A stretch of 64,000 nt of DNA, taken from the NCBI GenBank assembly GCA_902588585.1, contig CACIPQ010000003.1, forward strand, positions 62,001 to 126,000, read 5' to 3'. The position numbers and the translations under genes are program-made. Every line of letters starts with the position of its first letter. The stretch's first letter is position 1. The notes beneath the pieces are model-generated. The model worked only from the letters and a program-made list of their open reading frames with translations. It was not told where the DNA came from and did no database searches. Shown piece by piece: positions 1-64,000 of the stretch. This DNA is from an uncultured Pelagibacteraceae bacterium. GTDB lineage: Bacteria > Pseudomonadota > Alphaproteobacteria > Pelagibacterales > Pelagibacteraceae.

Positions 1-819
1 GTCATCTTCAATTTGGGCTTGGGATATTTTTTTTAGTATTTCGCTACACCTTTTGGCTTGACTTAATAACAATTCAGTATCTTTTTCATTTTTTTTATTT
101 TTCTGGCTTTCTTTATTTAACTCTTTTGCAATTACTGTGATTGTAGATAATGGTGTGCCTAGTGAATGGACAGCTGCAGCTGCTTGTAATCCGATGGACT
201 CAAGTTCTTGCTCTTTTGCTAATACTAATTCCAATTCTTTTAAAGCAGCTGATCTTTGCCGCGACTCTAAACCAAATCTTGCTCCAAAATAAGTTAAGAA
301 AATTAAGGCAATTAGTACTGCCAAAGGCACTGCATATAAATAGTAATCCGGTACATGAAAATGTAAATATCCAGGATGAGGTAATGGTAAATGAAAAAAT
401 GAAAGAAATATCAAAAATATTACTGTGGAAATTACTAATACTAAAGTATTTTTTAAAGTCAGCAACGTAGAGGATATTATGGAAGGTACAATTAAAAAAA
501 TTAAAAAAGGATTTTTTATACCTCCAGTTAAAAATATTAGAATTGCTAACTGAAAAAGGTCATAAAATAAAAAAATAGTTGAATCTAAAGTGCTTAGATC
601 ATTTTTTTTATTAAACCAAAGTTGCAAGTAGATGTTAGTTAATGCCCCTAAAAAAACTATTAATAAACAAATAAGAATGGGAAGTTTAAAATTAAAAGCA
701 AAATAAACTGTTAATATTGCTATTAATTGACCGATAATTGCAATCCATCTTAAAAAAATTAAAGTTTTCTTTTCTAAATATAAATTCTCTTCGGATTTGA
801 AGAGGTCAGATAAGTTCAT
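1..819 (-). CDS. regB: RegB/PrrB-family redox sensor histidine kinase (3' end missing)
   Basis: Membrane histidine kinase of the RegB/PrrB/ActS family, which senses redox state (ubiquinone pool) and phosphorylates RegA. The first 273 residues are present; the ATP-binding domain lies outside the window. After a short cytoplasmic start come about six hydrophobic segments. Between them is GGIKNPF at residues 99-105, matching the family's quinone-binding GGxxNPF signature. The dimerisation box is HSLGTPLSTI with the phospho-acceptor His218, and Cys258 in AKRCSEIL corresponds to the redox-active cysteine known from RegB. The ATG lies 4 bp after the gyrB stop, so it is probably the last part of a dnaA-dnaN-gyrB-regB transcript. 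RegA is not in the window. Motifs are seen directly; signal and output are known from the family. Confidence 0.9.
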   Translation of the reverse strand, partial: MNLSDLFKSEENLYLEKKTLIFLRWIAIIGQLIAILTVYFAFNFKLPILICLLIVFLGALTNIYLQLWFNKKNDLSTLDSTIFLFYDLFQLAILIFLTGGIKNPFLIFLIVPSIISSTLLTLKNTLVLVISTVIFLIFLSFFHLPLPHPGYLHFHVPDYYLYAVPLAVLIALIFLTYFGARFGLESRQRSAALKELELVLAKEQELESIGLQAAAAVHSLGTPLSTITVIAKELNKESQKNKKNEKDTELLLSQAKRCSEILKKISQAQIEDD

Positions 820-823
820 TAAA

Positions 824-2893
824 CTAAATATCTAAATTTTCAACTTCTAAAGCTTTACTAGTAATAAAGTCTTTTCTCGGAGCCACATCGTCACCCATAA
901 GTATTTTAATAATATTCTGATCCTCTTTTGATTTTTCTCTAGTTGCTTTGGAATATTCAACTCTTAATAAAGTTCTATTTTCAGGATTTAATGTGGTTTG
1001 CCATAGTTCTTCTGGGTTCATTTCTCCCAATCCTTTAAATCTTTGTATGTTTAGTTTTTGCCTCTCATTGCTAATAAATTTTTCTAAATCACCTTTTTTT
1101 ATTTTTTTAACTCCATTTGTAGATGATTTCAAAATATACTTGTCTAAATCTTTTTCGTTTTTTATATAAGTACTTTTTGAACCTTTGGTCACTTTAAAAA
1201 GAGGCGGCTGTGCTAAATATAAGTGCCCTTTCTCGATCAACTGATTGAATGGTTTATTATTAAAAAAAGTAAGCAATAAAGTTCTTATATGTGATCCATC
1301 AACATCAGCATCTGTCATAATAATAATTTTCTCATACCTTAAGTTCTCTATATCAAAATCCTTGGAGCCAGTTCCTAATGCATTGATTAATGTAACTATT
1401 TCATTTGATGACATCATTTTAGATAATGTTTTGGTTTCATGAGCACCATTAGCTCCATTGATTTTTTTGGTCTCATTGACATATGTATTTAAAATTTTTC
1501 CCCGCAACGGAAGAACTGCTTGAAACTCTCTTTTTCTTCCTTGTTTAGCAGAGCCCCCTGCGGAATCTCCCTCGACAATAAAAAGTTCTGTTCCTTCCAT
1601 TGAGGAAATTTGACAGTCAGCTAGCTTTCCAGGTAAACCCGACAATTCTAATGTGCCTTTTCTTCTTACACTGTCTCTAGCTTTTCTTGCAAGATCTCTA
1701 GCAATTGCAGCTTGTAAAACTTTATCTAAAACTGAACGTATAACCGAAGGATTTTGATCAAACCAAACTGAAATTTTATCGCCTACTATAGACTCAACTA
1801 TATTTCTTATTTCTGATGAAACCAATTTGTCTTTAGTTTGAGATGAAAATTTTGGATCAGGCATTTTAATTGATAAAATTGCCGTAAGTCCTTCTTTTAT
1901 ATCTTCACCTCCTATAGTTACTTTATTTTTTTTGGTTAAATTTTTCTCAGAAGCATATTTGTTTATTACTCTTGTCAAAGAACTCCTAAAGCCTAAAAGA
2001 TGAGTCCCTCCATCTTTTTGATGAATGTTGTTGGTAAAAGCCATAACTTCTTCTGAAAATCCAGCGTTCCATTGTAAAGAGCACTCCACTATCACATTGT
2101 TTTTTTCTCCTTGTAAATAAAGGGGTTTTTTAAAAACTGCTTTTTCATTTTTGTTAATTAAGATTGATTTTTTTTGATCCAAAAATGTAACAAATTCTCC
2201 AATTCCTCCTTCATATTTGTTTTCATAAGTTTTTGTTTTAGAGTGTGTTTCATCAATTAAATCAATTTTTAGGCCTTTGTTTAAAAAGGCCAGTTCTCTC
2301 ATTTTTTTCTGTAAAGTTGCCGCACTAAACTTAGTAGACGAAAAAGTATTCTTTGAAGGAAGAAAATTAATTTTAGTTCCAGATTTTTTGGTTTTTTTGA
2401 TAAATTTAATTGGGCCTTTTGTTCTTCCGTTCTCGAAAGATATAAAATATTCTTTTTGATCTCTAAATATAGTTAAATCTAATTTTTCTGACAAAGCATT
2501 GACGACTGATACTCCAACACCGTGTAGTCCACCAGAAACTTTATAAGAATTCTGATCAAATTTACCACCAGCATGCAGTTGGGTCATTATAACTTCTGCT
2601 GCAGATTTTTTTTCTCCTTTATGGGTATCTACAGGTATACCTCTTCCATCATCCTCCACCGTAACAGAATTATTCTTATGCATAGTAACGGTTATATTTT
2701 TACAGAAACCAACTATTGCCTCATCAATGGAGTTATCTACCACTTCAAAAACCATATGATGCAGACCTGATCCATCGTCTGTATCTCCAATATACATACC
2801 TGGTCTTTTTCGAACAGCATCTAATCCTTTAAGAACTTTTATCGAATCTGCACGATAGTTTTTGTTGGTGTTGGTATTTTCAGTATTTTTCAT
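824..2893 (-). CDS. gyrB: DNA gyrase subunit B, compact form without the TOPRIM insert
   Basis: ATPase subunit of DNA gyrase, which with GyrA introduces negative supercoils. The GHKL ATPase domain opens with Glu50 and Asn54 in EVVDNSIDEA, followed by DDGRGIPVDTH and SGGLHGVGVSVVNA. The TOPRIM domain has VEGDSAGGSAKQGR and the metal-binding TDADVDGSHIRTLL, and the C-terminal part has QRFKGLGEMNPEELW. At 689 residues it is about 115 shorter than the 804-residue E. coli protein, because the insert between the region after AQPPLFKV and QRFKGLGEMN is nearly absent. Just after SHIRTLLLTFF the usual YRQMPE-like stretch reads NNKPFN. Transcribed after dnaN with no recF between. The start is ATG, 2 bp after a five-codon leader ORF. 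Confidence 0.97.
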   Translation of the reverse strand: MKNTENTNTNKNYRADSIKVLKGLDAVRKRPGMYIGDTDDGSGLHHMVFEVVDNSIDEAIVGFCKNITVTMHKNNSVTVEDDGRGIPVDTHKGEKKSAAEVIMTQLHAGGKFDQNSYKVSGGLHGVGVSVVNALSEKLDLTIFRDQKEYFISFENGRTKGPIKFIKKTKKSGTKINFLPSKNTFSSTKFSAATLQKKMRELAFLNKGLKIDLIDETHSKTKTYENKYEGGIGEFVTFLDQKKSILINKNEKAVFKKPLYLQGEKNNVIVECSLQWNAGFSEEVMAFTNNIHQKDGGTHLLGFRSSLTRVINKYASEKNLTKKNKVTIGGEDIKEGLTAILSIKMPDPKFSSQTKDKLVSSEIRNIVESIVGDKISVWFDQNPSVIRSVLDKVLQAAIARDLARKARDSVRRKGTLELSGLPGKLADCQISSMEGTELFIVEGDSAGGSAKQGRKREFQAVLPLRGKILNTYVNETKKINGANGAHETKTLSKMMSSNEIVTLINALGTGSKDFDIENLRYEKIIIMTDADVDGSHIRTLLLTFFNNKPFNQLIEKGHLYLAQPPLFKVTKGSKSTYIKNEKDLDKYILKSSTNGVKKIKKGDLEKFISNERQKLNIQRFKGLGEMNPEELWQTTLNPENRTLLRVEYSKATREKSKEDQNIIKILMGDDVAPRKDFITSKALEVENLDI

Positions 2894-2894
2894 T

Positions 2895-2912
2895 TTAAAT
2901 TGGAATGTTCAT
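2895..2912 (-). promoter_or_regulatory. Five-codon leader ORF (MNIPI-stop) just upstream of gyrB
   Basis: Reading the minus strand, an AAGGTGG Shine-Dalgarno-like sequence is followed 4 nt later by ATG AAC ATT CCA ATT TAA, and the gyrB ATG follows 2 nt after that stop. The best ribosome-binding sequence thus serves the mini-ORF rather than gyrB, which suggests translational coupling or reinitiation. This is inference; chance cannot be excluded in such a short ORF. Confidence 0.35.
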
Positions 2913-3026
2913 TGTACCACCTTTTTTTAGTTATATAAAATGCACTAAGAGCACAGGAGCAAATTATCATTGAATGACAAGGGTAATATGAGACAAATTA
3001 ATTTTTTTTTCTAAAATTAGTTTATT

Positions 3027-4142
3027 TCAAATTTTCATCGGCATAATTACAAAATAACTTTGTTTATCCGAATTATCCTGAATTAAAACAGGAGAAATCG
3101 AATCGTTTAAATTCATTGTTAATTTTTCATCTTCAATTTCTGAGGCTATATCTAATAAATACCTAGAATTAAATCCTACTGTAAGATCATCAGAATTATA
3201 ATTTGCTTTTAATGTTTCCTTTCCTTCACCAGATGAAGAGCTATTAACAAATAATTGAATATGGTCTTTTTTAAGAGCAATTTTTACTCCCTCTTTTCTA
3301 TCAATAGAAACAGTTATAACTCTCTCGATTGAGTGAATAAAATCTTTTGCGTTTACTATAAGGGTCTTATTGTTGTTTTGTGGGACAACCTTTTTATAAT
3401 CTGGAAACTTCCCATCTATAATTTTGGAGATTATTTTTGAATTTCCAATTTGAAACTGAATTTTAGAATCACCAGAATATAGTAAAACTTCCTCTTTACT
3501 TTCCTGCAGTAAATTACAAAGCTGAAAGACTGCTTTTTTCGGTAAAATAAACGGTCTAAAGTCATTTATTTTTTCTAGAGGAATACTGCTTGATGAAAGT
3601 CTATGACTATCAGTTGCGACTCCTGTTAGATAAGATTTTTTACCTGACTCGGTAAGATGAATAAAAATTCCGTTTAAATAGTGTCTTGTTTCGTCATTTG
3701 ACATTGATATTCTTGTTTTGTTTAAAAGGGTTAATAATTTTTCCCTATCAAGATTTAATGCTTTATCTTTGAAATCTTCAGTAAAATTAGGAAAATTATC
3801 AACTGGCAAACACAAAAGGTTAAATTTTGAATTTTCCGCAGAAATACTTAATTTATTTTCATTCTGCAAAGTAAATATAACATCCAAATTTGAAGGTAAT
3901 TTTCTTAAAATATCATACAGTACAGTAGCAGATGTGGTTGTACTACCTTCTTTCTCACTTTTAAAATCTGATATTTCTTCAAAATAAACTAGATCTAGAT
4001 CTGTCGCAACTATACTTAACTTCTTGTCTTTGACCTTTAGAAGAACATTTGACAAAATTGGTAATGTGTTTTTTCTTTCAATTATATTGTGAGCTATAGC
4101 AAGTGATTTAAGTAATACATCGCGCTTTATTTGAAATTGCAT
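3027..4142 (-). CDS. dnaN: DNA polymerase III sliding clamp (beta subunit)
   Basis: Ring-shaped processivity clamp of DNA polymerase III; it also recruits other replication and repair proteins. At 371 residues it has the normal three-domain clamp length. Recognisable parts are the N-terminal RDVLLKSLAIAHNIIERKNTLPILSNVLL, here noted by its ends only (residues about 8-35), the middle-domain MSNDETRHYLNGIF and ATDSHRLS, and the C-terminal YFVIMPMKI, which resembles the usual VMPMRL ending. It begins 1 bp after the dnaA stop on the same strand, so the two are co-transcribed. Downstream, where recF sits in the classical dnaA-dnaN-recF-gyrB order, there is only a 133-bp spacer. Confidence 0.98.
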   Translation of the reverse strand: MQFQIKRDVLLKSLAIAHNIIERKNTLPILSNVLLKVKDKKLSIVATDLDLVYFEEISDFKSEKEGSTTTSATVLYDILRKLPSNLDVIFTLQNENKLSISAENSKFNLLCLPVDNFPNFTEDFKDKALNLDREKLLTLLNKTRISMSNDETRHYLNGIFIHLTESGKKSYLTGVATDSHRLSSSSIPLEKINDFRPFILPKKAVFQLCNLLQESKEEVLLYSGDSKIQFQIGNSKIISKIIDGKFPDYKKVVPQNNNKTLIVNAKDFIHSIERVITVSIDRKEGVKIALKKDHIQLFVNSSSSGEGKETLKANYNSDDLTVGFNSRYLLDIASEIEDEKLTMNLNDSISPVLIQDNSDKQSYFVIMPMKI

Positions 4143-4143
4143 T

Positions 4144-5529
4144 TCAATCGCTCAAAATTATAGAGGTTATTTCTTCAATATTTTTCTTCATTAAACTGTT
4201 GTCTTGAGAAAGTTTTTCAATGGTTTTAACGGCATGGATTACAGTTGTATGATCTCTATTGGCAAACTTTCTACCTATTTCAGGCAAAGAACGTGTTGTA
4301 AGTTTTTTTGCCAAATACATTGCTATTTGCCTTGGCCTGGCCAATGGTCGAGATCTCCTTTGCGAAAGCATCTCCTGCAAATTTATACTGAAAAAATTTG
4401 ATGTAACATTCTGAATTTTATCAATGCTTATTACTTTATTGTTGTTATGAACATCTTTTAAAATTATCTTGCAATCGTTAATGCTAAGAGGTTTTTTATT
4501 CATTTTGCTAAAGGCTACAACTCTATTAAATATTCCAATCAATTCCCTGATATTAAGATTTGATTCTCTGGCCATGTAATCCATGATCTCATTGCTTAGA
4601 TTAGGGTACTCCTGAAAAGAGTTCTGAAATTCTCCTATTTTTTTTTTCAAAATACTTAACTTTAAGTCGTAGTCTGGCGTTCCAATATCAACAACTAGCC
4701 CACCTGATAATCTTGATTTTATTCTTTCTTGTACTCGGTCAAGTTTATTTGGAGGACGATCAGAAGAAATTATAATTTGAGCACTTTTATCAAATAAGCT
4801 ATTAAAAGTGTGAAAAAATTCTTCTTGTAATCCTTCTTTACCTCTAATGAACTGTATATCATCAATTATAAATACATTAGCTTTTCTAAAAAAATCTTTG
4901 AAATTTACCATTTCATTCTTTTTTATAGATTTAATAAATTGATACATAAATCTCTCTGCTGAAATAAACATAACACTCGAATTATTTTTTAATTCTAAAC
5001 CAATTGCATTTATAAGATGGGTTTTTCCGAGTCCAACACCTCCATATATAAATAAAGGATTGTACCTTGAAAGTTGGGAGGATATTTTTTTAGCTGACAA
5101 AAAAGCAAGGTTATTGCTCTTACCTACAACAAAATTTTCAAAGCTTAGATTCGGATTTAATCTGTTGTAGTTTAAAGTACCATCTTTTATATCGGCTATC
5201 TTGTTGTTGTCTGGTTTTACTGAAATAGAAGTGCCCTCTAATTTTTCTCCTACAATTTTAAATTCAATTCTTTCAATACTTAATTTATGTTTCTTTAGTT
5301 GACTAAGAATTTTATCAGCGTACCTAGATGTTATCCAGTCTCTAATAAATCTGGTTTGCACACCTAAAATTACGTAATGATTGTACTCTGTAATTAGAGA
5401 TATATTCTTAAGCCAACTAGAATAAACCTCTGAACCAAAATTTTTTCTAAAACCTTCTTGAATTGTATTCCAGTCCAAAATAGCTTCTTCGGCAATTATA
5501 TTGCTTTTAGTTTTTATAGATTTTTCCAT
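4144..5529 (-). CDS. dnaA: Chromosomal replication initiator DnaA
   Basis: AAA+ ATPase that binds and melts the chromosomal origin. The 461 residues show an N-terminal domain I (SSWLKN about residue 38), a short linker, Walker A GGVGLGKT at 163-170, Walker B IIDDIQF, the arginine-containing VQERIKSRL segment, and a C-terminal DNA-binding domain with the signature DHTTVIHAVKTIEKL near residue 427. First gene of the minus-strand dnaA-dnaN-gyrB-regB series. The upstream 270-bp AT-rich spacer carries the likely promoter and two 26-bp repeats that could be autoregulatory or origin sites. Start ATG fits domain I. Confidence 0.98.
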   Translation of the reverse strand: MEKSIKTKSNIIAEEAILDWNTIQEGFRKNFGSEVYSSWLKNISLITEYNHYVILGVQTRFIRDWITSRYADKILSQLKKHKLSIERIEFKIVGEKLEGTSISVKPDNNKIADIKDGTLNYNRLNPNLSFENFVVGKSNNLAFLSAKKISSQLSRYNPLFIYGGVGLGKTHLINAIGLELKNNSSVMFISAERFMYQFIKSIKKNEMVNFKDFFRKANVFIIDDIQFIRGKEGLQEEFFHTFNSLFDKSAQIIISSDRPPNKLDRVQERIKSRLSGGLVVDIGTPDYDLKLSILKKKIGEFQNSFQEYPNLSNEIMDYMARESNLNIRELIGIFNRVVAFSKMNKKPLSINDCKIILKDVHNNNKVISIDKIQNVTSNFFSINLQEMLSQRRSRPLARPRQIAMYLAKKLTTRSLPEIGRKFANRDHTTVIHAVKTIEKLSQDNSLMKKNIEEITSIILSD

Positions 5530-5619
5530 AATAAAAGAAATTTGTTTTTAAAAGTTAATTATTTTTAATTCAACTTTTTTTTTTAATAAAAAAAAAATAA
5601 TTGAAGTTAAGTTGTAGAG

Positions 5620-5645
5620 TTATCGTAGAAGACGAAATTTAAAAA
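5620..5645 (+). repeat. 26-bp repeat, copy 1, upstream of dnaA
   Basis: TTATCGT-AG-AAGACGAAATTTAAAAA. It matches copy 2 at 24 of 26 bases; the two differences are adjacent (AG versus TC). On the opposite strand it contains the short inverted repeat TCGT-N5-ACGA, a possible protein-binding site. The copies start 52 bp apart, close to five helical turns, so bound proteins would lie on the same face. Confidence 0.7.
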
Positions 5646-5671
5646 TTTTATTTTTTTTAAAATAAATAAAT

Positions 5672-5697
5672 TTATCGTTCAAGACGAAATTTAAAAA
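5672..5697 (+). repeat. 26-bp repeat, copy 2, upstream of dnaA
   Basis: TTATCGT-TC-AAGACGAAATTTAAAAA, differing from copy 1 only in the AG/TC dinucleotide, with the same internal TCGT-N5-ACGA dyad on the opposite strand. A weaker partial match (GTCGTTTAGAGAAG) lies near 5758-5771. Function unknown; DnaA, another regulator or an origin-binding protein are the obvious candidates. Confidence 0.7.
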
Positions 5698-5799
5698 AAA
5701 ATTTCAACCTTAAATAACAATTGTCTATATATAGTTTTTAAAAAAAAAAATTAATATGTCGTTTAGAGAAGGGTTGTAACAACTTAAAATTGATTACAA

Positions 5800-6066
5800 C
5801 TATTTATTGATTTTTTTTATTTTGCGAGAGATTCTAGAAATTTTTCTGGACAAATTTTCTCTTTTTACAACCCCAGTTTTTGCAATTTTCATTAGTTCAG
5901 ACTGAAAAGTTGGAAAAAACTTCCTAATTTCTTTAATATCTTTCTTTTCAACCAGTTTGTTCATCTTTTTAAGGGCAACTCTATACCGGTTTCTCCTATG
6001 CTTATTAACCAGTGTCTGTTTCTTTACTCTTTTTACCCTTCTAATGGCTGATTTTGTATTAGGCAT
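5800..6066 (-). CDS. rpsT: 30S ribosomal protein S20
   Basis: Small-subunit protein that binds 16S rRNA. The 88 residues are mostly basic, start with MPNTKSAIRRVKRVKKQTLVN and keep the Lys/Arg-rich helical pattern of S20 (KSAxRRVK near the N-terminus). The length is normal. rpsT beside dnaA is a common alphaproteobacterial arrangement. It is transcribed toward dnaA but separated from it by the 270-bp spacer; a stem of GTTGTAA with TTACAAC spans its stop codon but has no clear T-tract, so termination there is uncertain. Divergent from ubiE with a 55-bp shared upstream region. Confidence 0.97.
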   Translation of the reverse strand: MPNTKSAIRRVKRVKKQTLVNKHRRNRYRVALKKMNKLVEKKDIKEIRKFFPTFQSELMKIAKTGVVKRENLSRKISRISRKIKKINK

Positions 6067-6121
6067 TAATGGGACATATATATGTTTGAAATATTTAGGT
6101 CAACATTTAACCTTATAGAAA

Positions 6122-6826
6122 ATGAAAAATATTAATCAGTCTAAAAAGAAACGTGTAGAAAAGGTTTTTAGTGAAGTCTTTAACAAATATGACTTGATGA
6201 ACGATTTAATGTCTTTTGGAGCACATAGAATTTGGAAAAATCGATTAATAGATTGGATGAATCCTAAAAAAAATGATCACTTAGTCGATATAGCTTCTGG
6301 TACAGGAGATGTAGCCAAGGCTTTTTTAAACAAAACTAACTTTTCTGGAAAAGTAACATGTGTAGAACCTAATAAATCCATGCTTGATGCTGGAAAGAAA
6401 AAATTAAAAACTTCAAATAACGTTAAATGGTATTGCTGTCCTGCGGAAAAACTACCATTTAAAAATGAAACTTTTGATATTTATGTGGTAAGTTTTGGGA
6501 TAAGGAATTTCTCAAATATAAACCTTTCTTTAAAAGAAGCTAAACGGGTTCTAAAAATAGGAGGAAGAATATTGTGTTTAGAATTTTCTAAAGTAAATAA
6601 TGAAATTTTAGCAGAAGTTTACAAAAGATACTCAAAACTAATCCCGTATATAGGCAAATATATAGTTGGAAAATCAGACCCTTATGAATATCTGGTTAAC
6701 AGTATTAATAACTTCTATAATCAGGAAGAATTACTAGAAATTATAAAATTAAATGGTTTTGAGAAAGTAGAATACAGAAATCTATCTGGCGGTATAGTTG
6801 CAATTCATTCTGGTTGGAAAATTTAA
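6122..6826 (+). CDS. ubiE: Demethylmenaquinone/2-octaprenyl-6-methoxyphenol C-methyltransferase UbiE
   Basis: SAM-dependent C-methyltransferase of ubiquinone synthesis. The 234 residues contain VFNKYDLMNDLMSFGAHRIWK (residues about 17-37), the SAM-binding DIASGTGDVAKAF motif I, the EPNKSMLDAGKKK motif and the post-I segment FGIRNFSN, all typical of UbiE. It starts a plus-strand cluster, ubiE-ubiB-coaBC; ubiB begins 2 bp after its stop. The absence of menaquinone genes nearby suggests that ubiquinone is the substrate line. Confidence 0.96.
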   Translation: MKNINQSKKKRVEKVFSEVFNKYDLMNDLMSFGAHRIWKNRLIDWMNPKKNDHLVDIASGTGDVAKAFLNKTNFSGKVTCVEPNKSMLDAGKKKLKTSNNVKWYCCPAEKLPFKNETFDIYVVSFGIRNFSNINLSLKEAKRVLKIGGRILCLEFSKVNNEILAEVYKRYSKLIPYIGKYIVGKSDPYEYLVNSINNFYNQEELLEIIKLNGFEKVEYRNLSGGIVAIHSGWKI

Positions 6827-6828
6827 CA

Positions 6829-8391
6829 ATGTTTAAAAAAATTTATAATTTATTCAAAATATTAAGAAAACTATCTGTTTCAGGTATTATAGAAATATTG
6901 GATGAAATCAAACCAATGCCAAAAAGTCTAAAATTTTTATTTAATATTTTTTCTATTTCTTCATCAAAAAAAGAAAATTTAAAAAAATCCTCTGGTGAAA
7001 AATTGTGTCAGTCTCTAGAAGATATGGGCACAACTTTTATTAAACTTGGACAATTTTTGGCCACCAGGCCAGATATTATTGGAGAAGAAATTGCTAAAAA
7101 ATTAGAAAAGTTACAAGATAAATTACCTGCATTCAGCACGGAAAAGGCAAAAAATATTCTTGAAAAAGAAATAGGAAGTAAGTCTTTTAAAAATATTTTA
7201 TTTCTTAGTGAGCCAGTTGCTGCAGCTTCTATAGCACAAGTTCACTTTGCAAGAATAAAAATTGATAATACAGAAAAGGATCTTGCTATAAAAATTTTAA
7301 GACCAAACATCCATTCTGCATTTAATGAAGAGCTTGATGCCTTAATGTTTCTTGCTTATTTAATTGAAAATTTTTTTAAAAAAACAAAAAGATTAAAATT
7401 AATAGAAGTTATTAGTTTATTAAAAGAAATAACTAACGTAGAAATGGATTTAAGGTTTGAGGGTGCGGCCGCAAGCGAACTTAGAGAAAATACAATAAAT
7501 GATAAGGGAATAAAAGTTCCAAAAATTTATTGGAATTACACATCAAAAGAAGTTTTAACACTTGATAGAATCGATGCTGTTTCAATAAGGGATGTAGAAA
7601 AGCTTAAAAGCTTAAATGTGGACCTTAAAAATCTTTCAAAAAACTTAATTCAATTATTCTTAAAACAATCTGTAAGAGACGGTTTTTTTCATGCAGATAT
7701 GCATCAGGGAAATCTATTCGTAGATAAAGAAGGAAATATACTGCCTGTAGATTTTGGTATAATGGGTAGATTAGATAAAAATAACAGAAAATATTTAGCT
7801 GAAATTCTATATGGTTTTATTGAAAGAGATTATACAAAAGTAGCTGAAATACATTTTTTGGCAGGACTGGTTCCTGCTAACACCTCCAAAGATGATTTTG
7901 CTCAGGCGTTAAGATCTATTGGGGAACCTATCTTTGGTCAATCAATTAAAGATATTTCGGGAGGCAATTTGTTAGGTCAGTTATTTGGAATAACAGAAAG
8001 ATTCAATATGCAGACTCAAACACAATTATTATTGCTTCAAAAAACCATGGTAGTTGTTGAAGGTGTGGCTAGAAAATTAGATCCCAATACTAATATTTGG
8101 GAAGTGTCACGACCAGTTTTGGAAACTTGGATGAAAAGTATAAAAGGACCAGAGTCTGCTATAAATAAAACAATAGAATTATCTAAAGATCTGCTAGAAA
8201 GAATTCCTGATTTGCCCCATGTTATGGATAGTGCTAACAAAGCCCTTCAAATGATAGCTGAGGGAAAATTGAACTTAAATGCTCTGAATGGAAAGAATTT
8301 TGAGATGGAGGAATTAAAATTGAAAAATTTAAGAAATAACATGATTATAATTTTTTTGGGTATTGTAATAGGGGTTTTTATAGTATTTTAA
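6829..8391 (+). CDS. ubiB: Ubiquinone biosynthesis atypical kinase UbiB (ADCK/COQ8 family)
   Basis: Membrane-associated atypical protein-kinase-like ATPase needed for ubiquinone synthesis. It shows the ADCK hallmarks: KxGQ-type MGTTFIKLGQFLATRPD near residue 67, the alanine-rich loop VAAASIAQVH replacing the glycine-rich loop, the catalytic lysine in LAIKILRP, HADMHQGNLF and the DFGIMG segment. A hydrophobic helix closes the C-terminus (NMIIIFLGIVIGVFIVF). I chose ATG 6829 (520 aa), 2 bp after the ubiE stop, rather than an in-frame TTG at 6814 that would overlap ubiE. Co-transcribed with ubiE and coaBC. Confidence 0.96.
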   Translation: MFKKIYNLFKILRKLSVSGIIEILDEIKPMPKSLKFLFNIFSISSSKKENLKKSSGEKLCQSLEDMGTTFIKLGQFLATRPDIIGEEIAKKLEKLQDKLPAFSTEKAKNILEKEIGSKSFKNILFLSEPVAAASIAQVHFARIKIDNTEKDLAIKILRPNIHSAFNEELDALMFLAYLIENFFKKTKRLKLIEVISLLKEITNVEMDLRFEGAAASELRENTINDKGIKVPKIYWNYTSKEVLTLDRIDAVSIRDVEKLKSLNVDLKNLSKNLIQLFLKQSVRDGFFHADMHQGNLFVDKEGNILPVDFGIMGRLDKNNRKYLAEILYGFIERDYTKVAEIHFLAGLVPANTSKDDFAQALRSIGEPIFGQSIKDISGGNLLGQLFGITERFNMQTQTQLLLLQKTMVVVEGVARKLDPNTNIWEVSRPVLETWMKSIKGPESAINKTIELSKDLLERIPDLPHVMDSANKALQMIAEGKLNLNALNGKNFEMEELKLKNLRNNMIIIFLGIVIGVFIVF

Positions 8392-8397
8392 TTAGAG

Positions 8398-9624
8398 ATG
8401 AGTTTAAAAAACAAAAAAATTCTACTTGTTATTGGTGGGGGAATCTCAGCATATAAATCTCTTGATTTAATAAGGCTGCTGCAGAGAAAAGGCTCTTCTA
8501 TAAAAGTCGTTTTAACTAAAAGTGGAAAAAAATTTGTAACCTCATTATCAATTTCATCGCTGTCTAAAAATAGAGTTTTTGAGGATATATTTGATGAAAA
8601 AAATAAGGGAAAAATGGATCATATTTCTCTTTCTCGTTGGGCAGACGCAATTTTAGTTTTGCCAACCACTGCAAATTTTATGTCTAAACTTTCTAGAGGA
8701 AGTGCTGACGATTTGGCTACAACTATAATTCTTGCTGCAAACAAAGAAATTTTTCTTATACCAGCTATGAACGTCAGAATGTGGCTACATAAAGCAACAC
8801 AAAAGAATTTTAATACATTAATTAATTATGGCTATAAATTTATAGGGCCAGTCGATGGTGAAATGGCATGTGGTGAGTATGGCAAAGGAAAAATGTCTAG
8901 CCCGAGACAAGTTCTTTCTTATTTAGAAAAGTTTTTTAAACAAAAAAATTACTTAAAAAAGAAAAATATAAGCGCAATTGTAACTACGGGTCCTACCAGA
9001 GAATATATAGATCCAGTAAGGTTTATTTCTAACGATTCTAGTGGAAAACAAGGATATGAAATTGCTTTAGAATTATCTAGACTTGGAGTGAAAACAACCC
9101 TGATATCTGGACCAACAAATATAAACTATAGCAATGAAATTAAAATTAAAAAAGTTACTTCTGGAAAAGAAATGTTTGAGGCTGTTAAAAAAAAATTACC
9201 TACAGATATTGCTGTATGTTCGGCTGCAGTATCAGATTTTAAACCTCTGAAAAGGAAAAAAGAAAAAATTAAAAAAAAATTAAAACTTAGCGAAATTAAG
9301 TTAGAATATAATCCAGACATATTAGAATTTTTAGGAAAAAATAATAGATATAAACCAAAGCTACTTGTTGGTTTCTCATCAGAGACAGAAAATATAATTA
9401 GTAACTCGATGGAAAAAATGCAAAATAAATTTTGTGATATCATGGTCGCGAATGATGTGTCTAAAAAGGGAATAGGATTTAACTCAGATTTTAATGAAGT
9501 TATAATAATTGACAAAAAGGGAAATACAGAGAAAATAAAAAAAAATTCAAAAAGGTTTATTGCATCAATACTTGCCAGAAAAATCATGAATTCTTTTTTA
9601 GATATTAAAAAAAATCTAAATTAA
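8398..9624 (+). CDS. coaBC: Bifunctional phosphopantothenoylcysteine decarboxylase/synthetase
   Basis: Two steps of coenzyme A synthesis: CTP-dependent coupling of cysteine to 4'-phosphopantothenate (CoaB) and FMN-dependent decarboxylation (CoaC). The N-terminal half (about 1-180) is the CoaC flavoprotein with GGGISAYKSLDLIR, the catalytic-histidine segment MDHISLSRWAD, PAMNVRMW and the substrate-clamp cysteine in GEMACGEYGKGKM. The C-terminal half is CoaB with TTGPTREYIDPVRFISN and SSGKQGYEIA. The 408 residues are normal. It starts 6 bp after ubiB. The ubiB-coaBC pairing is common in Alphaproteobacteria, where dut often follows; here a MoeB/ThiF gene follows instead. Confidence 0.96.
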   Translation: MSLKNKKILLVIGGGISAYKSLDLIRLLQRKGSSIKVVLTKSGKKFVTSLSISSLSKNRVFEDIFDEKNKGKMDHISLSRWADAILVLPTTANFMSKLSRGSADDLATTIILAANKEIFLIPAMNVRMWLHKATQKNFNTLINYGYKFIGPVDGEMACGEYGKGKMSSPRQVLSYLEKFFKQKNYLKKKNISAIVTTGPTREYIDPVRFISNDSSGKQGYEIALELSRLGVKTTLISGPTNINYSNEIKIKKVTSGKEMFEAVKKKLPTDIAVCSAAVSDFKPLKRKKEKIKKKLKLSEIKLEYNPDILEFLGKNNRYKPKLLVGFSSETENIISNSMEKMQNKFCDIMVANDVSKKGIGFNSDFNEVIIIDKKGNTEKIKKNSKRFIASILARKIMNSFLDIKKNLN

Positions 9625-9626
9625 TA

Positions 9627-10376
9627 ATGGAATTAAACGCATTCGACCTAAAAAAATATTCAAAACAATTGATATTAAAAAATATTGGCGTTTCTGGACA
9701 AAAAAAAATATTTAATTCTAAAATTTTAGTTATAGGAGCGGGAGGCTTGGGTTGTCCTCTAATGTTGTATTTATCATATTCTGGTGTTGGAAATTTAGGA
9801 ATAGCAGACGATGATAAGGTTGAACTTTCAAATTTAAGTAGACAGGTCTTGTTTACTAAAAAAGATTTGGGAAAATTTAAAGTTAAGGTATCAAAACAAT
9901 ATATAAAAAAAATAAATAAAAAAATAGTAGTCAAAACTTTTATTAAAAAAATTAATGAAAAAAATATTGATAATATTGCAAAAAACTATGATTTTATTTG
10001 TGATGGAACGGATAATTTTAAATCAAGACTTTTGATAAATGACTACTGTATAAAAAATAAAAAAGTTTTAATTTCATCAGCAATAAGTAAATATGATGGT
10101 CAAGTTTTCAATTTTGATTTTAGGAGGAAAAGCCCCTGTCTAAGATGTTTCATGCCTAAAGCACCAATAGAGTCACAAAATTGCGAAAGTGAAGGTATAA
10201 TGTCCACTCTAGCTGGCATAGCGGGTTCTTTACAGGCTAACGAGGTTATTAAATCTATACTAAAGATTGGCAAACCTTTGTCTGGAGAAATAATGGTGTT
10301 TAATGCTTTAGACCTAAATTTCAGAAAAGTAAAATTAAAGAGAAATTTAAATTGTAAAAATCACATGTATGTTTAG
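9627..10376 (+). CDS. moeB: E1-like adenylyltransferase of the MoeB/ThiF/HesA family
   Basis: ATP-dependent enzyme that adenylates the C-terminal glycine of a ubiquitin-like sulfur carrier (MoaD or ThiS), for molybdopterin or thiazole synthesis. The 249 residues show the nucleotide-binding VIGAGGLGCPLMLYLSYSGVG near residue 32, the ADDDKVELSNLSRQVLF segment, DGTDNFKSR, one zinc CxxC (CLRC), and the candidate cysteine in SQNCESEG. The second zinc pair appears as CKNH at the C-terminus, one cysteine being replaced by histidine. No sulfur-carrier gene is adjacent, so MoeB versus ThiF cannot be settled here. Its end overlaps the next gene by 8 bp. Confidence 0.85.
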   Translation: MELNAFDLKKYSKQLILKNIGVSGQKKIFNSKILVIGAGGLGCPLMLYLSYSGVGNLGIADDDKVELSNLSRQVLFTKKDLGKFKVKVSKQYIKKINKKIVVKTFIKKINEKNIDNIAKNYDFICDGTDNFKSRLLINDYCIKNKKVLISSAISKYDGQVFNFDFRRKSPCLRCFMPKAPIESQNCESEGIMSTLAGIAGSLQANEVIKSILKIGKPLSGEIMVFNALDLNFRKVKLKRNLNCKNHMYV

Positions 10377-10833
10377 GGAAAAATATTTTTTAATAAAAAT
10401 TTTTCTAATTTATTTTTTTATTACTTTAGGTACTTTTGCTCTTGCTGACGATGGTTATTATCTTACCCTAAGAAATGACAAAGTTAATCTTAGAAAAGGA
10501 CCGTCAATGGATCATTCTATAAAACTAATTTATAAAAAAAAATTTCTTCCAGTTTTGGTTATAGATAGTTCTTACAACTTTAGAAAAATTTTGGATCATG
10601 AAAATAATTCTGGCTGGATACACATCACGCAGTTATCAAAAAAAAGAGCTGCAATAAATATTGTTGAAAAATCTGTGATTTTTAAAAGTCCCTCTGTTTA
10701 TTCAAAACCTATGGTGACTTTAGATAAAGGCAGATTATGTTTGGTAAAAAAATGTAAAAACAGTTGGTGCAAAATTAAAACTGGAAATTATATTGGATGG
10801 ATTAAAAAACAGAACCTAAAAGGAAGATTATAA
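10369..10833 (+). CDS. Secreted bacterial SH3-domain protein
   Basis: A 154-residue protein with an N-terminal signal sequence (basic MFREKYFLIK, hydrophobic core, likely cut after FALA) followed by two SH3b-like repeats: one with VNLRKGPSMDHSIKLIY and WIHITQL, the other with VIFKSPSVYSKP and WCKIKTGNYIGWIKKQNL. Such alphaproteobacterial periplasmic proteins are thought to bind peptidoglycan or other envelope ligands. The exact role is unknown. It overlaps the preceding MoeB-like gene by 8 bp, so it is translated from the same message, and it converges on katG with a 7-bp gap. Confidence 0.8.
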   Translation: MFREKYFLIKIFLIYFFITLGTFALADDGYYLTLRNDKVNLRKGPSMDHSIKLIYKKKFLPVLVIDSSYNFRKILDHENNSGWIHITQLSKKRAAINIVEKSVIFKSPSVYSKPMVTLDKGRLCLVKKCKNSWCKIKTGNYIGWIKKQNLKGRL

Positions 10834-10840
10834 TTAAATT

Positions 10841-13136
<2,296 letters not shown>

Positions 13137-13640
13137 ATGCGTCAAAAAAACAGTTATGGTTACGATGAATTAATTAATTGTGCGAATGGTTCGCTGTTTG
13201 GAGAAGGAAATGCACGTTTGCCGCTACCCCCAATGTTGATGTTTGATAGAATCACAGAAATAAAATCCGGTGTGGGAAAATTTAAAAAAGGCATTATAAA
13301 AGCCGAACTTGATATAAAAGATAAGATGTGGTTTTTTGATTGCCATTTTAAAGGTGATCCTGTTATGCCAGGATGTCTGGGATTGGATGCTATGTGGCAA
13401 CTAGTTGGATTTTATTTGGGTTGGATGGGAGAACCTGGCAAAGGACGTGCTTTGGGAGTAAATTCTGTAAGATTTACTGGTGAAGTTCTTAAAAAAGTCA
13501 AAATGGCAACTTATGAGATTGATATGAAAAAGGTTTTAAAGACAGAAGGTGGAACAGTTGGTTTTGCTGATGGAATTTTAAAAGCAGACGGAAAGCAGAT
13601 ATACTCTGCTGAAAATCTAAAAGTTGGAGTTTATAAATAA
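13137..13640 (+). CDS. fabA: 3-hydroxydecanoyl-ACP dehydratase/isomerase FabA
   Basis: Makes the double bond of unsaturated fatty acids: dehydrates 3-hydroxyacyl-ACP and isomerises trans-2- to cis-3-decenoyl-ACP. With the start at ATG 13137 ([13 protein letters not shown], the usual FabA beginning) it has 167 residues, with the catalytic His70 in [13 protein letters not shown] and Asp84 in LGLDAMWQ at the same positions as in E. coli. An in-frame TTG at 13122 was rejected. First gene of fabA-fabB-fabI; its TAA overlaps the fabB ATG by one base, so the three are one operon. Confidence 0.97.
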
Positions 13641-14851
13641 TGAAAAGAGTTGTTATTACTGGGATTGGAATAGTTTCTTGCTTAGGAAACGATCAGAAAG
13701 AAGTTTGTGACTCACTAATAAATACTAAGTCGGGCATTTCTTTTGCGGAAGAGTACAAAGAACATAATTTAAAAAGTAACATTCATGGAAAACCTAATAT
13801 AAAACTTGAAGATCATGTTGACAGAAAAATTATTAGATTTATGGGTGATGGGTCTGCTTATAACTATATAGCAATGAAAGAGGCTGTTAAGGATTCTGGT
13901 TTAAAAGAAAATGAAGTAAGTAATATATCAACAGGAATGGTTATGGGTTCAGGTGGACCGTCAATCAAAAATGTTATTTTAGCAGCTGACAAAACACGAG
14001 AAAAAAATCCAAAAAAAATGGGACCATTTATAGTTCCAAGAACTATGGCAAGTACTGCATCAGCAACTTTAGCGGTACCTTTTAAAATAAAAGGAGTAAA
14101 TTATACAATAAGCTCTGCATGTGCTACTAGCGGGCATTGTATCGGAAATGCCATGGAACTTATCCAGTTCGGGAAACAAAAAATAGTTTTTGCCGGCGGA
14201 AGTGATGAAGTGCACTGGGCATTAACTGCAATGTTTGATGCTATGACAGCACTTTCTTCAAAATATAATGATTCTCCAGAAAAGGCTTCTAGACCTTATG
14301 ACAAAACTAGAGATGGATTTGTAATTGCAGGTGGTGCAGGAGTTTTGGTTTTAGAAGAAATGGAGTATGCAAAAGCAAGAGGGGCTAAAATTTATGCTGA
14401 ATTAACAGGCTATGGAGCTACTTCCGATGGATATGATATGGTTGCCCCTTCAGGAGAAGGTGCTGCTAGATGTATGAATATGGCCCTAAAAACAGCTCGA
14501 AATAAAATTGATTATATTAACACTCACGGAACTTCAACGCCTGTTGGGGATATAACAGAGTTAAAAGCTGTTCAGGAAACATTTAAAGATAAAATACCAA
14601 AAATCAGTTCAACAAAATCACTTTCTGGCCATCCGCTTGGTGCAGCTTCGGTACACGAAGCAATCTACTCTTTAATAATGATGGAAAATAATTTTATTGC
14701 TGCTTCTGCAAATGTAAGTGAAATGGATGAGGAGGCAAAAAAATTTCCAATAGTCACTAAAGTAGAAAAAAATGTAAAATTAAATTCCGTAATGTCAAAT
14801 AGTTTTGGCTTTGGTGGAACCAATGCTACTTTGGTTTTTGAAAAGGTATAA
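13640..14851 (+). CDS. fabB: 3-oxoacyl-ACP synthase I FabB
   Basis: Condensing enzyme that elongates acyl-ACP with malonyl-ACP and, with FabA, keeps the cis double bond in place. The Cys-His-His triad is visible: Cys161 in [10 protein letters not shown], histidine in [11 protein letters not shown] and histidine in [27 protein letters not shown] is the usual C-terminal glycine-rich end. The 403 residues are normal. TAATG coupling with fabA and a 2-bp gap to fabI show a single transcript. Confidence 0.97.
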
Positions 14852-14853
14852 TA

Positions 14854-15639
14854 ATGAGCTTGGTTAAAGGTAAAAAGGGTTTAATAATGGGCGTGGCTAA
14901 TGATAGATCTATAGCCTGGGGTATAGCTAAAAAACTTGCGGAAAATGGAGCCGAATTAGCTTTTACTTATTTAGGTGATGCTCTTAAAAAAAGAGTTACT
15001 CCTCTAGCTGAATCTGTAAATTCTAAATTTCTATTAAATTGTAACGTAGAAAACAAAGACGATATTACAAAAACATTTCAAGAAATTAAAAATAAGTGGG
15101 GTCAGTTAGATTTTGTAGTCCACGCCATTGCTTTTTCTGACAGAGCAGAATTGTCAGGCGAGTACATAAATACTTCTAGGGAAAACTTTGCAAAAAGTAT
15201 GTTGGTTTCTTGTTTTTCATTTACTGAGATAGCAAAAGAAGCTTCAAAAATGATGAAAGCTGGTTCTAGCATGTTAACTTTAACTTACGAATCTACAAAA
15301 GTAGTTCCTAACTATAATGTCATGGGAGTGTGTAAGGCAGCTTTAGAATCGAGCGTAAAGTACATAGCTAGAGATCTAGGTTCCAAGGGAATCAGAGTAA
15401 ATGCTATAAGTGCTGGACCAATTAAAACTTTAGCTGCATCAGCTATAGGTGACGCAAAATTTTTATATAAATGGAGTGCAGATCATTCTTTACTAAAAAG
15501 AAATGTAGATATAAATGATGTGGGTAAATCTGCTTTGTACTTATTAAGTGATCTTGCAGCTGGTGTTACTGGAGAAATCCATTACGTTGACGCGGGTTAT
15601 AACAAAGTGGGAATGCCTGATCCAAAAAATATAACTTAA
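14854..15639 (+). CDS. fabI: Enoyl-ACP reductase FabI
   Basis: NADH-dependent reductase for the last step of each fatty acid elongation cycle. Short-chain dehydrogenase fold of 261 residues with the FabI-type nucleotide motif [20 protein letters not shown], the Tyr-x6-Lys active site in NYNVMGVCK and the loop [14 protein letters not shown]. This is the reductase family targeted by triclosan and isoniazid-type compounds. Last gene of fabA-fabB-fabI. Its stop shares the tetramer TTAA with the stop of the convergent pnp (4-bp overlap), leaving no room for a separate terminator. Confidence 0.97.
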
Positions 15640-17705
15640 ACGGCTTCTTTTATAGAAAGTTTAACTTTTCCTCTATCGAATCCAATTACTTTAACTGAAA
15701 CTTCATCACCTTCTTTAACAACATCGGTAACCTTTTCAACCCTTTTAGCGGCAAGCTGAGAAATGTGAACCAAACCATCTTGTTTTCCTAAAAAGTTTAC
15801 AAAAGCTCCAAATTCCATAATTTTAACAACCTTGCCCTTATATGTTTTGCCTACCTCAGGTTTTGCAACAATACTTTTTATCATTTCCATAGCTTTGTTT
15901 CTTATCGATTCATCGCTAGCTGCAACAGTAACTTCTCCGGTGTCTTTAACATCAACTTTAGCTCCTGAAACTTCTACTATTTCTCTTATAGTGGCACCGC
16001 CTTTACCTATAACAGCTGCTATATCTTTTTTATCAACCTTTATGGTTTCCATTTTTGGAGTGTGCTTTCCTACTTCTTTTCTTGACGATTTAAGAGTTTT
16101 ATTCATTTCATTTAAGATGTGAACTCTTCCTTCTTTTGCTTGATCAAGAGCTTTTTCCATTATCTCAAAAGTAATTCCTGTAATTTTTATATCCATTTGT
16201 AAAGAAGTAATTCCATCTTTCGTTCCAGCAACTTTAAAATCCATATCACCTAGATGGTCTTCGTCTCCTAGAATATCTGAAAGAATAGAGAATTTGTCTT
16301 TTTCCTTAATTAATCCCATCGCTATTCCCGCAACAGGTTCAGCAATAGGAACAGCTGCATCCATTAATGCTAGAGAAGAACCACAAACTGTAGCCATTGA
16401 GGAAGACCCATTGGATTCTGTAATTTCAGAAACAATTCTTAACGTGTAAGGAAAATTTTCTTTTTTAGGAAGGGATGAATTTAATGCTCTCCAAGCTAAT
16501 TTTCCATGTCCAACTTCTCTTCTGCCTGTACCAATTCTACCTGTTTCCCCTACAGAAAATGGTGGAAAATTATAATGCAACATAAATCTTTTTCTTTCTA
16601 AACCTTCTAAACTTTCAACTCTTTGTTCATCATCCGTTGTTCCCAAAGTTGTTGTCACTAAAGCCTGAGTTTCTCCTCTTGTAAATAAAGCTGAACCATG
16701 CACTCTTGGCAAAATTCCAACTTCACATTTTATTGGCCTTACATCTGACAAGCCTCTTCCATCAATTCTTTTCTTACTTTTTAAAATCCTAGTTCTAACA
16801 ATATCTTTTTCTAGATTTTTAAGCTGAAGCATTATCTCATGTTCCAAAAGAGTTTCGTCTTTCTTAAACAAAGTTTTACATTTTTCTCCTGCTAAATTAA
16901 TTAATTCAGATCTTTTCTTTTTATCTTTTTCTGAGAATGCTTTTTCTAAATCTTTTGTAAGTTCTTTTTGAATTTTCTTAGCAACTTTACTATGATCTTT
17001 TTTTTCAATTTTCCAGGCTTCTTTTGAACATTTTTTAGCTAACTTTTCTATTCCTTTGATAACTGAAACAAAACTTTCGTGACCAAACTTAACTGCTTCT
17101 AGCATTTCTTTTTCGGTTAAGCCTGAAGCCTCTGATTCAACCATCAAAACAGCTTCTTTTGTTCCGGCCACAACTAAATCTAATTTAGAATTTACTAATT
17201 CCTTCTTAGTTGGATTTAAAACACACTTATCATCAATATAACCAACTCTAGATGCGCCCACTGGTCCCTTAAAAGGCAATCCTGAAATAGATAGGGCAGC
17301 TGAACATGCTATTATTGATAATATATCAGCTTCATTTTCATGATCGTAAGAAAGCACAGTAGGTAAAACTTGTACTTCATTTCTAAAACTTTCAGGAAAT
17401 AATGGTCTGATTGGTCTATCAATTAATCTTGATATTAAAGTTTCTGATTCGGTTGGTCTTGCTTCTCTCTTAAAATAACCGCCTGGAATTTTTCCTGCAG
17501 CATAATATTTTTCTTGATAATTTACTGAAAGAGGAAAATAATCTGTTTCTGGATTAACTTTTTTAGCCCCTACAACTGTTGCAATAACAACTGTTTCGCC
17601 CCAGGTAGCAATTACCGCTCCATCTGCCTGACGAGCAATTTTTCCAGTTTCTAAAACAAGTTTTTTTCCACCAAAATCTATTTCTTCTTTAAATTGTTTA
17701 AACAT
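15636..17705 (-). CDS. pnp: Polyribonucleotide nucleotidyltransferase (PNPase)
   Basis: Phosphorolytic 3'-to-5' exoribonuclease of the RNA degradosome. The 689 residues contain two RNase PH domains (FFKRE-like [16 protein letters not shown] near residue 76, and the catalytic second domain with [15 protein letters not shown] and [19 protein letters not shown]), a KH domain ([12 protein letters not shown]) and an S1 domain at the end ([24 protein letters not shown]). It follows rpsO with no spacer; truB, often in this cluster, is missing. It ends in a 4-bp overlap with convergent fabI. Confidence 0.98.
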
Positions 17706-17963
17706 TTATTTTCTTAAATTAAATTTTTTCAAAATATTACTATAACTTTTTGGATCATTTTTGCTTAAATAGTCTAAAAGCCTCTTTCTTTGATTAACTG
17801 ATCTCGTTAGACCCCTTGCAGAATGTTTGTCTTTTTTAAACTTTTTAAAATGCAATGAAAGTCTATTTATTTTTTCACTTAAAAGTCCAATTTGAACAGC
17901 TGTTGATCCTACATCGTTTTTATGTAGCGCTAGAGATTTAATTGATTCTTTTTTTTCTTTCAT
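17706..17963 (-). CDS. rpsO: 30S ribosomal protein S15
   Basis: Primary 16S rRNA-binding protein of the platform. The 85 residues show the S15 signature: DVGSTAVQIGLLSEKINRLS near residue 16, HSARGLTRSVNQRKRLLDYL and the C-terminal YSNILKKFNLRK. It lies directly between rbfA (its ATG abuts the rbfA stop) and pnp (no gap), the conserved rpsO-pnp order. In other bacteria this pair is regulated by S15 binding its own mRNA; no such structure could be judged by eye. Confidence 0.97.
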   Translation of the reverse strand: MKEKKESIKSLALHKNDVGSTAVQIGLLSEKINRLSLHFKKFKKDKHSARGLTRSVNQRKRLLDYLSKNDPKSYSNILKKFNLRK

Positions 17964-18335
17964 TTATCTACTATTTTCTTTTATCAACTGTTCAATTCTT
18001 TCGGCATAATCAAATGAATCGTCACCAACAAAGTGTAGTTTGGGAAGAAACTTTATGTCCAATTTCTTTGACAAGGCTTTTCTAACAAGATGAGAAAATT
18101 CCGTCAAGGTATTTACTGTTTTTTCTGTATCTTTTCCTCCTAAAGGGATAACATAGGCTCTTGCGGACTTTAAATCAGAACTCATTCTAACCTCAGTAAC
18201 AGTAACTAGCTTAGTGTTTAAAGAAGGTATTTTGGCTTCATTTCTTAAAAAAATTTGCCCTAAATTTTGTTTTACCAGTTCACCAACTCTTAAATGTCTG
18301 TGATTTAAACTGCCGCTATTATGCTTTCTATTCAT
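17964..18335 (-). CDS. rbfA: 30S ribosome-binding factor RbfA
   Basis: Assembly factor for the 16S rRNA 5' domain, important at low temperature. The 123 residues carry the KH-like fold features: VGELVKQNLGQIFLRNEAKIP, VTVTEVRMSSDLKSARAYV and LPKLHFVGDDSFDYAERIEQL, which matches the usual PxLxFxxDxSxxxxxxI ending. It overlaps the end of infB by 4 bp (ATGA), so it is translationally coupled. truB, which normally follows, is absent; rpsO follows at once. Confidence 0.95.
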   Translation of the reverse strand: MNRKHNSGSLNHRHLRVGELVKQNLGQIFLRNEAKIPSLNTKLVTVTEVRMSSDLKSARAYVIPLGGKDTEKTVNTLTEFSHLVRKALSKKLDIKFLPKLHFVGDDSFDYAERIEQLIKENSR

Positions 18336-20539
18336 TTTATCTCTCTTTGTATTATATCAACTTTGTATGCCTCTATCTTATCTTTGATTTTAAAATCACC
18401 ATAATTTTTAAAAGATATTCCACATTCAAGACCATTTTTTACCTCTTTGACAGCATTTTTTTCTCTAAAAATGCTAGATATATTTCCGTCATGAATAACG
18501 GCACCGTCCCGAATAATTCTTGCTTTAGAAGTGCTTTTAATTTCACCTTCTATAACTTTAGAACCGGCAACTTTTCCAGATTTTGAAAGTTTGAAAATTT
18601 GTAAAACTTCAGCTGTTCCTTGTACTGTTTCTTTCTTTTCAGGTTCTAATAAACCAGATAAAGATTTTTCTACAAATTCTATTGCTTTATAGATTATATT
18701 AAAAAATTCTATTCTTATATTTTGTGATTCTGCTGATTTTTTTGCTTCTCGATTTGGTTTTATATTAAATCCTATTACAATACCATTTGATGCCTTGGCT
18801 AAGGATATGTCTGTTTCATTAATCATCCCTATATCTGACAAAATTATTTTTGGTTTAACTTCTGAATGTTCAATCTTGTTGATTGCATTTTTTAGAGCTT
18901 CGCTAGAACCCTGTACATCAGATTTTAAGATTATATTTAACTCTTTTTTAGTGCTTTGACTTTCAAACAAATTAGTTTTATCAGGTGAAATTAATACATT
19001 TTTTTCTTTAGTTCCTGTTTTTCTAAAGGCATTAATTTTTTTCGCTTCTTCTTCCGTATCAACAACTGAAAGCTCATCTCCTGCGTTAGCAGCCTCGTTC
19101 ATCCCTAATATTTCAACTGGTGATGAAGGATTTGCCTCGTCAACAGTTTCACCATTAAAATCTATCATTGCTCTGACTTTTCCATAAGTATTTCCACAAA
19201 CAAAATAATTTCCTTTTTCTAATTTTCCAGCTGTAATTAAAATTGTTGAAACCGGTCCTTTTCCCTTGTCTATTTTTGCTTCTAAAACTATCCCTTCAGC
19301 GTTGCCATCCTGGGGTGCTTTTAAGTCTAAAATCTCAGACTGTAAAATAATAGTTTCTTTTAATTTATCTAGATTTGTTTTTTTCTTAGCCGAAACTTCG
19401 ACAAATAATGTTTCGCCACCTAAACTTTCTGCTACCAGCTCGTATCTCATTAATTCATCTTTGATTTTATTTATCTGGGAGTTTGGTAAGTCTGATTTAT
19501 TAATTGCAACTATTATAGGAACTTTGGCTGCTTTGGCATGTTGTATTGCTTCGACAGTTTGTGGTTTAACACCATCATCAGCTGCGATTACTAAAATTAC
19601 TATATCAGTTATTTTTGATCCTCTAGCTCTCATCTCTGTAAATGCTGCATGACCAGGAGTGTCTATGAAAGTAATTAACTTTTTATCTTCACCATAAACT
19701 TGGTAGGCGCCTATATGTTGTGTAATTCCTCCATGTTCGCCTGAAACAACGTTTGTGCTTCTTAAAGCATCAAGTAAAGAGGTTTTTCCATGATCAACAT
19801 GACCCATTATTGTAACTATTGGTGGTCTTGGGTGAAGATTTGATTCATCGAGATTTTCTTTTTTTTCTAGATTCTCAGAAGGAGTATGTTCTACCATTGG
19901 AACATGGCCAAACTCCTTAACAATATACTCTGCTGTATCTTTATCAATAGAGTGATTGATTGTGGCCTTAACTCCCATATTTAAAAGAAACTTTATTATG
20001 CTACTAGATTGTTCCGCCATTCTATTAGATAACTCTTGTATAGTAATTTGATTTGGAATTTTTACGTCCCTTACTACCTTTTTAAATTCTTTTTTTCCAT
20101 CATCTACTGTTTTTAAATTTTTTTTCTCTTTTAGTCGGGCTCTTTTTACTGATGCCAAGCTTCTTTGTTTGATTTCAAATTCCTCAACATTCATTGCTCT
20201 AGAAATTGTTAATTTATGTTCTCTTCTGGCTTGGGGGTTTTTATTTTTCTCAAAACTTTTTTCTTTATTTTTATCAAATTTTTTTGCTTCAGGCTGAATA
20301 AACCTTTTTGTAGCTTGTTGCTCAGCATATTTTCTTACAAAATTCTTTCTGACTGAACTTCCTTTGTTATTAGTTGGTTGGTTAAGAAAATTTTTGTTTC
20401 TATGAATAGTTTTAGTACTTTTTTTTTTATCTGGATAAAAAGCTTTTTTTTCAGGTTTCTTAAAAGAAGTTTGACTTATTTTTTTAGTAAAGGAGCTTGA
20501 AATTGTTAGTGTTTTTTTTTTATTTTTGTCTTTTTCCAT
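18332..20539 (-). CDS. infB: Translation initiation factor IF-2
   Basis: GTPase that brings initiator tRNA to the 30S subunit. A lysine-rich, low-complexity N-terminal part (about residues 1-130) precedes the IF2 N domain (QITIQELSNRMAEQSSSIIKFLLNMG). The GTPase domain has GHVDHGKT, DTPGHAAF and NKSD, and domains II-IV reach the C-terminal EAYKVDIIQREIK. I chose ATG 20539 (735 aa): it follows the nusA stop by 1 bp and is preceded by GGAG, while the longer ORF from ATG 20569 would overlap nusA. ylxR, usually between nusA and infB, is absent. Confidence 0.97.
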   Translation of the reverse strand: MEKDKNKKKTLTISSSFTKKISQTSFKKPEKKAFYPDKKKSTKTIHRNKNFLNQPTNNKGSSVRKNFVRKYAEQQATKRFIQPEAKKFDKNKEKSFEKNKNPQARREHKLTISRAMNVEEFEIKQRSLASVKRARLKEKKNLKTVDDGKKEFKKVVRDVKIPNQITIQELSNRMAEQSSSIIKFLLNMGVKATINHSIDKDTAEYIVKEFGHVPMVEHTPSENLEKKENLDESNLHPRPPIVTIMGHVDHGKTSLLDALRSTNVVSGEHGGITQHIGAYQVYGEDKKLITFIDTPGHAAFTEMRARGSKITDIVILVIAADDGVKPQTVEAIQHAKAAKVPIIVAINKSDLPNSQINKIKDELMRYELVAESLGGETLFVEVSAKKKTNLDKLKETIILQSEILDLKAPQDGNAEGIVLEAKIDKGKGPVSTILITAGKLEKGNYFVCGNTYGKVRAMIDFNGETVDEANPSSPVEILGMNEAANAGDELSVVDTEEEAKKINAFRKTGTKEKNVLISPDKTNLFESQSTKKELNIILKSDVQGSSEALKNAINKIEHSEVKPKIILSDIGMINETDISLAKASNGIVIGFNIKPNREAKKSAESQNIRIEFFNIIYKAIEFVEKSLSGLLEPEKKETVQGTAEVLQIFKLSKSGKVAGSKVIEGEIKSTSKARIIRDGAVIHDGNISSIFREKNAVKEVKNGLECGISFKNYGDFKIKDKIEAYKVDIIQREIK

Positions 20540-20540
20540 A

Positions 20541-22094
20541 TTAATCTCCAAATACGATCTTTCTAGCATCCATTATCATGCTATCTGCCTCTTCTCGTGT
20601 TAAGGCAAAATCTTCCAAGTAACCATTAATCTTTATACGTTTACCTTTAATTTCATCCATGCCGCCTATCAATTCATCAGATGCCAGCTCAGCAAAGTCC
20701 TTTAGTTTTTTTATATTTTGTTCTCCTAAAACAACCAACATTCCTTGTGTCATACCCTTTATGTTGATCAAATCATCTTCTACTCCCAGCTCTTTTAATT
20801 TTTTTGATATTTCTATTTTTTCTTTTTCTAAATATTCTTTTGCTCTTGAAATTAATTCTTCTGCAGTGGAATCTTCTATACCTTCTATCTTAGAAATATC
20901 TTCAATTTTTGATTGGGCAATTTCTTCTATAGTTTGAACATTTTCAGACACCAATAGCTGACCTAAAGTTTCATCTACCTCTAAATTTTTAATAAAATTT
21001 TGACTTCTCTCTTTAAATTCAGTCTGTCTTCTTTCTGAGTCCTCTTTATCCGTTAAAATATCTATTTCATAATTAATTAATTTTGATGCCAATCTAACAT
21101 TTTGCCCTCTTCTCCCTATAGCTTTGCTTAAATTTTCTTCTGTCAGAATTACATCGATTCTTTTATTTTGTTCATCTATCAAAACTTTCTGTATTTCAGC
21201 TGGTGATAAAGATTCGGCAACAAGTGTTGGCAGGTCTTCCGTCCACTTAATAATATCTATTTTTTCTCCATGAAGTTCGTTTACTACAGTTTGAACTCTG
21301 CTGCCTCTCATTCCTACACATGCCCCAACTGGGTCTAATGATGAATCGTTTGAATGAACGCAAATTTTAGCTCTACTTCCAGGGTCTCTTGAAACAGCTT
21401 TAATTTCTATTACACCTTCATAAATTTCCGGAACTTCTTGAAAAAATAGTCTAGATAAGAATTGTGGATGAGCACGAGATAAGAATATTTGGTGACCTTT
21501 ATTGTCTCTTTTAACTTCATAGCAATAAGCTTTTACTCTATCTCCATTTTTTAATATTTCTCTTTGTATTAATTCCTCTTTTCTTATAATTCCTTCCGCT
21601 CTCCCAAGATCTATTATAACATTACCGTATTCCAATCTTTTTATTATCCCACTTAAAATTTGTCCCTGCTTATCTATAAAGTCATTGTATTGTCTAGTTC
21701 TTTCGGCTTCTTTAACCCTCTGAGAAATAACTTGTTTTGCACTCTGAGCAGCTATCCTTCCAAAATCAACCTGGGGCAATTCTTCGTATATTTTATCTCC
21801 AATTTTTAAATCTTTATTTTTTTTATCTACAAGACCTGCATCCTTTAAGGATATTTCTCGAGCAGGATCCTCTACCTTCTCTACAATTTGAAGAACTTTT
21901 TGAATTATAATGCTACCTTTTTCTCTATCAATCTTGGCTTCGATTTCATTATCAAAACCAAATTTACTATAAGCAGCCTTTTGGATCGCAGTTTCCATTG
22001 AGCTTAATATAAGCTCTTTGTCGATTGATTTTTCGTTTGCTACGGAATCAACGATTCTTAATAGTTCTTGTTTGTCTAAACCTCTATTTAACAT
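20541..22094 (-). CDS. nusA: Transcription termination/antitermination factor NusA
   Basis: RNA polymerase-associated factor acting in pausing, termination and rRNA antitermination. The 517 residues show the N-terminal RNAP-binding domain, an S1 domain (GIIKRLEYGNVIIDLGRAEGI), two KH domains (VGACVGMRGSRVQTVVNELHGEKIDII and AIGRRGQNVRLASKL, given by their key parts) and C-terminal helix-hairpin-helix repeats, including GMTQGMLVVLGEQNIKKLKDFAELASDEL-like elements around residue 440. rimP, which precedes nusA in most bacteria, is missing; the metK terminator lies just upstream, so the nusA promoter must lie in the 95-bp gap. Confidence 0.97.
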   Translation of the reverse strand: MLNRGLDKQELLRIVDSVANEKSIDKELILSSMETAIQKAAYSKFGFDNEIEAKIDREKGSIIIQKVLQIVEKVEDPAREISLKDAGLVDKKNKDLKIGDKIYEELPQVDFGRIAAQSAKQVISQRVKEAERTRQYNDFIDKQGQILSGIIKRLEYGNVIIDLGRAEGIIRKEELIQREILKNGDRVKAYCYEVKRDNKGHQIFLSRAHPQFLSRLFFQEVPEIYEGVIEIKAVSRDPGSRAKICVHSNDSSLDPVGACVGMRGSRVQTVVNELHGEKIDIIKWTEDLPTLVAESLSPAEIQKVLIDEQNKRIDVILTEENLSKAIGRRGQNVRLASKLINYEIDILTDKEDSERRQTEFKERSQNFIKNLEVDETLGQLLVSENVQTIEEIAQSKIEDISKIEGIEDSTAEELISRAKEYLEKEKIEISKKLKELGVEDDLINIKGMTQGMLVVLGEQNIKKLKDFAELASDELIGGMDEIKGKRIKINGYLEDFALTREEADSMIMDARKIVFGD

Positions 22095-22107
22095 AATATT
22101 CGTACCT

Positions 22108-22134
22108 AAAAAAAAATGGGCAAAAGCCCATTTT
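22108..22134 (-). terminator. Rho-independent terminator after metK
   Basis: On the minus strand, stem ATGGGC-TTTT-GCCCAT (22116-22121 paired with 22126-22131, extendable by A-T pairs) is followed by a run of eight T (complement of 22108-22115). It lies after the metK stop and before the nusA start, so it separates the tsaB-metK operon from the nusA-pnp operon. Confidence 0.85.
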
Positions 22135-22189
22135 GTCCTTCCAGGTAACTTATTGTCTATGTAATTTATATTTTGTCTTTTTTCAAGAA

Positions 22190-23353
22190 CTACTTTTTAA
22201 AAACCCCAATTTTATCAGTTTTTTCCCAAGAAAAAGAACCACCTGATCCCGGTTTTCTACCAAAATGACCATAGGCAGCTGTACATTCATAAATAGGTTT
22301 ATTCAACGATAACATTTCTCTTATACCTCTAGGACTTAAGTCAAAATTATCTTTGATTAACTTTTCGACATGTTTAGATTTTTCTTCGTCTCCATCAAAA
22401 AGATTAACATAAATCGATAGAGGTTTTGAAACACCAATAGCATAAGCAAGCTGAATTAAACATTTGTCTGCAATCTTTGATGCTACTACATTTTTTGCAA
22501 CGTATCTTGCTGCATAAGCCGCTGATCTGTCTACCTTGCTTGGATCCTTTCCAGAAAAAGCTCCTCCTCCGTGGGGAGCTGCTCCACCATATGTATCAAC
22601 TATAATTTTTCTTCCTGTAAGACCACTGTCACCATCTGGTCCGCCAATAATAAATTGACCTGTCGGATTAACATAAAATTCTTCTTCTTTTAATCCAGAC
22701 AGTAATTGTTTTGGTATGGATTTTTCTAAATAAGGTCTAACAATTTCTTTCACTTGTGTTTGATCAACTTTAGATGAGTGTTGTGTAGAAATTACAACTG
22801 ATTTTACCTTAACTGGTTTACCATTCTCGTATAACATTGTGACTTGACTTTTTGAGTCTGGTTCTAAATTTTTAGCAATTCCTTTTTTTCTATCTAAAGC
22901 CATAAGTTCTAAAATTTTATGTGAAAAATAAATTGGTGCGGGCATTAAAACATCTGTTTCATTACAAGCATAACCAAACATTATACCTTGGTCTCCGGCC
23001 CCTTCATCTTTGTTCCCTTTGGAGTCAACCCCCATGGCTATATCCGAAGATTGTGCATGTAAATGAACATCCACGCTACAGTTTTTCCAATGAAAACCTT
23101 TTTGTTCATATCCTATATCTTTTATGCAATTTCGAACTTTTTGAATCAAATCTTCTTTTTTTACTTCAGGACCTCTTACTTCTCCGGCTAAAATAACTTT
23201 ATTGGTTGTTGTTAAAGTTTCACATGCTACTCTTGAGAAGGGATCTTTTGAAAGATAAGTATCAACTACCATATCAGAAATACGATCACAAACCTTATCT
23301 GGATGGCCTTCAGAAACCGATTCGCTTGTAAATAAATAATCTTTTGATTTCAT
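22190..23353 (-). CDS. metK: S-adenosylmethionine synthetase
   Basis: Makes S-adenosylmethionine from ATP and methionine. The 387 residues contain [19 protein letters not shown] near the N-terminus (catalytic His), [12 protein letters not shown], and the P-loop-like [23 protein letters not shown], given by its key part [19 protein letters not shown]. The ATG overlaps the lnt stop by one base (TAATG), so it is the last gene of the tsaB-fur-miaB-phoH-ybeY-lnt-metK run. No SAM riboswitch is possible directly before it because lnt abuts. trmB and rimP, which often follow, are missing. Confidence 0.98.
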
Positions 23354-24909
23354 TAAATTTTAAGTTTTCGCAATACAAAAAAAGTAACAACATATGTAAT
23401 TAAAAGTAAAGAAAATATCAAACTTTTTTTGGTTGTATTTTTTTCTAATTTTAAAATCGGCAAATCCAACTCAATATTGCCAAACTCATTGGAGTTTAAA
23501 CTTTTTAAAACTTTTCCATTAGGGTCAATAAACGCGCTAATTCCTTTGTTTGCAGACCTTATAGTAAAAGTTTCTGACTCAATTGATCTGAAAATTGCTT
23601 TTGCAAAATGCTGCTGTGGACCTATACTGTTCCCAAACCAAGCATCCTCGGAAATATTTATCACAAAATCAAATTTGTTTTTTTTATTCTCTAATAAATT
23701 AGGAAAAATAATCTCATAACAAATTAGAGGTAATAGACTTACATTTTTATTATTAAATTTTAACAAAATAACAGAGTTGCTTTTCCCTTTAGAAAAAGAA
23801 GAATAACCGGGTGTAATTTTTTTTAGCCCGATTCGATTAAGAATTTTTTCAAATGGTAAAAATTCTCCAAAGGGAACTAATTTTTTTTTATCATACTTAC
23901 CAATAATATTTAAATCCCTATCTAAAATAATTAAACTATTATGAAAGTTGTCATTTTGTTTATCAGCCTTCTTAGTATTCGCGCCTAATATAATGAGATG
24001 TTTTTTAGAAAAGTTTTCTCTAAACAATTTTTTAATTTCTTCTAGTTTTTGAAAATTTACATCTAAAATGACCCCTTCAGGCCAAACAAAAACTGTTTCC
24101 TGGTCTTTATTGGGTTCACTAAATGTAATCAGCTTTCTAACAACAAGATTTGGATCCTTAAATTCTGATAGATTAGTTCCAGCAGATACAATTTTAAAAT
24201 TTATTTTTTTTTCTACATAATCCCTTGATTCTGAATTGATTTTATATGAACCATAAAAATAATTAATAAAAGCTAAAATTATAAAAAAGCTTATAAAAAA
24301 ATATTTAAATTTTCCCTTAAAAAATAAGACAGCTGGTAAAAAAAATAAAGTTATGAGCAAAAGGTTAAATGAAAAGATTCCGATAGTAGATAATATTTGT
24401 AGGCTTTCTTGTGACCAAGAAAAACTATACGCCCAAAGGTTCCAAGGAAATCCTGTAAAAATAAAACTTCTGAGGAAATCAAAAAAAGATAATAATAAAC
24501 TAATAAAAATTATAGAAAATATTTTTAAATCAATAAAGTAGCCAACTAGAACTATGGGCAAGGAAAAAAATAAAGATAAAAATAATGGAATTAATATTAA
24601 ACTAAATGGGATTAAAAATTTATAAGATTCATCAAAAGTTAAAGAATAAGCAATCCAATAAAATCCAAAGAGAAAAAAACCAAATCCATAAGAAGTGCCT
24701 AAAAAAAACAAATTTTTTAAAAAAGGTTTTTTTCTATAAAGACTTTGAGTTTTTTTTTTTACATAAAAAATTAAATAAAATAGTAAAGAAACTGATATTG
24801 CATTAAATATAAAGAGATTAAATGGTCTAAAACCTAGAACAGTAATTCCTCCCAAAATAAATGGAAACACAAATAGAATAAAGTATCTTTTATTAAAAAA
24901 GTTTAACAT
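23353..24909 (-). CDS. lnt: Apolipoprotein N-acyltransferase Lnt
   Basis: Inner-membrane enzyme that adds the third acyl chain to the N-terminal cysteine of lipoproteins. The 518 residues have about six to seven N-terminal membrane helices, then a periplasmic nitrilase-like domain with the Glu-Lys-Cys triad: WPEG, lysine in [12 protein letters not shown] and cysteine in [12 protein letters not shown], and a last membrane helix near the C-terminus. Several lipoproteins in this window (BON protein, LptE, DUF3576) would be substrates. It overlaps the ybeY end by 7 bp; corC/tlyC, usually between ybeY and lnt, is absent. Confidence 0.96.
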
Positions 24910-25367
24910 TTAATTTGTTTAAATATTTTATCTTCTAATTTTTTCATCTGATAATAATCTCTGTTTTTATAGTGTTTATAGCCAAGCAGATGCAGAAATC
25001 CGTGTATCCATAATTTGTTAAATTCTTTTTTAAAATTTTTTTTCATTTTGTTTATTTTATAAAAATTTAAAGCTATATCGCCAAGATAAATATCTCTTTT
25101 ATTTTTCTTTAAGTTAATCTTAGTTTCTTTTGCTGTATAATAAGGAAATGAAAGAACATCGGTTATTTTATTTTTTTTTCTAAATTTATTGTTTAAAAAT
25201 TTAATTTCTTTATTACCTGTCAATAAGATTGAAAAATTAACATTTTTTGCTTTTATTAATTCTTTTTTGAAATTTATTAATTTTATCTTTTCATTTAAAT
25301 ACTTATCTGGATTAGGAATATATCTTTTCCAGTTTTTGTCTCTGACAAAAACATCAATTTTGATCAT
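24903..25367 (-). CDS. ybeY: Endoribonuclease YbeY
   Basis: Zinc-dependent RNase for 16S rRNA 3' maturation and ribosome quality control. With the start at ATG 25367 (MIKIDVFVRDKNW) it has 154 residues, with the metal-binding HGFLHLLGYKH (His122, His126, His132) and the family segment NKITDVLSFPY. The upstream in-frame extension to 25442 lies inside phoH and is not credible. It overlaps the phoH end by 14 bp and lnt by 7 bp, in the usual phoH-ybeY order. Confidence 0.95.
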   Translation of the reverse strand: MIKIDVFVRDKNWKRYIPNPDKYLNEKIKLINFKKELIKAKNVNFSILLTGNKEIKFLNNKFRKKNKITDVLSFPYYTAKETKINLKKNKRDIYLGDIALNFYKINKMKKNFKKEFNKLWIHGFLHLLGYKHYKNRDYYQMKKLEDKIFKQIKC

Positions 25368-26367
25368 TAATATTTTTTTGATATGCTTGAATAATTTTTG
25401 ATACGAGAGGGTGTCTAACCACATCTTTATGATCAAATTCAATAATTTTTATTTCTTTTAAATCTTTTAAGATTTTTTTTGATTTGATCAATCCAGAGTG
25501 ATTTTTATTAATTAAATCAACCTGAGACGGATCTCCGTTTACAACTAATTTTGAATTTTCCCCAATTCTAGTTAAAAACATTTTAATTTGTGTTGAAGTA
25601 GCATTTTGTGCTTCATCAAGAATAGCAAAAGAATTTTTTAAAGTTCTACCACGCATAAAAGCCAATGGCGCAATTTCAATTTCTCCTGTTTCTATTTTTC
25701 TTTGAATCTTTTCGTACCCAAAAAGATCATACAATGCATCATACAAAGGTCTTAAATAAGGATCGACCTTTTCTTTCATGTCGCCTGGTAAAAAACCTAA
25801 TCTTTCGCCAGCTTCAACTGCTGGTCTCGATAATATTACTCTCTGAATTTTTTTTTCCATTAACATGGTAACAGCTACTGAAACCGCCAAATAACTTTTT
25901 CCTGTTCCAGCTGGGCCTAATGACATAATTATATCTTGATTTTGTAAGGCTTTTAGATAATCCGATTGTTTTTTTGATCTTGGAATTATTGACCTTCTCG
26001 GTGTTTTAATAACTTGATCTATAGACCTAACATTATTTTTATTTTTATCTTCCAAGTCAGACACTCCATGTTTAATAGAATAAATTATATCATTATTTTC
26101 TATAGAATTGGTAACAAGAAATTTATTAACTAAAAACATCAATGAATTTGAAACATTTGATATTGAATTTTTATTTCCTTTTGCAGTTATCGAGTTCCCT
26201 CTAAAAAAAAGCTTTGTACTAGTAAGCTTTTCTATTTCAGTAAGATTTTTATTAAACTCTCCAACAACTGCCATCAAAACATTATTGTTAAATATTTTTA
26301 TATTTACAGTTTGACTATCAATTTTTTTTATGGAAATTTCTTTATTAAGATTTTTTGCCTCTTGCAT
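25354..26367 (-). CDS. phoH: PhoH-like ATPase (YbeZ)
   Basis: P-loop ATPase of the PhoH family, thought to act with YbeY in RNA metabolism. The 337 residues contain the Walker A GPAGTGKSYLAV near residue 150, VILSRPAVEAGERLGFLPGD, the Walker B AILDEAQNAT and NGDPSQVDL. The N-terminal part (about 1-110) contains a short KH-like segment, as in YbeZ. Its ATG overlaps the miaB stop (TAATG). Exact biochemical role in the family is not settled. Confidence 0.95.
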   Translation of the reverse strand: MQEAKNLNKEISIKKIDSQTVNIKIFNNNVLMAVVGEFNKNLTEIEKLTSTKLFFRGNSITAKGNKNSISNVSNSLMFLVNKFLVTNSIENNDIIYSIKHGVSDLEDKNKNNVRSIDQVIKTPRRSIIPRSKKQSDYLKALQNQDIIMSLGPAGTGKSYLAVSVAVTMLMEKKIQRVILSRPAVEAGERLGFLPGDMKEKVDPYLRPLYDALYDLFGYEKIQRKIETGEIEIAPLAFMRGRTLKNSFAILDEAQNATSTQIKMFLTRIGENSKLVVNGDPSQVDLINKNHSGLIKSKKILKDLKEIKIIEFDHKDVVRHPLVSKIIQAYQKNINDQN

Positions 26368-27710
26368 TAAGCTGCTGCTTCTCTTTCCATATTTACCTTG
26401 GTACCAAATAGAGTATTTCTATTACAATCTTGAATTTTAACGCCAATTATTTTTCCAATATCCTTTTCTCGAACATTGTTTATAACGACCGGTGTTAGGT
26501 TTTCATTTCTACCAAAATATTTTGTCTGTTTCTTCATTCTATTTTCAATTAAAACTTCAGTTAATTTTCCAATTTCATTTTTATTTGCTTTTATTTGTAT
26601 ATCTACAAGCAAATTTTGTAGTTCTGTTAATCTTCTCATTTGTGTTTCCCTATCAACTCTTTCAAGATTAGAAGCTGGTGTCCCAGGTCGTGGATTGTAA
26701 ACAAAGGAAAATGAATTGATAAAATTTACTTCCTTAACTAAAGAAATTGTATCATAAAAATCTTTTTCTGTTTCTCCTGGGTATCCAACAATAAAATCAC
26801 TTGAAAATTTTATATCAGGTTTTACCTTTATCAACTTATGAATTATCGACAGATATTCTTCTCTGCTATGTTTACGATTCATACTTTTTAAAATTTTATT
26901 GGAACCACTTTGAACTGGTAAATGAAGAAATGGCATTAATTTTTTTGCATTTTTATAGCAATCGATTAAATCATCGGTCATATCTATAGGATGTGAAGTC
27001 GTATACCTAATTCTTTTTAATTCTTTTAGTTTATCCAAACTCATTATCAAATTTGAAAATTTAAAAACTTTTTCTTTTTCATTATAAAAATAAGCATTAA
27101 CATTCTGACCTAATAAAGTAATTTCTTTTGTTCCGTTTAAAATTAAATCTTTTGCTTCTTTTATTACTTCTTCTGGTGATCTGGAATATTCTGGGCCTCT
27201 TGTATAAGGAACAACGCAAAAATTACAAAATTTATCACAACCTTCTTGGATTGTTATAAACGAAGATACTTTTGAGTCTAGATTTTTAACTTTATTTAGT
27301 TCGTCAAACTTTTCTACAACGTCAAAATTTGTAAAGTTTAATTTCTCTTTTTTCTTATGAAGTTTTGACAAAATTTTAGGAACATTGTGATAAGACTGAG
27401 GTCCCACAACGGCATCTATATAGGGTTCTCTTTTTAGCATTTCATTATTTTCTGCTTGAGCAACACAGCCTGTAACTAAAACTATAGGTTTTTTCTTATT
27501 TCTATAATTTTTTTTAAGGCGTCCAATATCGTGATAAACTTTTTCGGTTGCCTTTTCTCTTATGTGGCATGTGTTTAAAACATAACAATCTATATTGTTG
27601 ATATTATCTGTTTTATAATAACCAACTTTTTCAGCTAAAGTTGAAATACGTTGGCTATCGTATTCGTTCATTTGACAACCAAAAGTTTTGATAAATATTT
27701 TTTTTGACAA
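26367..27710 (-). CDS. miaB: tRNA-2-methylthio-N6-dimethylallyladenosine synthase MiaB
   Basis: Radical-SAM methylthiotransferase that modifies A37 of tRNAs reading UNN codons. The 447 residues show the N-terminal MTTase domain with Cys in FGCQMNEYDS, NTCHIREKA and TGCVAQ, the radical SAM motif CDKFCNFC (CxxxCxxC) near residue 158, and a C-terminal TRAM domain. miaA was not found in the window. Located between fur and phoH in the usual order; 4-bp spacing to fur. Confidence 0.97.
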   Translation of the reverse strand: MSKKIFIKTFGCQMNEYDSQRISTLAEKVGYYKTDNINNIDCYVLNTCHIREKATEKVYHDIGRLKKNYRNKKKPIVLVTGCVAQAENNEMLKREPYIDAVVGPQSYHNVPKILSKLHKKKEKLNFTNFDVVEKFDELNKVKNLDSKVSSFITIQEGCDKFCNFCVVPYTRGPEYSRSPEEVIKEAKDLILNGTKEITLLGQNVNAYFYNEKEKVFKFSNLIMSLDKLKELKRIRYTTSHPIDMTDDLIDCYKNAKKLMPFLHLPVQSGSNKILKSMNRKHSREEYLSIIHKLIKVKPDIKFSSDFIVGYPGETEKDFYDTISLVKEVNFINSFSFVYNPRPGTPASNLERVDRETQMRRLTELQNLLVDIQIKANKNEIGKLTEVLIENRMKKQTKYFGRNENLTPVVINNVREKDIGKIIGVKIQDCNRNTLFGTKVNMEREAAA

Positions 27711-27714
27711 TGTA

Positions 27715-28125
27715 TTAATTTTTTTTGATTTTGCTGCCGTATAGTTCTAATCTATGGTCGACTAACTTATAACCATATTTCTCGGCAATTTTATTTTGTA
27801 GATTTTCAATTTCATCGTCTACAAATTCTATTATCTCACCACTATTAACATCTATCAAATGATCATGATGGGTGTCTGGTGATTGTTCGTATCTTGCTTT
27901 ACCACCTTTAAAATCATGCTTTTCAAGAATGCCTGACTCTTCAAAAAGTTTTACCGTCCTGTATACAGTGGCAATACTAACCTTCTTGTCAATCTTACTT
28001 ACTCTTTTGTGTAATTCATCAACATCAGGGTGGTCAGTAGCTTCGCTCATTACTTTAGCGATTAGTCTTCTTTGATCAGTTAATCTAACACCTTTTGTTT
28101 TGCACTTTTCTTCAATTTTATTCAT
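27715..28125 (-). CDS. fur: Ferric/manganese uptake regulator, alphaproteobacterial Fur/Mur type
   Basis: Metal-responsive repressor. The 136 residues have a winged helix (VRLTDQRRLIAKVMSE, VSIATVYRTVKLFEE) and the metal-sensing HHDHLID followed by EIENLQ and DHRLELYG. The CxxC zinc pairs of E. coli Fur are missing (HLIDVNSGEIIEF instead of HLICxxC), as in the alphaproteobacterial Fur/Mur group, which often responds to manganese. First gene after tsaB in the minus-strand operon; miaB follows at 4 bp. Confidence 0.93.
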   Translation of the reverse strand: MNKIEEKCKTKGVRLTDQRRLIAKVMSEATDHPDVDELHKRVSKIDKKVSIATVYRTVKLFEESGILEKHDFKGGKARYEQSPDTHHDHLIDVNSGEIIEFVDDEIENLQNKIAEKYGYKLVDHRLELYGSKIKKN

Positions 28126-28142
28126 TGTAAATTATCGGTAAT

Positions 28143-28526
28143 TTAGCTCAAATATACTGGTTTAATCAAATTATTTTCTATTAAATTATTTTTAATTAAT
28201 AATTCAATATTTTTGAGGTTAAATGCGGCTAAATCAGAATCTTTATAGCCATAAAGCTTAACGCCTTTTGATATTTTGATGCCTTTTGCAACAGCAAGCG
28301 AAATTCTTATTCCTGAAAAACTACCAGGCCCAATATTTACTATAATAGAAAAATTTTTATCAATTTTGGCTTTTTTTTGTTTAACAAATTCAAATATATT
28401 ATTCACAAATGATTCATTATTTCTTATATTAGTTTGAAGTTTTTTAAGAAAGAAACTACTATTAACCCTTAAACCAATTGAATTATTTTTGCCTGTGAAA
28501 TTAATTATTAAAAAATCCTTTATCAT
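28143..28526 (-). CDS. tsaB: TsaB-like component of tRNA threonylcarbamoyladenosine synthesis, shortened
   Basis: Partner protein of TsaD/TsaE in making t6A37 on tRNA. With start ATG 28526 (MIKDFLIINFTGK) only 127 residues remain, against about 200-230 usually. The signature GPGSFSGIRISLAVAKGIKI (residues about 79-98) and the final KPVYLS are intact, so both ends are present and the middle or C-terminal lobe has shrunk. The first strand reads INFTGK where active relatives have IDT. rimI, normally next, is absent and fur follows. Its 5' end overlaps the divergent deacetylase gene by about 32 bp. Confidence 0.8.
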   Translation of the reverse strand: MIKDFLIINFTGKNNSIGLRVNSSFFLKKLQTNIRNNESFVNNIFEFVKQKKAKIDKNFSIIVNIGPGSFSGIRISLAVAKGIKISKGVKLYGYKDSDLAAFNLKNIELLIKNNLIENNLIKPVYLS

Positions 28527-29544
28527 TGCTTTATTTATAGTTTTTTTATCCATTCTAAACAATTCTTATTCTGAAGCAAAAAACATTGAAGATTACGGTA
28601 TTCTTTCAATAATGTACCACCGTTTTGAAGAAAATAAATATCCATCAACCAATATCAAATTAGAAGATTTTAAGTCTCAAATTAATCTAATAGAAAAATA
28701 TAAATATAAGTTTATTTCCCATGATGAATTTGAATCTTCAATTAGCGAGAAGAATTTAGAGAAAAAAATCTTATTAACTATAGACGATGGTTTTTCTTCT
28801 TTTTATGAAAATGCTTGGCCAATTTTAAAAGAAAAAAAAATACCTTTTATAATATTTATTAACACTGAAACTGTAGGATCAAGAGGATACATGGATTGGT
28901 CTCAAATAAAAAAAATTTCTGAGTTCGATTTTGTTCACATTGGAAATCATAGTCACTCTCATGAATATTTAGTAGATTGGAGCGATGATAAAATAGAAGA
29001 GGATTTAATAACTTCTATAAAAATTTTTAAGGAAAAGTTAAACCATGAAACAAAGTTTTTTGCATATCCTTTTGGTGAATATAAAAAGTCTTATAAAGAA
29101 ATTGTTAAAAAATTAGGATTTGAGTATGCATTTGGTCAACATTCTGGAGTTATGGATAAAACAAAAGATAAGTTTGAATTACCAAGATTTCCTATCAATG
29201 AAAAGTATGGAGAAGAAAAAAGATTTAAATCAATTTTACAAACAATTCCATTTCCATATTTAAAAATTACTCCAGAAGAAAAATATCTAAGTCCAAAAAA
29301 CAATCCGCCAAATGTTAGTATAACTTTTTTTGAAAATGGTATAAATTTAAAAAATATAACTTGTTATTCAAATGAAGAAAATAAATGGAGAAAGTCAAAA
29401 ATTGAATTTTTACAAACTAATAGATTAAAAATAATATTAGAAGGAAAGTTTACTACTGAAAGAGGAAGAATTAACTGTTCCTTAAGAGAAGATAGTGGAG
29501 AGTGGAGATGGCTCGGAATTCAGTTTATAGTATCTGATTTATAA
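28495..29544 (+). CDS. Secreted polysaccharide deacetylase (NodB domain)
   Basis: Carbohydrate esterase 4-type enzyme that removes acetyl groups from a polysaccharide in the envelope; substrate unknown. The signal peptide is clear when translation starts at GTG 28495 (MKLIIKKSFIIALFIVF..., cut after YSEA); TTG 28489 is the alternative. The NodB domain has SIMYHRFEE, motif 1 TIDDGFSSF (metal-binding Asp-Asp), motif 2 GNHSHSHEYL (two histidines) and FAYPFGEY. A C-terminal region of about 100 residues is unrecognised. The gene is head-to-head with and overlaps tsaB, so its promoter must lie inside tsaB. Confidence 0.88.
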   Translation: MKLIIKKSFIIALFIVFLSILNNSYSEAKNIEDYGILSIMYHRFEENKYPSTNIKLEDFKSQINLIEKYKYKFISHDEFESSISEKNLEKKILLTIDDGFSSFYENAWPILKEKKIPFIIFINTETVGSRGYMDWSQIKKISEFDFVHIGNHSHSHEYLVDWSDDKIEEDLITSIKIFKEKLNHETKFFAYPFGEYKKSYKEIVKKLGFEYAFGQHSGVMDKTKDKFELPRFPINEKYGEEKRFKSILQTIPFPYLKITPEEKYLSPKNNPPNVSITFFENGINLKNITCYSNEENKWRKSKIEFLQTNRLKIILEGKFTTERGRINCSLREDSGEWRWLGIQFIVSDL

Positions 29545-29545
29545 A

Positions 29546-30727
29546 CTATAAAGTTAAAGATGAAGACTGACTTGATGAATTCATTAAAATAGCATTATCA
29601 AAATCAGTAAGATCGTTTTGATTAATTATTATTTTCAAAACTTTAGTATATTCCCTTCCTGTTGCAGCATATTTATGTAAATAATCTACAAGAGCTAAAC
29701 CAGATATTTTTTTATTTCTTCTTCTAAGCTCTGCTCTCTTTTCCCTAAATTCTCTATATCCTAAATGTGTATTTAAATTATTTTTATAAGCTTGAACGGA
29801 CGAGCGTAACATAGGAAATTTTAAAACTTTATGACCTTTGTTTTTTTCTCTTTTTAGAGGTGCAATTCCATCTTTACCATAAGTCCATTGACCAAACATT
29901 GCATTGCCCTCTAAAGCAAATCTAGATGTTCCCCATCCACTTTCTTTCGCTGCTTGCGCAATTGCTATCGAAACAGGTATGATATCCATTCTAAGTTTAA
30001 GCTCTGTAACATCTTCATTTTTTATTTCATAATCCTCAAATCTTCTTTTCAACCAAACTCTTTCACCTCTTGAATTGTGCTGTTTACTTAAAATTTTAAA
30101 GAGTTTTTTTCTATTTTCTAAAATTTTACTATTTTCGTCCAATATAAGAGGCATTACTATCTTTATAAAAGTATCCTTCTTTTTTTGAGTACTTTTTATC
30201 TTTTTTAAATCTTTTGGTAATTGCCTTAAATAAACGCGCTTAACATGTGATCCTGATCTAATATTTTTTAAATTGTATTCAAGATCTTCAAATAAATTTA
30301 GAGTAATTTTTGTATCCATTCCTAAATCTTCGTTGCTTGAATCTAATTTTTTAGTTTTATTTGAATTTTTGGAAAGTTTATCTTTTGGTTGAAAATTGGA
30401 TTTATACTCTTTTGCAATATGCGTAAACTTTACTTCACTAGTAACAAGTTTAATGTAAGGTCTAATAGTAATTAAACTCGTTATAAAACCTAACAAAGCT
30501 ATTGTTAATACTATGTTGGTAATAACTTGTTCCTTAAATTTAATTTCAGCAATTTTCTTTTTATTATAGCTATGTGCGGGTAATGGTATTTTATTTTTTA
30601 ACAATATAAGTTCAATCTGTGAAGTTGTTAGGTGTTTTTTTGATTGAAGATAAGACCTAACTTCATTTATCTTATAAAGTTTTGATAATTCTATAAGTTG
30701 ATCTCTGTACGGTATGTCTTTTTTCAT
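29546..30727 (-). CDS. Bax-like membrane-anchored glucosaminidase (GH73)
   Basis: Probable peptidoglycan beta-N-acetylglucosaminidase. The 393 residues start with a cytoplasmic stretch of about 70, then one membrane helix (VITNIVLTIALLGFITSL), a linker, and a C-terminal GH73/FlgJ-like domain with SIAIAQAAKESGWGTSRFA (catalytic Glu in the AAKESGWG motif), GNAMFGQWTYG and KFPMLRSSVQAY, as in E. coli Bax. The C-terminus is serine-rich. It converges on the deacetylase with no real gap and lies 4 bp after the nfu gene on the same strand, so it may act in cell-wall turnover with the neighbouring envelope genes. Confidence 0.85.
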   Translation of the reverse strand: MKKDIPYRDQLIELSKLYKINEVRSYLQSKKHLTTSQIELILLKNKIPLPAHSYNKKKIAEIKFKEQVITNIVLTIALLGFITSLITIRPYIKLVTSEVKFTHIAKEYKSNFQPKDKLSKNSNKTKKLDSSNEDLGMDTKITLNLFEDLEYNLKNIRSGSHVKRVYLRQLPKDLKKIKSTQKKKDTFIKIVMPLILDENSKILENRKKLFKILSKQHNSRGERVWLKRRFEDYEIKNEDVTELKLRMDIIPVSIAIAQAAKESGWGTSRFALEGNAMFGQWTYGKDGIAPLKREKNKGHKVLKFPMLRSSVQAYKNNLNTHLGYREFREKRAELRRRNKKISGLALVDYLHKYAATGREYTKVLKIIINQNDLTDFDNAILMNSSSQSSSLTL

Positions 30728-30731
30728 ATAA

Positions 30732-31283
30732 TTAATTTGCTTCTACAGACTTAACTTCTTTAACATAATGACACAGTAAATTTTGTACTCCCTGCTTAAG
30801 TGTCATTAAAGAACTTGGACAGCCTGAACAGCTGCCTCTCAGTTCAACTTTTACAACTCCTTTATCAAAAGAAATAAATTTAATATCCCCGCCATCTTTC
30901 GCAACAGCCGGTCTGACCTTACTATCTAATACGTCATTAATTTTTTTAACTATCTCGTTACCCTCTTTTGCATCTTCAGCTTTTTTATCATTAGTTTTTG
31001 AAATTATTGGTTTTTTATTTTTTTCAAAATAATCATTGATTGATGAAATAATTGAAGGTTTAAGTATATCCCAACTTATTTTTTCATTTTTTTTGACACT
31101 TAAAAAATTTTTAGAAATTAGTATAAGTTCTATACCCTCAAAATTAAGCAATTGTTTTACAAAATCATTTTTAATATTTCCAATATCTTTTTTTTGAAAT
31201 TCTTGTGTATCAACTTCTGAAAATTTTTTTTCTGACAAGAACTTTAGTGCATTCGGGTTCGGCGTGTTTTCTATCTGAATCAT
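30732..31283 (-). CDS. Nfu/NifU-type iron-sulfur cluster scaffold protein
   Basis: Carrier that passes Fe-S clusters to target proteins. The 183 residues have the Nfu N-terminal domain (IQIENTPNPNALKFL near residue 2) and the C-terminal NifU domain with VRPAVAKDGGDIKF and the cluster-binding GSCSGCPSSLMTLKQGV (CxxC). The two are joined by a lysine-rich linker. This Nfu architecture is usual in Alphaproteobacteria and mitochondria. Same strand as trpS and murJ upstream, 35-bp gap. Confidence 0.94.
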   Translation of the reverse strand: MIQIENTPNPNALKFLSEKKFSEVDTQEFQKKDIGNIKNDFVKQLLNFEGIELILISKNFLSVKKNEKISWDILKPSIISSINDYFEKNKKPIISKTNDKKAEDAKEGNEIVKKINDVLDSKVRPAVAKDGGDIKFISFDKGVVKVELRGSCSGCPSSLMTLKQGVQNLLCHYVKEVKSVEAN

Positions 31284-31318
31284 ATTTGAATTTTAGCACA
31301 TTTTTTCATTTATTAATG

Positions 31319-32329
31319 CTAAATAAAACCCACAATTTCTTTGACTTTACCTATGTTTTTTTTTGCAATAACGTTGGCTTTATTTGTACCTTCTCGTAAA
31401 ATTTCTAATAAATATTTATTATCATTCTTTAATTTTTTAATTTTTTTTCCTATAGGACAAATTGTGGCCACCAGAGCATCTGAGAGTTCATTTTTAAATT
31501 TAGAAAAATCTTTACCAGCCATATTTTCTAAAGTTTTTTCTACCGTTGTATTTGTTACAAAGGAGTAAATATTTAATAAATTTAATGCCTCTGGTCTATT
31601 TTTTAAATCCTCTACTTTGTCAGGAATGGGTGAGGAGTCAGTTTTTGCTTTTTTAATCTTTTTATTTATTTCATCCTCAGAATCTTGTAAATCAATTCTT
31701 GAGTAATCAGATTCTTCCGATTTGCTCATTTTTTTTGTACCATCTCTTAAACTCATAACTCTTGAAAGTTTTTTTTGTATTAAGGGCTCTGGGATTGGAA
31801 AAAAGTTATTAGCCTTAAAATCATTATTAAATTTCTGGGCAATATCTCTTGCTAATTCCAAATGTTGTTTCTGATCATCGCCCACAGGAACATGAGTAGC
31901 TTTATAAAGAAGTATATCAGCAGCCATAAGATTGGGATAAACGTATAAACCAACACTAGCGTTTTCTTTATTTTTTCCAGCTTTTTCTTTAAACTGAGTC
32001 ATTCTATTCATCCAGCCAACCCTAGACACACAGTTTAAAATCCAAGCAAGCTCAGAGTGACCGCTGACAGAAGATTGATTAAATATTATACTTTTTTTAA
32101 AGTCTAACCCGCATGCTACAAACCCGGCAGTTGTATCAAGTATATTTTTTTTTAATTCTTGGGGATCCTGAAAAACTGTTATAGCGTGAAGGTCAACAAC
32201 ACAGTAAATACACTCCATTTTTTTTTGTAGATCAACAAAATTTTTCATGGCACCAAGGTAGTTACCTAAATGTAAATTTCCGGTAGGCTGAACTCCTGAA
32301 AAAACTAGTGTTTTGGTATTTTTATTCAT
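31319..32329 (-). CDS. trpS: Tryptophanyl-tRNA synthetase
   Basis: Charges tRNA-Trp. Class I synthetase of 336 residues with the HIGH-like [14 protein letters not shown] (residues about 16-29), the tryptophan-specific [12 protein letters not shown] and [13 protein letters not shown], and the KMSKS motif in [14 protein letters not shown]. Length is normal. Its ATG overlaps the murJ stop by 4 bp, giving a murJ-trpS-nfu order common in Alphaproteobacteria. Confidence 0.98.
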
Positions 32330-33852
32330 TTTAATTTGTAGCTCTCTAACTTTAATATTCCTAAAAGGTTAGTAACCAAAAGATATATAGCTGCTGACAA
32401 ACCTATCACAATTAACAAATAAATTAATTTAAAATTATAAGTATATTCCAACTTATCCTCAAAATATTCCAAACCAAAATAGAGAAAAAAACACATTAAA
32501 ATTGTAACTATTAAAATTTTTAAAATATTAATCAAAGTTTTGTTTTCAAAAACAAGAAGTTTTTCTTTTTTAAGCAAAATAAAATAAATCAAGGTAGCAA
32601 CCCAAGTTGAAATAGTTGTTGCTATCGGTATAATTATAAAGCCATATTTTCTAAATAAAGAAACACTGATTACAATATTAATTACCATGCTTATGAACGA
32701 TATATAAAAAGGCATCTTTGTATTGTCCCTAGCAAAATAAAAGTTAGATAAAACTTTAATTAAGGCAAAGGCTGGAACACCCATGGCAAAAAATGTTAAA
32801 GCTAAAGATGTGTTGGTAACATCAGATTCATCAAAAGATCCATAACCAAACAAACTGTTCACTATATCTTCAGAAGCTATTATCAAACCAAATGCTGCCG
32901 GCAAAGAAAGAGCTAAAGATAATTCTAAAGATTTATTTTGTATAAGGCTTATAGAATTTTTATCATTTTTTTTTATACTTTTTGAAAGATTTGGCAGAAC
33001 TACAGTTCCAACAGCAATACCAGCTATAGCCAAGTTAATTTGATAAATTCTGTCAGCATAATATAAATAGGAAACTGCTCCAGCTTGAAATGATGCAATA
33101 ATAGTTCCTATTAATATATTAATCTGAGTAATTCCCGATGAGAAAATACTCGGCAATAGTTTTCTAAAAAAGTTTTTTAGACTTTTACTAAACTTAAAAA
33201 ATAACTTTAAAGACGGAAAATAAAATTTTTTTGTAAAAATAATTAGAAGTAAAAATTGCAAAATTCCTGCAAATGTTACTCCAACGGATAAACTTTTTGC
33301 TATATTCAAATTAAAGTAAAAGGAAAATAGCAAAGACAGGATTAGTATTACATTAAGAATTATTGGTGCTGCGGCTGCGGCTGCAAATTTATTATTTGTG
33401 TTAAGTATTCCAGACAACAAAGAAGATAAGCTTACAAATAATAAAAAGGGGAAAGTAATTCTACTAAATTCAATAGCTAAATTAAATTTTTCCAAATCTT
33501 CATAAAAACCAGGGGCAATTAAATAAACTACAAAAGGTGTAAAGATTTCAACAATAATTAATAAAAGAATTAAAATATATAAGAGCAAATTAAAAACATC
33601 ATCAGCAAATTTTTTTCCCTCGTTTTCTCCTTTTAATTTTTCGTCAGCATAACTTGGGATAAACGCTGCGTTGAAAGTACCTTCTGCAAACAAACGTCTG
33701 AAGGTATTAGGCAGTCTAAAAGCAACAAAGAAGGCGTCGGCGTAAACGCTTGTCCCAAGAAAAATAGCTATTAAAATGTCTCTTAAATATCCTAAAACCC
33801 TACTTAGAAGAGTATAAAAACCAAAAACTGAAGTTGAAGACAATAAATTCAT
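32326..33852 (-). CDS. murJ: Lipid II flippase MurJ
   Basis: Moves lipid-linked peptidoglycan precursor across the inner membrane. The 508-residue protein is highly hydrophobic, with about 14 membrane helices of the MOP superfamily. The start region [26 protein letters not shown] is typical (given by its key part [11 protein letters not shown]), as are [23 protein letters not shown] and a basic patch in the first cytoplasmic loops. Overlaps trpS by 4 bp. Divergent from maeB across 56 bp. Confidence 0.96.
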
Positions 33853-33908
33853 AATTAAGACAAATTATTAGTGATTTAATACCATTTATATTACATACTT
33901 AAATTTTA

Positions 33909-36203
33909 ATGACAAAAAAATCAAAAATTGATCATTACACGGATAAAGAAGCATTAGACTTTCATAATAAAGGAAAGTCTGGCAAAATTGAGATTGTTTC
34001 TTCAAAATCATTAACAACTAAAAGGGACCTTTCTCTGGCTTATTCTCCTGGAGTTGCGGTTCCAGTTAAAGAAATTTCAAAAAACCCTGATGCTGCTTAT
34101 GAATATACAAGCAAAGGAAATCTAGTAGCCGTAATAAGTAACGGTTCTGCAATTTTAGGATTGGGAAATTTAGGTGCTCTTGCATCAAAACCAGTTATGG
34201 AAGGTAAAGCTGTTTTATTTAAAAGATTTGCAGACATAGATGCTATTGATATTGAGATAGATAGTAAAAACTCAGATGAAATAATTAAATGCATTCAAAA
34301 TATTGGAAATAGTTTTGGTGGAATAAATTTAGAAGATATTGCTGCGCCGGATTGTTTTATTATAGAAAGAAAATTAAGAGATACTTTAGATATACCTATT
34401 TTTCATGATGACCAACATGGTACAGCAATTATTACATCTGCTGCACTAATTAATGCTCTGGATATATCTAATAAAAAACCAGGTGAGGTAAAAGTTGTTG
34501 TTAATGGCGCAGGTGCCTCTGCATTAGCATGTGCAAATCTTTTCAAAAGCATTGGTATTAAAACTCAAAATATAATTATGCTTGATAGAAAAGGTGTGAT
34601 TTATAAAGGCAGAGATAATGTAGACCAGTTTAAATCAGCATATGCGATTAAAACAAAACTAAGAACTCTTAAAGACGCAATAAAGGGGGCAGATGTTTTT
34701 TTAGGTTTGTCAGCAAAAAATGTATTGACCCAAGAGATGGTAAAATCTATGGCTAAAAATCCAATCATATTCGCATGTGCCAATCCTGATCCCGAAATAA
34801 AACCTGAGTTAGTAGACGAAGTAAGATCAGATGCAATAGTTGCAACGGGAAGATCCGACTATCCTAACCAAGTTAATAATCTAATTGGGTTTCCATATAT
34901 ATTTAGAGGAGCTCTTGACGTTAGAGCAAAAGAGATTAACGAAGAAATGAAAATAGCTGCGGCAAAGGCTATAGCAACACTAGCTAAAGAAGAAGTTCCT
35001 GATGAAGTAGTAAATGCTTATGGTGGAGAAAGACCTCGTTATGGAAAAGAATATATTATTCCGTCAACTTTTGATCCTAGATTAATTAGTAGAATACCTG
35101 CTGCAGTTGCTGAAGCCGCAATGAAAAGTGGAGTAGCAAGAAAAAAAATTTCAGACATTGAAACCTATAAAGACCAGTTAACTAACAGACTCGATCCTTC
35201 TATGAGCATTATGCAAGGAATTAACGCACAACTTAAAAAAAGACCTAAAACAGTTGTCTTTGCTGAAGGTGAAGACAAAAACATGTTAAAGGCCGCAATT
35301 GCTTACAAGAATAGTCGTTTAGGAACACCGATCGTAATTGGAAATGAAAAAAGAGTAAAAGAACAATTAAAAGAAATTGGATTAGATGAAAATTATAAAA
35401 TTAAAATTGTCAACTCAACTGATAAGGACAAAAGAGAACTATATACCAAAAAATTATACAATAAGTTACAGAGACAAGGTCTTTTGGAAAGAGATGTCGA
35501 TAGATTAATTAGAAACGATAGAATTGTCTGGGGTTCTTCTATGGTCGATTGTGGTGATGCAGATGCAATGGTAACAGGAAACATTAGACATTACGCTGCT
35601 TCCATTGAAAGTCTTAAAAAAGTGGTGGATTCTAGACCTGGCGAAACTTTATTTGGTCTAAATATGTTAATTACACCTAAAAAAACTATCTTTATTGCTG
35701 ATACACAGGTAAACGATTTTCCGTCTGCAGAAAAATTAACAAAAATTGCAATGTCCAGTGTTAGAGTGGCTAAATTATTTGGTTTTGATCCTAAAGTAGC
35801 TTTTTTATCTCACTCTACATTTGGAAAACCATCATCTAGAAATACAAAACATGTTAGAGAAGCTATTGAACTTCTGAAAACTAAAAAAGTAGATTTCGAT
35901 TTTGATGGTGAGATGCAGCCAGATGTAGCTTTAAATCCCAAATACAAAGAAACATATCCATTTTCTAAAATAGTGGGTAATGCGAACATTTTAATAATGC
36001 CAGCTCTTCATAGTGCGGCTATATCAACTAAACTAATGAAAACCATTGGTGGAGCTAAAGTAATTGGCCCACTTTTAATTGGATTAGCATTGCCAATTGA
36101 AATCGCTCCTCTAAGATCATCTTCGAGTGATATACTAAATCTTGCTTCTGTAGCGGCTTATTCGGCAGAAATCATTGACTACAAAAATAAGAAAAATAAT
36201 TAA
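33909..36203 (+). CDS. maeB: NADP-dependent malic enzyme with phosphotransacetylase-like domain
   Basis: Decarboxylates malate to pyruvate and CO2 with reduction of NAD(P). The 764 residues are a two-domain MaeB: malic-enzyme part (about 1-430) with [33 protein letters not shown] and a Rossmann [15 protein letters not shown]; then a phosphotransacetylase-like part (about 430-764) with [14 protein letters not shown] and [14 protein letters not shown]. The second domain is thought to be regulatory or structural rather than active in MaeB. It ends in a shared TTAA with the convergent BON gene. Confidence 0.97.
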
Positions 36204-36790
36204 TTTTTATTTCTACTTAATTCATCTACTAATAAAATACTTGGTATAACATCTTTAACACCATGAATTTCATTTGCCTCTGAAATAACTTTTTTCTTTT
36301 CATCCTTTGTCATGGCAATTCCAAAAATATAAACTTTTCCATTTATGGTATCAATCGTATAGTTGGTAGATTTTGTAAGTTTATTAAAAAGCAAAGCAGT
36401 TCTTAACTGAGAGGTAATTAATACATCTTTTGCGGTATTTTTAAAATTAGTCTTCCCCTTAATTGTCACTGCGCTTTGTACGGACCTGGCTCCTTTAGTT
36501 TCCCAGGCCATCTTAATAATCTTCAATTTTTCTTCTGGTTCATTAACTTTTCCTGATAAAAAAATATTTCCATCAATAACTTTGGTGCTTAGGTCAAGGA
36601 TATATTTCTTATCCTTTAAAGCTAATCTTCCCATCAAATTTTTCTGCATAATAGAATCATCAATTTGCATACCGACAGTTCTTGGGTCATAAGCAATACT
36701 TACCCCAGATCCAAAAATTCCAACGGAAGAACTTCCAACGCAAGATAAAAGTAAGAAGCTAAACAGAATTAATATTAAATTTTTTCTCAT
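36200..36790 (-). CDS. BON-domain lipoprotein
   Basis: Envelope lipoprotein of 196 residues. A lipoprotein signal ends in LLLSCVGSS, placing the acylated cysteine near residue 17. Two BON domains follow (about 50-115 and 120-185), the second with TINGKVYIFGIAMTKDEKK. Related proteins (OsmY, DolP/YraP) bind anionic phospholipids and support the outer membrane. It overlaps the rsmI end by 4 bp; in many proteobacteria yraN and related genes accompany rsmI and yraP, but yraN is absent here. Confidence 0.9.
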   Translation of the reverse strand: MRKNLILILFSFLLLSCVGSSSVGIFGSGVSIAYDPRTVGMQIDDSIMQKNLMGRLALKDKKYILDLSTKVIDGNIFLSGKVNEPEEKLKIIKMAWETKGARSVQSAVTIKGKTNFKNTAKDVLITSQLRTALLFNKLTKSTNYTIDTINGKVYIFGIAMTKDEKKKVISEANEIHGVKDVIPSILLVDELSRNKN

Positions 36791-37626
36791 TTTTTTTTAA
36801 CATTTAAACAAATATTATATACCTTCTTTTTTGACAAATTATTTTTTTCTGAAATCAACTTAACCACATCTTTTAGACTGTACCTTTTTAGATATTCCTT
36901 GATATCCTTTCTTAATTTTTTTTCATCAAAAACATTTCCTTGTGAAAAATTGTTCATTTTTTTTGATAATACAACCGTAAGTTCTCCTTTTAAACTTTCT
37001 TTAAAACCTTTAAATTTTTCCAGATTTTCTCTATAAAAAGTTTCGTGAATTTTTGTCATTTCTCTGCCAACAAAAATCTGTCTATTATTAAAAAATTTTT
37101 TAAATAATTTAATATAAAAATTTATTTTTATAGCTGGAATAAAAAAAACAATATTAAAATTATAATCTTTTACTGCATTGATTTCTTTTTCCACTGCTGT
37201 AGCTTTTTTAGGCAAAAATCCATAAAAAAAATATTGATCATTAAAGCCAGATACACTCATCGCAGTAGTTGCTGCAGAAACCCCAGGTATTGGGAATATT
37301 TTAATTTTTCTTTTAATACATTCTTTAATAAGAACTAATCCGGGATCTGAAAAAGTTGGTGTTCCAGCATCAGAAATAATTGAGACTTTTTCTCCGCTTT
37401 CAATTAACTGAATAATTGATTCTGCTATTTTTTTTTCATTAAATTTGTGATTTGGAATTAATTTTTTCTTAATACCATAGTAATTTAGTAACTTTATGGA
37501 CCTTCTAGTATCTTCACAAAGAATTTTATCAGAATTTTTTAATACATTTAATGCTCTTAATGTAATATCCTCCAAGTTTCCTATTGGCGTTGAAACGATG
37601 TATAAACCTGGTAGAAAACTATTCAT
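36787..37626 (-). CDS. rsmI: 16S rRNA 2'-O-ribose methyltransferase RsmI
   Basis: Methylates the ribose of C1402 in 16S rRNA with SAM. The 279 residues begin with the family signature GLYIVSTPIGNLEDITLRAL, followed by ILCEDTRRSIKLL, VSIISDAGTPTFSDPG and PIPGVSAATTAMSVSG, and end in a small helical domain (KKVYNICLNVKK). The ATG is only 5 bp from the ATG of the divergent gene at 37632, so both promoters must lie largely in the neighbouring coding regions. Confidence 0.97.
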   Translation of the reverse strand: MNSFLPGLYIVSTPIGNLEDITLRALNVLKNSDKILCEDTRRSIKLLNYYGIKKKLIPNHKFNEKKIAESIIQLIESGEKVSIISDAGTPTFSDPGLVLIKECIKRKIKIFPIPGVSAATTAMSVSGFNDQYFFYGFLPKKATAVEKEINAVKDYNFNIVFFIPAIKINFYIKLFKKFFNNRQIFVGREMTKIHETFYRENLEKFKGFKESLKGELTVVLSKKMNNFSQGNVFDEKKLRKDIKEYLKRYSLKDVVKLISEKNNLSKKKVYNICLNVKKK

Positions 37627-37631
37627 AAAAT

Positions 37632-38795
37632 ATGAAAAAATTTTTTAAGATAATTTTATCTTATTTATTGATCACTTTTAACAGTTATGTTTCTGCGGTT
37701 GAATCTAATAGTTCAAATATTCTAAAAATTGGAGTTTTGGCTCCCTTATCTGGTGAATTAAAAGTTTTGGGCGAAACAATACTTTATTCGGTGAATTTAG
37801 CATTGCACGATATTAATGATGATTCGATAAAGATTTACCCAAAAGACTCAGGTTATAATAAAAAAAGAATAGTAGAAGCTTGTAAAGAATTTCAGGAAGA
37901 GGGAATCAAAATTGTCGTTGGGCCTATTGACTCCTCTTTTACAAAAGAACTAAAAAATTTCGATGATTTAATATTCTTATCATTATCCAATATGAATTCT
38001 GATATCGATAAAAATATTATAATGATGGGAATTAATTTAGAATCCCAATTATTAGCTATTAAAAAATTTATCAATAAGCAAAAAAGAAAGAAAACAGTAA
38101 TCTTATATCCTGATAACAATAATTCTAAACATGTAGAGAAAAGTATCAGAGATGCTAATTTTAAAAATACTAAACTTTTTAAATATAGTAACGACTCTAA
38201 AATTTTAACTGGTCAAATAGAAAAATTAACAAACTATAAAAGAAGAAAAATAAATTTAAATGCTAGGGTAAAAAAATTAGAAAAGTCAGATCTGCCAAAA
38301 GATATTAGAGAACTAAATCAGTTAAAACAAAGATATACTCTTGGGAAAATAAATTTTGACTCAGTTGTTATCATTGATTTTGGAAACGGATTAAAAAGTG
38401 TTTTAACGTCTCTTGCCTACACTGATGTTTCAGAAAAAGACATATTAATAATAGCAGCCAATCAATGGTTTGATGATAGTATTTTGTCAGAAACCTCAAT
38501 AAAAAGTTTTTATTTTCCTTCAGTTAATTTAAAAGATTTTAAAAAATTTAATGAAAAATTTTTTAAAACTTACCAATACAAACCAAATGAAATTACGATA
38601 TTATCCTATGATACAATTGGCCTTATATACTATCTTTGGAAAAGTGATGTAAAAATTAATTCTGCAAGTGACTTTAATTTCAAAAAAGAGATTAAAGCAA
38701 AAATTGGAAAATTTAAAATATCTGAGAATAAAGTTATTCAAAAATTAGATATTTACAAACTAGAAGATAATAACTTTGTTAGAAGTAAGCTTTAA
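37632..38795 (+). CDS. Periplasmic-binding-fold protein, LpoA/LppC-like
   Basis: The 387 residues start with a signal peptide (MKKFFKIILSYLLITFNSYVSA) and continue as a type 1 periplasmic binding protein (IGVLAPLSGELKVLGE, VVGPIDSSF, ITILSYDTIGLIYY). Proteins of this kind next to rsmI in Alphaproteobacteria are annotated as LppC/LpoA-like penicillin-binding protein activators. No lipobox is seen, so it is probably soluble. The role is inferred from fold and position; an amino acid-binding function is the alternative. Its end overlaps convergent rdgB by 17 bp. Confidence 0.78.
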   Translation: MKKFFKIILSYLLITFNSYVSAVESNSSNILKIGVLAPLSGELKVLGETILYSVNLALHDINDDSIKIYPKDSGYNKKRIVEACKEFQEEGIKIVVGPIDSSFTKELKNFDDLIFLSLSNMNSDIDKNIIMMGINLESQLLAIKKFINKQKRKKTVILYPDNNNSKHVEKSIRDANFKNTKLFKYSNDSKILTGQIEKLTNYKRRKINLNARVKKLEKSDLPKDIRELNQLKQRYTLGKINFDSVVIIDFGNGLKSVLTSLAYTDVSEKDILIIAANQWFDDSILSETSIKSFYFPSVNLKDFKKFNEKFFKTYQYKPNEITILSYDTIGLIYYLWKSDVKINSASDFNFKKEIKAKIGKFKISENKVIQKLDIYKLEDNNFVRSKL

Positions 38796-39369
38796 TTTTT
38801 TCTTCTAACTTTTTATAAGCAATATTTCTATGGTCTATTAAAAGTTTTTCTTTGTAATCCATTTCGGCAAAAGTTTTAGAATAGCCATCTGGAATAAAAA
38901 TTGGATCATAGCCAAAACCATTATTTCCCTTTTTAGTAGATATAGTTCCTTTAATAATACCAACTTCTGATATTTTTTTTCCATTAGGCCACTGAATTGT
39001 AAGACTACAAACAAATTGTGCTTTTTTATTTTTGTTTGATTTTTTTATTTTTTTTAAAATTTCTGTCATCGCATTATCAAATCCACCAAATTCTTTTGCC
39101 CACCTTGCAGATAAAATTCCAGGCTGCCCATTTAAACAATCAATCTCGAGACCTGAGTCGTCAGATATTGTAACTAGCTTTGATCTGTTACAAAAAAAAT
39201 TAGCTTTTAGTTCTGAATTTGCAAGAAAGGTTTTACCGTTTTCTTCCGGGCTCTCTATGCCGAAATCATTAGGCGAAACTTTTTCTACTTTATTTGGCAA
39301 TAAATCACTTATTTCTTTAAATTTTCCCTTATTATGAGTTCCTACTAATATCTTATTAATTTTGTACAT
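38779..39369 (-). CDS. rdgB: Non-canonical purine NTP pyrophosphatase RdgB (Ham1)
   Basis: Hydrolyses dITP, ITP and XTP so they are not built into DNA or RNA. The 196 residues show ILVGTHNKGKFKEI, the catalytic DDSGLEIDCLNGQPGILSAR (SDDSGLE), GFGYDPIFIP and the C-terminal HRNIAYKKL, all typical. hemW and rph, frequent neighbours, are absent. Divergent from grpE with a 41-bp gap. Confidence 0.96.
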   Translation of the reverse strand: MYKINKILVGTHNKGKFKEISDLLPNKVEKVSPNDFGIESPEENGKTFLANSELKANFFCNRSKLVTISDDSGLEIDCLNGQPGILSARWAKEFGGFDNAMTEILKKIKKSNKNKKAQFVCSLTIQWPNGKKISEVGIIKGTISTKKGNNGFGYDPIFIPDGYSKTFAEMDYKEKLLIDHRNIAYKKLEEKIKAYF

Positions 39370-39410
39370 AGAGACCTGGAAATTAAATATTTTATGACTA
39401 TATAGAAAAT

Positions 39411-39989
39411 ATGGCCAATTTAAATGATGAAGATAAAAACAAAAAAGATAGTAAAATTCCTAAAAAGGAAGAAAAAAAGGAACTCAGTATCGAAGAAAAG
39501 CTCAAAGATACCGAGGATAAACTTCTAAGATCTCTTGCAGAACTAGAAAATCAACGAAAAAGGTTTGATAAAGATATAAAAGAGGCAATAGACTTTGGGG
39601 GTTTTAGTTTTGCAAAAGAAAACTTGGCTATATTGGACAATTTACAGAGAGCCTATATTTCAATTAAAAATGATCCGGCTTTAAAAGATAATAAAGATTT
39701 AGATAAATTTTTAAAAAATATTGAGATTATTGAAAAAGATCTAATCTCAATTTTCAAAAAAAACAAAATAGAAAAAATTGATACAACTAAGAAAAAATTT
39801 GATCCAAATTTTCATCAAGCTATGACAGAAGTAGAAAATGACCAAGTAGAGACCGGTAGTATAGTGCAAGAAATACAAGCTGGTTATATGTTGGGGGGAA
39901 GATTGCTTAGACCGTCTTTGGTTGCAGTTTCTAAAAAAAGTATGAAAAAAGAAGCAAAAAATGGGGAAAAAGATGAAAAAAAAAAATAA
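39411..39989 (+). CDS. grpE: Nucleotide exchange factor GrpE
   Basis: Dimeric co-chaperone that releases ADP from DnaK. The 192 residues have a long charged N-terminal coiled coil (KLKDTEDKLLRSLAELENQRKR), the core FDKDIKEAIDFGGFSFAKENLAILDNL (key part FAKENLAILDNL), FDPNFHQAM and the end GYMLGGRLLRPSLVAVS. It precedes dnaK-dnaJ with a 45-bp spacer. The repressor gene hrcA, often upstream, is missing, and no CIRCE element was recognised before grpE or dnaK. Confidence 0.97.
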   Translation: MANLNDEDKNKKDSKIPKKEEKKELSIEEKLKDTEDKLLRSLAELENQRKRFDKDIKEAIDFGGFSFAKENLAILDNLQRAYISIKNDPALKDNKDLDKFLKNIEIIEKDLISIFKKNKIEKIDTTKKKFDPNFHQAMTEVENDQVETGSIVQEIQAGYMLGGRLLRPSLVAVSKKSMKKEAKNGEKDEKKK

Positions 39990-40034
39990 TCCCCATCTTG
40001 TAGAAACACAAATAACACCCATATACCAAGCATT

Positions 40035-41954
40035 ATGAGCAGAGTAATCGGAATAGATTTAGGAACAACTAATTCATGCGTAGCAATAATGGAGGGAAAG
40101 CAAGCCAAAGTTATTGAGAATGCTGAAGGACAAAGAACAACTCCTTCGGTAGTTGCTTTTCTTGAAAAAGACGAAAGGTTGGTGGGACAACCTGCGAAAA
40201 GGCAAGCCGTTACAAATCCTAATGATACAATTTTTGCTGCTAAAAGATTAATAGGAAGAACTTTTGATGATCAATCTGTGAAAAAAGATGTCGAGAAAGT
40301 TCCATTTAACATAGTTAAGTCGGATAAAAATGATGCCTGGATAGAAGCTAAAGGTAAAAAATATTCTCCATCTCAGATATCAGCTTTTATTCTTCAAAAA
40401 ATGAAAGAAACAGCTGAAAAACATTTGGGTCAACCAGTTACTAAAGCAGTAATAACAGTACCAGCTTATTTTAATGATGCACAAAGACAGGCAACAAAAG
40501 ATGCTGGAAAAATTGCCGGCTTAGAAGTTTTGAGGATTATAAATGAGCCTACCGCAGCTTCATTAGCATATGGCTTAGATAAAAAAGGCGGAAAGAAAAT
40601 TGCTGTTTATGACCTTGGTGGTGGTACGTTTGATGTATCTATCTTAGAAATTGGTGATGGTGTTTTTGAAGTAAAATCTACAAATGGAGATACTTTTTTG
40701 GGAGGCGAAGATTTTGACGATACTATAGTAGATTATTTGGTTTCAGAATTTAAAAAAGATAGTGGGATTGATTTAAAAACCGATAAACTTGCTTTACAAA
40801 GATTAAAGGAGGCAGCAGAAAAAGCAAAAATAGAATTATCTTCTGCAACACAAACTGATATAAATCTTCCTTTTATTACAGCAGATAAAACAGGACCAAA
40901 ACATATTAATTTAAAATTTACTAGAGCTAAACTAGAGGCACTAGTCGAAAACCTAGTAGAAAGAACTTTAAAACCATGCAAAACCGCTCTTAAAGATTCA
41001 GGTTTTTCAGCGGCAGAGATCAACGAAGTAGTTTTAGTTGGCGGTATGACTAGAATGCCAAAAATTGTCGAGACTGTTAAAAACTTTTTTGGAAAAGATC
41101 CTAACAAAAGTGTTAACCCAGATGAAGTTGTTGCAATGGGGGCTGCAATTCAAGCAGGTGTATTACAAGGAGATGTAAAAGATGTTTTACTTTTAGATGT
41201 TACTCCGTTGTCCCTAGGTATTGAAACTCTTGGAGGAGTTTCTACAAAACTAATTGATAAAAATACAACAATACCAACTAAAAAAAGCCAGGTTTTTTCA
41301 ACTGCTGAAGATAATCAGCCTGCTGTATCGATAAGAGTACTGCAAGGTGAAAGAGAGATGGCTGCAGATAATAAAATTTTAGGTAACTTTGAACTTGTCG
41401 GAATTGCTCCTGCCCCAAGGGGAGTTCCACAAATTGAGGTAACCTTTGATATAGATGCAAACGGTATTGTTAATGTATCTGCTAAAGATAAAGGAACAGG
41501 CAAAGAGCAAAAAATTCAAATCCAAGCATCAGGTGGGTTGTCCGAAGAGGAAATTCAAAAAATGGTTAAAGACGCTGAAGCAAACAAGGAAACCGACAAG
41601 AAAAAAAGAGAGTCTGTGGATTCAAGAAATCAAGCAGATACCATAATTCATTCTACTGAAAAAAATCTTAAAGAACATGGTTCTAAAATCAACGAAGCTG
41701 AGAAAAAAGCTATAGAAACTGCTATTTCAGATCTAAGAAATGCTTTGAAAGGAACTGATACGGAAGAAGTAAAGAAAAAAACTCAATCTTTAATCCAAGC
41801 TTCAATGAAGTTAGGGGAAGCAGTTTATAAAAACCAGCAAAAACCTGATGGAAAAACTGCCGACAAAAAAGATAACAAAGATAATAAAGAAAAAGAGAAT
41901 GTTGTTGATGCAGAAGTCGTAGACGCAAAAGAAGATAAAGAAAAAAGAGCCTAA
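40035..41954 (+). CDS. dnaK: Chaperone DnaK (Hsp70)
   Basis: ATP-driven chaperone of the heat-shock system. The 639 residues have the normal ATPase domain ([59 protein letters not shown]), the linker [19 protein letters not shown], a substrate-binding beta domain and a helical lid ending in a charged tail ([13 protein letters not shown]). Codon use appears richer in G+C than neighbours, as expected for a highly expressed gene. Part of grpE-dnaK-dnaJ-dapB. Confidence 0.99.
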
Positions 41955-41983
41955 GACTATAATTAATAGGAGCAAAGCTTCTC

Positions 41984-43114
41984 ATGGCAAAAAGAGATTA
42001 TTATGATGTCTTAGGTGTAAATAAATCAGCCAATAAAGACGAAATCAAAAAAGCTTACAGAAAATTAGCACTTAAATATCATCCAGATAAAAATAAGGAT
42101 GATAAAGGTGCCGAAGAAAAATTTAAAGAAGCAAGCGAAGCCTATCACGTACTTTCTGATGATAAAAGAAAAGCAAATTATGATCAGTTTGGTCATGCAG
42201 CTTTTCAAGGAGCTGGTGGGCAAGGAGGGTTTGGTAACTTTGATTTTTCTTCATCATTTTCTGATATTTTTGAAGATGTTTTTGGAGATTTTGGATTTGG
42301 AAGTTCTGGAAGATCAAGAAGAGGTAGATCAAATAATAGAGGAAATGATTTAAGATATGATGTCTCAATAGATTTAGATGATGCATTCACTGGTACAGAA
42401 AAAAAAATAAATTATACAACTTATAAAAAATGTAAAACTTGTTCTGGAGCTGGATCCAAACCAGGTTCAAAACCTTCTGCTTGTGGTTATTGTGGTGGAC
42501 AAGGAAGAGTAAGATCTAGCCAGGGATTTTTTACTATACAACAAACTTGTCCTGAGTGTGGTGGAGAAGGAGAAAAAATTACAAACCCATGTAACAACTG
42601 TAGTGGAGCAGGTAAAATACAATCGAATGAATCAGTTTCAGTAAAGATTCCAAAAGGTGTTGATGATGGAACAAGAATAAGAATTTCTGGAAAAGGAGAG
42701 GCTGGGAGTAAAGGGGGATCAAGTGGAGATTTGTATTTATTTGTATCTGTAGAACCTCATAATATTTTTAAAAGATCAGAGGAAAATCTCTATTATGAAT
42801 TGCCAATTTCCTTTACAGACGCAGCTCTAGGAGCAGCTGTAGAAGTGCCTTCTATTGATGGTGGAAAAACAAAAATTAAAATTCCATCTGGAACTCAGAG
42901 TGGAAAACAGTTAAGACTTAAGGGAAAGGGTATGCCGGTCCTAAAAAGAAATATATTTGGAGATCTTTATATTAGAATTGTTACTGAGGTACCAACTTCT
43001 TTAAACAAAAGACAAAAAGAGTTGTTAGCAGAATTTAAAACTCTGGAAGACACTAAATCAAATCCATTAATTAAAAGTTTCTTTGATAAAGCTAAAAAAT
43101 TCTGGAAAAACTAA
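41984..43114 (+). CDS. dnaJ: Chaperone DnaJ (Hsp40)
   Basis: J-domain co-chaperone that delivers substrates to DnaK and triggers ATP hydrolysis. The 376 residues have the J domain ([15 protein letters not shown] with the HPD motif), a Gly/Phe-rich stretch (about 75-110, [14 protein letters not shown]), four CxxCxGxG-type zinc repeats ([32 protein letters not shown]) and the C-terminal client domains. A clear AGGAG ribosome-binding site lies near 41970. It is immediately followed by dapB. Confidence 0.98.
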
Positions 43115-43891
43115 ATGAAAAAAATTAATTTAACTATTACTGGATGTCTAGGCAGAATGGGTCAGCAACTCATTAAATCTTCTAAAATTTCCAAAAATTT
43201 TAGACTTGTTTCTGTTACGGAAAACAGGATGGTTAATAAAAAAATAGCGGGTTTAAAACCTCAATTAAATTCAAAAAATGCATTTAAAAATGCAAGCGTA
43301 ATTATAGATTTTACAGTTCCAAAATGTACTCTTGAAGTACTAAAAATTGCTTCAAAATTAAAAAAAAGAGTAGTTATTGGAACAACAGGTTTTTCTAAAA
43401 AAGAAGAGAAATTAATAAAAAAATATTCTAGAAAAATACCTATACTCAAAGCGGGAAATATGAGCTTAGGTGTAAATTTACTGGTTTATTTAACTGAGAT
43501 TGCATCAAAGTCGCTTGGAAATAATTTTTTAAGCAAAGTTTTTGAAGTACATCATAAACATAAAAAAGATCATCCTTCAGGTACAGCTCTAATGCTCGGA
43601 AAAGGTATAGCAGTAGGAAAAAATAAAGATTTAAATAAAATTATGGGGAAAAAATATTTTAATAGAAAATCTTTTCCATACAGCAAAAAAATCAATTTTA
43701 ATTCCCTTAGAAAGGGTAAAATCGTTGGAGAACACCAGGTAAAATTTTCAAGTGGAAAAGAAATAGTCACTTTGAATCACGAATCTTTTGATAGAGCTTT
43801 ATACTCAGAAGGGGCCTTAACTGCAGCAAAGTGGTTAATAAATAAAAAACCAGGTTTATACTCGATGAGAAATGTTTTAAATTTTAAATAA
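43115..43891 (+). CDS. dapB: 4-hydroxy-tetrahydrodipicolinate reductase
   Basis: Lysine/diaminopimelate pathway reductase. The 258 residues show the Rossmann start LTITGCLGRMGQQLI, VVIGTTGFSKKEE, the conserved FEVHHKHKKDHPSGTALMLG (catalytic histidine pair and Lys) and the C-terminal FDRALYSEGALTAAKWL. The ATG directly follows the dnaJ stop codon. The dnaJ-dapB-nth order is found in SAR11-type genomes. Confidence 0.97.
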   Translation: MKKINLTITGCLGRMGQQLIKSSKISKNFRLVSVTENRMVNKKIAGLKPQLNSKNAFKNASVIIDFTVPKCTLEVLKIASKLKKRVVIGTTGFSKKEEKLIKKYSRKIPILKAGNMSLGVNLLVYLTEIASKSLGNNFLSKVFEVHHKHKKDHPSGTALMLGKGIAVGKNKDLNKIMGKKYFNRKSFPYSKKINFNSLRKGKIVGEHQVKFSSGKEIVTLNHESFDRALYSEGALTAAKWLINKKPGLYSMRNVLNFK

Positions 43892-43901
43892 ATTTAAAAC
43901 A

Positions 43902-44555
43902 ATGAGTGCAAATAAAAGAGCTAAAATAATATTAAAAATCCTTAATCAAATTTATCCGAAGACACCCATTCCGCTAAAACACAAAAATACATTCACCTTA
44001 TTGGTCTCTGTAGCCTTGTCTGCACAAACTACAGATCTTAACGTAAATAAAGCCACTAAAAATATATATCCAAAATATTATAAACCAGAACATTTTGTAA
44101 AATTAGGAAGAAAAAAAATTGAAAAATTAATAAAGAGTTTAGGTTTTTTTAGAAATAAAGCTAAAAGTGTTTATTTACTCTCAAAACAATTGATAAAAAA
44201 ACATGGTGGAAAAGTACCCAAAAATTTTGAGGACCTGGAAAATTTACAAGGTGTAGGACACAAAACAGCAAGTGTAGTGATGTCCCAAGGATTTGGACAT
44301 CCAGCCTTTCCCGTAGACACTCACATTCATCGTTTAGCACAAAGATGGGGCTTAACTAATGGTAAAAATGTTGTTCAAACTGAAAAGGATTTAAAAAAAT
44401 TATTTCCTAAAAAATCTTGGAATAAACTTCATCTTCAAATAATTTATTATGGAAGAGAATATTGTAAGGCAAGAGAATGTTATGGTCTAACTTGTAAAAT
44501 CTGTACCACTTGTTATCCTGATCGAAAAAAACCAGTTAAAACAAAGAAAGCTTAA
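43902..44555 (+). CDS. nth: Endonuclease III
   Basis: DNA glycosylase/AP lyase for oxidised pyrimidines. The 217 residues have the helix-hairpin-helix LENLQGVGHKTASVVMSQGFG with the catalytic lysine, the catalytic aspartate in FPVDTHIHRLAQRWG, and the 4Fe-4S cysteines CKARECYGLTCKICTTC (C-x6-C-x2-C-x5-C type). Length normal. It sits between dapB (10-bp gap) and the PfkB kinase (1-bp gap). Confidence 0.97.
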   Translation: MSANKRAKIILKILNQIYPKTPIPLKHKNTFTLLVSVALSAQTTDLNVNKATKNIYPKYYKPEHFVKLGRKKIEKLIKSLGFFRNKAKSVYLLSKQLIKKHGGKVPKNFEDLENLQGVGHKTASVVMSQGFGHPAFPVDTHIHRLAQRWGLTNGKNVVQTEKDLKKLFPKKSWNKLHLQIIYYGREYCKARECYGLTCKICTTCYPDRKKPVKTKKA

Positions 44556-44556
44556 T

Positions 44557-45486
44557 ATGAAAATTTTAGGGGTTGGAAATGCAATAGTAGATGTCATCTG
44601 CAAAGTGGATGATAATTTCTTGACTAAAAATAATCTTACTAAAAGTACAATGAAATTAGTTGATGAAAAAGAATTTAAAAGTCTATTATCCAATTTGAAA
44701 ATTGAAGAAACGGTCGCAGGTGGATCTGTTGCGAATTCTATTGTAGGTCTTGCGCAACTAGGAAACGATGTAGGTTTTATTGGTAAAGTTAATGATGATG
44801 AACTCGGCAACAAATATGAAGAGGGTTTGAGAAAAGAAAAAGTAAAATACTTTTATTCAAAGAAAAAAGAAAAATTACCCACCGGAACTTGTTTAATTTT
44901 AATAACTCCTGACTCAGAAAGAACTATGTGTGTTTTTTTAGGGATTGCAGGGGAAATTAGTGAAAATGATATTGATGTCAATATTATTAAAAAAAGTGAA
45001 ATAATTTTTTTAGAAGGCTATCTTTGGGACAAAGGTAATCCAAAAAAAGCATTCGAAAAAGCTATCAAAAACTCAAACAAAGTTGCAATGTCATTATCTG
45101 ATAAATTTTGTGTCGATAGGCACAAATCTCATTTTCTAGATTTGGTAAAAAATAAATTGGATATTACGTTTGCAAATGAGCAGGAAATTTTATCTCTAAT
45201 AAATGCTAAAAATTTTGATGAAGTAATTTCTTTTGGAAAAAATCTTGGAAAGTTAATTATTATAACTCGAGGAGAAAAGGGTAGTATAGGAATACATAAA
45301 GATAATTTGGTTGAATGTGATATTCAAAAAAATTTAAAAATTGTTGACTTAACAGGTGCTGGTGATCTTTTTGCTGCTGGATTTTTAAACGGCTATATAA
45401 ATAATTTTTCATTAAAAGAGAGTCTTGAAAAGGGCACCGAAATGTCTTCAAGAATTATCCAAAAAATTGGAGCTAGGCTTTCTTAA
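44557..45486 (+). CDS. PfkB-family carbohydrate/nucleoside kinase
   Basis: Ribokinase-fold kinase of 309 residues with the first signature GGSVANSIVGLAQLGNDVGFIGKV (key part GGSVANSI near residue 50) and the second signature DLTGAGDLFAAGFLNGY with the catalytic Asp near residue 270. The N-terminus MKILGVGNAIVDVICKV resembles adenosine kinase-like proteins of Alphaproteobacteria. Substrate is probably adenosine or a sugar; the sequence alone does not decide. The last 14 bp overlap the convergent ArfA-like gene. Confidence 0.88.
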   Translation: MKILGVGNAIVDVICKVDDNFLTKNNLTKSTMKLVDEKEFKSLLSNLKIEETVAGGSVANSIVGLAQLGNDVGFIGKVNDDELGNKYEEGLRKEKVKYFYSKKKEKLPTGTCLILITPDSERTMCVFLGIAGEISENDIDVNIIKKSEIIFLEGYLWDKGNPKKAFEKAIKNSNKVAMSLSDKFCVDRHKSHFLDLVKNKLDITFANEQEILSLINAKNFDEVISFGKNLGKLIIITRGEKGSIGIHKDNLVECDIQKNLKIVDLTGAGDLFAAGFLNGYINNFSLKESLEKGTEMSSRIIQKIGARLS

Positions 45487-45589
45487 ACTTCTTCCTACTG
45501 TAGCTACCTTTTCCCTTTTTAGGTTTTACAATACGTTTTTGATATTTTTTTGAAAATAAATCTTTAGCAAAAATATTTCTTTTTTTCAC
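45473..45589 (-). CDS. arfA: ArfA-like alternative ribosome-rescue factor (38 aa)
   Basis: A tiny basic protein starting at GTG 45589: MKKRNIFAKDLFSKKYQKR, then IVKPKKGKGSYSRKKFKKA. The stretch KKGKGSYxRK matches the core motif of E. coli ArfA (KKGKGSYMRK), preceded in both by a Phe/Tyr-Arg/Gln-Arg-Val type segment. ArfA recruits RF2 to ribosomes stalled on mRNA without a stop codon, as a backup to tmRNA. The GTG overlaps the stop of the upstream regulator (GTGA), and AAGGA lies 8 nt before it. Unlike E. coli ArfA it lacks the long hydrophobic tail and ends in a normal stop, 14 bp inside the convergent kinase gene. Confidence 0.75.
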   Translation of the reverse strand: MKKRNIFAKDLFSKKYQKRIVKPKKGKGSYSRKKFKKA

Positions 45590-46218
45590 AAAGAATATCC
45601 TTCTTTGGAATTCTTTATAAAATCGTTATCGTTAAAGTGACTTTTTATTTTTTGCCTTAATCTATAAATATGAGTCTCAATAGTGTGGGTTTCCGTTTCT
45701 GATGAATATTTCCAGATATTTTTCAATATATAGTCTCGACTTAAGGGCTTGTTAGAAAAATATAACATTTCAAGAAAAATAACCTCTTTTTCTGTAACTT
45801 TAAGGATTGTATCATTTTTTTTTAAAACTCTTGAATTTTTATCAAGAATATAATTTTTGATTTTTATTAAAGAATTTTTCTTAAATTCATGCTTCTTGCA
45901 TATGTCTATAATATCTTGATTAAATTGAACCACATTAAGTGGTAGTTTTACAATCAGCGAAAAATCATCTTTAAATTTATTTATTTTATTATTTTTTTGA
46001 ATAAGTATTTTAGGAATCATTATATCTTGTAACAAAATTTTTTTTTCATTTTCTAGTTCTACAATTATGGCATTAAATTTTCCATCTATTAAATCTTTGT
46101 TATTAATGTTTTTTGATATCAGGTTAAATCCAAAAAACGATTTTATTTCTTCTAAAGACTTAGTAAAATTTTCATTGCAAAAGCATGCAACGTTAATATT
46201 GTAGGTCTCGTTATGCAT
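45586..46218 (-). CDS. Atypical OmpR/PhoB-type response regulator with degenerate receiver
   Basis: DNA-binding protein of 210 residues. The C-terminal part (about 118-210) is an OmpR-type winged helix: VTEKEVIFLEML, SRDYILKNIWKYSS and THTIETHIYRLRQKI. The N-terminal receiver-like part has lost the acidic pair (CFCNEN at 12-17), and the phospho-acceptor position reads Glu55 in AIIVELEN, while Lys92 is kept. It may therefore work without phosphorylation. No histidine kinase is adjacent. It is translationally coupled to the ArfA-like ORF and shares the hexamer ATGCAT with the start of the divergent L,D-transpeptidase. Confidence 0.82.
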   Translation of the reverse strand: MHNETYNINVACFCNENFTKSLEEIKSFFGFNLISKNINNKDLIDGKFNAIIVELENEKKILLQDIMIPKILIQKNNKINKFKDDFSLIVKLPLNVVQFNQDIIDICKKHEFKKNSLIKIKNYILDKNSRVLKKNDTILKVTEKEVIFLEMLYFSNKPLSRDYILKNIWKYSSETETHTIETHIYRLRQKIKSHFNDNDFIKNSKEGYSL

Positions 46219-46704
46219 ATATATTTAAAAAAAAAAATTCTTTATTTTAAGGATTATAGGATAAAATGCTCAATAGGTAAAAGGGGTTTAACTTCAAGAA
46301 AAAGAGAGGGTGATCTCAAAACTCCTAAGGGAAAATTCAAATTTAACCTCTTATTTTATAGAGCAGATAGAATCAAAAATATTCGCACAAAAATCAAAAG
46401 AAAAAAAATTAGAAGAAATTTTGGGTGGTGTGATGATCCATATTCAAAATGGTATAATAAATTAATTCGTTTCCCATTTAAAAAAAGCGCTGAAAAATTA
46501 TACTTAAGAAACAACATGTATGATTTAATATTGGTTTTAAATTTTAATACAAAACCAGTGATTAAAAATAAAGGTAGTGCAATATTTCTACATATTGCAA
46601 ATAAAAAATTTAACCCCACAAAAGGATGTATTGCTATACAAAAAAAAGATTTAATTAAAATTTTGCCTTATATTACAAAAAAAACAAAAATCTATATTAC
46701 TTAA
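46213..46704 (+). CDS. L,D-transpeptidase (YkuD domain)
   Basis: Cysteine transpeptidase that forms 3-3 links in peptidoglycan or attaches proteins to it. The 163 residues contain the catalytic pattern His127 (FLHIAN) ... TKGCIAI with Cys139, and the substrate-loop-like KREGDLKTPKG near residue 30. No signal peptide or membrane helix is evident at the N-terminus, odd for a periplasmic enzyme; the known cytoplasm-to-periplasm route is unclear. Its ATG is part of ATGCAT, which also encodes the start of the divergent regulator. Converges with yggS by an 8-bp overlap. Confidence 0.87.
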   Translation: MHIYLKKKILYFKDYRIKCSIGKRGLTSRKREGDLKTPKGKFKFNLLFYRADRIKNIRTKIKRKKIRRNFGWCDDPYSKWYNKLIRFPFKKSAEKLYLRNNMYDLILVLNFNTKPVIKNKGSAIFLHIANKKFNPTKGCIAIQKKDLIKILPYITKKTKIYIT

Positions 46705-47359
46705 TATTTCTTGGTCCTAAAATTCCAGATCCAATTCTTAAAAAAGTTGCCTTAAATTTTATAGCCAATTCATAGTCAGAAGACATGCCCATACTTAAAT
46801 TTTTTAGTCCAAGCTCAGAATTTAAATTTGAAATGTCTTGAAAATATCTAGCTGTATTTTCATCATTTGGCGGAATAACCATCAATCCTATAATATTTAG
46901 TTTTGCTTCTTTAACACAATACTTTAAAAAATCTTTTGCATCTTTGGCATAAATTCCAGATTTTTGATTTTCATTTCCAATATTAATTTGAATAAAATAA
47001 GATATTTTTTTGTTAAATTCAGATTCGCTTTTTTTTAAAGCATCAGCCAACTTAATATTGTCTAAAGAATGAATAAAATCAAATAAACGTACCGCCTTTT
47101 TAACTTTATTAGTTTGCAATTTCCCAACCATATGAATTTTTAAATCTTTGTGCTCTTCTTTAATTTGACTCCACTTTCCAACAGCTTCTTGAACTTTATT
47201 TTCACCAAAATGACAATGGCCAAAATCAATGAGAGGTTTTAATTTTTGTATTGAAAATGTTTTAGAAACACAAATTATATTTGGTTTAACTACATTATAA
47301 TTTAAACTTTCTATATTATGTTGTATCAATTTTAGCTTATTTATAGTTTCATCACTCAT
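46697..47359 (-). CDS. yggS: PLP homeostasis protein (YggS/PROSC family)
   Basis: Pyridoxal phosphate-binding protein that buffers cellular PLP. Single-domain alanine racemase-like barrel of 220 residues with the PLP-lysine in ICVSKTFSIQKL near residue 33, FGENKVQEAVGKW, HMVGKLQTNKVKKA and LSMGMSSDYELAIKFKATFLRIGSGILG (key part SMGMSSDYELAI). The ATG overlaps the ATG of the divergent gene at 47358 in the tetramer CATG. Confidence 0.95.
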   Translation of the reverse strand: MSDETINKLKLIQHNIESLNYNVVKPNIICVSKTFSIQKLKPLIDFGHCHFGENKVQEAVGKWSQIKEEHKDLKIHMVGKLQTNKVKKAVRLFDFIHSLDNIKLADALKKSESEFNKKISYFIQINIGNENQKSGIYAKDAKDFLKYCVKEAKLNIIGLMVIPPNDENTARYFQDISNLNSELGLKNLSMGMSSDYELAIKFKATFLRIGSGILGPRNIK

Positions 47360-47936
47360 GATAAAAAAATTTCACCTATATTTCATAACAGAAAAACTAG
47401 AAGAACTTAACCTAGATTATGTAAAAAAAATAGGTGCTATTTTAATTTTAAGAAATCCAAATAAATTTAAAAAAAGTGATTTAAAAACATTTAATAACAA
47501 ATGTAGCAAAAGAAATATCAGCTTATTCATTCCTAATGATATAAAAACTTTATTTTTTCTTGGATCAAAAAAATTCTATATATCTGCTTATAACAAAAAA
47601 CAGTTTAAGCATTTAAAAAAAATAAATCCCAACATAGAAATCATTGGAAGTGCTCACAATGTGCCTGAAATCAATGAGAAAATACGTCAAGGTTGTGATT
47701 ATATCGTCTTATCGAGAATATTTGAAACATCCAATAAATATAAAAAAGGTCACCTCGGAACAATGAAATTTAACCTATTAACAAGAAATTTTTCAAAAAA
47801 ATTTATAGCCTTAGGGGGATTAAACGAAAAAAATTTTAGAAAAATAAATATTTTAAATATTCACGGATGTGCCTTATCTGGGGACAAAAAAAAAGCCGGC
47901 AAATACATGCCGGCTTTTTTAAAAAATAATTTTTAG
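47358..47936 (+). CDS. Degenerate ThiE/TenI-like protein
   Basis: A 192-residue TIM-barrel-like protein resembling thiamine phosphate synthase: LFIPNDIKTLFFLGSKKFYIS corresponds to the pyrimidine-binding part, DYIVLSRIFETSNKYKKGHLG to the GADYVxxGPIFxTxTK region, and FIALGGLNEKN to the IGGI motif. Several usual active-site residues differ (no clear Q-R-K in strand 2), so it may be a non-catalytic TenI-like protein. Found beside yggS in Alphaproteobacteria. Its last codons (from about 47886) form a bidirectional terminator hairpin, so the C-terminus KKKAGKYMPAFLKNNF is shaped by that structure. Confidence 0.7.
   Translation: MIKKFHLYFITEKLEELNLDYVKKIGAILILRNPNKFKKSDLKTFNNKCSKRNISLFIPNDIKTLFFLGSKKFYISAYNKKQFKHLKKINPNIEIIGSAHNVPEINEKIRQGCDYIVLSRIFETSNKYKKGHLGTMKFNLLTRNFSKKFIALGGLNEKNFRKINILNIHGCALSGDKKKAGKYMPAFLKNNF
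47886..47920. terminator. Bidirectional rho-independent terminator inside the ThiE-like gene
   Basis: Perfect 6-bp G+C stem GCCGGC (47895-47900) and GCCGGC (47909-47914), loop AAATACAT, flanked by nine A (47886-47894) and six T (47915-47920). It can end transcripts from both the plus-strand ThiE-like gene, within its own last codons, and the minus-strand porin gene just beyond its stop (47941). The stem is among the most G+C-rich short sequences in the region. Confidence 0.92.
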
Positions 47937-47940
47937 TTAC

Positions 47941-48945
47941 TTAAAACGCAACTGTCATTTGGAATGCAGTTTCTTCTGAAGTTCTTCCAGAAGTATAAGT
48001 AGCGTTGTCAACTTCTTGTTGAACGATACCTAAAGTCATTCCACCAGCAGTGTAAGAAAGAGAGATTGAATCCCATTCTTGAGTAACGTCAGCCGCTGTG
48101 TCAGCAGTTTTTCTAGATTCTGCTTCGTTGTAAGAAACAGAAAGGCTGTCAGAAATTTTATATGAAACTCCAATGTACTCATTCACATAAATATTTTCAG
48201 CAGTTCCTTCTACAGATACCGCTCCTTTTTGGTAACCTAAAGATAATGGACCAGATGAGTACTTGATGTAAGCAGTACCTTCTTCTTGGTCTCTATCACC
48301 AGTAGTAAGAGCTTTAGTGTTTAGCATTGCATAACCAACACCAACATCTAAACCTTCCATCATAGGAACAGCACCTTTAACTACAACTGAGTAACCGTCT
48401 TCTGAACCGTCAGCATCAACACCTGAAGAACCTTTTTCAGTAGCTGCATCACCTGCACCATGTTCCCATGTGTAAGCTGCATCAACTGTAAAACCACTTC
48501 CCATAATGTCTGCTTGAGTAACTCGTAGCGAGTAAGTACCATCGATACCATTTACGTCTTTGATTGATCCAGTTATCGCGTTTGCTTCTTCAAAAGCAGT
48601 AGGCGTAACGTCATCAATTGCAGACATAGGATCGCCAGCAGATGTCATCGCTAATGTCGCAGTAGTTCCCAATACGTTTCCGAATACGATTTCAGAATCG
48701 TTGAAAGCCATTGCGTCAGTTATTGTTTGTTTGTAACTAACAGTAGTACCGTTATCTAATTCACCAGAACCAGTAACAGATAATTCCTTATCCATTCCTA
48801 ATGGGTTTCCAGTTGTGTGATAACCACTACCTTTAGAGTAAGATGCTACCATGCTACCAGACATTGATACGTCACCTGCGTTTGCAGAAGTAACAGCCAA
48901 TGCACCAGCTAGAGCAGATAGTCCTACTTTAGTTAATGTTTTCAT
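47941..48945 (-). CDS. Outer-membrane porin
   Basis: A 334-residue beta-barrel protein. A clear signal peptide (MKTLTKVGLSALAGALAVTSANA) precedes alternating strands with turns rich in Gly, Asp and Ser, and the C-terminus ends in phenylalanine (AFQMTVAF), the usual outer-membrane assembly signal. It belongs with Gram-negative porins; in SAR11-type cells such a porin is highly abundant. Expression features agree: a strong AAGGAG 6 nt before the ATG, a structured leader, a strong terminator, and codon use richer in G+C than nearby genes. Substrate range is not predictable. Confidence 0.92.
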   Translation of the reverse strand: MKTLTKVGLSALAGALAVTSANAGDVSMSGSMVASYSKGSGYHTTGNPLGMDKELSVTGSGELDNGTTVSYKQTITDAMAFNDSEIVFGNVLGTTATLAMTSAGDPMSAIDDVTPTAFEEANAITGSIKDVNGIDGTYSLRVTQADIMGSGFTVDAAYTWEHGAGDAATEKGSSGVDADGSEDGYSVVVKGAVPMMEGLDVGVGYAMLNTKALTTGDRDQEEGTAYIKYSSGPLSLGYQKGAVSVEGTAENIYVNEYIGVSYKISDSLSVSYNEAESRKTADTAADVTQEWDSISLSYTAGGMTLGIVQQEVDNATYTSGRTSEETAFQMTVAF

Positions 48946-49120
48946 GTTTATCTCCTTTTTTGGTTTATTTAAATAAACGCCAAAAATTAGCTTAAAATGC
49001 CCTATATGGCATTGTTTTTAGCTTTTTTATCTCATTTTTTGTTCGTATGTTGTATAAATACCACACAAAAAGTAGGCTTTTTTACTGCTTATTTGTAAAG
49101 TATGGGATAATAAAAAATAT
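48946..49120. promoter_or_regulatory. Porin leader and shared upstream region with the DUF3576 gene
   Basis: A 175-bp spacer between divergent genes. On the porin side it has the 16-bp perfect palindrome GTTTATTTAAATAAAC (48963-48978) and a hairpin AATGCC-CTATAT-GGCATT (48996-49013) flanked by the direct repeat TTAGCTT (48988 and 49018). AAGGAG (48952-48957) is the porin ribosome-binding site. The hairpins may protect a stable mRNA or bind a regulator; no regulator site was recognised. Promoters must lie between about 49014 and 49110, but cannot be pinned by eye. Confidence 0.6.
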
Positions 49121-49666
49121 ATGAGTAATCTTTTTAAGATTTTAGTCAAAATAACTCTAATTCTTTTGTTTTGCATAACTTTATCATCATGCGGTGATCC
49201 TTTGGCAAAATTACCTGGAGGTAAACGCGATACGCCTGAAGGTGGCTTGGAGAGAGCCAGAAAAAATATTGAAGAAGGAAAAGGTGTAAGTCTTGGTGGG
49301 ATGATAAATAAAAAAACTACTTATGAATTTAGTACTTCAAATCCTTTGTGGAGAGCCACTTTTGATGTGATAGATTTTATGCCACTAGTTAATGTGGATT
49401 ATTCAGGTGGAATGATAATAACAGATTGGTATACCGATGCTAACACGACAGATGAAGCATTAAAATTTACAATAAGATTTTTATCTAATGAAGTAAGAGC
49501 TGATAGTTTAAAAATTATAATTCACAAAAAAATATGTAAGCAGGGAACAAACTGTATCACACAAAAAATCTCATCACCTAAACTTGAACAAACTATTAGA
49601 TCAGATATTATTAAAAAAGCTGCGCAGTTAAAACTGCAAGATGGTAAAAAAAAGAAAAAGAAATAA
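49121..49666 (+). CDS. DUF3576 lipoprotein
   Basis: A 181-residue protein with a lipoprotein signal ending in LSSCGDPLAK. The body has ENPLWRATFD-like SNPLWRATFDVIDFMPLVNVDYSGGMIITDWY (key part LWRATFDVIDFMPL), which is the DUF3576 signature, and a lysine-rich end. The function is unknown; it is conserved upstream of leuS in Alphaproteobacteria, followed by lptE and holA, which suggests an outer-membrane role. Transcribed with leuS (18-bp gap). Confidence 0.88.
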   Translation: MSNLFKILVKITLILLFCITLSSCGDPLAKLPGGKRDTPEGGLERARKNIEEGKGVSLGGMINKKTTYEFSTSNPLWRATFDVIDFMPLVNVDYSGGMIITDWYTDANTTDEALKFTIRFLSNEVRADSLKIIIHKKICKQGTNCITQKISSPKLEQTIRSDIIKKAAQLKLQDGKKKKKK

Positions 49667-49684
49667 AATAAATTCCGTTATTTA

Positions 49685-52198
49685 ATGAACAAGCTTGACG
49701 TAAAAGAAATTGATAAAAAATGGCAAAATTTTTGGTTAGAGAAAAAAATTTCTTTTAAAAAGCTAAAAAAAAATAAGAAATTTTATTGTCTCGAAATGTT
49801 TCCATATCCTTCAGGAAAAATACATATGGGGCACGTAAGAAATTATGCAATTGGAGACGTGCTTGCAAGATATAAATCTATGAATGGTTTTGATGTTTTG
49901 CACCCAATGGGGTGGGATTCTTTTGGTATGCCTGCTGAAAATGCTGCAAGAGAAAACAAATTGAACCCAAAAGACTGGACAGAAAAAAATATAGCGACAA
50001 TGAAAAGACAACTCCAATCACTTGGTTTGTCAATTGATTGGGATTTAGAAATTTCAACTTGTGATGAAGAATATTATAAACACCAGCAGGAATTATTTAT
50101 TGATTTTTTTAATAAGGGCCTGGTTATTAGAAAAGAAACTTATGTTAATTGGGATCCTGTTGATGAAACAGTTTTAGCTAACGAACAAGTGATTAACGGT
50201 AGAGGATGGAGATCAAATGCAGTTGTGGAAAGAAAAAAATTATCGCAATGGTTTTTTAATATTTCAAAATTTTCAAATGAATTGTTAGAAGATTTAAACA
50301 CACTTACTGAATGGCCTGAAAAAGTAAAATTGATGCAAAAAAATTGGATAGGAAAGTCAGTAGGGTGTGAAATAGATTTTGAAATTCATGGAAAGGAAAA
50401 AAAAGTAAAAGTTTTTACTACCAGACCAGATACTATATTTGGAGCCACTTTTTTAGCAGTTTCCGTTGATCATCCTTTGTGCAAAAATTTAGAAAAACAA
50501 AAAGATTTTATAGAATTTAAGAAAAAATCCTCTCAAGTAGGTACTACTGAGGAAGCAATAGCAAATGCAGAAAAAATAGGATTTAATTCTGGACTAACAG
50601 CCAAACACCCTTTTATTAAAAATAAAACAATACCTGTTTTTGTTGCAAATTTCATATTAATGGATTACGGAACAGGTGCAATTTTTGGATGTCCTGCTCA
50701 TGATCAAAGAGACTTTGATTTTGCAACAAAATATAATCTTGAAATAATACCTGTAGTAAAATCCAATGATGTTAAAGAAAATAAGAGGTTAAAAGAAGCT
50801 TATACAGGTGATGGTAAAATAATTAATTCAGAATTTTTAAATAGTTTAAGTGTTGAAAAAGCAAAAGAAAAAATAATAGCAGAAATTACAAAAAAAAAGA
50901 TTGGAAACAAAAAAGTATCCTTTAGATTAAAGGATTGGGGAATATCTAGGCAAAGATATTGGGGTTGTCCTATCCCTATGATTTACCTAAAAGACGGAAA
51001 AGTTGTTCCTGTAGATAAAAGTGAACTACCTATTAAATTGCCAGAAAATGTAGATTTGAATTCAAAGGGTAATCCACTAGCAAATCATCCAACTTGGAAA
51101 AAAACTAAATATAAAAAAACTGGCGAAAGTGCTACTAGAGAAACGGATACTCTTGACACTTTTGTTGATTCTTCATGGTATTTTATAAGATTTTGCTCAC
51201 CAAAATTAAAAGACAAACCTTTTGATGAAAAAGCATTCAATTATTGGATGCCCGTTGATCAATATATAGGGGGAGTGGAGCATGCAATATTACATTTGCT
51301 TTATTCAAGATTCTTTATGAGGGCAATTAAATTAAATGATAAAAAAATTAAAATTAAAGAGCCCTTTAAAGGACTTTTCACTCAAGGAATGGTCTGCCAT
51401 GAAACTTATAAAAATGAAAAGGGCGATTGGGTAAGTCCAGAAGAAATGCAAAAAATTGATAAAACAAAAGTAACCATTGGTCCACCAGAAGCCATGTCAA
51501 AATCTAAAAAAAATGTCGTAGATCCTGAAAGTATGATTCAAATTTACGGAGCCGATGCTATAAGATGGTTTATGCTGTCAGATAGTCCGCCTGACAGAGA
51601 TATTCAATGGTCAAATGAGGGGGTGGCAGCAGCTCATAAATTTATTCAAAGAGTTTGGTCACTAAATGAGAAAGTTATAGATAGAAAAAACAAGAAATAT
51701 CCTGCTGATGGGGAAAGGGATTTTCTTATAAAGATTAACAAATATTTGTTTAAAATAACGAGTTTAATCGGAAAATTTCATTTAAATGTAGCTATAGCCA
51801 GTATTTATGAGGTTGTTCGTTTATTAGAAGAAAGCCTTTCAAAAAACATAAGTGGTGGATGTTTTATAAAGTCTCAGGCCAGTATTATGAAAGCAATGAT
51901 GCCATTTACGCCCCATTTGTCATGTGAATGTTTGTCTAAACTTGAAGGAAAAAATTTTTATCAAGAAATTGAATGGCCACAAATAAATAAATCTTTTTTA
52001 GTTGATGATAAAGTTATAATAGTAATTCAAATCAACGGAAAAAAAAGAGGTTTAATTTCAGCAAAAAAAGATGTTGGGGAGAAAGAGGTTATTAAAGAAG
52101 CGAGGAAAATTGAAAATATAGAAAGATATCTTAAAGATAAAAAGATAATAAAAAATATATTTATCAAAAATAAAATAATTAACTTTATAATTGCATGA
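49685..52198 (+). CDS. leuS: Leucyl-tRNA synthetase
   Basis: Charges tRNA-Leu and edits mischarged tRNA. The 837 residues contain the HIGH-type motif in [16 protein letters not shown] near residue 41, the editing (CP1) domain with [16 protein letters not shown] and [15 protein letters not shown], the DSSWYFIRF insert and the KMSKS-type motif [13 protein letters not shown] near residue 612. Length is slightly under the 860 of E. coli. Ends overlapping lptE by 4 bp (ATGA). Confidence 0.99.
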
Positions 52199-52674
52199 AA
52201 AAATTCAAATTAAATAAAATTTTATTTTTACTTTTAACATTCAGTTTTTTATTAAGCTGCGGTTATCAACCACTATTAAACATTGAAAATCAAAAATTTA
52301 GCATCAAGGGATTTTCGCTTGAGGGAAACAAAAGACTTGGTGGAATATTAAGAAATAATTTGATTACTTCAAATACAGAAGAAAACAATTTAATTTTAAC
52401 TATAAAAGCAAATAAGAAAAATGAAATATCAAACAAAAGTGATACCGGAAAGGTGCTGCAGTACGCAGTAAGTGTGAATTTTGAAGTTACAGCAGTAGGA
52501 GAAAAAAGTAAGGAAATTATTCTATCTCAAGTTTATTCAAGAAAGCAAAATTATAACGCTTCCGACGTACACTTAGATACTCTTAATAACGAAAAAAAAG
52601 TTCTGGAAAGCATGATTGAAACTATTGCAAATGAAATATTAATTGGTTTAAGTTCAATTTACCAAGAAAAATGA
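52195..52674 (+). CDS. lptE: LPS assembly lipoprotein LptE
   Basis: Outer-membrane partner of LptD in placing lipopolysaccharide on the cell surface. The 159 residues start with a lipoprotein signal ending in [10 protein letters not shown] and contain the LptE pattern [13 protein letters not shown]-like [12 protein letters not shown] and the [14 protein letters not shown]-type segment [13 protein letters not shown]. It lies between leuS and holA, overlapping both by 4 bp, the order seen across proteobacteria; that position supports the call as much as the sequence. Confidence 0.9.
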
Positions 52675-53675
52675 TTTTAAAAAGCTTTATAATTGAAAAG
52701 AACATATCTCTTCTTGAGAAGTATTCCGTATCGCTAATATATGGGGAAAATATTGGAATGAAAGATGATATCAAAAACAAAATAAAAAAACATTTTAAGG
52801 AATATGAACAAATTAGTTTTAACCAAAATGATATTATAAAAAATGAAAATCTTTTAGATGAACATATATATAATGTCTCTTTGTTTAGTAAAAAAAAAAT
52901 TATTTTTATAAGTGAAATTTCAGAAAAAATTAAAAGTAAAGTTTTAAAAATTTTAGACAACCCTAATTCTGACTTAAAAATATTTCTTTTTGCACAAAAC
53001 TTAGAAAAAAAATCTTCAGTTAGAGAAATATTTGAAAAAGAAAAAAAGACAGGAATTATTCCTTGTTATCAAGATAATCAGAGAACTTTGGCTGAATATT
53101 TAAGAAAAAAACTTTATGGGTACACAGGTTTAAGTCAGGAGGTTATAAATCTTCTCATTAATAACTCAGGGCTTGATAGAAAGACTTTGTCCTATGAAAT
53201 AGATAAAATTAAAACACTATTTTTGGATAAAAAGATCAAATTTGATAAACTTCTAGAAGTGTTGAATAGTGCGAATAATTTGGACTTTGATAGTGTAAGA
53301 GATGCTTGCTTGGGTGGTGAAAAAGAGAATTTAAACAAAAGTTTAGGAAATGTAATACTTCAAAATGAAGACGCTTATTTTTATTTAAATAATTTAAGCA
53401 GAAGAATACAAAAACTACATGATTTGAATGAGGAATATGAAAAAGAGAAGAATCTTGAAAAAGCCATTGATGGTATTAGACCACCAATATTTTGGAAAGA
53501 TAAAGCAATTTTTTATAAACAAATTAAAAAATGGAATATGAAAAAATTATTGGAAGCAAAGAAAAGTTTGTTTGATACAGAGATATTAATAAAAACTAAA
53601 ATGAATACAAATAATAATACCTTAATTAAAAATTTAGTAATAAATCTTTGTAATAAAGCAGTTTCTACTTCCTAA
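52671..53675 (+). CDS. holA: DNA polymerase III delta subunit
   Basis: Clamp-loader subunit that opens the DnaN ring. The 334 residues have the HolA pattern of a Rossmann-like AAA domain without the P-loop (SLIYGENIGMKDDIKNKI, LFAQNLEKKSSVREIF, IIPCYQDNQRTLAEYL) and the helical C-terminal part (LDRKTLSYEIDKI, LNNLSRRIQKL). Overlaps lptE by 4 bp; its last 11 bp overlap the convergent parB end. Confidence 0.93.
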   Translation: MILKSFIIEKNISLLEKYSVSLIYGENIGMKDDIKNKIKKHFKEYEQISFNQNDIIKNENLLDEHIYNVSLFSKKKIIFISEISEKIKSKVLKILDNPNSDLKIFLFAQNLEKKSSVREIFEKEKKTGIIPCYQDNQRTLAEYLRKKLYGYTGLSQEVINLLINNSGLDRKTLSYEIDKIKTLFLDKKIKFDKLLEVLNSANNLDFDSVRDACLGGEKENLNKSLGNVILQNEDAYFYLNNLSRRIQKLHDLNEEYEKEKNLEKAIDGIRPPIFWKDKAIFYKQIKKWNMKKLLEAKKSLFDTEILIKTKMNTNNNTLIKNLVINLCNKAVSTS

Positions 53676-54513
53676 GTTTTTTTGAAATTAACTCAAATTG
53701 ATCTAGTGATTTATATTTAATTACAATTTTCCCTGAATTATTTTTTTTATTAACAATTTCAACATTTAATCCAAGTTTACTTTCAATCTCATTTCTGACA
53801 AAAGAAATATTAGGATCTACAATTTTTTTTAAATTTTTTCCACCCTTTTTTCTTTTTGCCAATAACTCAACTTCTCTAGCAGCAACCTTCTTTTTAACTA
53901 TATTTTCCGCAACTTCGGAGGCATTTGGCATACCAATCAAAGGTCTTGCTTGTCCAGCCGTCAGTTTACCTTCCTCAATAAGTCCAATAATATCTTCAGG
54001 TAAACTAAGCAGTCTTAATGTGTTACTCACATGACTTCTGCTCTTTGACATAAATTTTGAAATTTTTACGTGATCATAACCAAATTCTTTGATCAATCTT
54101 TGATAACCTTTGGCTTCCTCAATAACATTCAAATCTTGCCTCTGAATGTTTTCTACTATAGCAATCTCTAAACTTTTCTGATCATCTACATCGAGCACAA
54201 CAACTGGCACTTCGTTTAAACCAGCTTTTTGAGCAGCCAACCATCTTCTTTCTCCGGCAATTATTTCGAATTTTCCAGGCTCATATTTATTTGAACGCAC
54301 TGCTATTGGCTGAATAACCCCATTTTCTTTTATAGAAGAAGATAACTCGTCAAGTTTTTCTTCGTCAAATATAGTTCTTGGTTGGTATTTGTTGCGCTGC
54401 AAATCAGCTATTGGAACTTTATTAATATGAGTTTGATTTGATTCTGTTTTCTTTTCAATATCACCAAATAGGGCTGATAAGCCTCTTCCAAGACCTTTTT
54501 TTGCTGGATTCAT
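53665..54513 (-). CDS. parB: Chromosome-partitioning protein ParB
   Basis: CTPase and DNA clamp that loads at parS and spreads. The 282 residues begin KKGLGRGLSALFGD, contain the CTP-binding GERRWLAAQKAGL and ENIQRQDLNVIEEAKGY, a helix-turn-helix near SKFMSKSRSHVSNTLRLL, and a C-terminal dimer domain (VKYKSLDQFELISKKLRK). Its ATG overlaps parA by 4 bp. Two parS-like sites lie 1 kb away in rsmG. Confidence 0.97.
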   Translation of the reverse strand: MNPAKKGLGRGLSALFGDIEKKTESNQTHINKVPIADLQRNKYQPRTIFDEEKLDELSSSIKENGVIQPIAVRSNKYEPGKFEIIAGERRWLAAQKAGLNEVPVVVLDVDDQKSLEIAIVENIQRQDLNVIEEAKGYQRLIKEFGYDHVKISKFMSKSRSHVSNTLRLLSLPEDIIGLIEEGKLTAGQARPLIGMPNASEVAENIVKKKVAAREVELLAKRKKGGKNLKKIVDPNISFVRNEIESKLGLNVEIVNKKNNSGKIVIKYKSLDQFELISKKLRK

Positions 54514-55310
54514 GCTGCACTACCCATGGATTGATTTCTCTGATTAATGAACTCTTCTGCCAAATTAATATAAGACTTGCTGCCTGAACAATTCTTATCA
54601 TAAATTAAACAAGGCATCCCGTGGGATGGAGCTTCTGACAATCTGACATTTCTCGGTACAACAGTTTTGTAGACTTTCTCTTTAAAGTGTTTCCTAGCCT
54701 CAACATCCACCTGCGATGATAGCTTGTTTCTTTTGTCGAACATAGTAAGTAGCACTCCTCTGATCCCAAGCCTTGGGTTCAAGTTTACCTTTATCCTATC
54801 AATAGTTTTAACTAGTTGAGTAATCCCTTCTAGTGCAAAAAATTCTGTTTGAAGGGGTATCAACAGTTCATCTGCTGAAACCAAAGACATAACTGTTAGC
54901 AAGCTTAAAGAGGGTGGGCAGTCGATAAAGATATTTTCATACTTTTTAAGGCACGACTCTTTTTCTTTGATTAAAATCTCTTTTAACAAAAATGCTCTAT
55001 TAGCATCATTTGCTGTCTCGACCTCTAATCCTGATAAATTTACATTCGAACCTATAAGATCCAAACCAGGCACGCTGCTTTCCTGAATTGCGCTTTGTGC
55101 CGATGATCTTCCTATAAGAACATTATAAATGCTTCTCTCTTCATCATTGTTTGACTTACCCAAACCAGTCGTAGCATTACCTTGGGGGTCCAAATCTATT
55201 ACTAAGATTTTTTTTCCTTTTTTTGCCAAAGCCGTTGCTAAGTTTATAACAGTCGTAGTTTTCCCGACTCCACCCTTTTGATTTATTACTGATATTATAG
55301 ATCCAGCCAC
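54510..55310 (-). CDS. parA: Chromosome-partitioning ATPase ParA
   Basis: Deviant-Walker ATPase that moves ParB-bound origins apart. The 266 residues have INQKGGVGKTTTVINLATALA (key part KGGVGKTT) near residue 10, VIDLDPQGNATTGLG, IDCPPSLSLLTV and PLQTEFFALEG. It begins 3 bp after rsmG and overlaps parB by 4 bp in the standard mnmE-mnmG-rsmG-parA-parB order. Confidence 0.98.
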   Translation of the reverse strand: MAGSIISVINQKGGVGKTTTVINLATALAKKGKKILVIDLDPQGNATTGLGKSNNDEERSIYNVLIGRSSAQSAIQESSVPGLDLIGSNVNLSGLEVETANDANRAFLLKEILIKEKESCLKKYENIFIDCPPSLSLLTVMSLVSADELLIPLQTEFFALEGITQLVKTIDRIKVNLNPRLGIRGVLLTMFDKRNKLSSQVDVEARKHFKEKVYKTVVPRNVRLSEAPSHGMPCLIYDKNCSGSKSYINLAEEFINQRNQSMGSAA

Positions 55311-55313
55311 AAT

Positions 55314-55952
55314 TTATTTTGTAGCATCAACTAAAAGTATTTTTGAATCACTTTCGGTGATGCTGGGTACTAGCTTATACTTATAAATCATGTCCTTTGA
55401 AGCTTTATTTAATTCATCCTGTGCACTCTTTCCCATCATAATAATCAATTTATGTGTTTTTTTTACAGTTTCACGTGAAATTCTTAGTATTTCGGGAAGC
55501 TTCTTAAATGCTCTACAAACTATGTAGTCTGTATCTATTATATGAGACTGATAATCATTATCATATATATATGTATTATTTAGTCCCAATTTCTTGGTAA
55601 CTGATTCAATAAATTTAATTTTAACTCTGGATTTTTCATAAAGTTTCACGTGAAACGTGAGAATATCGCTATAAAAAATAGATAGTATAATTCCAGGAAA
55701 ACCGGCTCCGGTGCCTAAATCAGACAAACTGTTAAAATTATTATGGTCTATATGTTTTATAAGTTGGGCAGAATCTAAAACATGCCTGTGCCAAATATCC
55801 TTTTCGGAGTTTTTGGAGATTAAATTATATTTTTTGTTGTAGCTGAGCACTTCATTTACGAATAATTCAATTTTCTGAAGTTTATCATTATTAAAATTAA
55901 GATTTTCAGCTAAAACTAGCTTTGATTTTACCTTAGATTCACTAGAATTCAT
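55314..55952 (-). CDS. rsmG: 16S rRNA m7G527 methyltransferase RsmG
   Basis: Methylates G527 of 16S rRNA with SAM; loss gives low-level streptomycin resistance in other bacteria. The 212 residues contain WHRHVLDSAQLIKHI, the SAM motif DLGTGAGFPGIILSIF, LYEKSRVKIKFIESV and CRAFKKLPEIL. The gene carries two parS-like sites (in codons for ISRET and FHVKL), so its sequence is shaped by two functions. Confidence 0.97.
   Translation of the reverse strand: MNSSESKVKSKLVLAENLNFNNDKLQKIELFVNEVLSYNKKYNLISKNSEKDIWHRHVLDSAQLIKHIDHNNFNSLSDLGTGAGFPGIILSIFYSDILTFHVKLYEKSRVKIKFIESVTKKLGLNNTYIYDNDYQSHIIDTDYIVCRAFKKLPEILRISRETVKKTHKLIIMMGKSAQDELNKASKDMIYKYKLVPSITESDSKILLVDATK
55467..55482. other. parS-like site 1 (inside rsmG)
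   Basis: AGTTTCACGTGAAATT matches the parS consensus TGTTTCACGTGAAACA at 13 of 16 bases, with the whole 12-bp core TTTCACGTGAAA intact. It lies 160 bp from site 2 and about 1 kb from parB. Such sites load ParB near the origin. Confidence 0.85.
55642..55657. other. parS-like site 2 (inside rsmG)
   Basis: AGTTTCACGTGAAACG matches the consensus TGTTTCACGTGAAACA at 14 of 16 bases, including the perfect 14-bp palindrome GTTTCACGTGAAAC. Only the outermost bases differ. It is the stronger of the two sites. Confidence 0.92.
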
Positions 55953-55959
55953 GAGGATT

Positions 55960-57831
55960 CTAGGCTGGAACCCTGTGTTTTGCCTTTTTTATAGCTCCCA
56001 AAAGAATTATTGCAGCCGCCGGAGTGATTCCATCTATCCTTAGAGCCTGTCCTATGGTCTTAGGTCTAATCAATTTCAATTTAGACTTAACTTCATTAGA
56101 GAGTCCACTGAAAGAGTCATAGTCAATCTCATTTGGTATCACTAAACTTTCATCTTTTTTAAAAGTTCTAATGTCACTCTCTTGTTTAGGTAAGTAGCCT
56201 GAATAATGGGCATTTATTTCAACCTGTTCATCAATACAGTGTCCATAATGGGGTATATCAGCCCAAACCTCTCTTAGATGGTTTAATTGAACATTTTTCA
56301 TTCCCAAAATTTCTAACCCTGATCTTTTGACTCCATCCATTGCGATCTTAATGGAATGTTTCGCGGCAGCATTTGGTGTCATAGATTTTTTTAACAAGGA
56401 CGATTCTAGGATATTTATTTTTTTTCGTTTATCATTAAATAATTTTTTTCTGTCAGATTTTACTAAATTCATTTTTATACCCGTAGGGGTAAGTCTTTGA
56501 TCTGCATTATCTGCTCTCAACGACAATCGATATTCAGCTCGAGATGTAAACATCCTGTAAGGTTCGGAAACACCCTTCGTGATGAGGTCGTCTATCATTA
56601 CCCCAATGTATGAACTCGATCTATCCAAAATAAACTCATCTCCTTTTTTAATTTTTAGAGCAGCATTAACTCCGGCTATCAATCCTTGAGCCGCAGCTTC
56701 TTCGTAACCTGTTGTCCCATTGATTTGGCCAGCCAAGAAAAGAGATCCTATTTTTTTGGCTTCTAGACTCGCTTTTAGCTCCCTCGGGTCCACATAATCG
56801 TACTCTATGGCATATCCTGCTCTTACCATTTTGACCTCTTCTAGACCCTTAATTTTAGCTAATATTTTAAGTTGAACATCCTCAGGCAGAGCGGTCGAAA
56901 TACCATTTGGATAAACTGTGTGATCTTCTAGGCCTTCAGGTTCTAAAAAAATTTGGTGCTTTTGTTTTTCCTTAAACTTCACAATTTTGTCTTCAATGGA
57001 TGGACAGTATCTTGGGCCCACTCCTTTGATGTTGCCAGAGTATATTGCACTTCTTGAAATATTGTCGCTTATGATTTTGTGTACCAAATCATTGGTATAG
57101 GTCACACCACAGTTAATTTGTTTATTGATAGCTTTCGTTGTTAGGAATGAAAAAAAGTATGGCTCCTTATCAGCCGGCTGCATTTCTAAATCATCGTAAT
57201 TGATAGTTCTTCCATCCAGCCTTGGAGGTGTTCCGGTTTTAAGTCTTCCAATTTTTATGTTGAATTTTTCTAATTGCTCACTCAATCCTGTAGAGGGCTT
57301 TTCGTCATATCTTCCAGCAGGTATTTGTTTTTCACCTATGTGAATTAAGCCATTCAAGAAGGTCCCTGTGGTAAGAATTAGTTGACCACACATTACCTCT
57401 TTTCCACTTTGGCAAATGAAACCTTTAATTTTATCTTTCTCGAAGATAAATTTTACAACAGGATCGGCTATCACCTCTAAATTTTCATAGTTGAGCAATA
57501 GCTCCTGCATATATTTCTTGTAAAGCTTTCTGTCTGACTGAGTTCGCGGTCCTCTGACTGCTGGACCTCTGCTTCTGTTCAGTAATCTAAACTGAATTCC
57601 TGATTTGTCGGCTACATCACCCATAACCCCATCCAAGGCATCGATTTCTCGAACTAAGTGACCTTTGCCCAGTCCTCCTATGGCCGGATTGCAGGACATT
57701 TCACCTATAGTCTCTATTTTATGTGTAAAAAGAACAGTATTTACGCCCATTCTGGCCGATGCTGCCGCAGCCTCACATCCAGCGTGTCCACCGCCTATTA
57801 CAGCTACATCAAAGGTCATTTTATTGCTCAT
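55960..57831 (-). CDS. mnmG: tRNA uridine-5-carboxymethylaminomethyl modification enzyme MnmG (GidA)
   Basis: FAD enzyme that with MnmE modifies U34 of certain tRNAs. The 623 residues have the FAD motif [19 protein letters not shown], the conserved [22 protein letters not shown] (key part [11 protein letters not shown]), [14 protein letters not shown], the two reactive cysteines in CGVTY and RYCPSIED, and [16 protein letters not shown]. The order mnmE-mnmG-rsmG-parA-parB is kept; the gap to mnmE is 47 bp. Confidence 0.98.
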
Positions 57832-57878
57832 AGAACAAATGTATCGATGAAATATGATTTTACAAGCTCAAAGATGCG

Positions 57879-59210
57879 TTATTTGCCAATACAAAAGTCC
57901 TGAAATATAGATCCTAGTATTTCTTCTACATCAACCTTACCCACTATGCTCCCAAGATGTCTTGTGGCAAGTCTAAGGTCTTCCGCAGCTGTCTCGATTT
58001 CTTTTTTTTGATCTTTCTTTAAAAATTTTTCTATTTCCTTTAATGCTGCATTAAGTTTGGCTCGATGTCTTTCTCTAGTAACCAAAATATTGTTTGATTT
58101 CATAAATTTTTTACTTAGCTTCTCTTTTATTGTCTTAATAAGGTTGTCAATATTTTTATTATTTTTTACTGATATCAAAATTTGATCATTTTCCTTAAAT
58201 TCATTTTTGGGAGGTTTTTTACTTAAATCCGACTTATTAAAAACTAGTATGCAATCTTTATTAATTAATTTTTTTAAATCTTTGTTAATTGTTTTTTTAG
58301 ATGCGTCTATCATAATCAAAGTTAGATCAGCATCTTTGGCTTTCTTAATGGCTCTTTTTATTCCCTCTTTTTCGACCTTATTTTTGACTTTTCTTATACC
58401 CGCAGTGTCTGCCATAATGACGGGGTATCCATCAATATTAAGGTAAGTTTCTATAACATCCCGTGTAGTGCCTTCTTGCTCAGATACTATGGCTGCTTCT
58501 CTTTTAGAAAGGAGATTTAATAAAGAAGACTTTCCTGCGTTCACATCTCCGATAATAGATATTCTGAATCCATCTCTAATTTTCTCTCCGATTTTTTGAT
58601 CCTCTAATATTTGTTTAATGTCCTTATGAACCTGCTTTATGGAAACCTGAACCTCTTTTAAGACATTCTCTGGAAGATCATCTTCGGCAAAGTCTATTTT
58701 TGCTTCAATATAAGACAAGGATTTAACTAACTTTTCTCTTAAAGAATTATAGTGATTTGATGCATTCCCTTGAATCAATTTTATGGCTTGCTGTCTTTGA
58801 AGCTCCGTTTCAGCATGTATAAGATCCCCTATGCTTTCGGCTTCTATTAAATCCATTTTATTGTTTTGAAATGCGAGCTTTGTAAATTCTCCGGGTTCTG
58901 CCAGTCTGCAATTTTCTTGGTTTCCAAGTACCCTTAAAAAACAACTAACAACAGCATTACTTCCATGGGTATGAAATTCTGCCAAATCCTCTCCTGTATA
59001 ACTATTTGGACCAGGTGACCAAAGCAATAATCCTTCATCGATTATTTTGCCATTTGAAGGATCATAAAATTTACAAAGATTAACTTCCTTCGATTTGATG
59101 TCATTTTTTTTTGTTATTAGTTTTGAAATTTGAAGACTATCTTTCCCAGATAATCTGAGGATAGCTATACCTGAAGGACCTCTTCCTGTTGATAGTGCAA
59201 ATATATTCAT
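57879..59210 (-). CDS. mnmE: tRNA modification GTPase MnmE (TrmE)
   Basis: GTPase partner of MnmG in U34 modification. The 443 residues contain the N-terminal folate-binding domain (GIAILRLSGKDSL, GEFTKLAFQNNKMDLIEAESI), a helical domain with the inserted G domain (GDVNAGKSSLLN, DTAGIR, NKSD), and the C-terminal catalytic cysteine in FCIGK. Slightly short against 450-460 but complete. First gene of the minus-strand mnm-par run; 35 bp from the divergent ogt. Confidence 0.98.
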   Translation of the reverse strand: MNIFALSTGRGPSGIAILRLSGKDSLQISKLITKKNDIKSKEVNLCKFYDPSNGKIIDEGLLLWSPGPNSYTGEDLAEFHTHGSNAVVSCFLRVLGNQENCRLAEPGEFTKLAFQNNKMDLIEAESIGDLIHAETELQRQQAIKLIQGNASNHYNSLREKLVKSLSYIEAKIDFAEDDLPENVLKEVQVSIKQVHKDIKQILEDQKIGEKIRDGFRISIIGDVNAGKSSLLNLLSKREAAIVSEQEGTTRDVIETYLNIDGYPVIMADTAGIRKVKNKVEKEGIKRAIKKAKDADLTLIMIDASKKTINKDLKKLINKDCILVFNKSDLSKKPPKNEFKENDQILISVKNNKNIDNLIKTIKEKLSKKFMKSNNILVTRERHRAKLNAALKEIEKFLKKDQKKEIETAAEDLRLATRHLGSIVGKVDVEEILGSIFQDFCIGK

Positions 59211-59245
59211 TTGTTTTTTTTCTAGTTTTTCATAGCATAGAATAT

Positions 59246-59695
59246 ATGGAAAATACCATTTCTTTTAACACTAAGTTTGGTCGAATTTCAGCTACCGAAA
59301 CAAAGGGTAAAGTAACCTCTATTCAATTTAAAAAGCTTAAAAAAAAAGGCTTATCATCAATCAATTTAATAAAGCTTAGAAAAAATATTAACGCTTATTT
59401 TAAAGGGGAAATAAATAACATAAAAATTCCAATAAAAATTGTCGGAAACTCTATGCAAAAGAAAATATGGAATGAATTAAAAAAAATAAAAAAAGGCGAA
59501 ACAATGAGCTATGCTCAAATCGCCAAAAAACTTAAAATTTCACCCAGATATGTAGGAAAAGTATGTGGTCAAAACAGGCATATATTAGTCATTCCTTGTC
59601 ACAGAGTTATAAGGTCTGATGGATCACTTGCTGGATTTTCTGCATACGGAGGTATAAACCTCAAGAAAAGATTGATACAATTTGAAAAAAGATGA
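59246..59695 (+). CDS. ogt: Methylated-DNA--protein-cysteine methyltransferase
   Basis: Suicide repair protein that takes alkyl groups from O6-alkylguanine. With ATG 59246 (MENTISFNTKFG) it has 149 residues; the longer in-frame ORF from 59189 would run into mnmE. The active site is PCHRVIRSDGSLAGFSAYGG with Cys118, and the recognition-helix segment reads SPRYVGKVCGQNRHILVIP where NP is more usual than NR. The end overlaps the next gene by 4 bp (ATGA), linking it to the two membrane proteins that follow. Confidence 0.92.
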   Translation: MENTISFNTKFGRISATETKGKVTSIQFKKLKKKGLSSINLIKLRKNINAYFKGEINNIKIPIKIVGNSMQKKIWNELKKIKKGETMSYAQIAKKLKISPRYVGKVCGQNRHILVIPCHRVIRSDGSLAGFSAYGGINLKKRLIQFEKR

Positions 59696-60075
59696 CCCTT
59701 TTAAAAAAGAATAAAATTTTAATTTTTTTTTTTATTTTTGGTCTTTTACAGATTTATTATTTATATAACAAAAGAAGTAGTTTTAATTTTGAAGTTTTAA
59801 AGAATCCTTTTAAAAAAGAATCCCATATAAATATATTTTTGGAAAAAACTGTAATTGAAACCAAGCAGATTATTCAATCAAATAATCTAAAAAAATTTAA
59901 CCTAAGCCAAAAGCTAGGGGACAAGGATAGCTTTTTGTATCAGAGAATAATTGAATATAATTATCCTGTGAGAATGGACTCAAAAGAAAAATATACTTTT
60001 TTCCTATTAGGAGAAAAAAATAGTTGTGAAGATGTTTTTATAGGCCAATTTATTGAACTGAAAAAATGTTATTAG
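59692..60075 (+). CDS. Unknown single-pass membrane protein
   Basis: I do not recognise this 127-residue protein. It begins with a short basic stretch and one hydrophobic helix (ILIFFFIFGLLQIYYLY, residues about 9-25), then a soluble, lysine-rich part ending in two cysteines 14 residues apart (SCEDVFIGQFIELKKCY). It overlaps ogt by 4 bp and the following GT-C-like gene by 10 bp, so it is translated with them and may be an accessory subunit of that membrane protein. That is inferred from position only. Confidence 0.6.
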   Translation: MTLLKKNKILIFFFIFGLLQIYYLYNKRSSFNFEVLKNPFKKESHINIFLEKTVIETKQIIQSNNLKKFNLSQKLGDKDSFLYQRIIEYNYPVRMDSKEKYTFFLLGEKNSCEDVFIGQFIELKKCY

Positions 60076-61256
60076 AGGTAAAAAATTTTAACAACAAAAT
60101 AGCTCTAGTATTGTTGATTCTGATACTTAATAGTTACCTATTTTTAAGCATTGGTTTGCCAGTCGAGATGTTAAAAATAAATTTAGTTATTTTTTTTGTA
60201 GTTTTTATATATTTTTTTATCAAATATTTTAAATATAACTTCCCATTAAAATTATATTTTTTACTCATTCTGCTTATTTGTTTGGGGGAACCGGCAATAA
60301 ATTGGGATCTGAGAAGTATTTATTTATTTCATGCAAAAAGGATATTTTTTGATGATTCTATTTATTCTATTGCTGATAACTATGCTCAGTTTAGTCATAA
60401 CGACTATCCGTTGTTAGTACCTGCTTTCTCTTCGTCTTTTGCATTTTTAGTTGGTTATTGGCATGAAGTATTCCCTAAAAGTGCATTTACATTTATTTAT
60501 TTACCACCCCTAATATTTCTTTCTTCTTACCTGGACAATAAAAAGTATATAATTTTTCTATCTGTATTAATTTTTTTTATAGGACAATACTTATTTAATG
60601 GCGGTACAGAAGGAATATTGTCTGTATATTTTATAACTTGTGCTTTTTGTTTCTATTATATCTTTTTTGAAAAAAACAATAAAAAAATAGATCTTACTTT
60701 CTACATACTTACTGTCCTTTTTTGCACATCTCTTGCTTTAATAAAAAATGAAGGTTTGGCTCTTTTGCTAGTTATTTTCACAACTACTGTTTTGATAAAA
60801 TTATTTGAAGAAAAAACAGTACAGTTACAATTTTTAAAAAAAATGCTTATTCTATCAGTATCTTTTTTGCCAATGCTTTTTTGGAAATTTTTTTGTTATA
60901 AAAATAATATAATTAACCAATTTCTACATGAAGATTCTTTAAATATAATATTAACAAAAATTTATTATTTAGAAAATTACAAATTGTTTTTTTATTATTT
61001 TTTCTTCTCTAACGAAAAATTTATTTTAGCTGTAGTTGCATTTTTAATTTCATTCTATATAAACTTCGATAAAAAATTATTTTACTATTGCTTATTAATA
61101 TTTTTTTCTTATCTAATAATTATATTACTTGTACACTTTGCAACAGACCTGGAATTTGTTCACCAATTGCAAACTACTTCCTTTAGGATTGTAAAAACTT
61201 TTACTCTTATTTTGGGGTTTTTTACTATTTATAATTTAAAAATAAAAACTAGTTAG
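60066..61256 (+). CDS. Polytopic membrane protein, probable GT-C fold glycosyltransferase
   Basis: A 396-residue protein with about ten membrane helices. The first long loop has INWDLRSIYLFHAKRIFFDD, with an Asp after Trp and an Asp-Asp pair, which fits the metal/substrate loop of GT-C glycosyltransferases using polyprenyl-phosphate sugars (ArnT/GT39-like). HNDYPLLVPAF follows, as in such proteins. Donor and acceptor are unknown. It converges on a GT2 gene (9-bp gap) that could make the lipid-linked donor. The fold call is from pattern only. Confidence 0.6.
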   Translation: MLLEVKNFNNKIALVLLILILNSYLFLSIGLPVEMLKINLVIFFVVFIYFFIKYFKYNFPLKLYFLLILLICLGEPAINWDLRSIYLFHAKRIFFDDSIYSIADNYAQFSHNDYPLLVPAFSSSFAFLVGYWHEVFPKSAFTFIYLPPLIFLSSYLDNKKYIIFLSVLIFFIGQYLFNGGTEGILSVYFITCAFCFYYIFFEKNNKKIDLTFYILTVLFCTSLALIKNEGLALLLVIFTTTVLIKLFEEKTVQLQFLKKMLILSVSFLPMLFWKFFCYKNNIINQFLHEDSLNIILTKIYYLENYKLFFYYFFFSNEKFILAVVAFLISFYINFDKKLFYYCLLIFFSYLIIILLVHFATDLEFVHQLQTTSFRIVKTFTLILGFFTIYNLKIKTS

Positions 61257-61264
61257 AAATATTT

Positions 61265-61957
61265 TTAATCAAAAAAACTATATTTAACTATGCAAAAAAC
61301 TGCTTTGAAGCCATCTATGGCTCTTATTTTTTTTCCTTCCTCGTAGGTTCTTCCCTGATAGGTAATTCCAACTTCGAAAAATCTAAATTTTTTTTTTGCC
61401 AACTTTGCAGTAACTTCCGGTTCAAAACCAAAACCATTTTCTTTAAGTTGAATACTTTTAATGGCTGAAGTTTTAAAACATTTAAATCCAGTTTCCATAT
61501 CTGATAAATTAATATTAGTACAAATGTTAGAAAAAACTGTTAAAAAATAATTAGCAACTCTGTTCCAGAAGTATAAAACTCTTTTTCCTTCTGACCCTTT
61601 AAATCTCGATCCATAAACAATATCGGCTTTAAACTCATCTATAGGTCTTATCAATTTTGGATAATCGTTTGGATCATATTCTAAGTCTGCATCCTGAATT
61701 ATAACTATTTCACCTTTAACATGCTGAATTCCAGTTCTTATACAGGCTCCTTTTCCTAAATTCGAATCATGATAAAGTATTTTATTAACCAAAGAACTTA
61801 ATTTAGACTTTAGTATTTCTCTTGTTCCATCATTAGAACAATCATCAACAATAATAATTTCTTTATCGGAAATTTGTGATTTAAGTACTTTTGAAACTAT
61901 TTTTTCTATAGTTCCAACTTCATTGTAGCATGGTATCAAAATTGTAATCTTTGTCAT
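61265..61957 (-). CDS. GT2 glycosyltransferase, polyprenyl-phosphate sugar synthase-like
   Basis: Cytoplasmic-side GT-A enzyme of 230 residues related to dolichol-phosphate mannosyltransferase (DPM1-like). It has the start TILIPCYNEVGTIEKIV, IIVDDCSNDGTREIL, the DXD-type metal site IQDADLEYDPNDYPKLI, and DIVYGSRFKG. No C-terminal membrane helices are present, unlike GtrB. It would transfer a sugar from NDP-sugar to a polyprenyl phosphate. It converges on the GT-C-like gene and begins 4 bp after the ubiH-like stop. Confidence 0.88.
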   Translation of the reverse strand: MTKITILIPCYNEVGTIEKIVSKVLKSQISDKEIIIVDDCSNDGTREILKSKLSSLVNKILYHDSNLGKGACIRTGIQHVKGEIVIIQDADLEYDPNDYPKLIRPIDEFKADIVYGSRFKGSEGKRVLYFWNRVANYFLTVFSNICTNINLSDMETGFKCFKTSAIKSIQLKENGFGFEPEVTAKLAKKKFRFFEVGITYQGRTYEEGKKIRAIDGFKAVFCIVKYSFFD

Positions 61958-61961
61958 TAAT

Positions 61962-63107
61962 TTATTGAAAAATGCCCTTGTCTGAAATTTTCAAACTCAA
62001 TTTTTTTAAAAATTCAAATTTATTTAGATCTTTTAGAATTATTTCTTTAAGTAAAGAAGTAGATTTATTGTGCATAAAAAATTTATTAGTAAAGTTTATA
62101 CCTAAACCAAATAATAAATTCTCTGGTTTTCTTGAATTTACAAATTTTTTAATAAATAAAGAATCTTTTATTTGGAGTCCTAAAGAAAGATGATTGTTCA
62201 TAAAATCAAAAAGTTTTTTTATATCTCTTAAAATTAAATTAAATCCCTGTCCAGCAATTGGATGTACATTATAAGATCCGTCTCCTAAAACTAGTAAGTT
62301 TTTTTTCGAAAGATTTACGTTAAATTTAAATGAAATTGGAAATGACATTGGTTCTTCTAAAATTATTTTTGTCTTCGAATTTAATATATTTTTTAATTTT
62401 GAATAAACTAAATTTTTAATTTCATCTTTTTTATAACTTCTATAACTCTCATTCATACTCCAGACATAGGAAAATATTTTTTTGTTTAAAGGTAAAATGG
62501 CCAAAGGTCCTTCTTTCAGAAAGTATTGTTTCGGCTCAGCAATTATTGAATCGTGTTTAACTAGAGAAGTAAATGCAATTTCTTTAAGATCATCGTTTAT
62601 AAATCTTTTTCCTATTAATTTTTCAACAATTTTAGATTTGCTACCCAAACATAATATAATTAAATCGAAAATGACTTTTTTATTTTTTATCAATACGCTA
62701 GAGTCGTTTATATTTATTTTTTTTATTTCTTCATTAATAATTTTTATGTTTTTTTGTTTTTTTAATTTTTCAAGAAAAATTTTCTTTAATTTTTCATTTT
62801 TTATAATATGCATTAAATTTTTTTCATTATTTGAAAAATTCATAAAATGGTAGTATTGACTTAATTTTTCATGATATAGGTCAATGTTTTTACAGGACCA
62901 AAATGCTTTGAGATCGGTGTTATTTAGATAACCTAATAAAAAAGAATAATTACTTTCAGAAATAGCTGTCGTTCTATTATCGCCAGATTTTTTGATTATT
63001 TTACTTTTTCTTATTAGATTAATTTCAATATCTAATTTACTTAATATTAAAGCAGTAGCTAATCCAGTTAAACCATCTCCTATTATACAAATTTTTTGTT
63101 TTTTCAT
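61962..63107 (-). CDS. UbiH/COQ6-family FAD monooxygenase
   Basis: Ring hydroxylase of ubiquinone synthesis. With ATG 63107 (MKKQKICIIGDGLTG) it has 381 residues: GxGxxG-type FAD motif at the start, an internal segment with DLIILCLGSKSKI, and the second FAD motif GDGSYNVHPIAGQGFNL. In most members this reads GDAAHxxHPxxGQG, so Ala-His is replaced by Ser-Tyr here. Which ring position it hydroxylates (UbiH, UbiI or UbiF/UbiL type) cannot be told. The upstream in-frame extension from 63146 was rejected. Divergent from ftsK. Confidence 0.85.
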   Translation of the reverse strand: MKKQKICIIGDGLTGLATALILSKLDIEINLIRKSKIIKKSGDNRTTAISESNYSFLLGYLNNTDLKAFWSCKNIDLYHEKLSQYYHFMNFSNNEKNLMHIIKNEKLKKIFLEKLKKQKNIKIINEEIKKININDSSVLIKNKKVIFDLIILCLGSKSKIVEKLIGKRFINDDLKEIAFTSLVKHDSIIAEPKQYFLKEGPLAILPLNKKIFSYVWSMNESYRSYKKDEIKNLVYSKLKNILNSKTKIILEEPMSFPISFKFNVNLSKKNLLVLGDGSYNVHPIAGQGFNLILRDIKKLFDFMNNHLSLGLQIKDSLFIKKFVNSRKPENLLFGLGINFTNKFFMHNKSTSLLKEIILKDLNKFEFLKKLSLKISDKGIFQ

Positions 63108-63168
63108 ATTTTTATAAACTTTATCAATTTTATATAAATGATACAAAGTAAACTAGGTGATTCGGGAA

Positions 63169-64000
63169 ATGCAATTGAACAGTAATTTATTTGATAATAT
63201 CGCTAATTTTATCAAAAAACGTCTTATTGAGTTTTTTGGATTGTTTCTAATAAGCCTTTTTTTCTTTTTTACATTTGCACTATTTAATTACTCGGCAGAA
63301 AATTCTACTTTGATTTATAAAGGAAACAATTTTGATGAACCTGGTATTTTTTATTATTATTCAAACATAATAGCTGATTTTTTTCTTCAAAGTTTTGGTT
63401 TAATATCCTTCCTGATAGGAGTTAGTATATTTTCTTGGGGAATAAATCTTGTAATAGCTAAAAAAGTAACAAATATATTAAACAGATTTTTATGCACGGT
63501 TATATACATAACCTTTGGATGTTTGTTTGTTTATACAAGTTATAATAATTCGTTCTGGTTAATTGACAACGGAAATTCAGGTTTTGTAGGAGAAAAAAGT
63601 TTTAATTTTATTTATAATCTATCACCATTAGTAGAACATGATTTTTTTAGATTTGGTTCTTTATTTTTAACTCTCTTTTTTTTTATTTTTGCATCTTCAA
63701 TAAATATCAAAAAAATATTTAATTTTCTTTTATATAAAGTATCTAAAAAAAGTAATGAGAAAGAAATGGAATTTCAAGATGAAGAGCCAGATTTTAGCCA
63801 AACAAATGAAGTTTTGAAACCATCGGAACAACAATCTTTTTCCTTTAAAAATTTAGATAGCAATAAATCAAATAAATATAAATTACCTTCTCTTGCTTTA
63901 TTAGAAAAAAACAAAAGTATGTCTGTAAATAAATCTACACAAAAAAATATTAGTTCAGATTTTCTTGAAAAAATATTATTAGATTTTGGTGTTAAGGGAA
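63169..64000 (+). CDS. ftsK: DNA translocase FtsK, N-terminal part (cut by window edge)
   Basis: Septal DNA pump that clears and resolves the terminus. Only the first 277 residues are in view: four hydrophobic membrane helices (about 17-175), then a charged linker and the start of the motor-domain lead, YKLPSLALLEKN and LEKILLDFGVKG, which is the FtsK pattern before the alpha domain. ATG 63169 gives a sensible N-terminus (MQLNSNLFDNIANFIKKR). The ubiH-ftsK neighbourhood is common in Alphaproteobacteria. The linker is much shorter than in E. coli. The divergent gap to ubiH is 61 bp. Confidence 0.92.
   Translation, partial: MQLNSNLFDNIANFIKKRLIEFFGLFLISLFFFFTFALFNYSAENSTLIYKGNNFDEPGIFYYYSNIIADFFLQSFGLISFLIGVSIFSWGINLVIAKKVTNILNRFLCTVIYITFGCLFVYTSYNNSFWLIDNGNSGFVGEKSFNFIYNLSPLVEHDFFRFGSLFLTLFFFIFASSINIKKIFNFLLYKVSKKSNEKEMEFQDEEPDFSQTNEVLKPSEQQSFSFKNLDSNKSNKYKLPSLALLEKNKSMSVNKSTQKNISSDFLEKILLDFGVKG

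Follow-up and report, generated by a model that had tools for sequence, protein, structure and literature searches.

The 38-codon open reading frame described here, located in the window (i.e., the whole stretch of 64,000 nucleotides that was analysed), encodes a real, conserved and overlooked ArfA of SAR11, a group counted among the most abundant cells of the sea; the arrangement of its gene differs from that of E. coli arfA, and the same probably applies to its regulation. The explanation that best accounts for the data as a whole, and that we regard as quite likely, is that of a widespread SAR11 ArfA that recruits RF2, is encoded by a stop-terminated gene and acts beside tmRNA/SmpB; the expression of the gene, the binding of its product to the ribosome and to RF2, the rescue activity and the regulation by the neighbouring gene are parts of this explanation that we infer. 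The larger point is the occurrence of ArfA in most Pelagibacteraceae, within a class reported to be without it and in an order apparently free of ArfB.

The gene, whose product reads MKKRNIFAKDLFSKKYQKRIVKPKKGKGSYSRKKFKKA (38 aa), belongs to a genome of 992 kb (86.6% complete) and its features are collected in Table 1. A preliminary description had placed an ORF at these positions without giving its strand; the ORF is indeed present and is to be read on the minus strand, the plus-strand frame of the same segment not being open. The GTG start, the KKGKGSYSRK core, the AAGGA 8 nt upstream and the GTGA overlap with the regulator gene can all be read in the sequence as described there.

Table 1. 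Position and strand of the arfA-like gene, of its presumed functional elements and of the two genes that overlap it
Feature	Position in the window	Strand	Details
arfA-like gene	45473..45589	minus	38 codons; start GTG at 45589, stop TAG
KKGKGSYSRK, putative mRNA-channel motif (residues 24-33)	45491..45520	minus	KKGKGS and R32 in 122/122 loci; F/Y at position 30 in 122/122
Putative RF2-contacting half (residues 5-21)	45527..45577	minus	N5 (E. coli N14), L11, Y16 (F25), R19 (R28)
GTGA, 4-nt overlap of the arfA start with the regulator stop (TGA)	45586..45589	minus	
AAGGA, Shine-Dalgarno-like, 8 nt before GTG	45598..45602	minus	Within the regulator coding sequence; read from the sequence
Atypical OmpR-type regulator, 210 aa	45586..46218	minus	DNA-binding winged helix at residues 139-208, preceded by a receiver-like fold
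pfkB-type sugar/adenosine kinase gene	44557..45486	plus	Convergent; 3′ end overlaps arfA by 14 nt (45473-45486)

At the Shine-Dalgarno-like site GGA is found in 41 of 122 loci, the corresponding number for a control stretch being 5 of 122; the conservation of AAGGA is weak evidence, since the same letters encode the K-x-G-Y of the regulator C-terminus. A promoter and terminator scan of the region returned promoter matches not above chance expectation, and an Rfam scan gave no match in the arfA region. In this genome a stem-loop of about -14 kcal/mol (45577-45634) spans the ribosome-binding site and the start codon of arfA; it was rejected as a conserved element, 17 close relatives folding at -1 to -9.

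The kinship with ArfA is clear. The product matches the Pfam ArfA model (PF03889) with 28.2 bits, above the gathering score of 25.5 (E = 1.3e-6), which bears out the identity originally proposed for it, and 29 of 29 aligned SAR11 relatives match this model and no other family; no NCBIfam model matches the 38-aa ORF, and the best sequence matches among PDB structures are all ArfA chains of ribosome complexes. In a profile-profile comparison with an ArfA set that is called gammaproteobacterial by its sequence likeness to the ArfA of Enterobacterales, Pasteurellaceae, Vibrionaceae and Pseudomonas, the SAR11 family attains a probability of 97% over 34 columns and a score of 50.4, the scores of 200 column shuffles being at most 13.9. 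The ungapped alignment from SAR11 to E. coli equates N5 with N14, L11 with L20, Y16 with F25, R19 with R28, Y30 with Y39 and R32 with R41. All residues that are invariant in the gammaproteobacterial set (N14, F25, KGKGS, Y39 and R41) are kept in each of the 122 distinct loci of SAR11, both aromatic places being taken by Y or F; the equivalent of N14 is N throughout, that of F25 is Y in 117 loci and F in 5, and the mRNA-channel motif KGKGS-[YF]-x-R is invariant. Over the same loci N5, L11, P23, KKGKGS and R32 do not vary, and every protein has Y or F at position 16; the assignment of residues 5-21 is based on N5, L11 and the aromatic at 16, all three present in 122/122, on R or K at 19, and on the alignment with the gammaproteobacterial ArfA profile. 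By homology, the 38-aa ORF thus truly belongs to the ArfA family and is presumably endowed with rescue activity.

The main departure from the E. coli paradigm concerns the end of the gene. In E. coli a terminator and an RNase III site located before the arfA stop codon give rise to a nonstop mRNA, and active protein builds up only when trans-translation fails (PMC6299226). When 120 nt from the core motif were compared with dinucleotide-preserving shuffles, the gammaproteobacterial-type loci (n = 18) gave a mean z of -3.8, whereas no hairpin was found near the SAR11 arfA core (mean z 0.07 over 121 loci, one of which below -2). The SAR11 ORF stops 11-23 codons (median 12) past the start of KKGKGS, and the comparison ORFs from outside SAR11 extend 21-47 codons from the core. 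Because the stop is an ordinary one and no terminator-like hairpin is present, active protein is expected to arise from a normal mRNA alongside working trans-translation; judging from these sequence features, SAR11 ArfA probably is translated in the normal way and recruits RF2 for rescue, and is not a backup induced by the loss of trans-translation. The nonstop-mRNA switch is considered to be what makes ArfA a pure backup; a version of the factor devoid of this switch offers a direct test of why two rescue systems persist. The small size, to which attention was drawn at first, is real but not new, ArfT consisting of 40 aa, mature E. coli ArfA of 52-55 aa (PMC6299226) and several of the gammaproteobacterial arfA ORFs found here of about 50 aa; the real difference is an ORF that ends just past the core without the RNA hairpin by which the nonstop message is made. 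In two loci of other proteobacteria (L186 and L188) the arfA ORF also stops before the hairpin, so that stop-terminated ArfA may occur outside SAR11 as well and not be unique to it.

A mechanism can be envisaged in which a basic peptide of 35-40 aa would enter ribosomes that have come to a halt at the 3′ end of a stop-less mRNA. Its KKGKGS-[YF]-x-R tail would fill the vacant mRNA channel, and the N-terminal half, with residues N5, L11 and Y16, would dock onto RF2; the RF2 so recruited would then free the nascent chain, and SAR11 ArfA would operate beside tmRNA/SmpB, not as a backup induced by their failure. Since a rescue factor is of little effect in a foreign species (PMC6881298), homology alone is no proof of RF2 pairing. 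In the E. coli complex F25 occupies a pocket of RF2 made of V198 and F217, a contact with no counterpart in ArfT (PMC6299226). The RF2 of the genome (L033) has SGVHRLVRISPF (GVHRLVRISPF) and RRHTSF, so that both pocket residues are kept, and in its RF1 (L032) an A stands where F217 would be, the pocket residue being absent (the numbering is our own count from the SPF motif, and the residue roles are taken from PMC6299226).

A similar outcome could be reached in the manner of Francisella tularensis ArfT, i.e., by a short factor that recruits RF1 or RF2 and has converged on an ArfA-like basic tail. ArfT is indeed of similar size (about 40 aa), has a basic C-terminal tail and an ordinary stop, and its gene contains neither an RNase III site nor an in-gene terminator (PMC6299226), the SAR11 arfA being likewise hairpin-less. 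However, ArfT reads KKGGSTNKK and has no hydrophobic residue at the place of F25, whereas in SAR11 the KKGKGS is invariant and the aromatic is Y or F in 122/122; furthermore, the ArfA match lies above the cut-off, the profile match to ArfA lies far beyond that of the shuffles and the RF1 of the same genome is without the F217 pocket residue, and we give an ArfT-like mode little credit. Bacillus subtilis BrfA, another short RF2-recruiting rescue factor, is set apart by its description, having N-terminal helices without ArfA counterpart and originating from a nonstop mRNA (PMC6881298).

The second alternative is that the protein derives from ArfA but has become a basic RNA-binding or ribosome-associated protein whose rescue role is lost, for instance a mere occupier of the ribosome. 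The enterobacterial subgroup of ArfA has a small residue at position 18, most members of the gammaproteobacterial set having A or S there, and the E. coli A18T variant binds RF2 without activating it (PMC8012679); in SAR11 this position, according to the ungapped alignment, is mostly K, and the activating contact must for this reason be a different one. The SAR11 protein is also without about nine N-terminal residues, which belong to a segment that takes on order when the E. coli complex is active. This K and the shortened N-terminus, together with the lack of the gene in some genomes, are in keeping with a lost rescue role; on the other hand, the RF2-facing aromatic and the equivalents of N14 and L20 vary no more than the channel motif does, ArfB is apparently absent and the RF2 pocket is kept, and such a loss appears as improbable as an ArfT-like mode.

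The remaining rescue repertoire of the order is consistent with an active RF2-recruiting ArfA. SmpB is present in the genome, and tmRNA was found in 223 of the 247 genomes of the order, this one included. No ArfB was seen, the RF-1-family proteins never exceeding two per genome in the same 247 genomes; the search used PF00472, the domain by which Pfam represents ArfB and which we assume to be capable of detecting it. ArfB, carried by 2,022 of 2,376 genomes, is the usual alternative rescue factor of the Alphaproteobacteria (PMC11633108), and from these gene contents ArfA seems to be the one that replaces it in this lineage. The presence of arfA is not linked to the loss of tmRNA, which was undetected in 11 of 156 arfA-containing and in 1 of 38 arfA-less Pelagibacteraceae (p = 0.47). 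The tmRNA search gave two or three matches in many SAR11 genomes and only a weak one in G157, G204 and G232; the additional matches may be remnants of integrating elements.

As to the distribution of the gene, the PF03889 search of the 247 genomes gave matches in 155 at E ≤ 0.001, 86 of which above the gathering cut-off. A home-made profile (A1), built from 29 SAR11 sequences, the window ORF among them, gave matches in 160 and recognised the arfA of the genome under study with E = 2.7e-18, its own sequence being part of the profile. In four of the 160 (G009, G054, G027 and G089) the match is a DUF7230-like ORF, which leaves 156 genomes with canonical ArfA, i.e., 156 of 194 genomes of the same family (80%) and none of 53 of the sister family, both totals being our own count among the 247 sampled. 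The named relatives among the matches listed are all Pelagibacteraceae/Pelagibacterales, including Ca. Pelagibacter ubique HIMB058, and in a search of public genomes at least 406 of 598 candidate stretches were confirmed. Across 140 loci, 122 of them distinct, the protein has 34-46 aa. Being missing from about 20% of the Pelagibacteraceae and from all 53 sister-family genomes sampled, arfA must be dispensable in places.

Where dN/dS could be computed, i.e., where synonymous sites are unsaturated, its pairwise values for the window gene against the relatives nearest to it are 0.01-0.08 (0.01-0.13 against the 20 nearest); for pN/pS the figures are 0.16 within the close clade and 0.23 when all pairs are taken. 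Since the same residues are specified by several codons, selection acts on the protein. Of the three checks suggested at the outset, the ArfA HMM match has been given above; the other two, namely conservation of the ORF in close relatives and the ratio of synonymous to non-synonymous changes, have given a syntenic family present in 156/194 genomes and a strong purifying selection, so that all three came out in favour of the gene. Though short, it is family-wide in the Pelagibacteraceae and not an isolated minimal gene. That the ORF is a chance product arising where the regulator gene ends, short, overlapping two genes and lysine-rich through the AT-richness of the genome, is refuted by these dN/dS values and by the family-wide conservation, as well as by the separate location of the gene in genus g2 and by relatives in GC-rich alphaproteobacteria and in viruses, and deserves virtually no credence.

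The synteny itself is remarkably regular. The regulator gene lies upstream of arfA in 116 of 122 loci and the pfkB-type kinase gene, named from a reading of its sequence with no family search behind the name, converges on it in 119 of 122. The arfA start and the regulator stop share the exact 4-nt overlap in 76 of 122 loci and abut in 18 more, i.e., 94 of 122 together, the start codons having been picked nearest to the regulator stop with an ensuing bias towards small distances. The overlap and the synteny suggest that translation of arfA is probably coupled to that of the preceding regulator gene. The regulator is of the OmpR type, as had been surmised, with a Trans_reg_C match of 48.1 bits; a Pfam search for a receiver family found no match in it, and its AlphaFold model (mean pLDDT 84.9) displays a receiver-like fold for which Foldseek retrieves KdpE, RitR and CosR (E about 1e-9 to 1e-8). 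Its acceptor position 54 is occupied by H, D, E or a gap and there is no conserved site, unlike in a phosphorylatable receiver. The divergent gene that follows (46213..46704, plus strand) has a predicted ATG start overlapping that of the regulator (46213-46218) and leaves, as called, no intergenic promoter space.

The further proposal that arfA is under the control of this regulator is put in doubt by two observations. In 16 arfA-less Pelagibacteraceae examined (L151-L166) the regulator gene still adjoins the kinase gene and only arfA is missing, and in genus g2 arfA is found elsewhere, between genes that by eye are transporter-like and photolyase-like, with no regulator nearby. Of the preliminary interpretation taken as a whole, the ArfA kinship, the shortness and the regulator overlap stand; the shortness as such is not new, the control by the regulator is a conjecture, and the gene is a family-wide one.

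With gammaproteobacterial ArfA (PF03889) the SAR11 protein shares the N14 and F25 equivalents, the KGKGS-[YF]-x-R motif and the RF2 pocket in its partner, and with E. coli arfA a 3′ end that converges on a neighbour gene, mscL in the latter case (PMC10070815); it differs in its 34-46 aa, in the stop about 12 codons past the KKGKGS start with no hairpin, in the K at A18 and the shorter N-terminus, in the start overlapping a regulator stop and in the alphaproteobacterial host. Concerning this last point, ArfA has been described as confined to some of the beta- and gammaproteobacteria (PMC6881298), a survey published in 2023, which applied the Pfam model to annotated proteomes, reported that the Alphaproteobacteria are without arfA (PMC10070815), and Callan et al. 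(2024) found it by nucleotide profile in 0 of 2,376 genomes of the class (PMC11633108). We found no earlier description of ArfA in SAR11 cells in a literature search that left most subscription papers uncovered. Surveys from annotated proteins or nucleotide profiles overlook such genes, as had been predicted of annotation in this case: the annotated-proteome survey reports no alphaproteobacterial arfA, yet 156/194 Pelagibacteraceae carry it.

Outside SAR11, PF03889 is matched in 7 of about 380 alphaproteobacterial genomes, two of which belong to a single genus and agree in their sequences, and two of which are 7-10% contaminated; the ORFs concerned (L144-L150) follow the pattern N[PV].A[KR]..L....[FY]....[VI]..[KR]KG[KR]. 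A profile of SAR11 and non-SAR11 ArfA (A2) also gathers ORFs that have the same first half and end in ...KK-xYxRK, being three residues shorter. Short basic ORFs with the shortened motif are L287, L289-L294 and L296-L299. With DUF7230 (PF23876) one of the shortened-motif ORFs scores 42.8 bits, one is at the cut-off of 27 and two are below. This family, for which no function is described, resembles SAR11 ArfA in its N-terminal half, NP[IV]A[KR]xL..P.[FY]....[VI][VI], and differs in being three residues shorter inside the KGKGS part of the motif. Compared as profiles, the DUF7230-like set scores 46.9 with SAR11 ArfA (shuffles at most 21.0) and 26.6 with gammaproteobacterial ArfA (shuffles at most 18.8), results favoured by the gathering of the set with an ArfA-containing profile. 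The comparison links the alphaproteobacterial ArfA clade to DUF7230 and is a lead, DUF7230 being a possible second ArfA-like clade; the link also supplies a hypothesis for the function of this family.

Within the order, DUF7230-like ORFs occur only in arfA-less genomes (4/91 vs 0/156, p = 0.018), a fifth being G003. DUF7230 as a general replacement of arfA was rejected, the complete arfA-less genome G005 having neither, and a plasmid search for DUF7230 gave no match. It is conceivable, albeit rather doubtful, that the Alphaproteobacteria possess a stop-terminated ArfA clade of their own with DUF7230 as its sister, the latter being an unrecognised RF2-dependent rescue factor that replaces ArfA in certain relatives of SAR11 and elsewhere among the alphaproteobacteria; in such a scheme DUF7230 would have lost part of KGKGS and kept the RF2-facing half, which would make it a second RF2-dependent rescue factor.

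ArfA-type proteins are known from alphaproteobacterial viruses, namely gp30 of pelagiphage HTVC027P, annotated as ArfA with PF03889, and that of Citromicrobium phage vB_CbaS-RXM (PMC12753301); these are viral genes, whereas the SAR11 gene is chromosomal and adjoins a regulator. In IMG/VR at least 241 stretches encode ArfA relatives, mostly of 33-48 aa with the same motif, and these similarities make an exchange of arfA between marine phages and their hosts plausible. A phage search with the SAR11 protein gave weak matches only, low-complexity filtering probably masking the basic tail; the match in Pelagibacter phage HTVC115P covers query residues 1-21 only and lies inside a larger gene. The marine viral relatives of IMG/VR are on contigs L197-L276, and those of L197-L200 differ very little from the protein of the SAR11 host.
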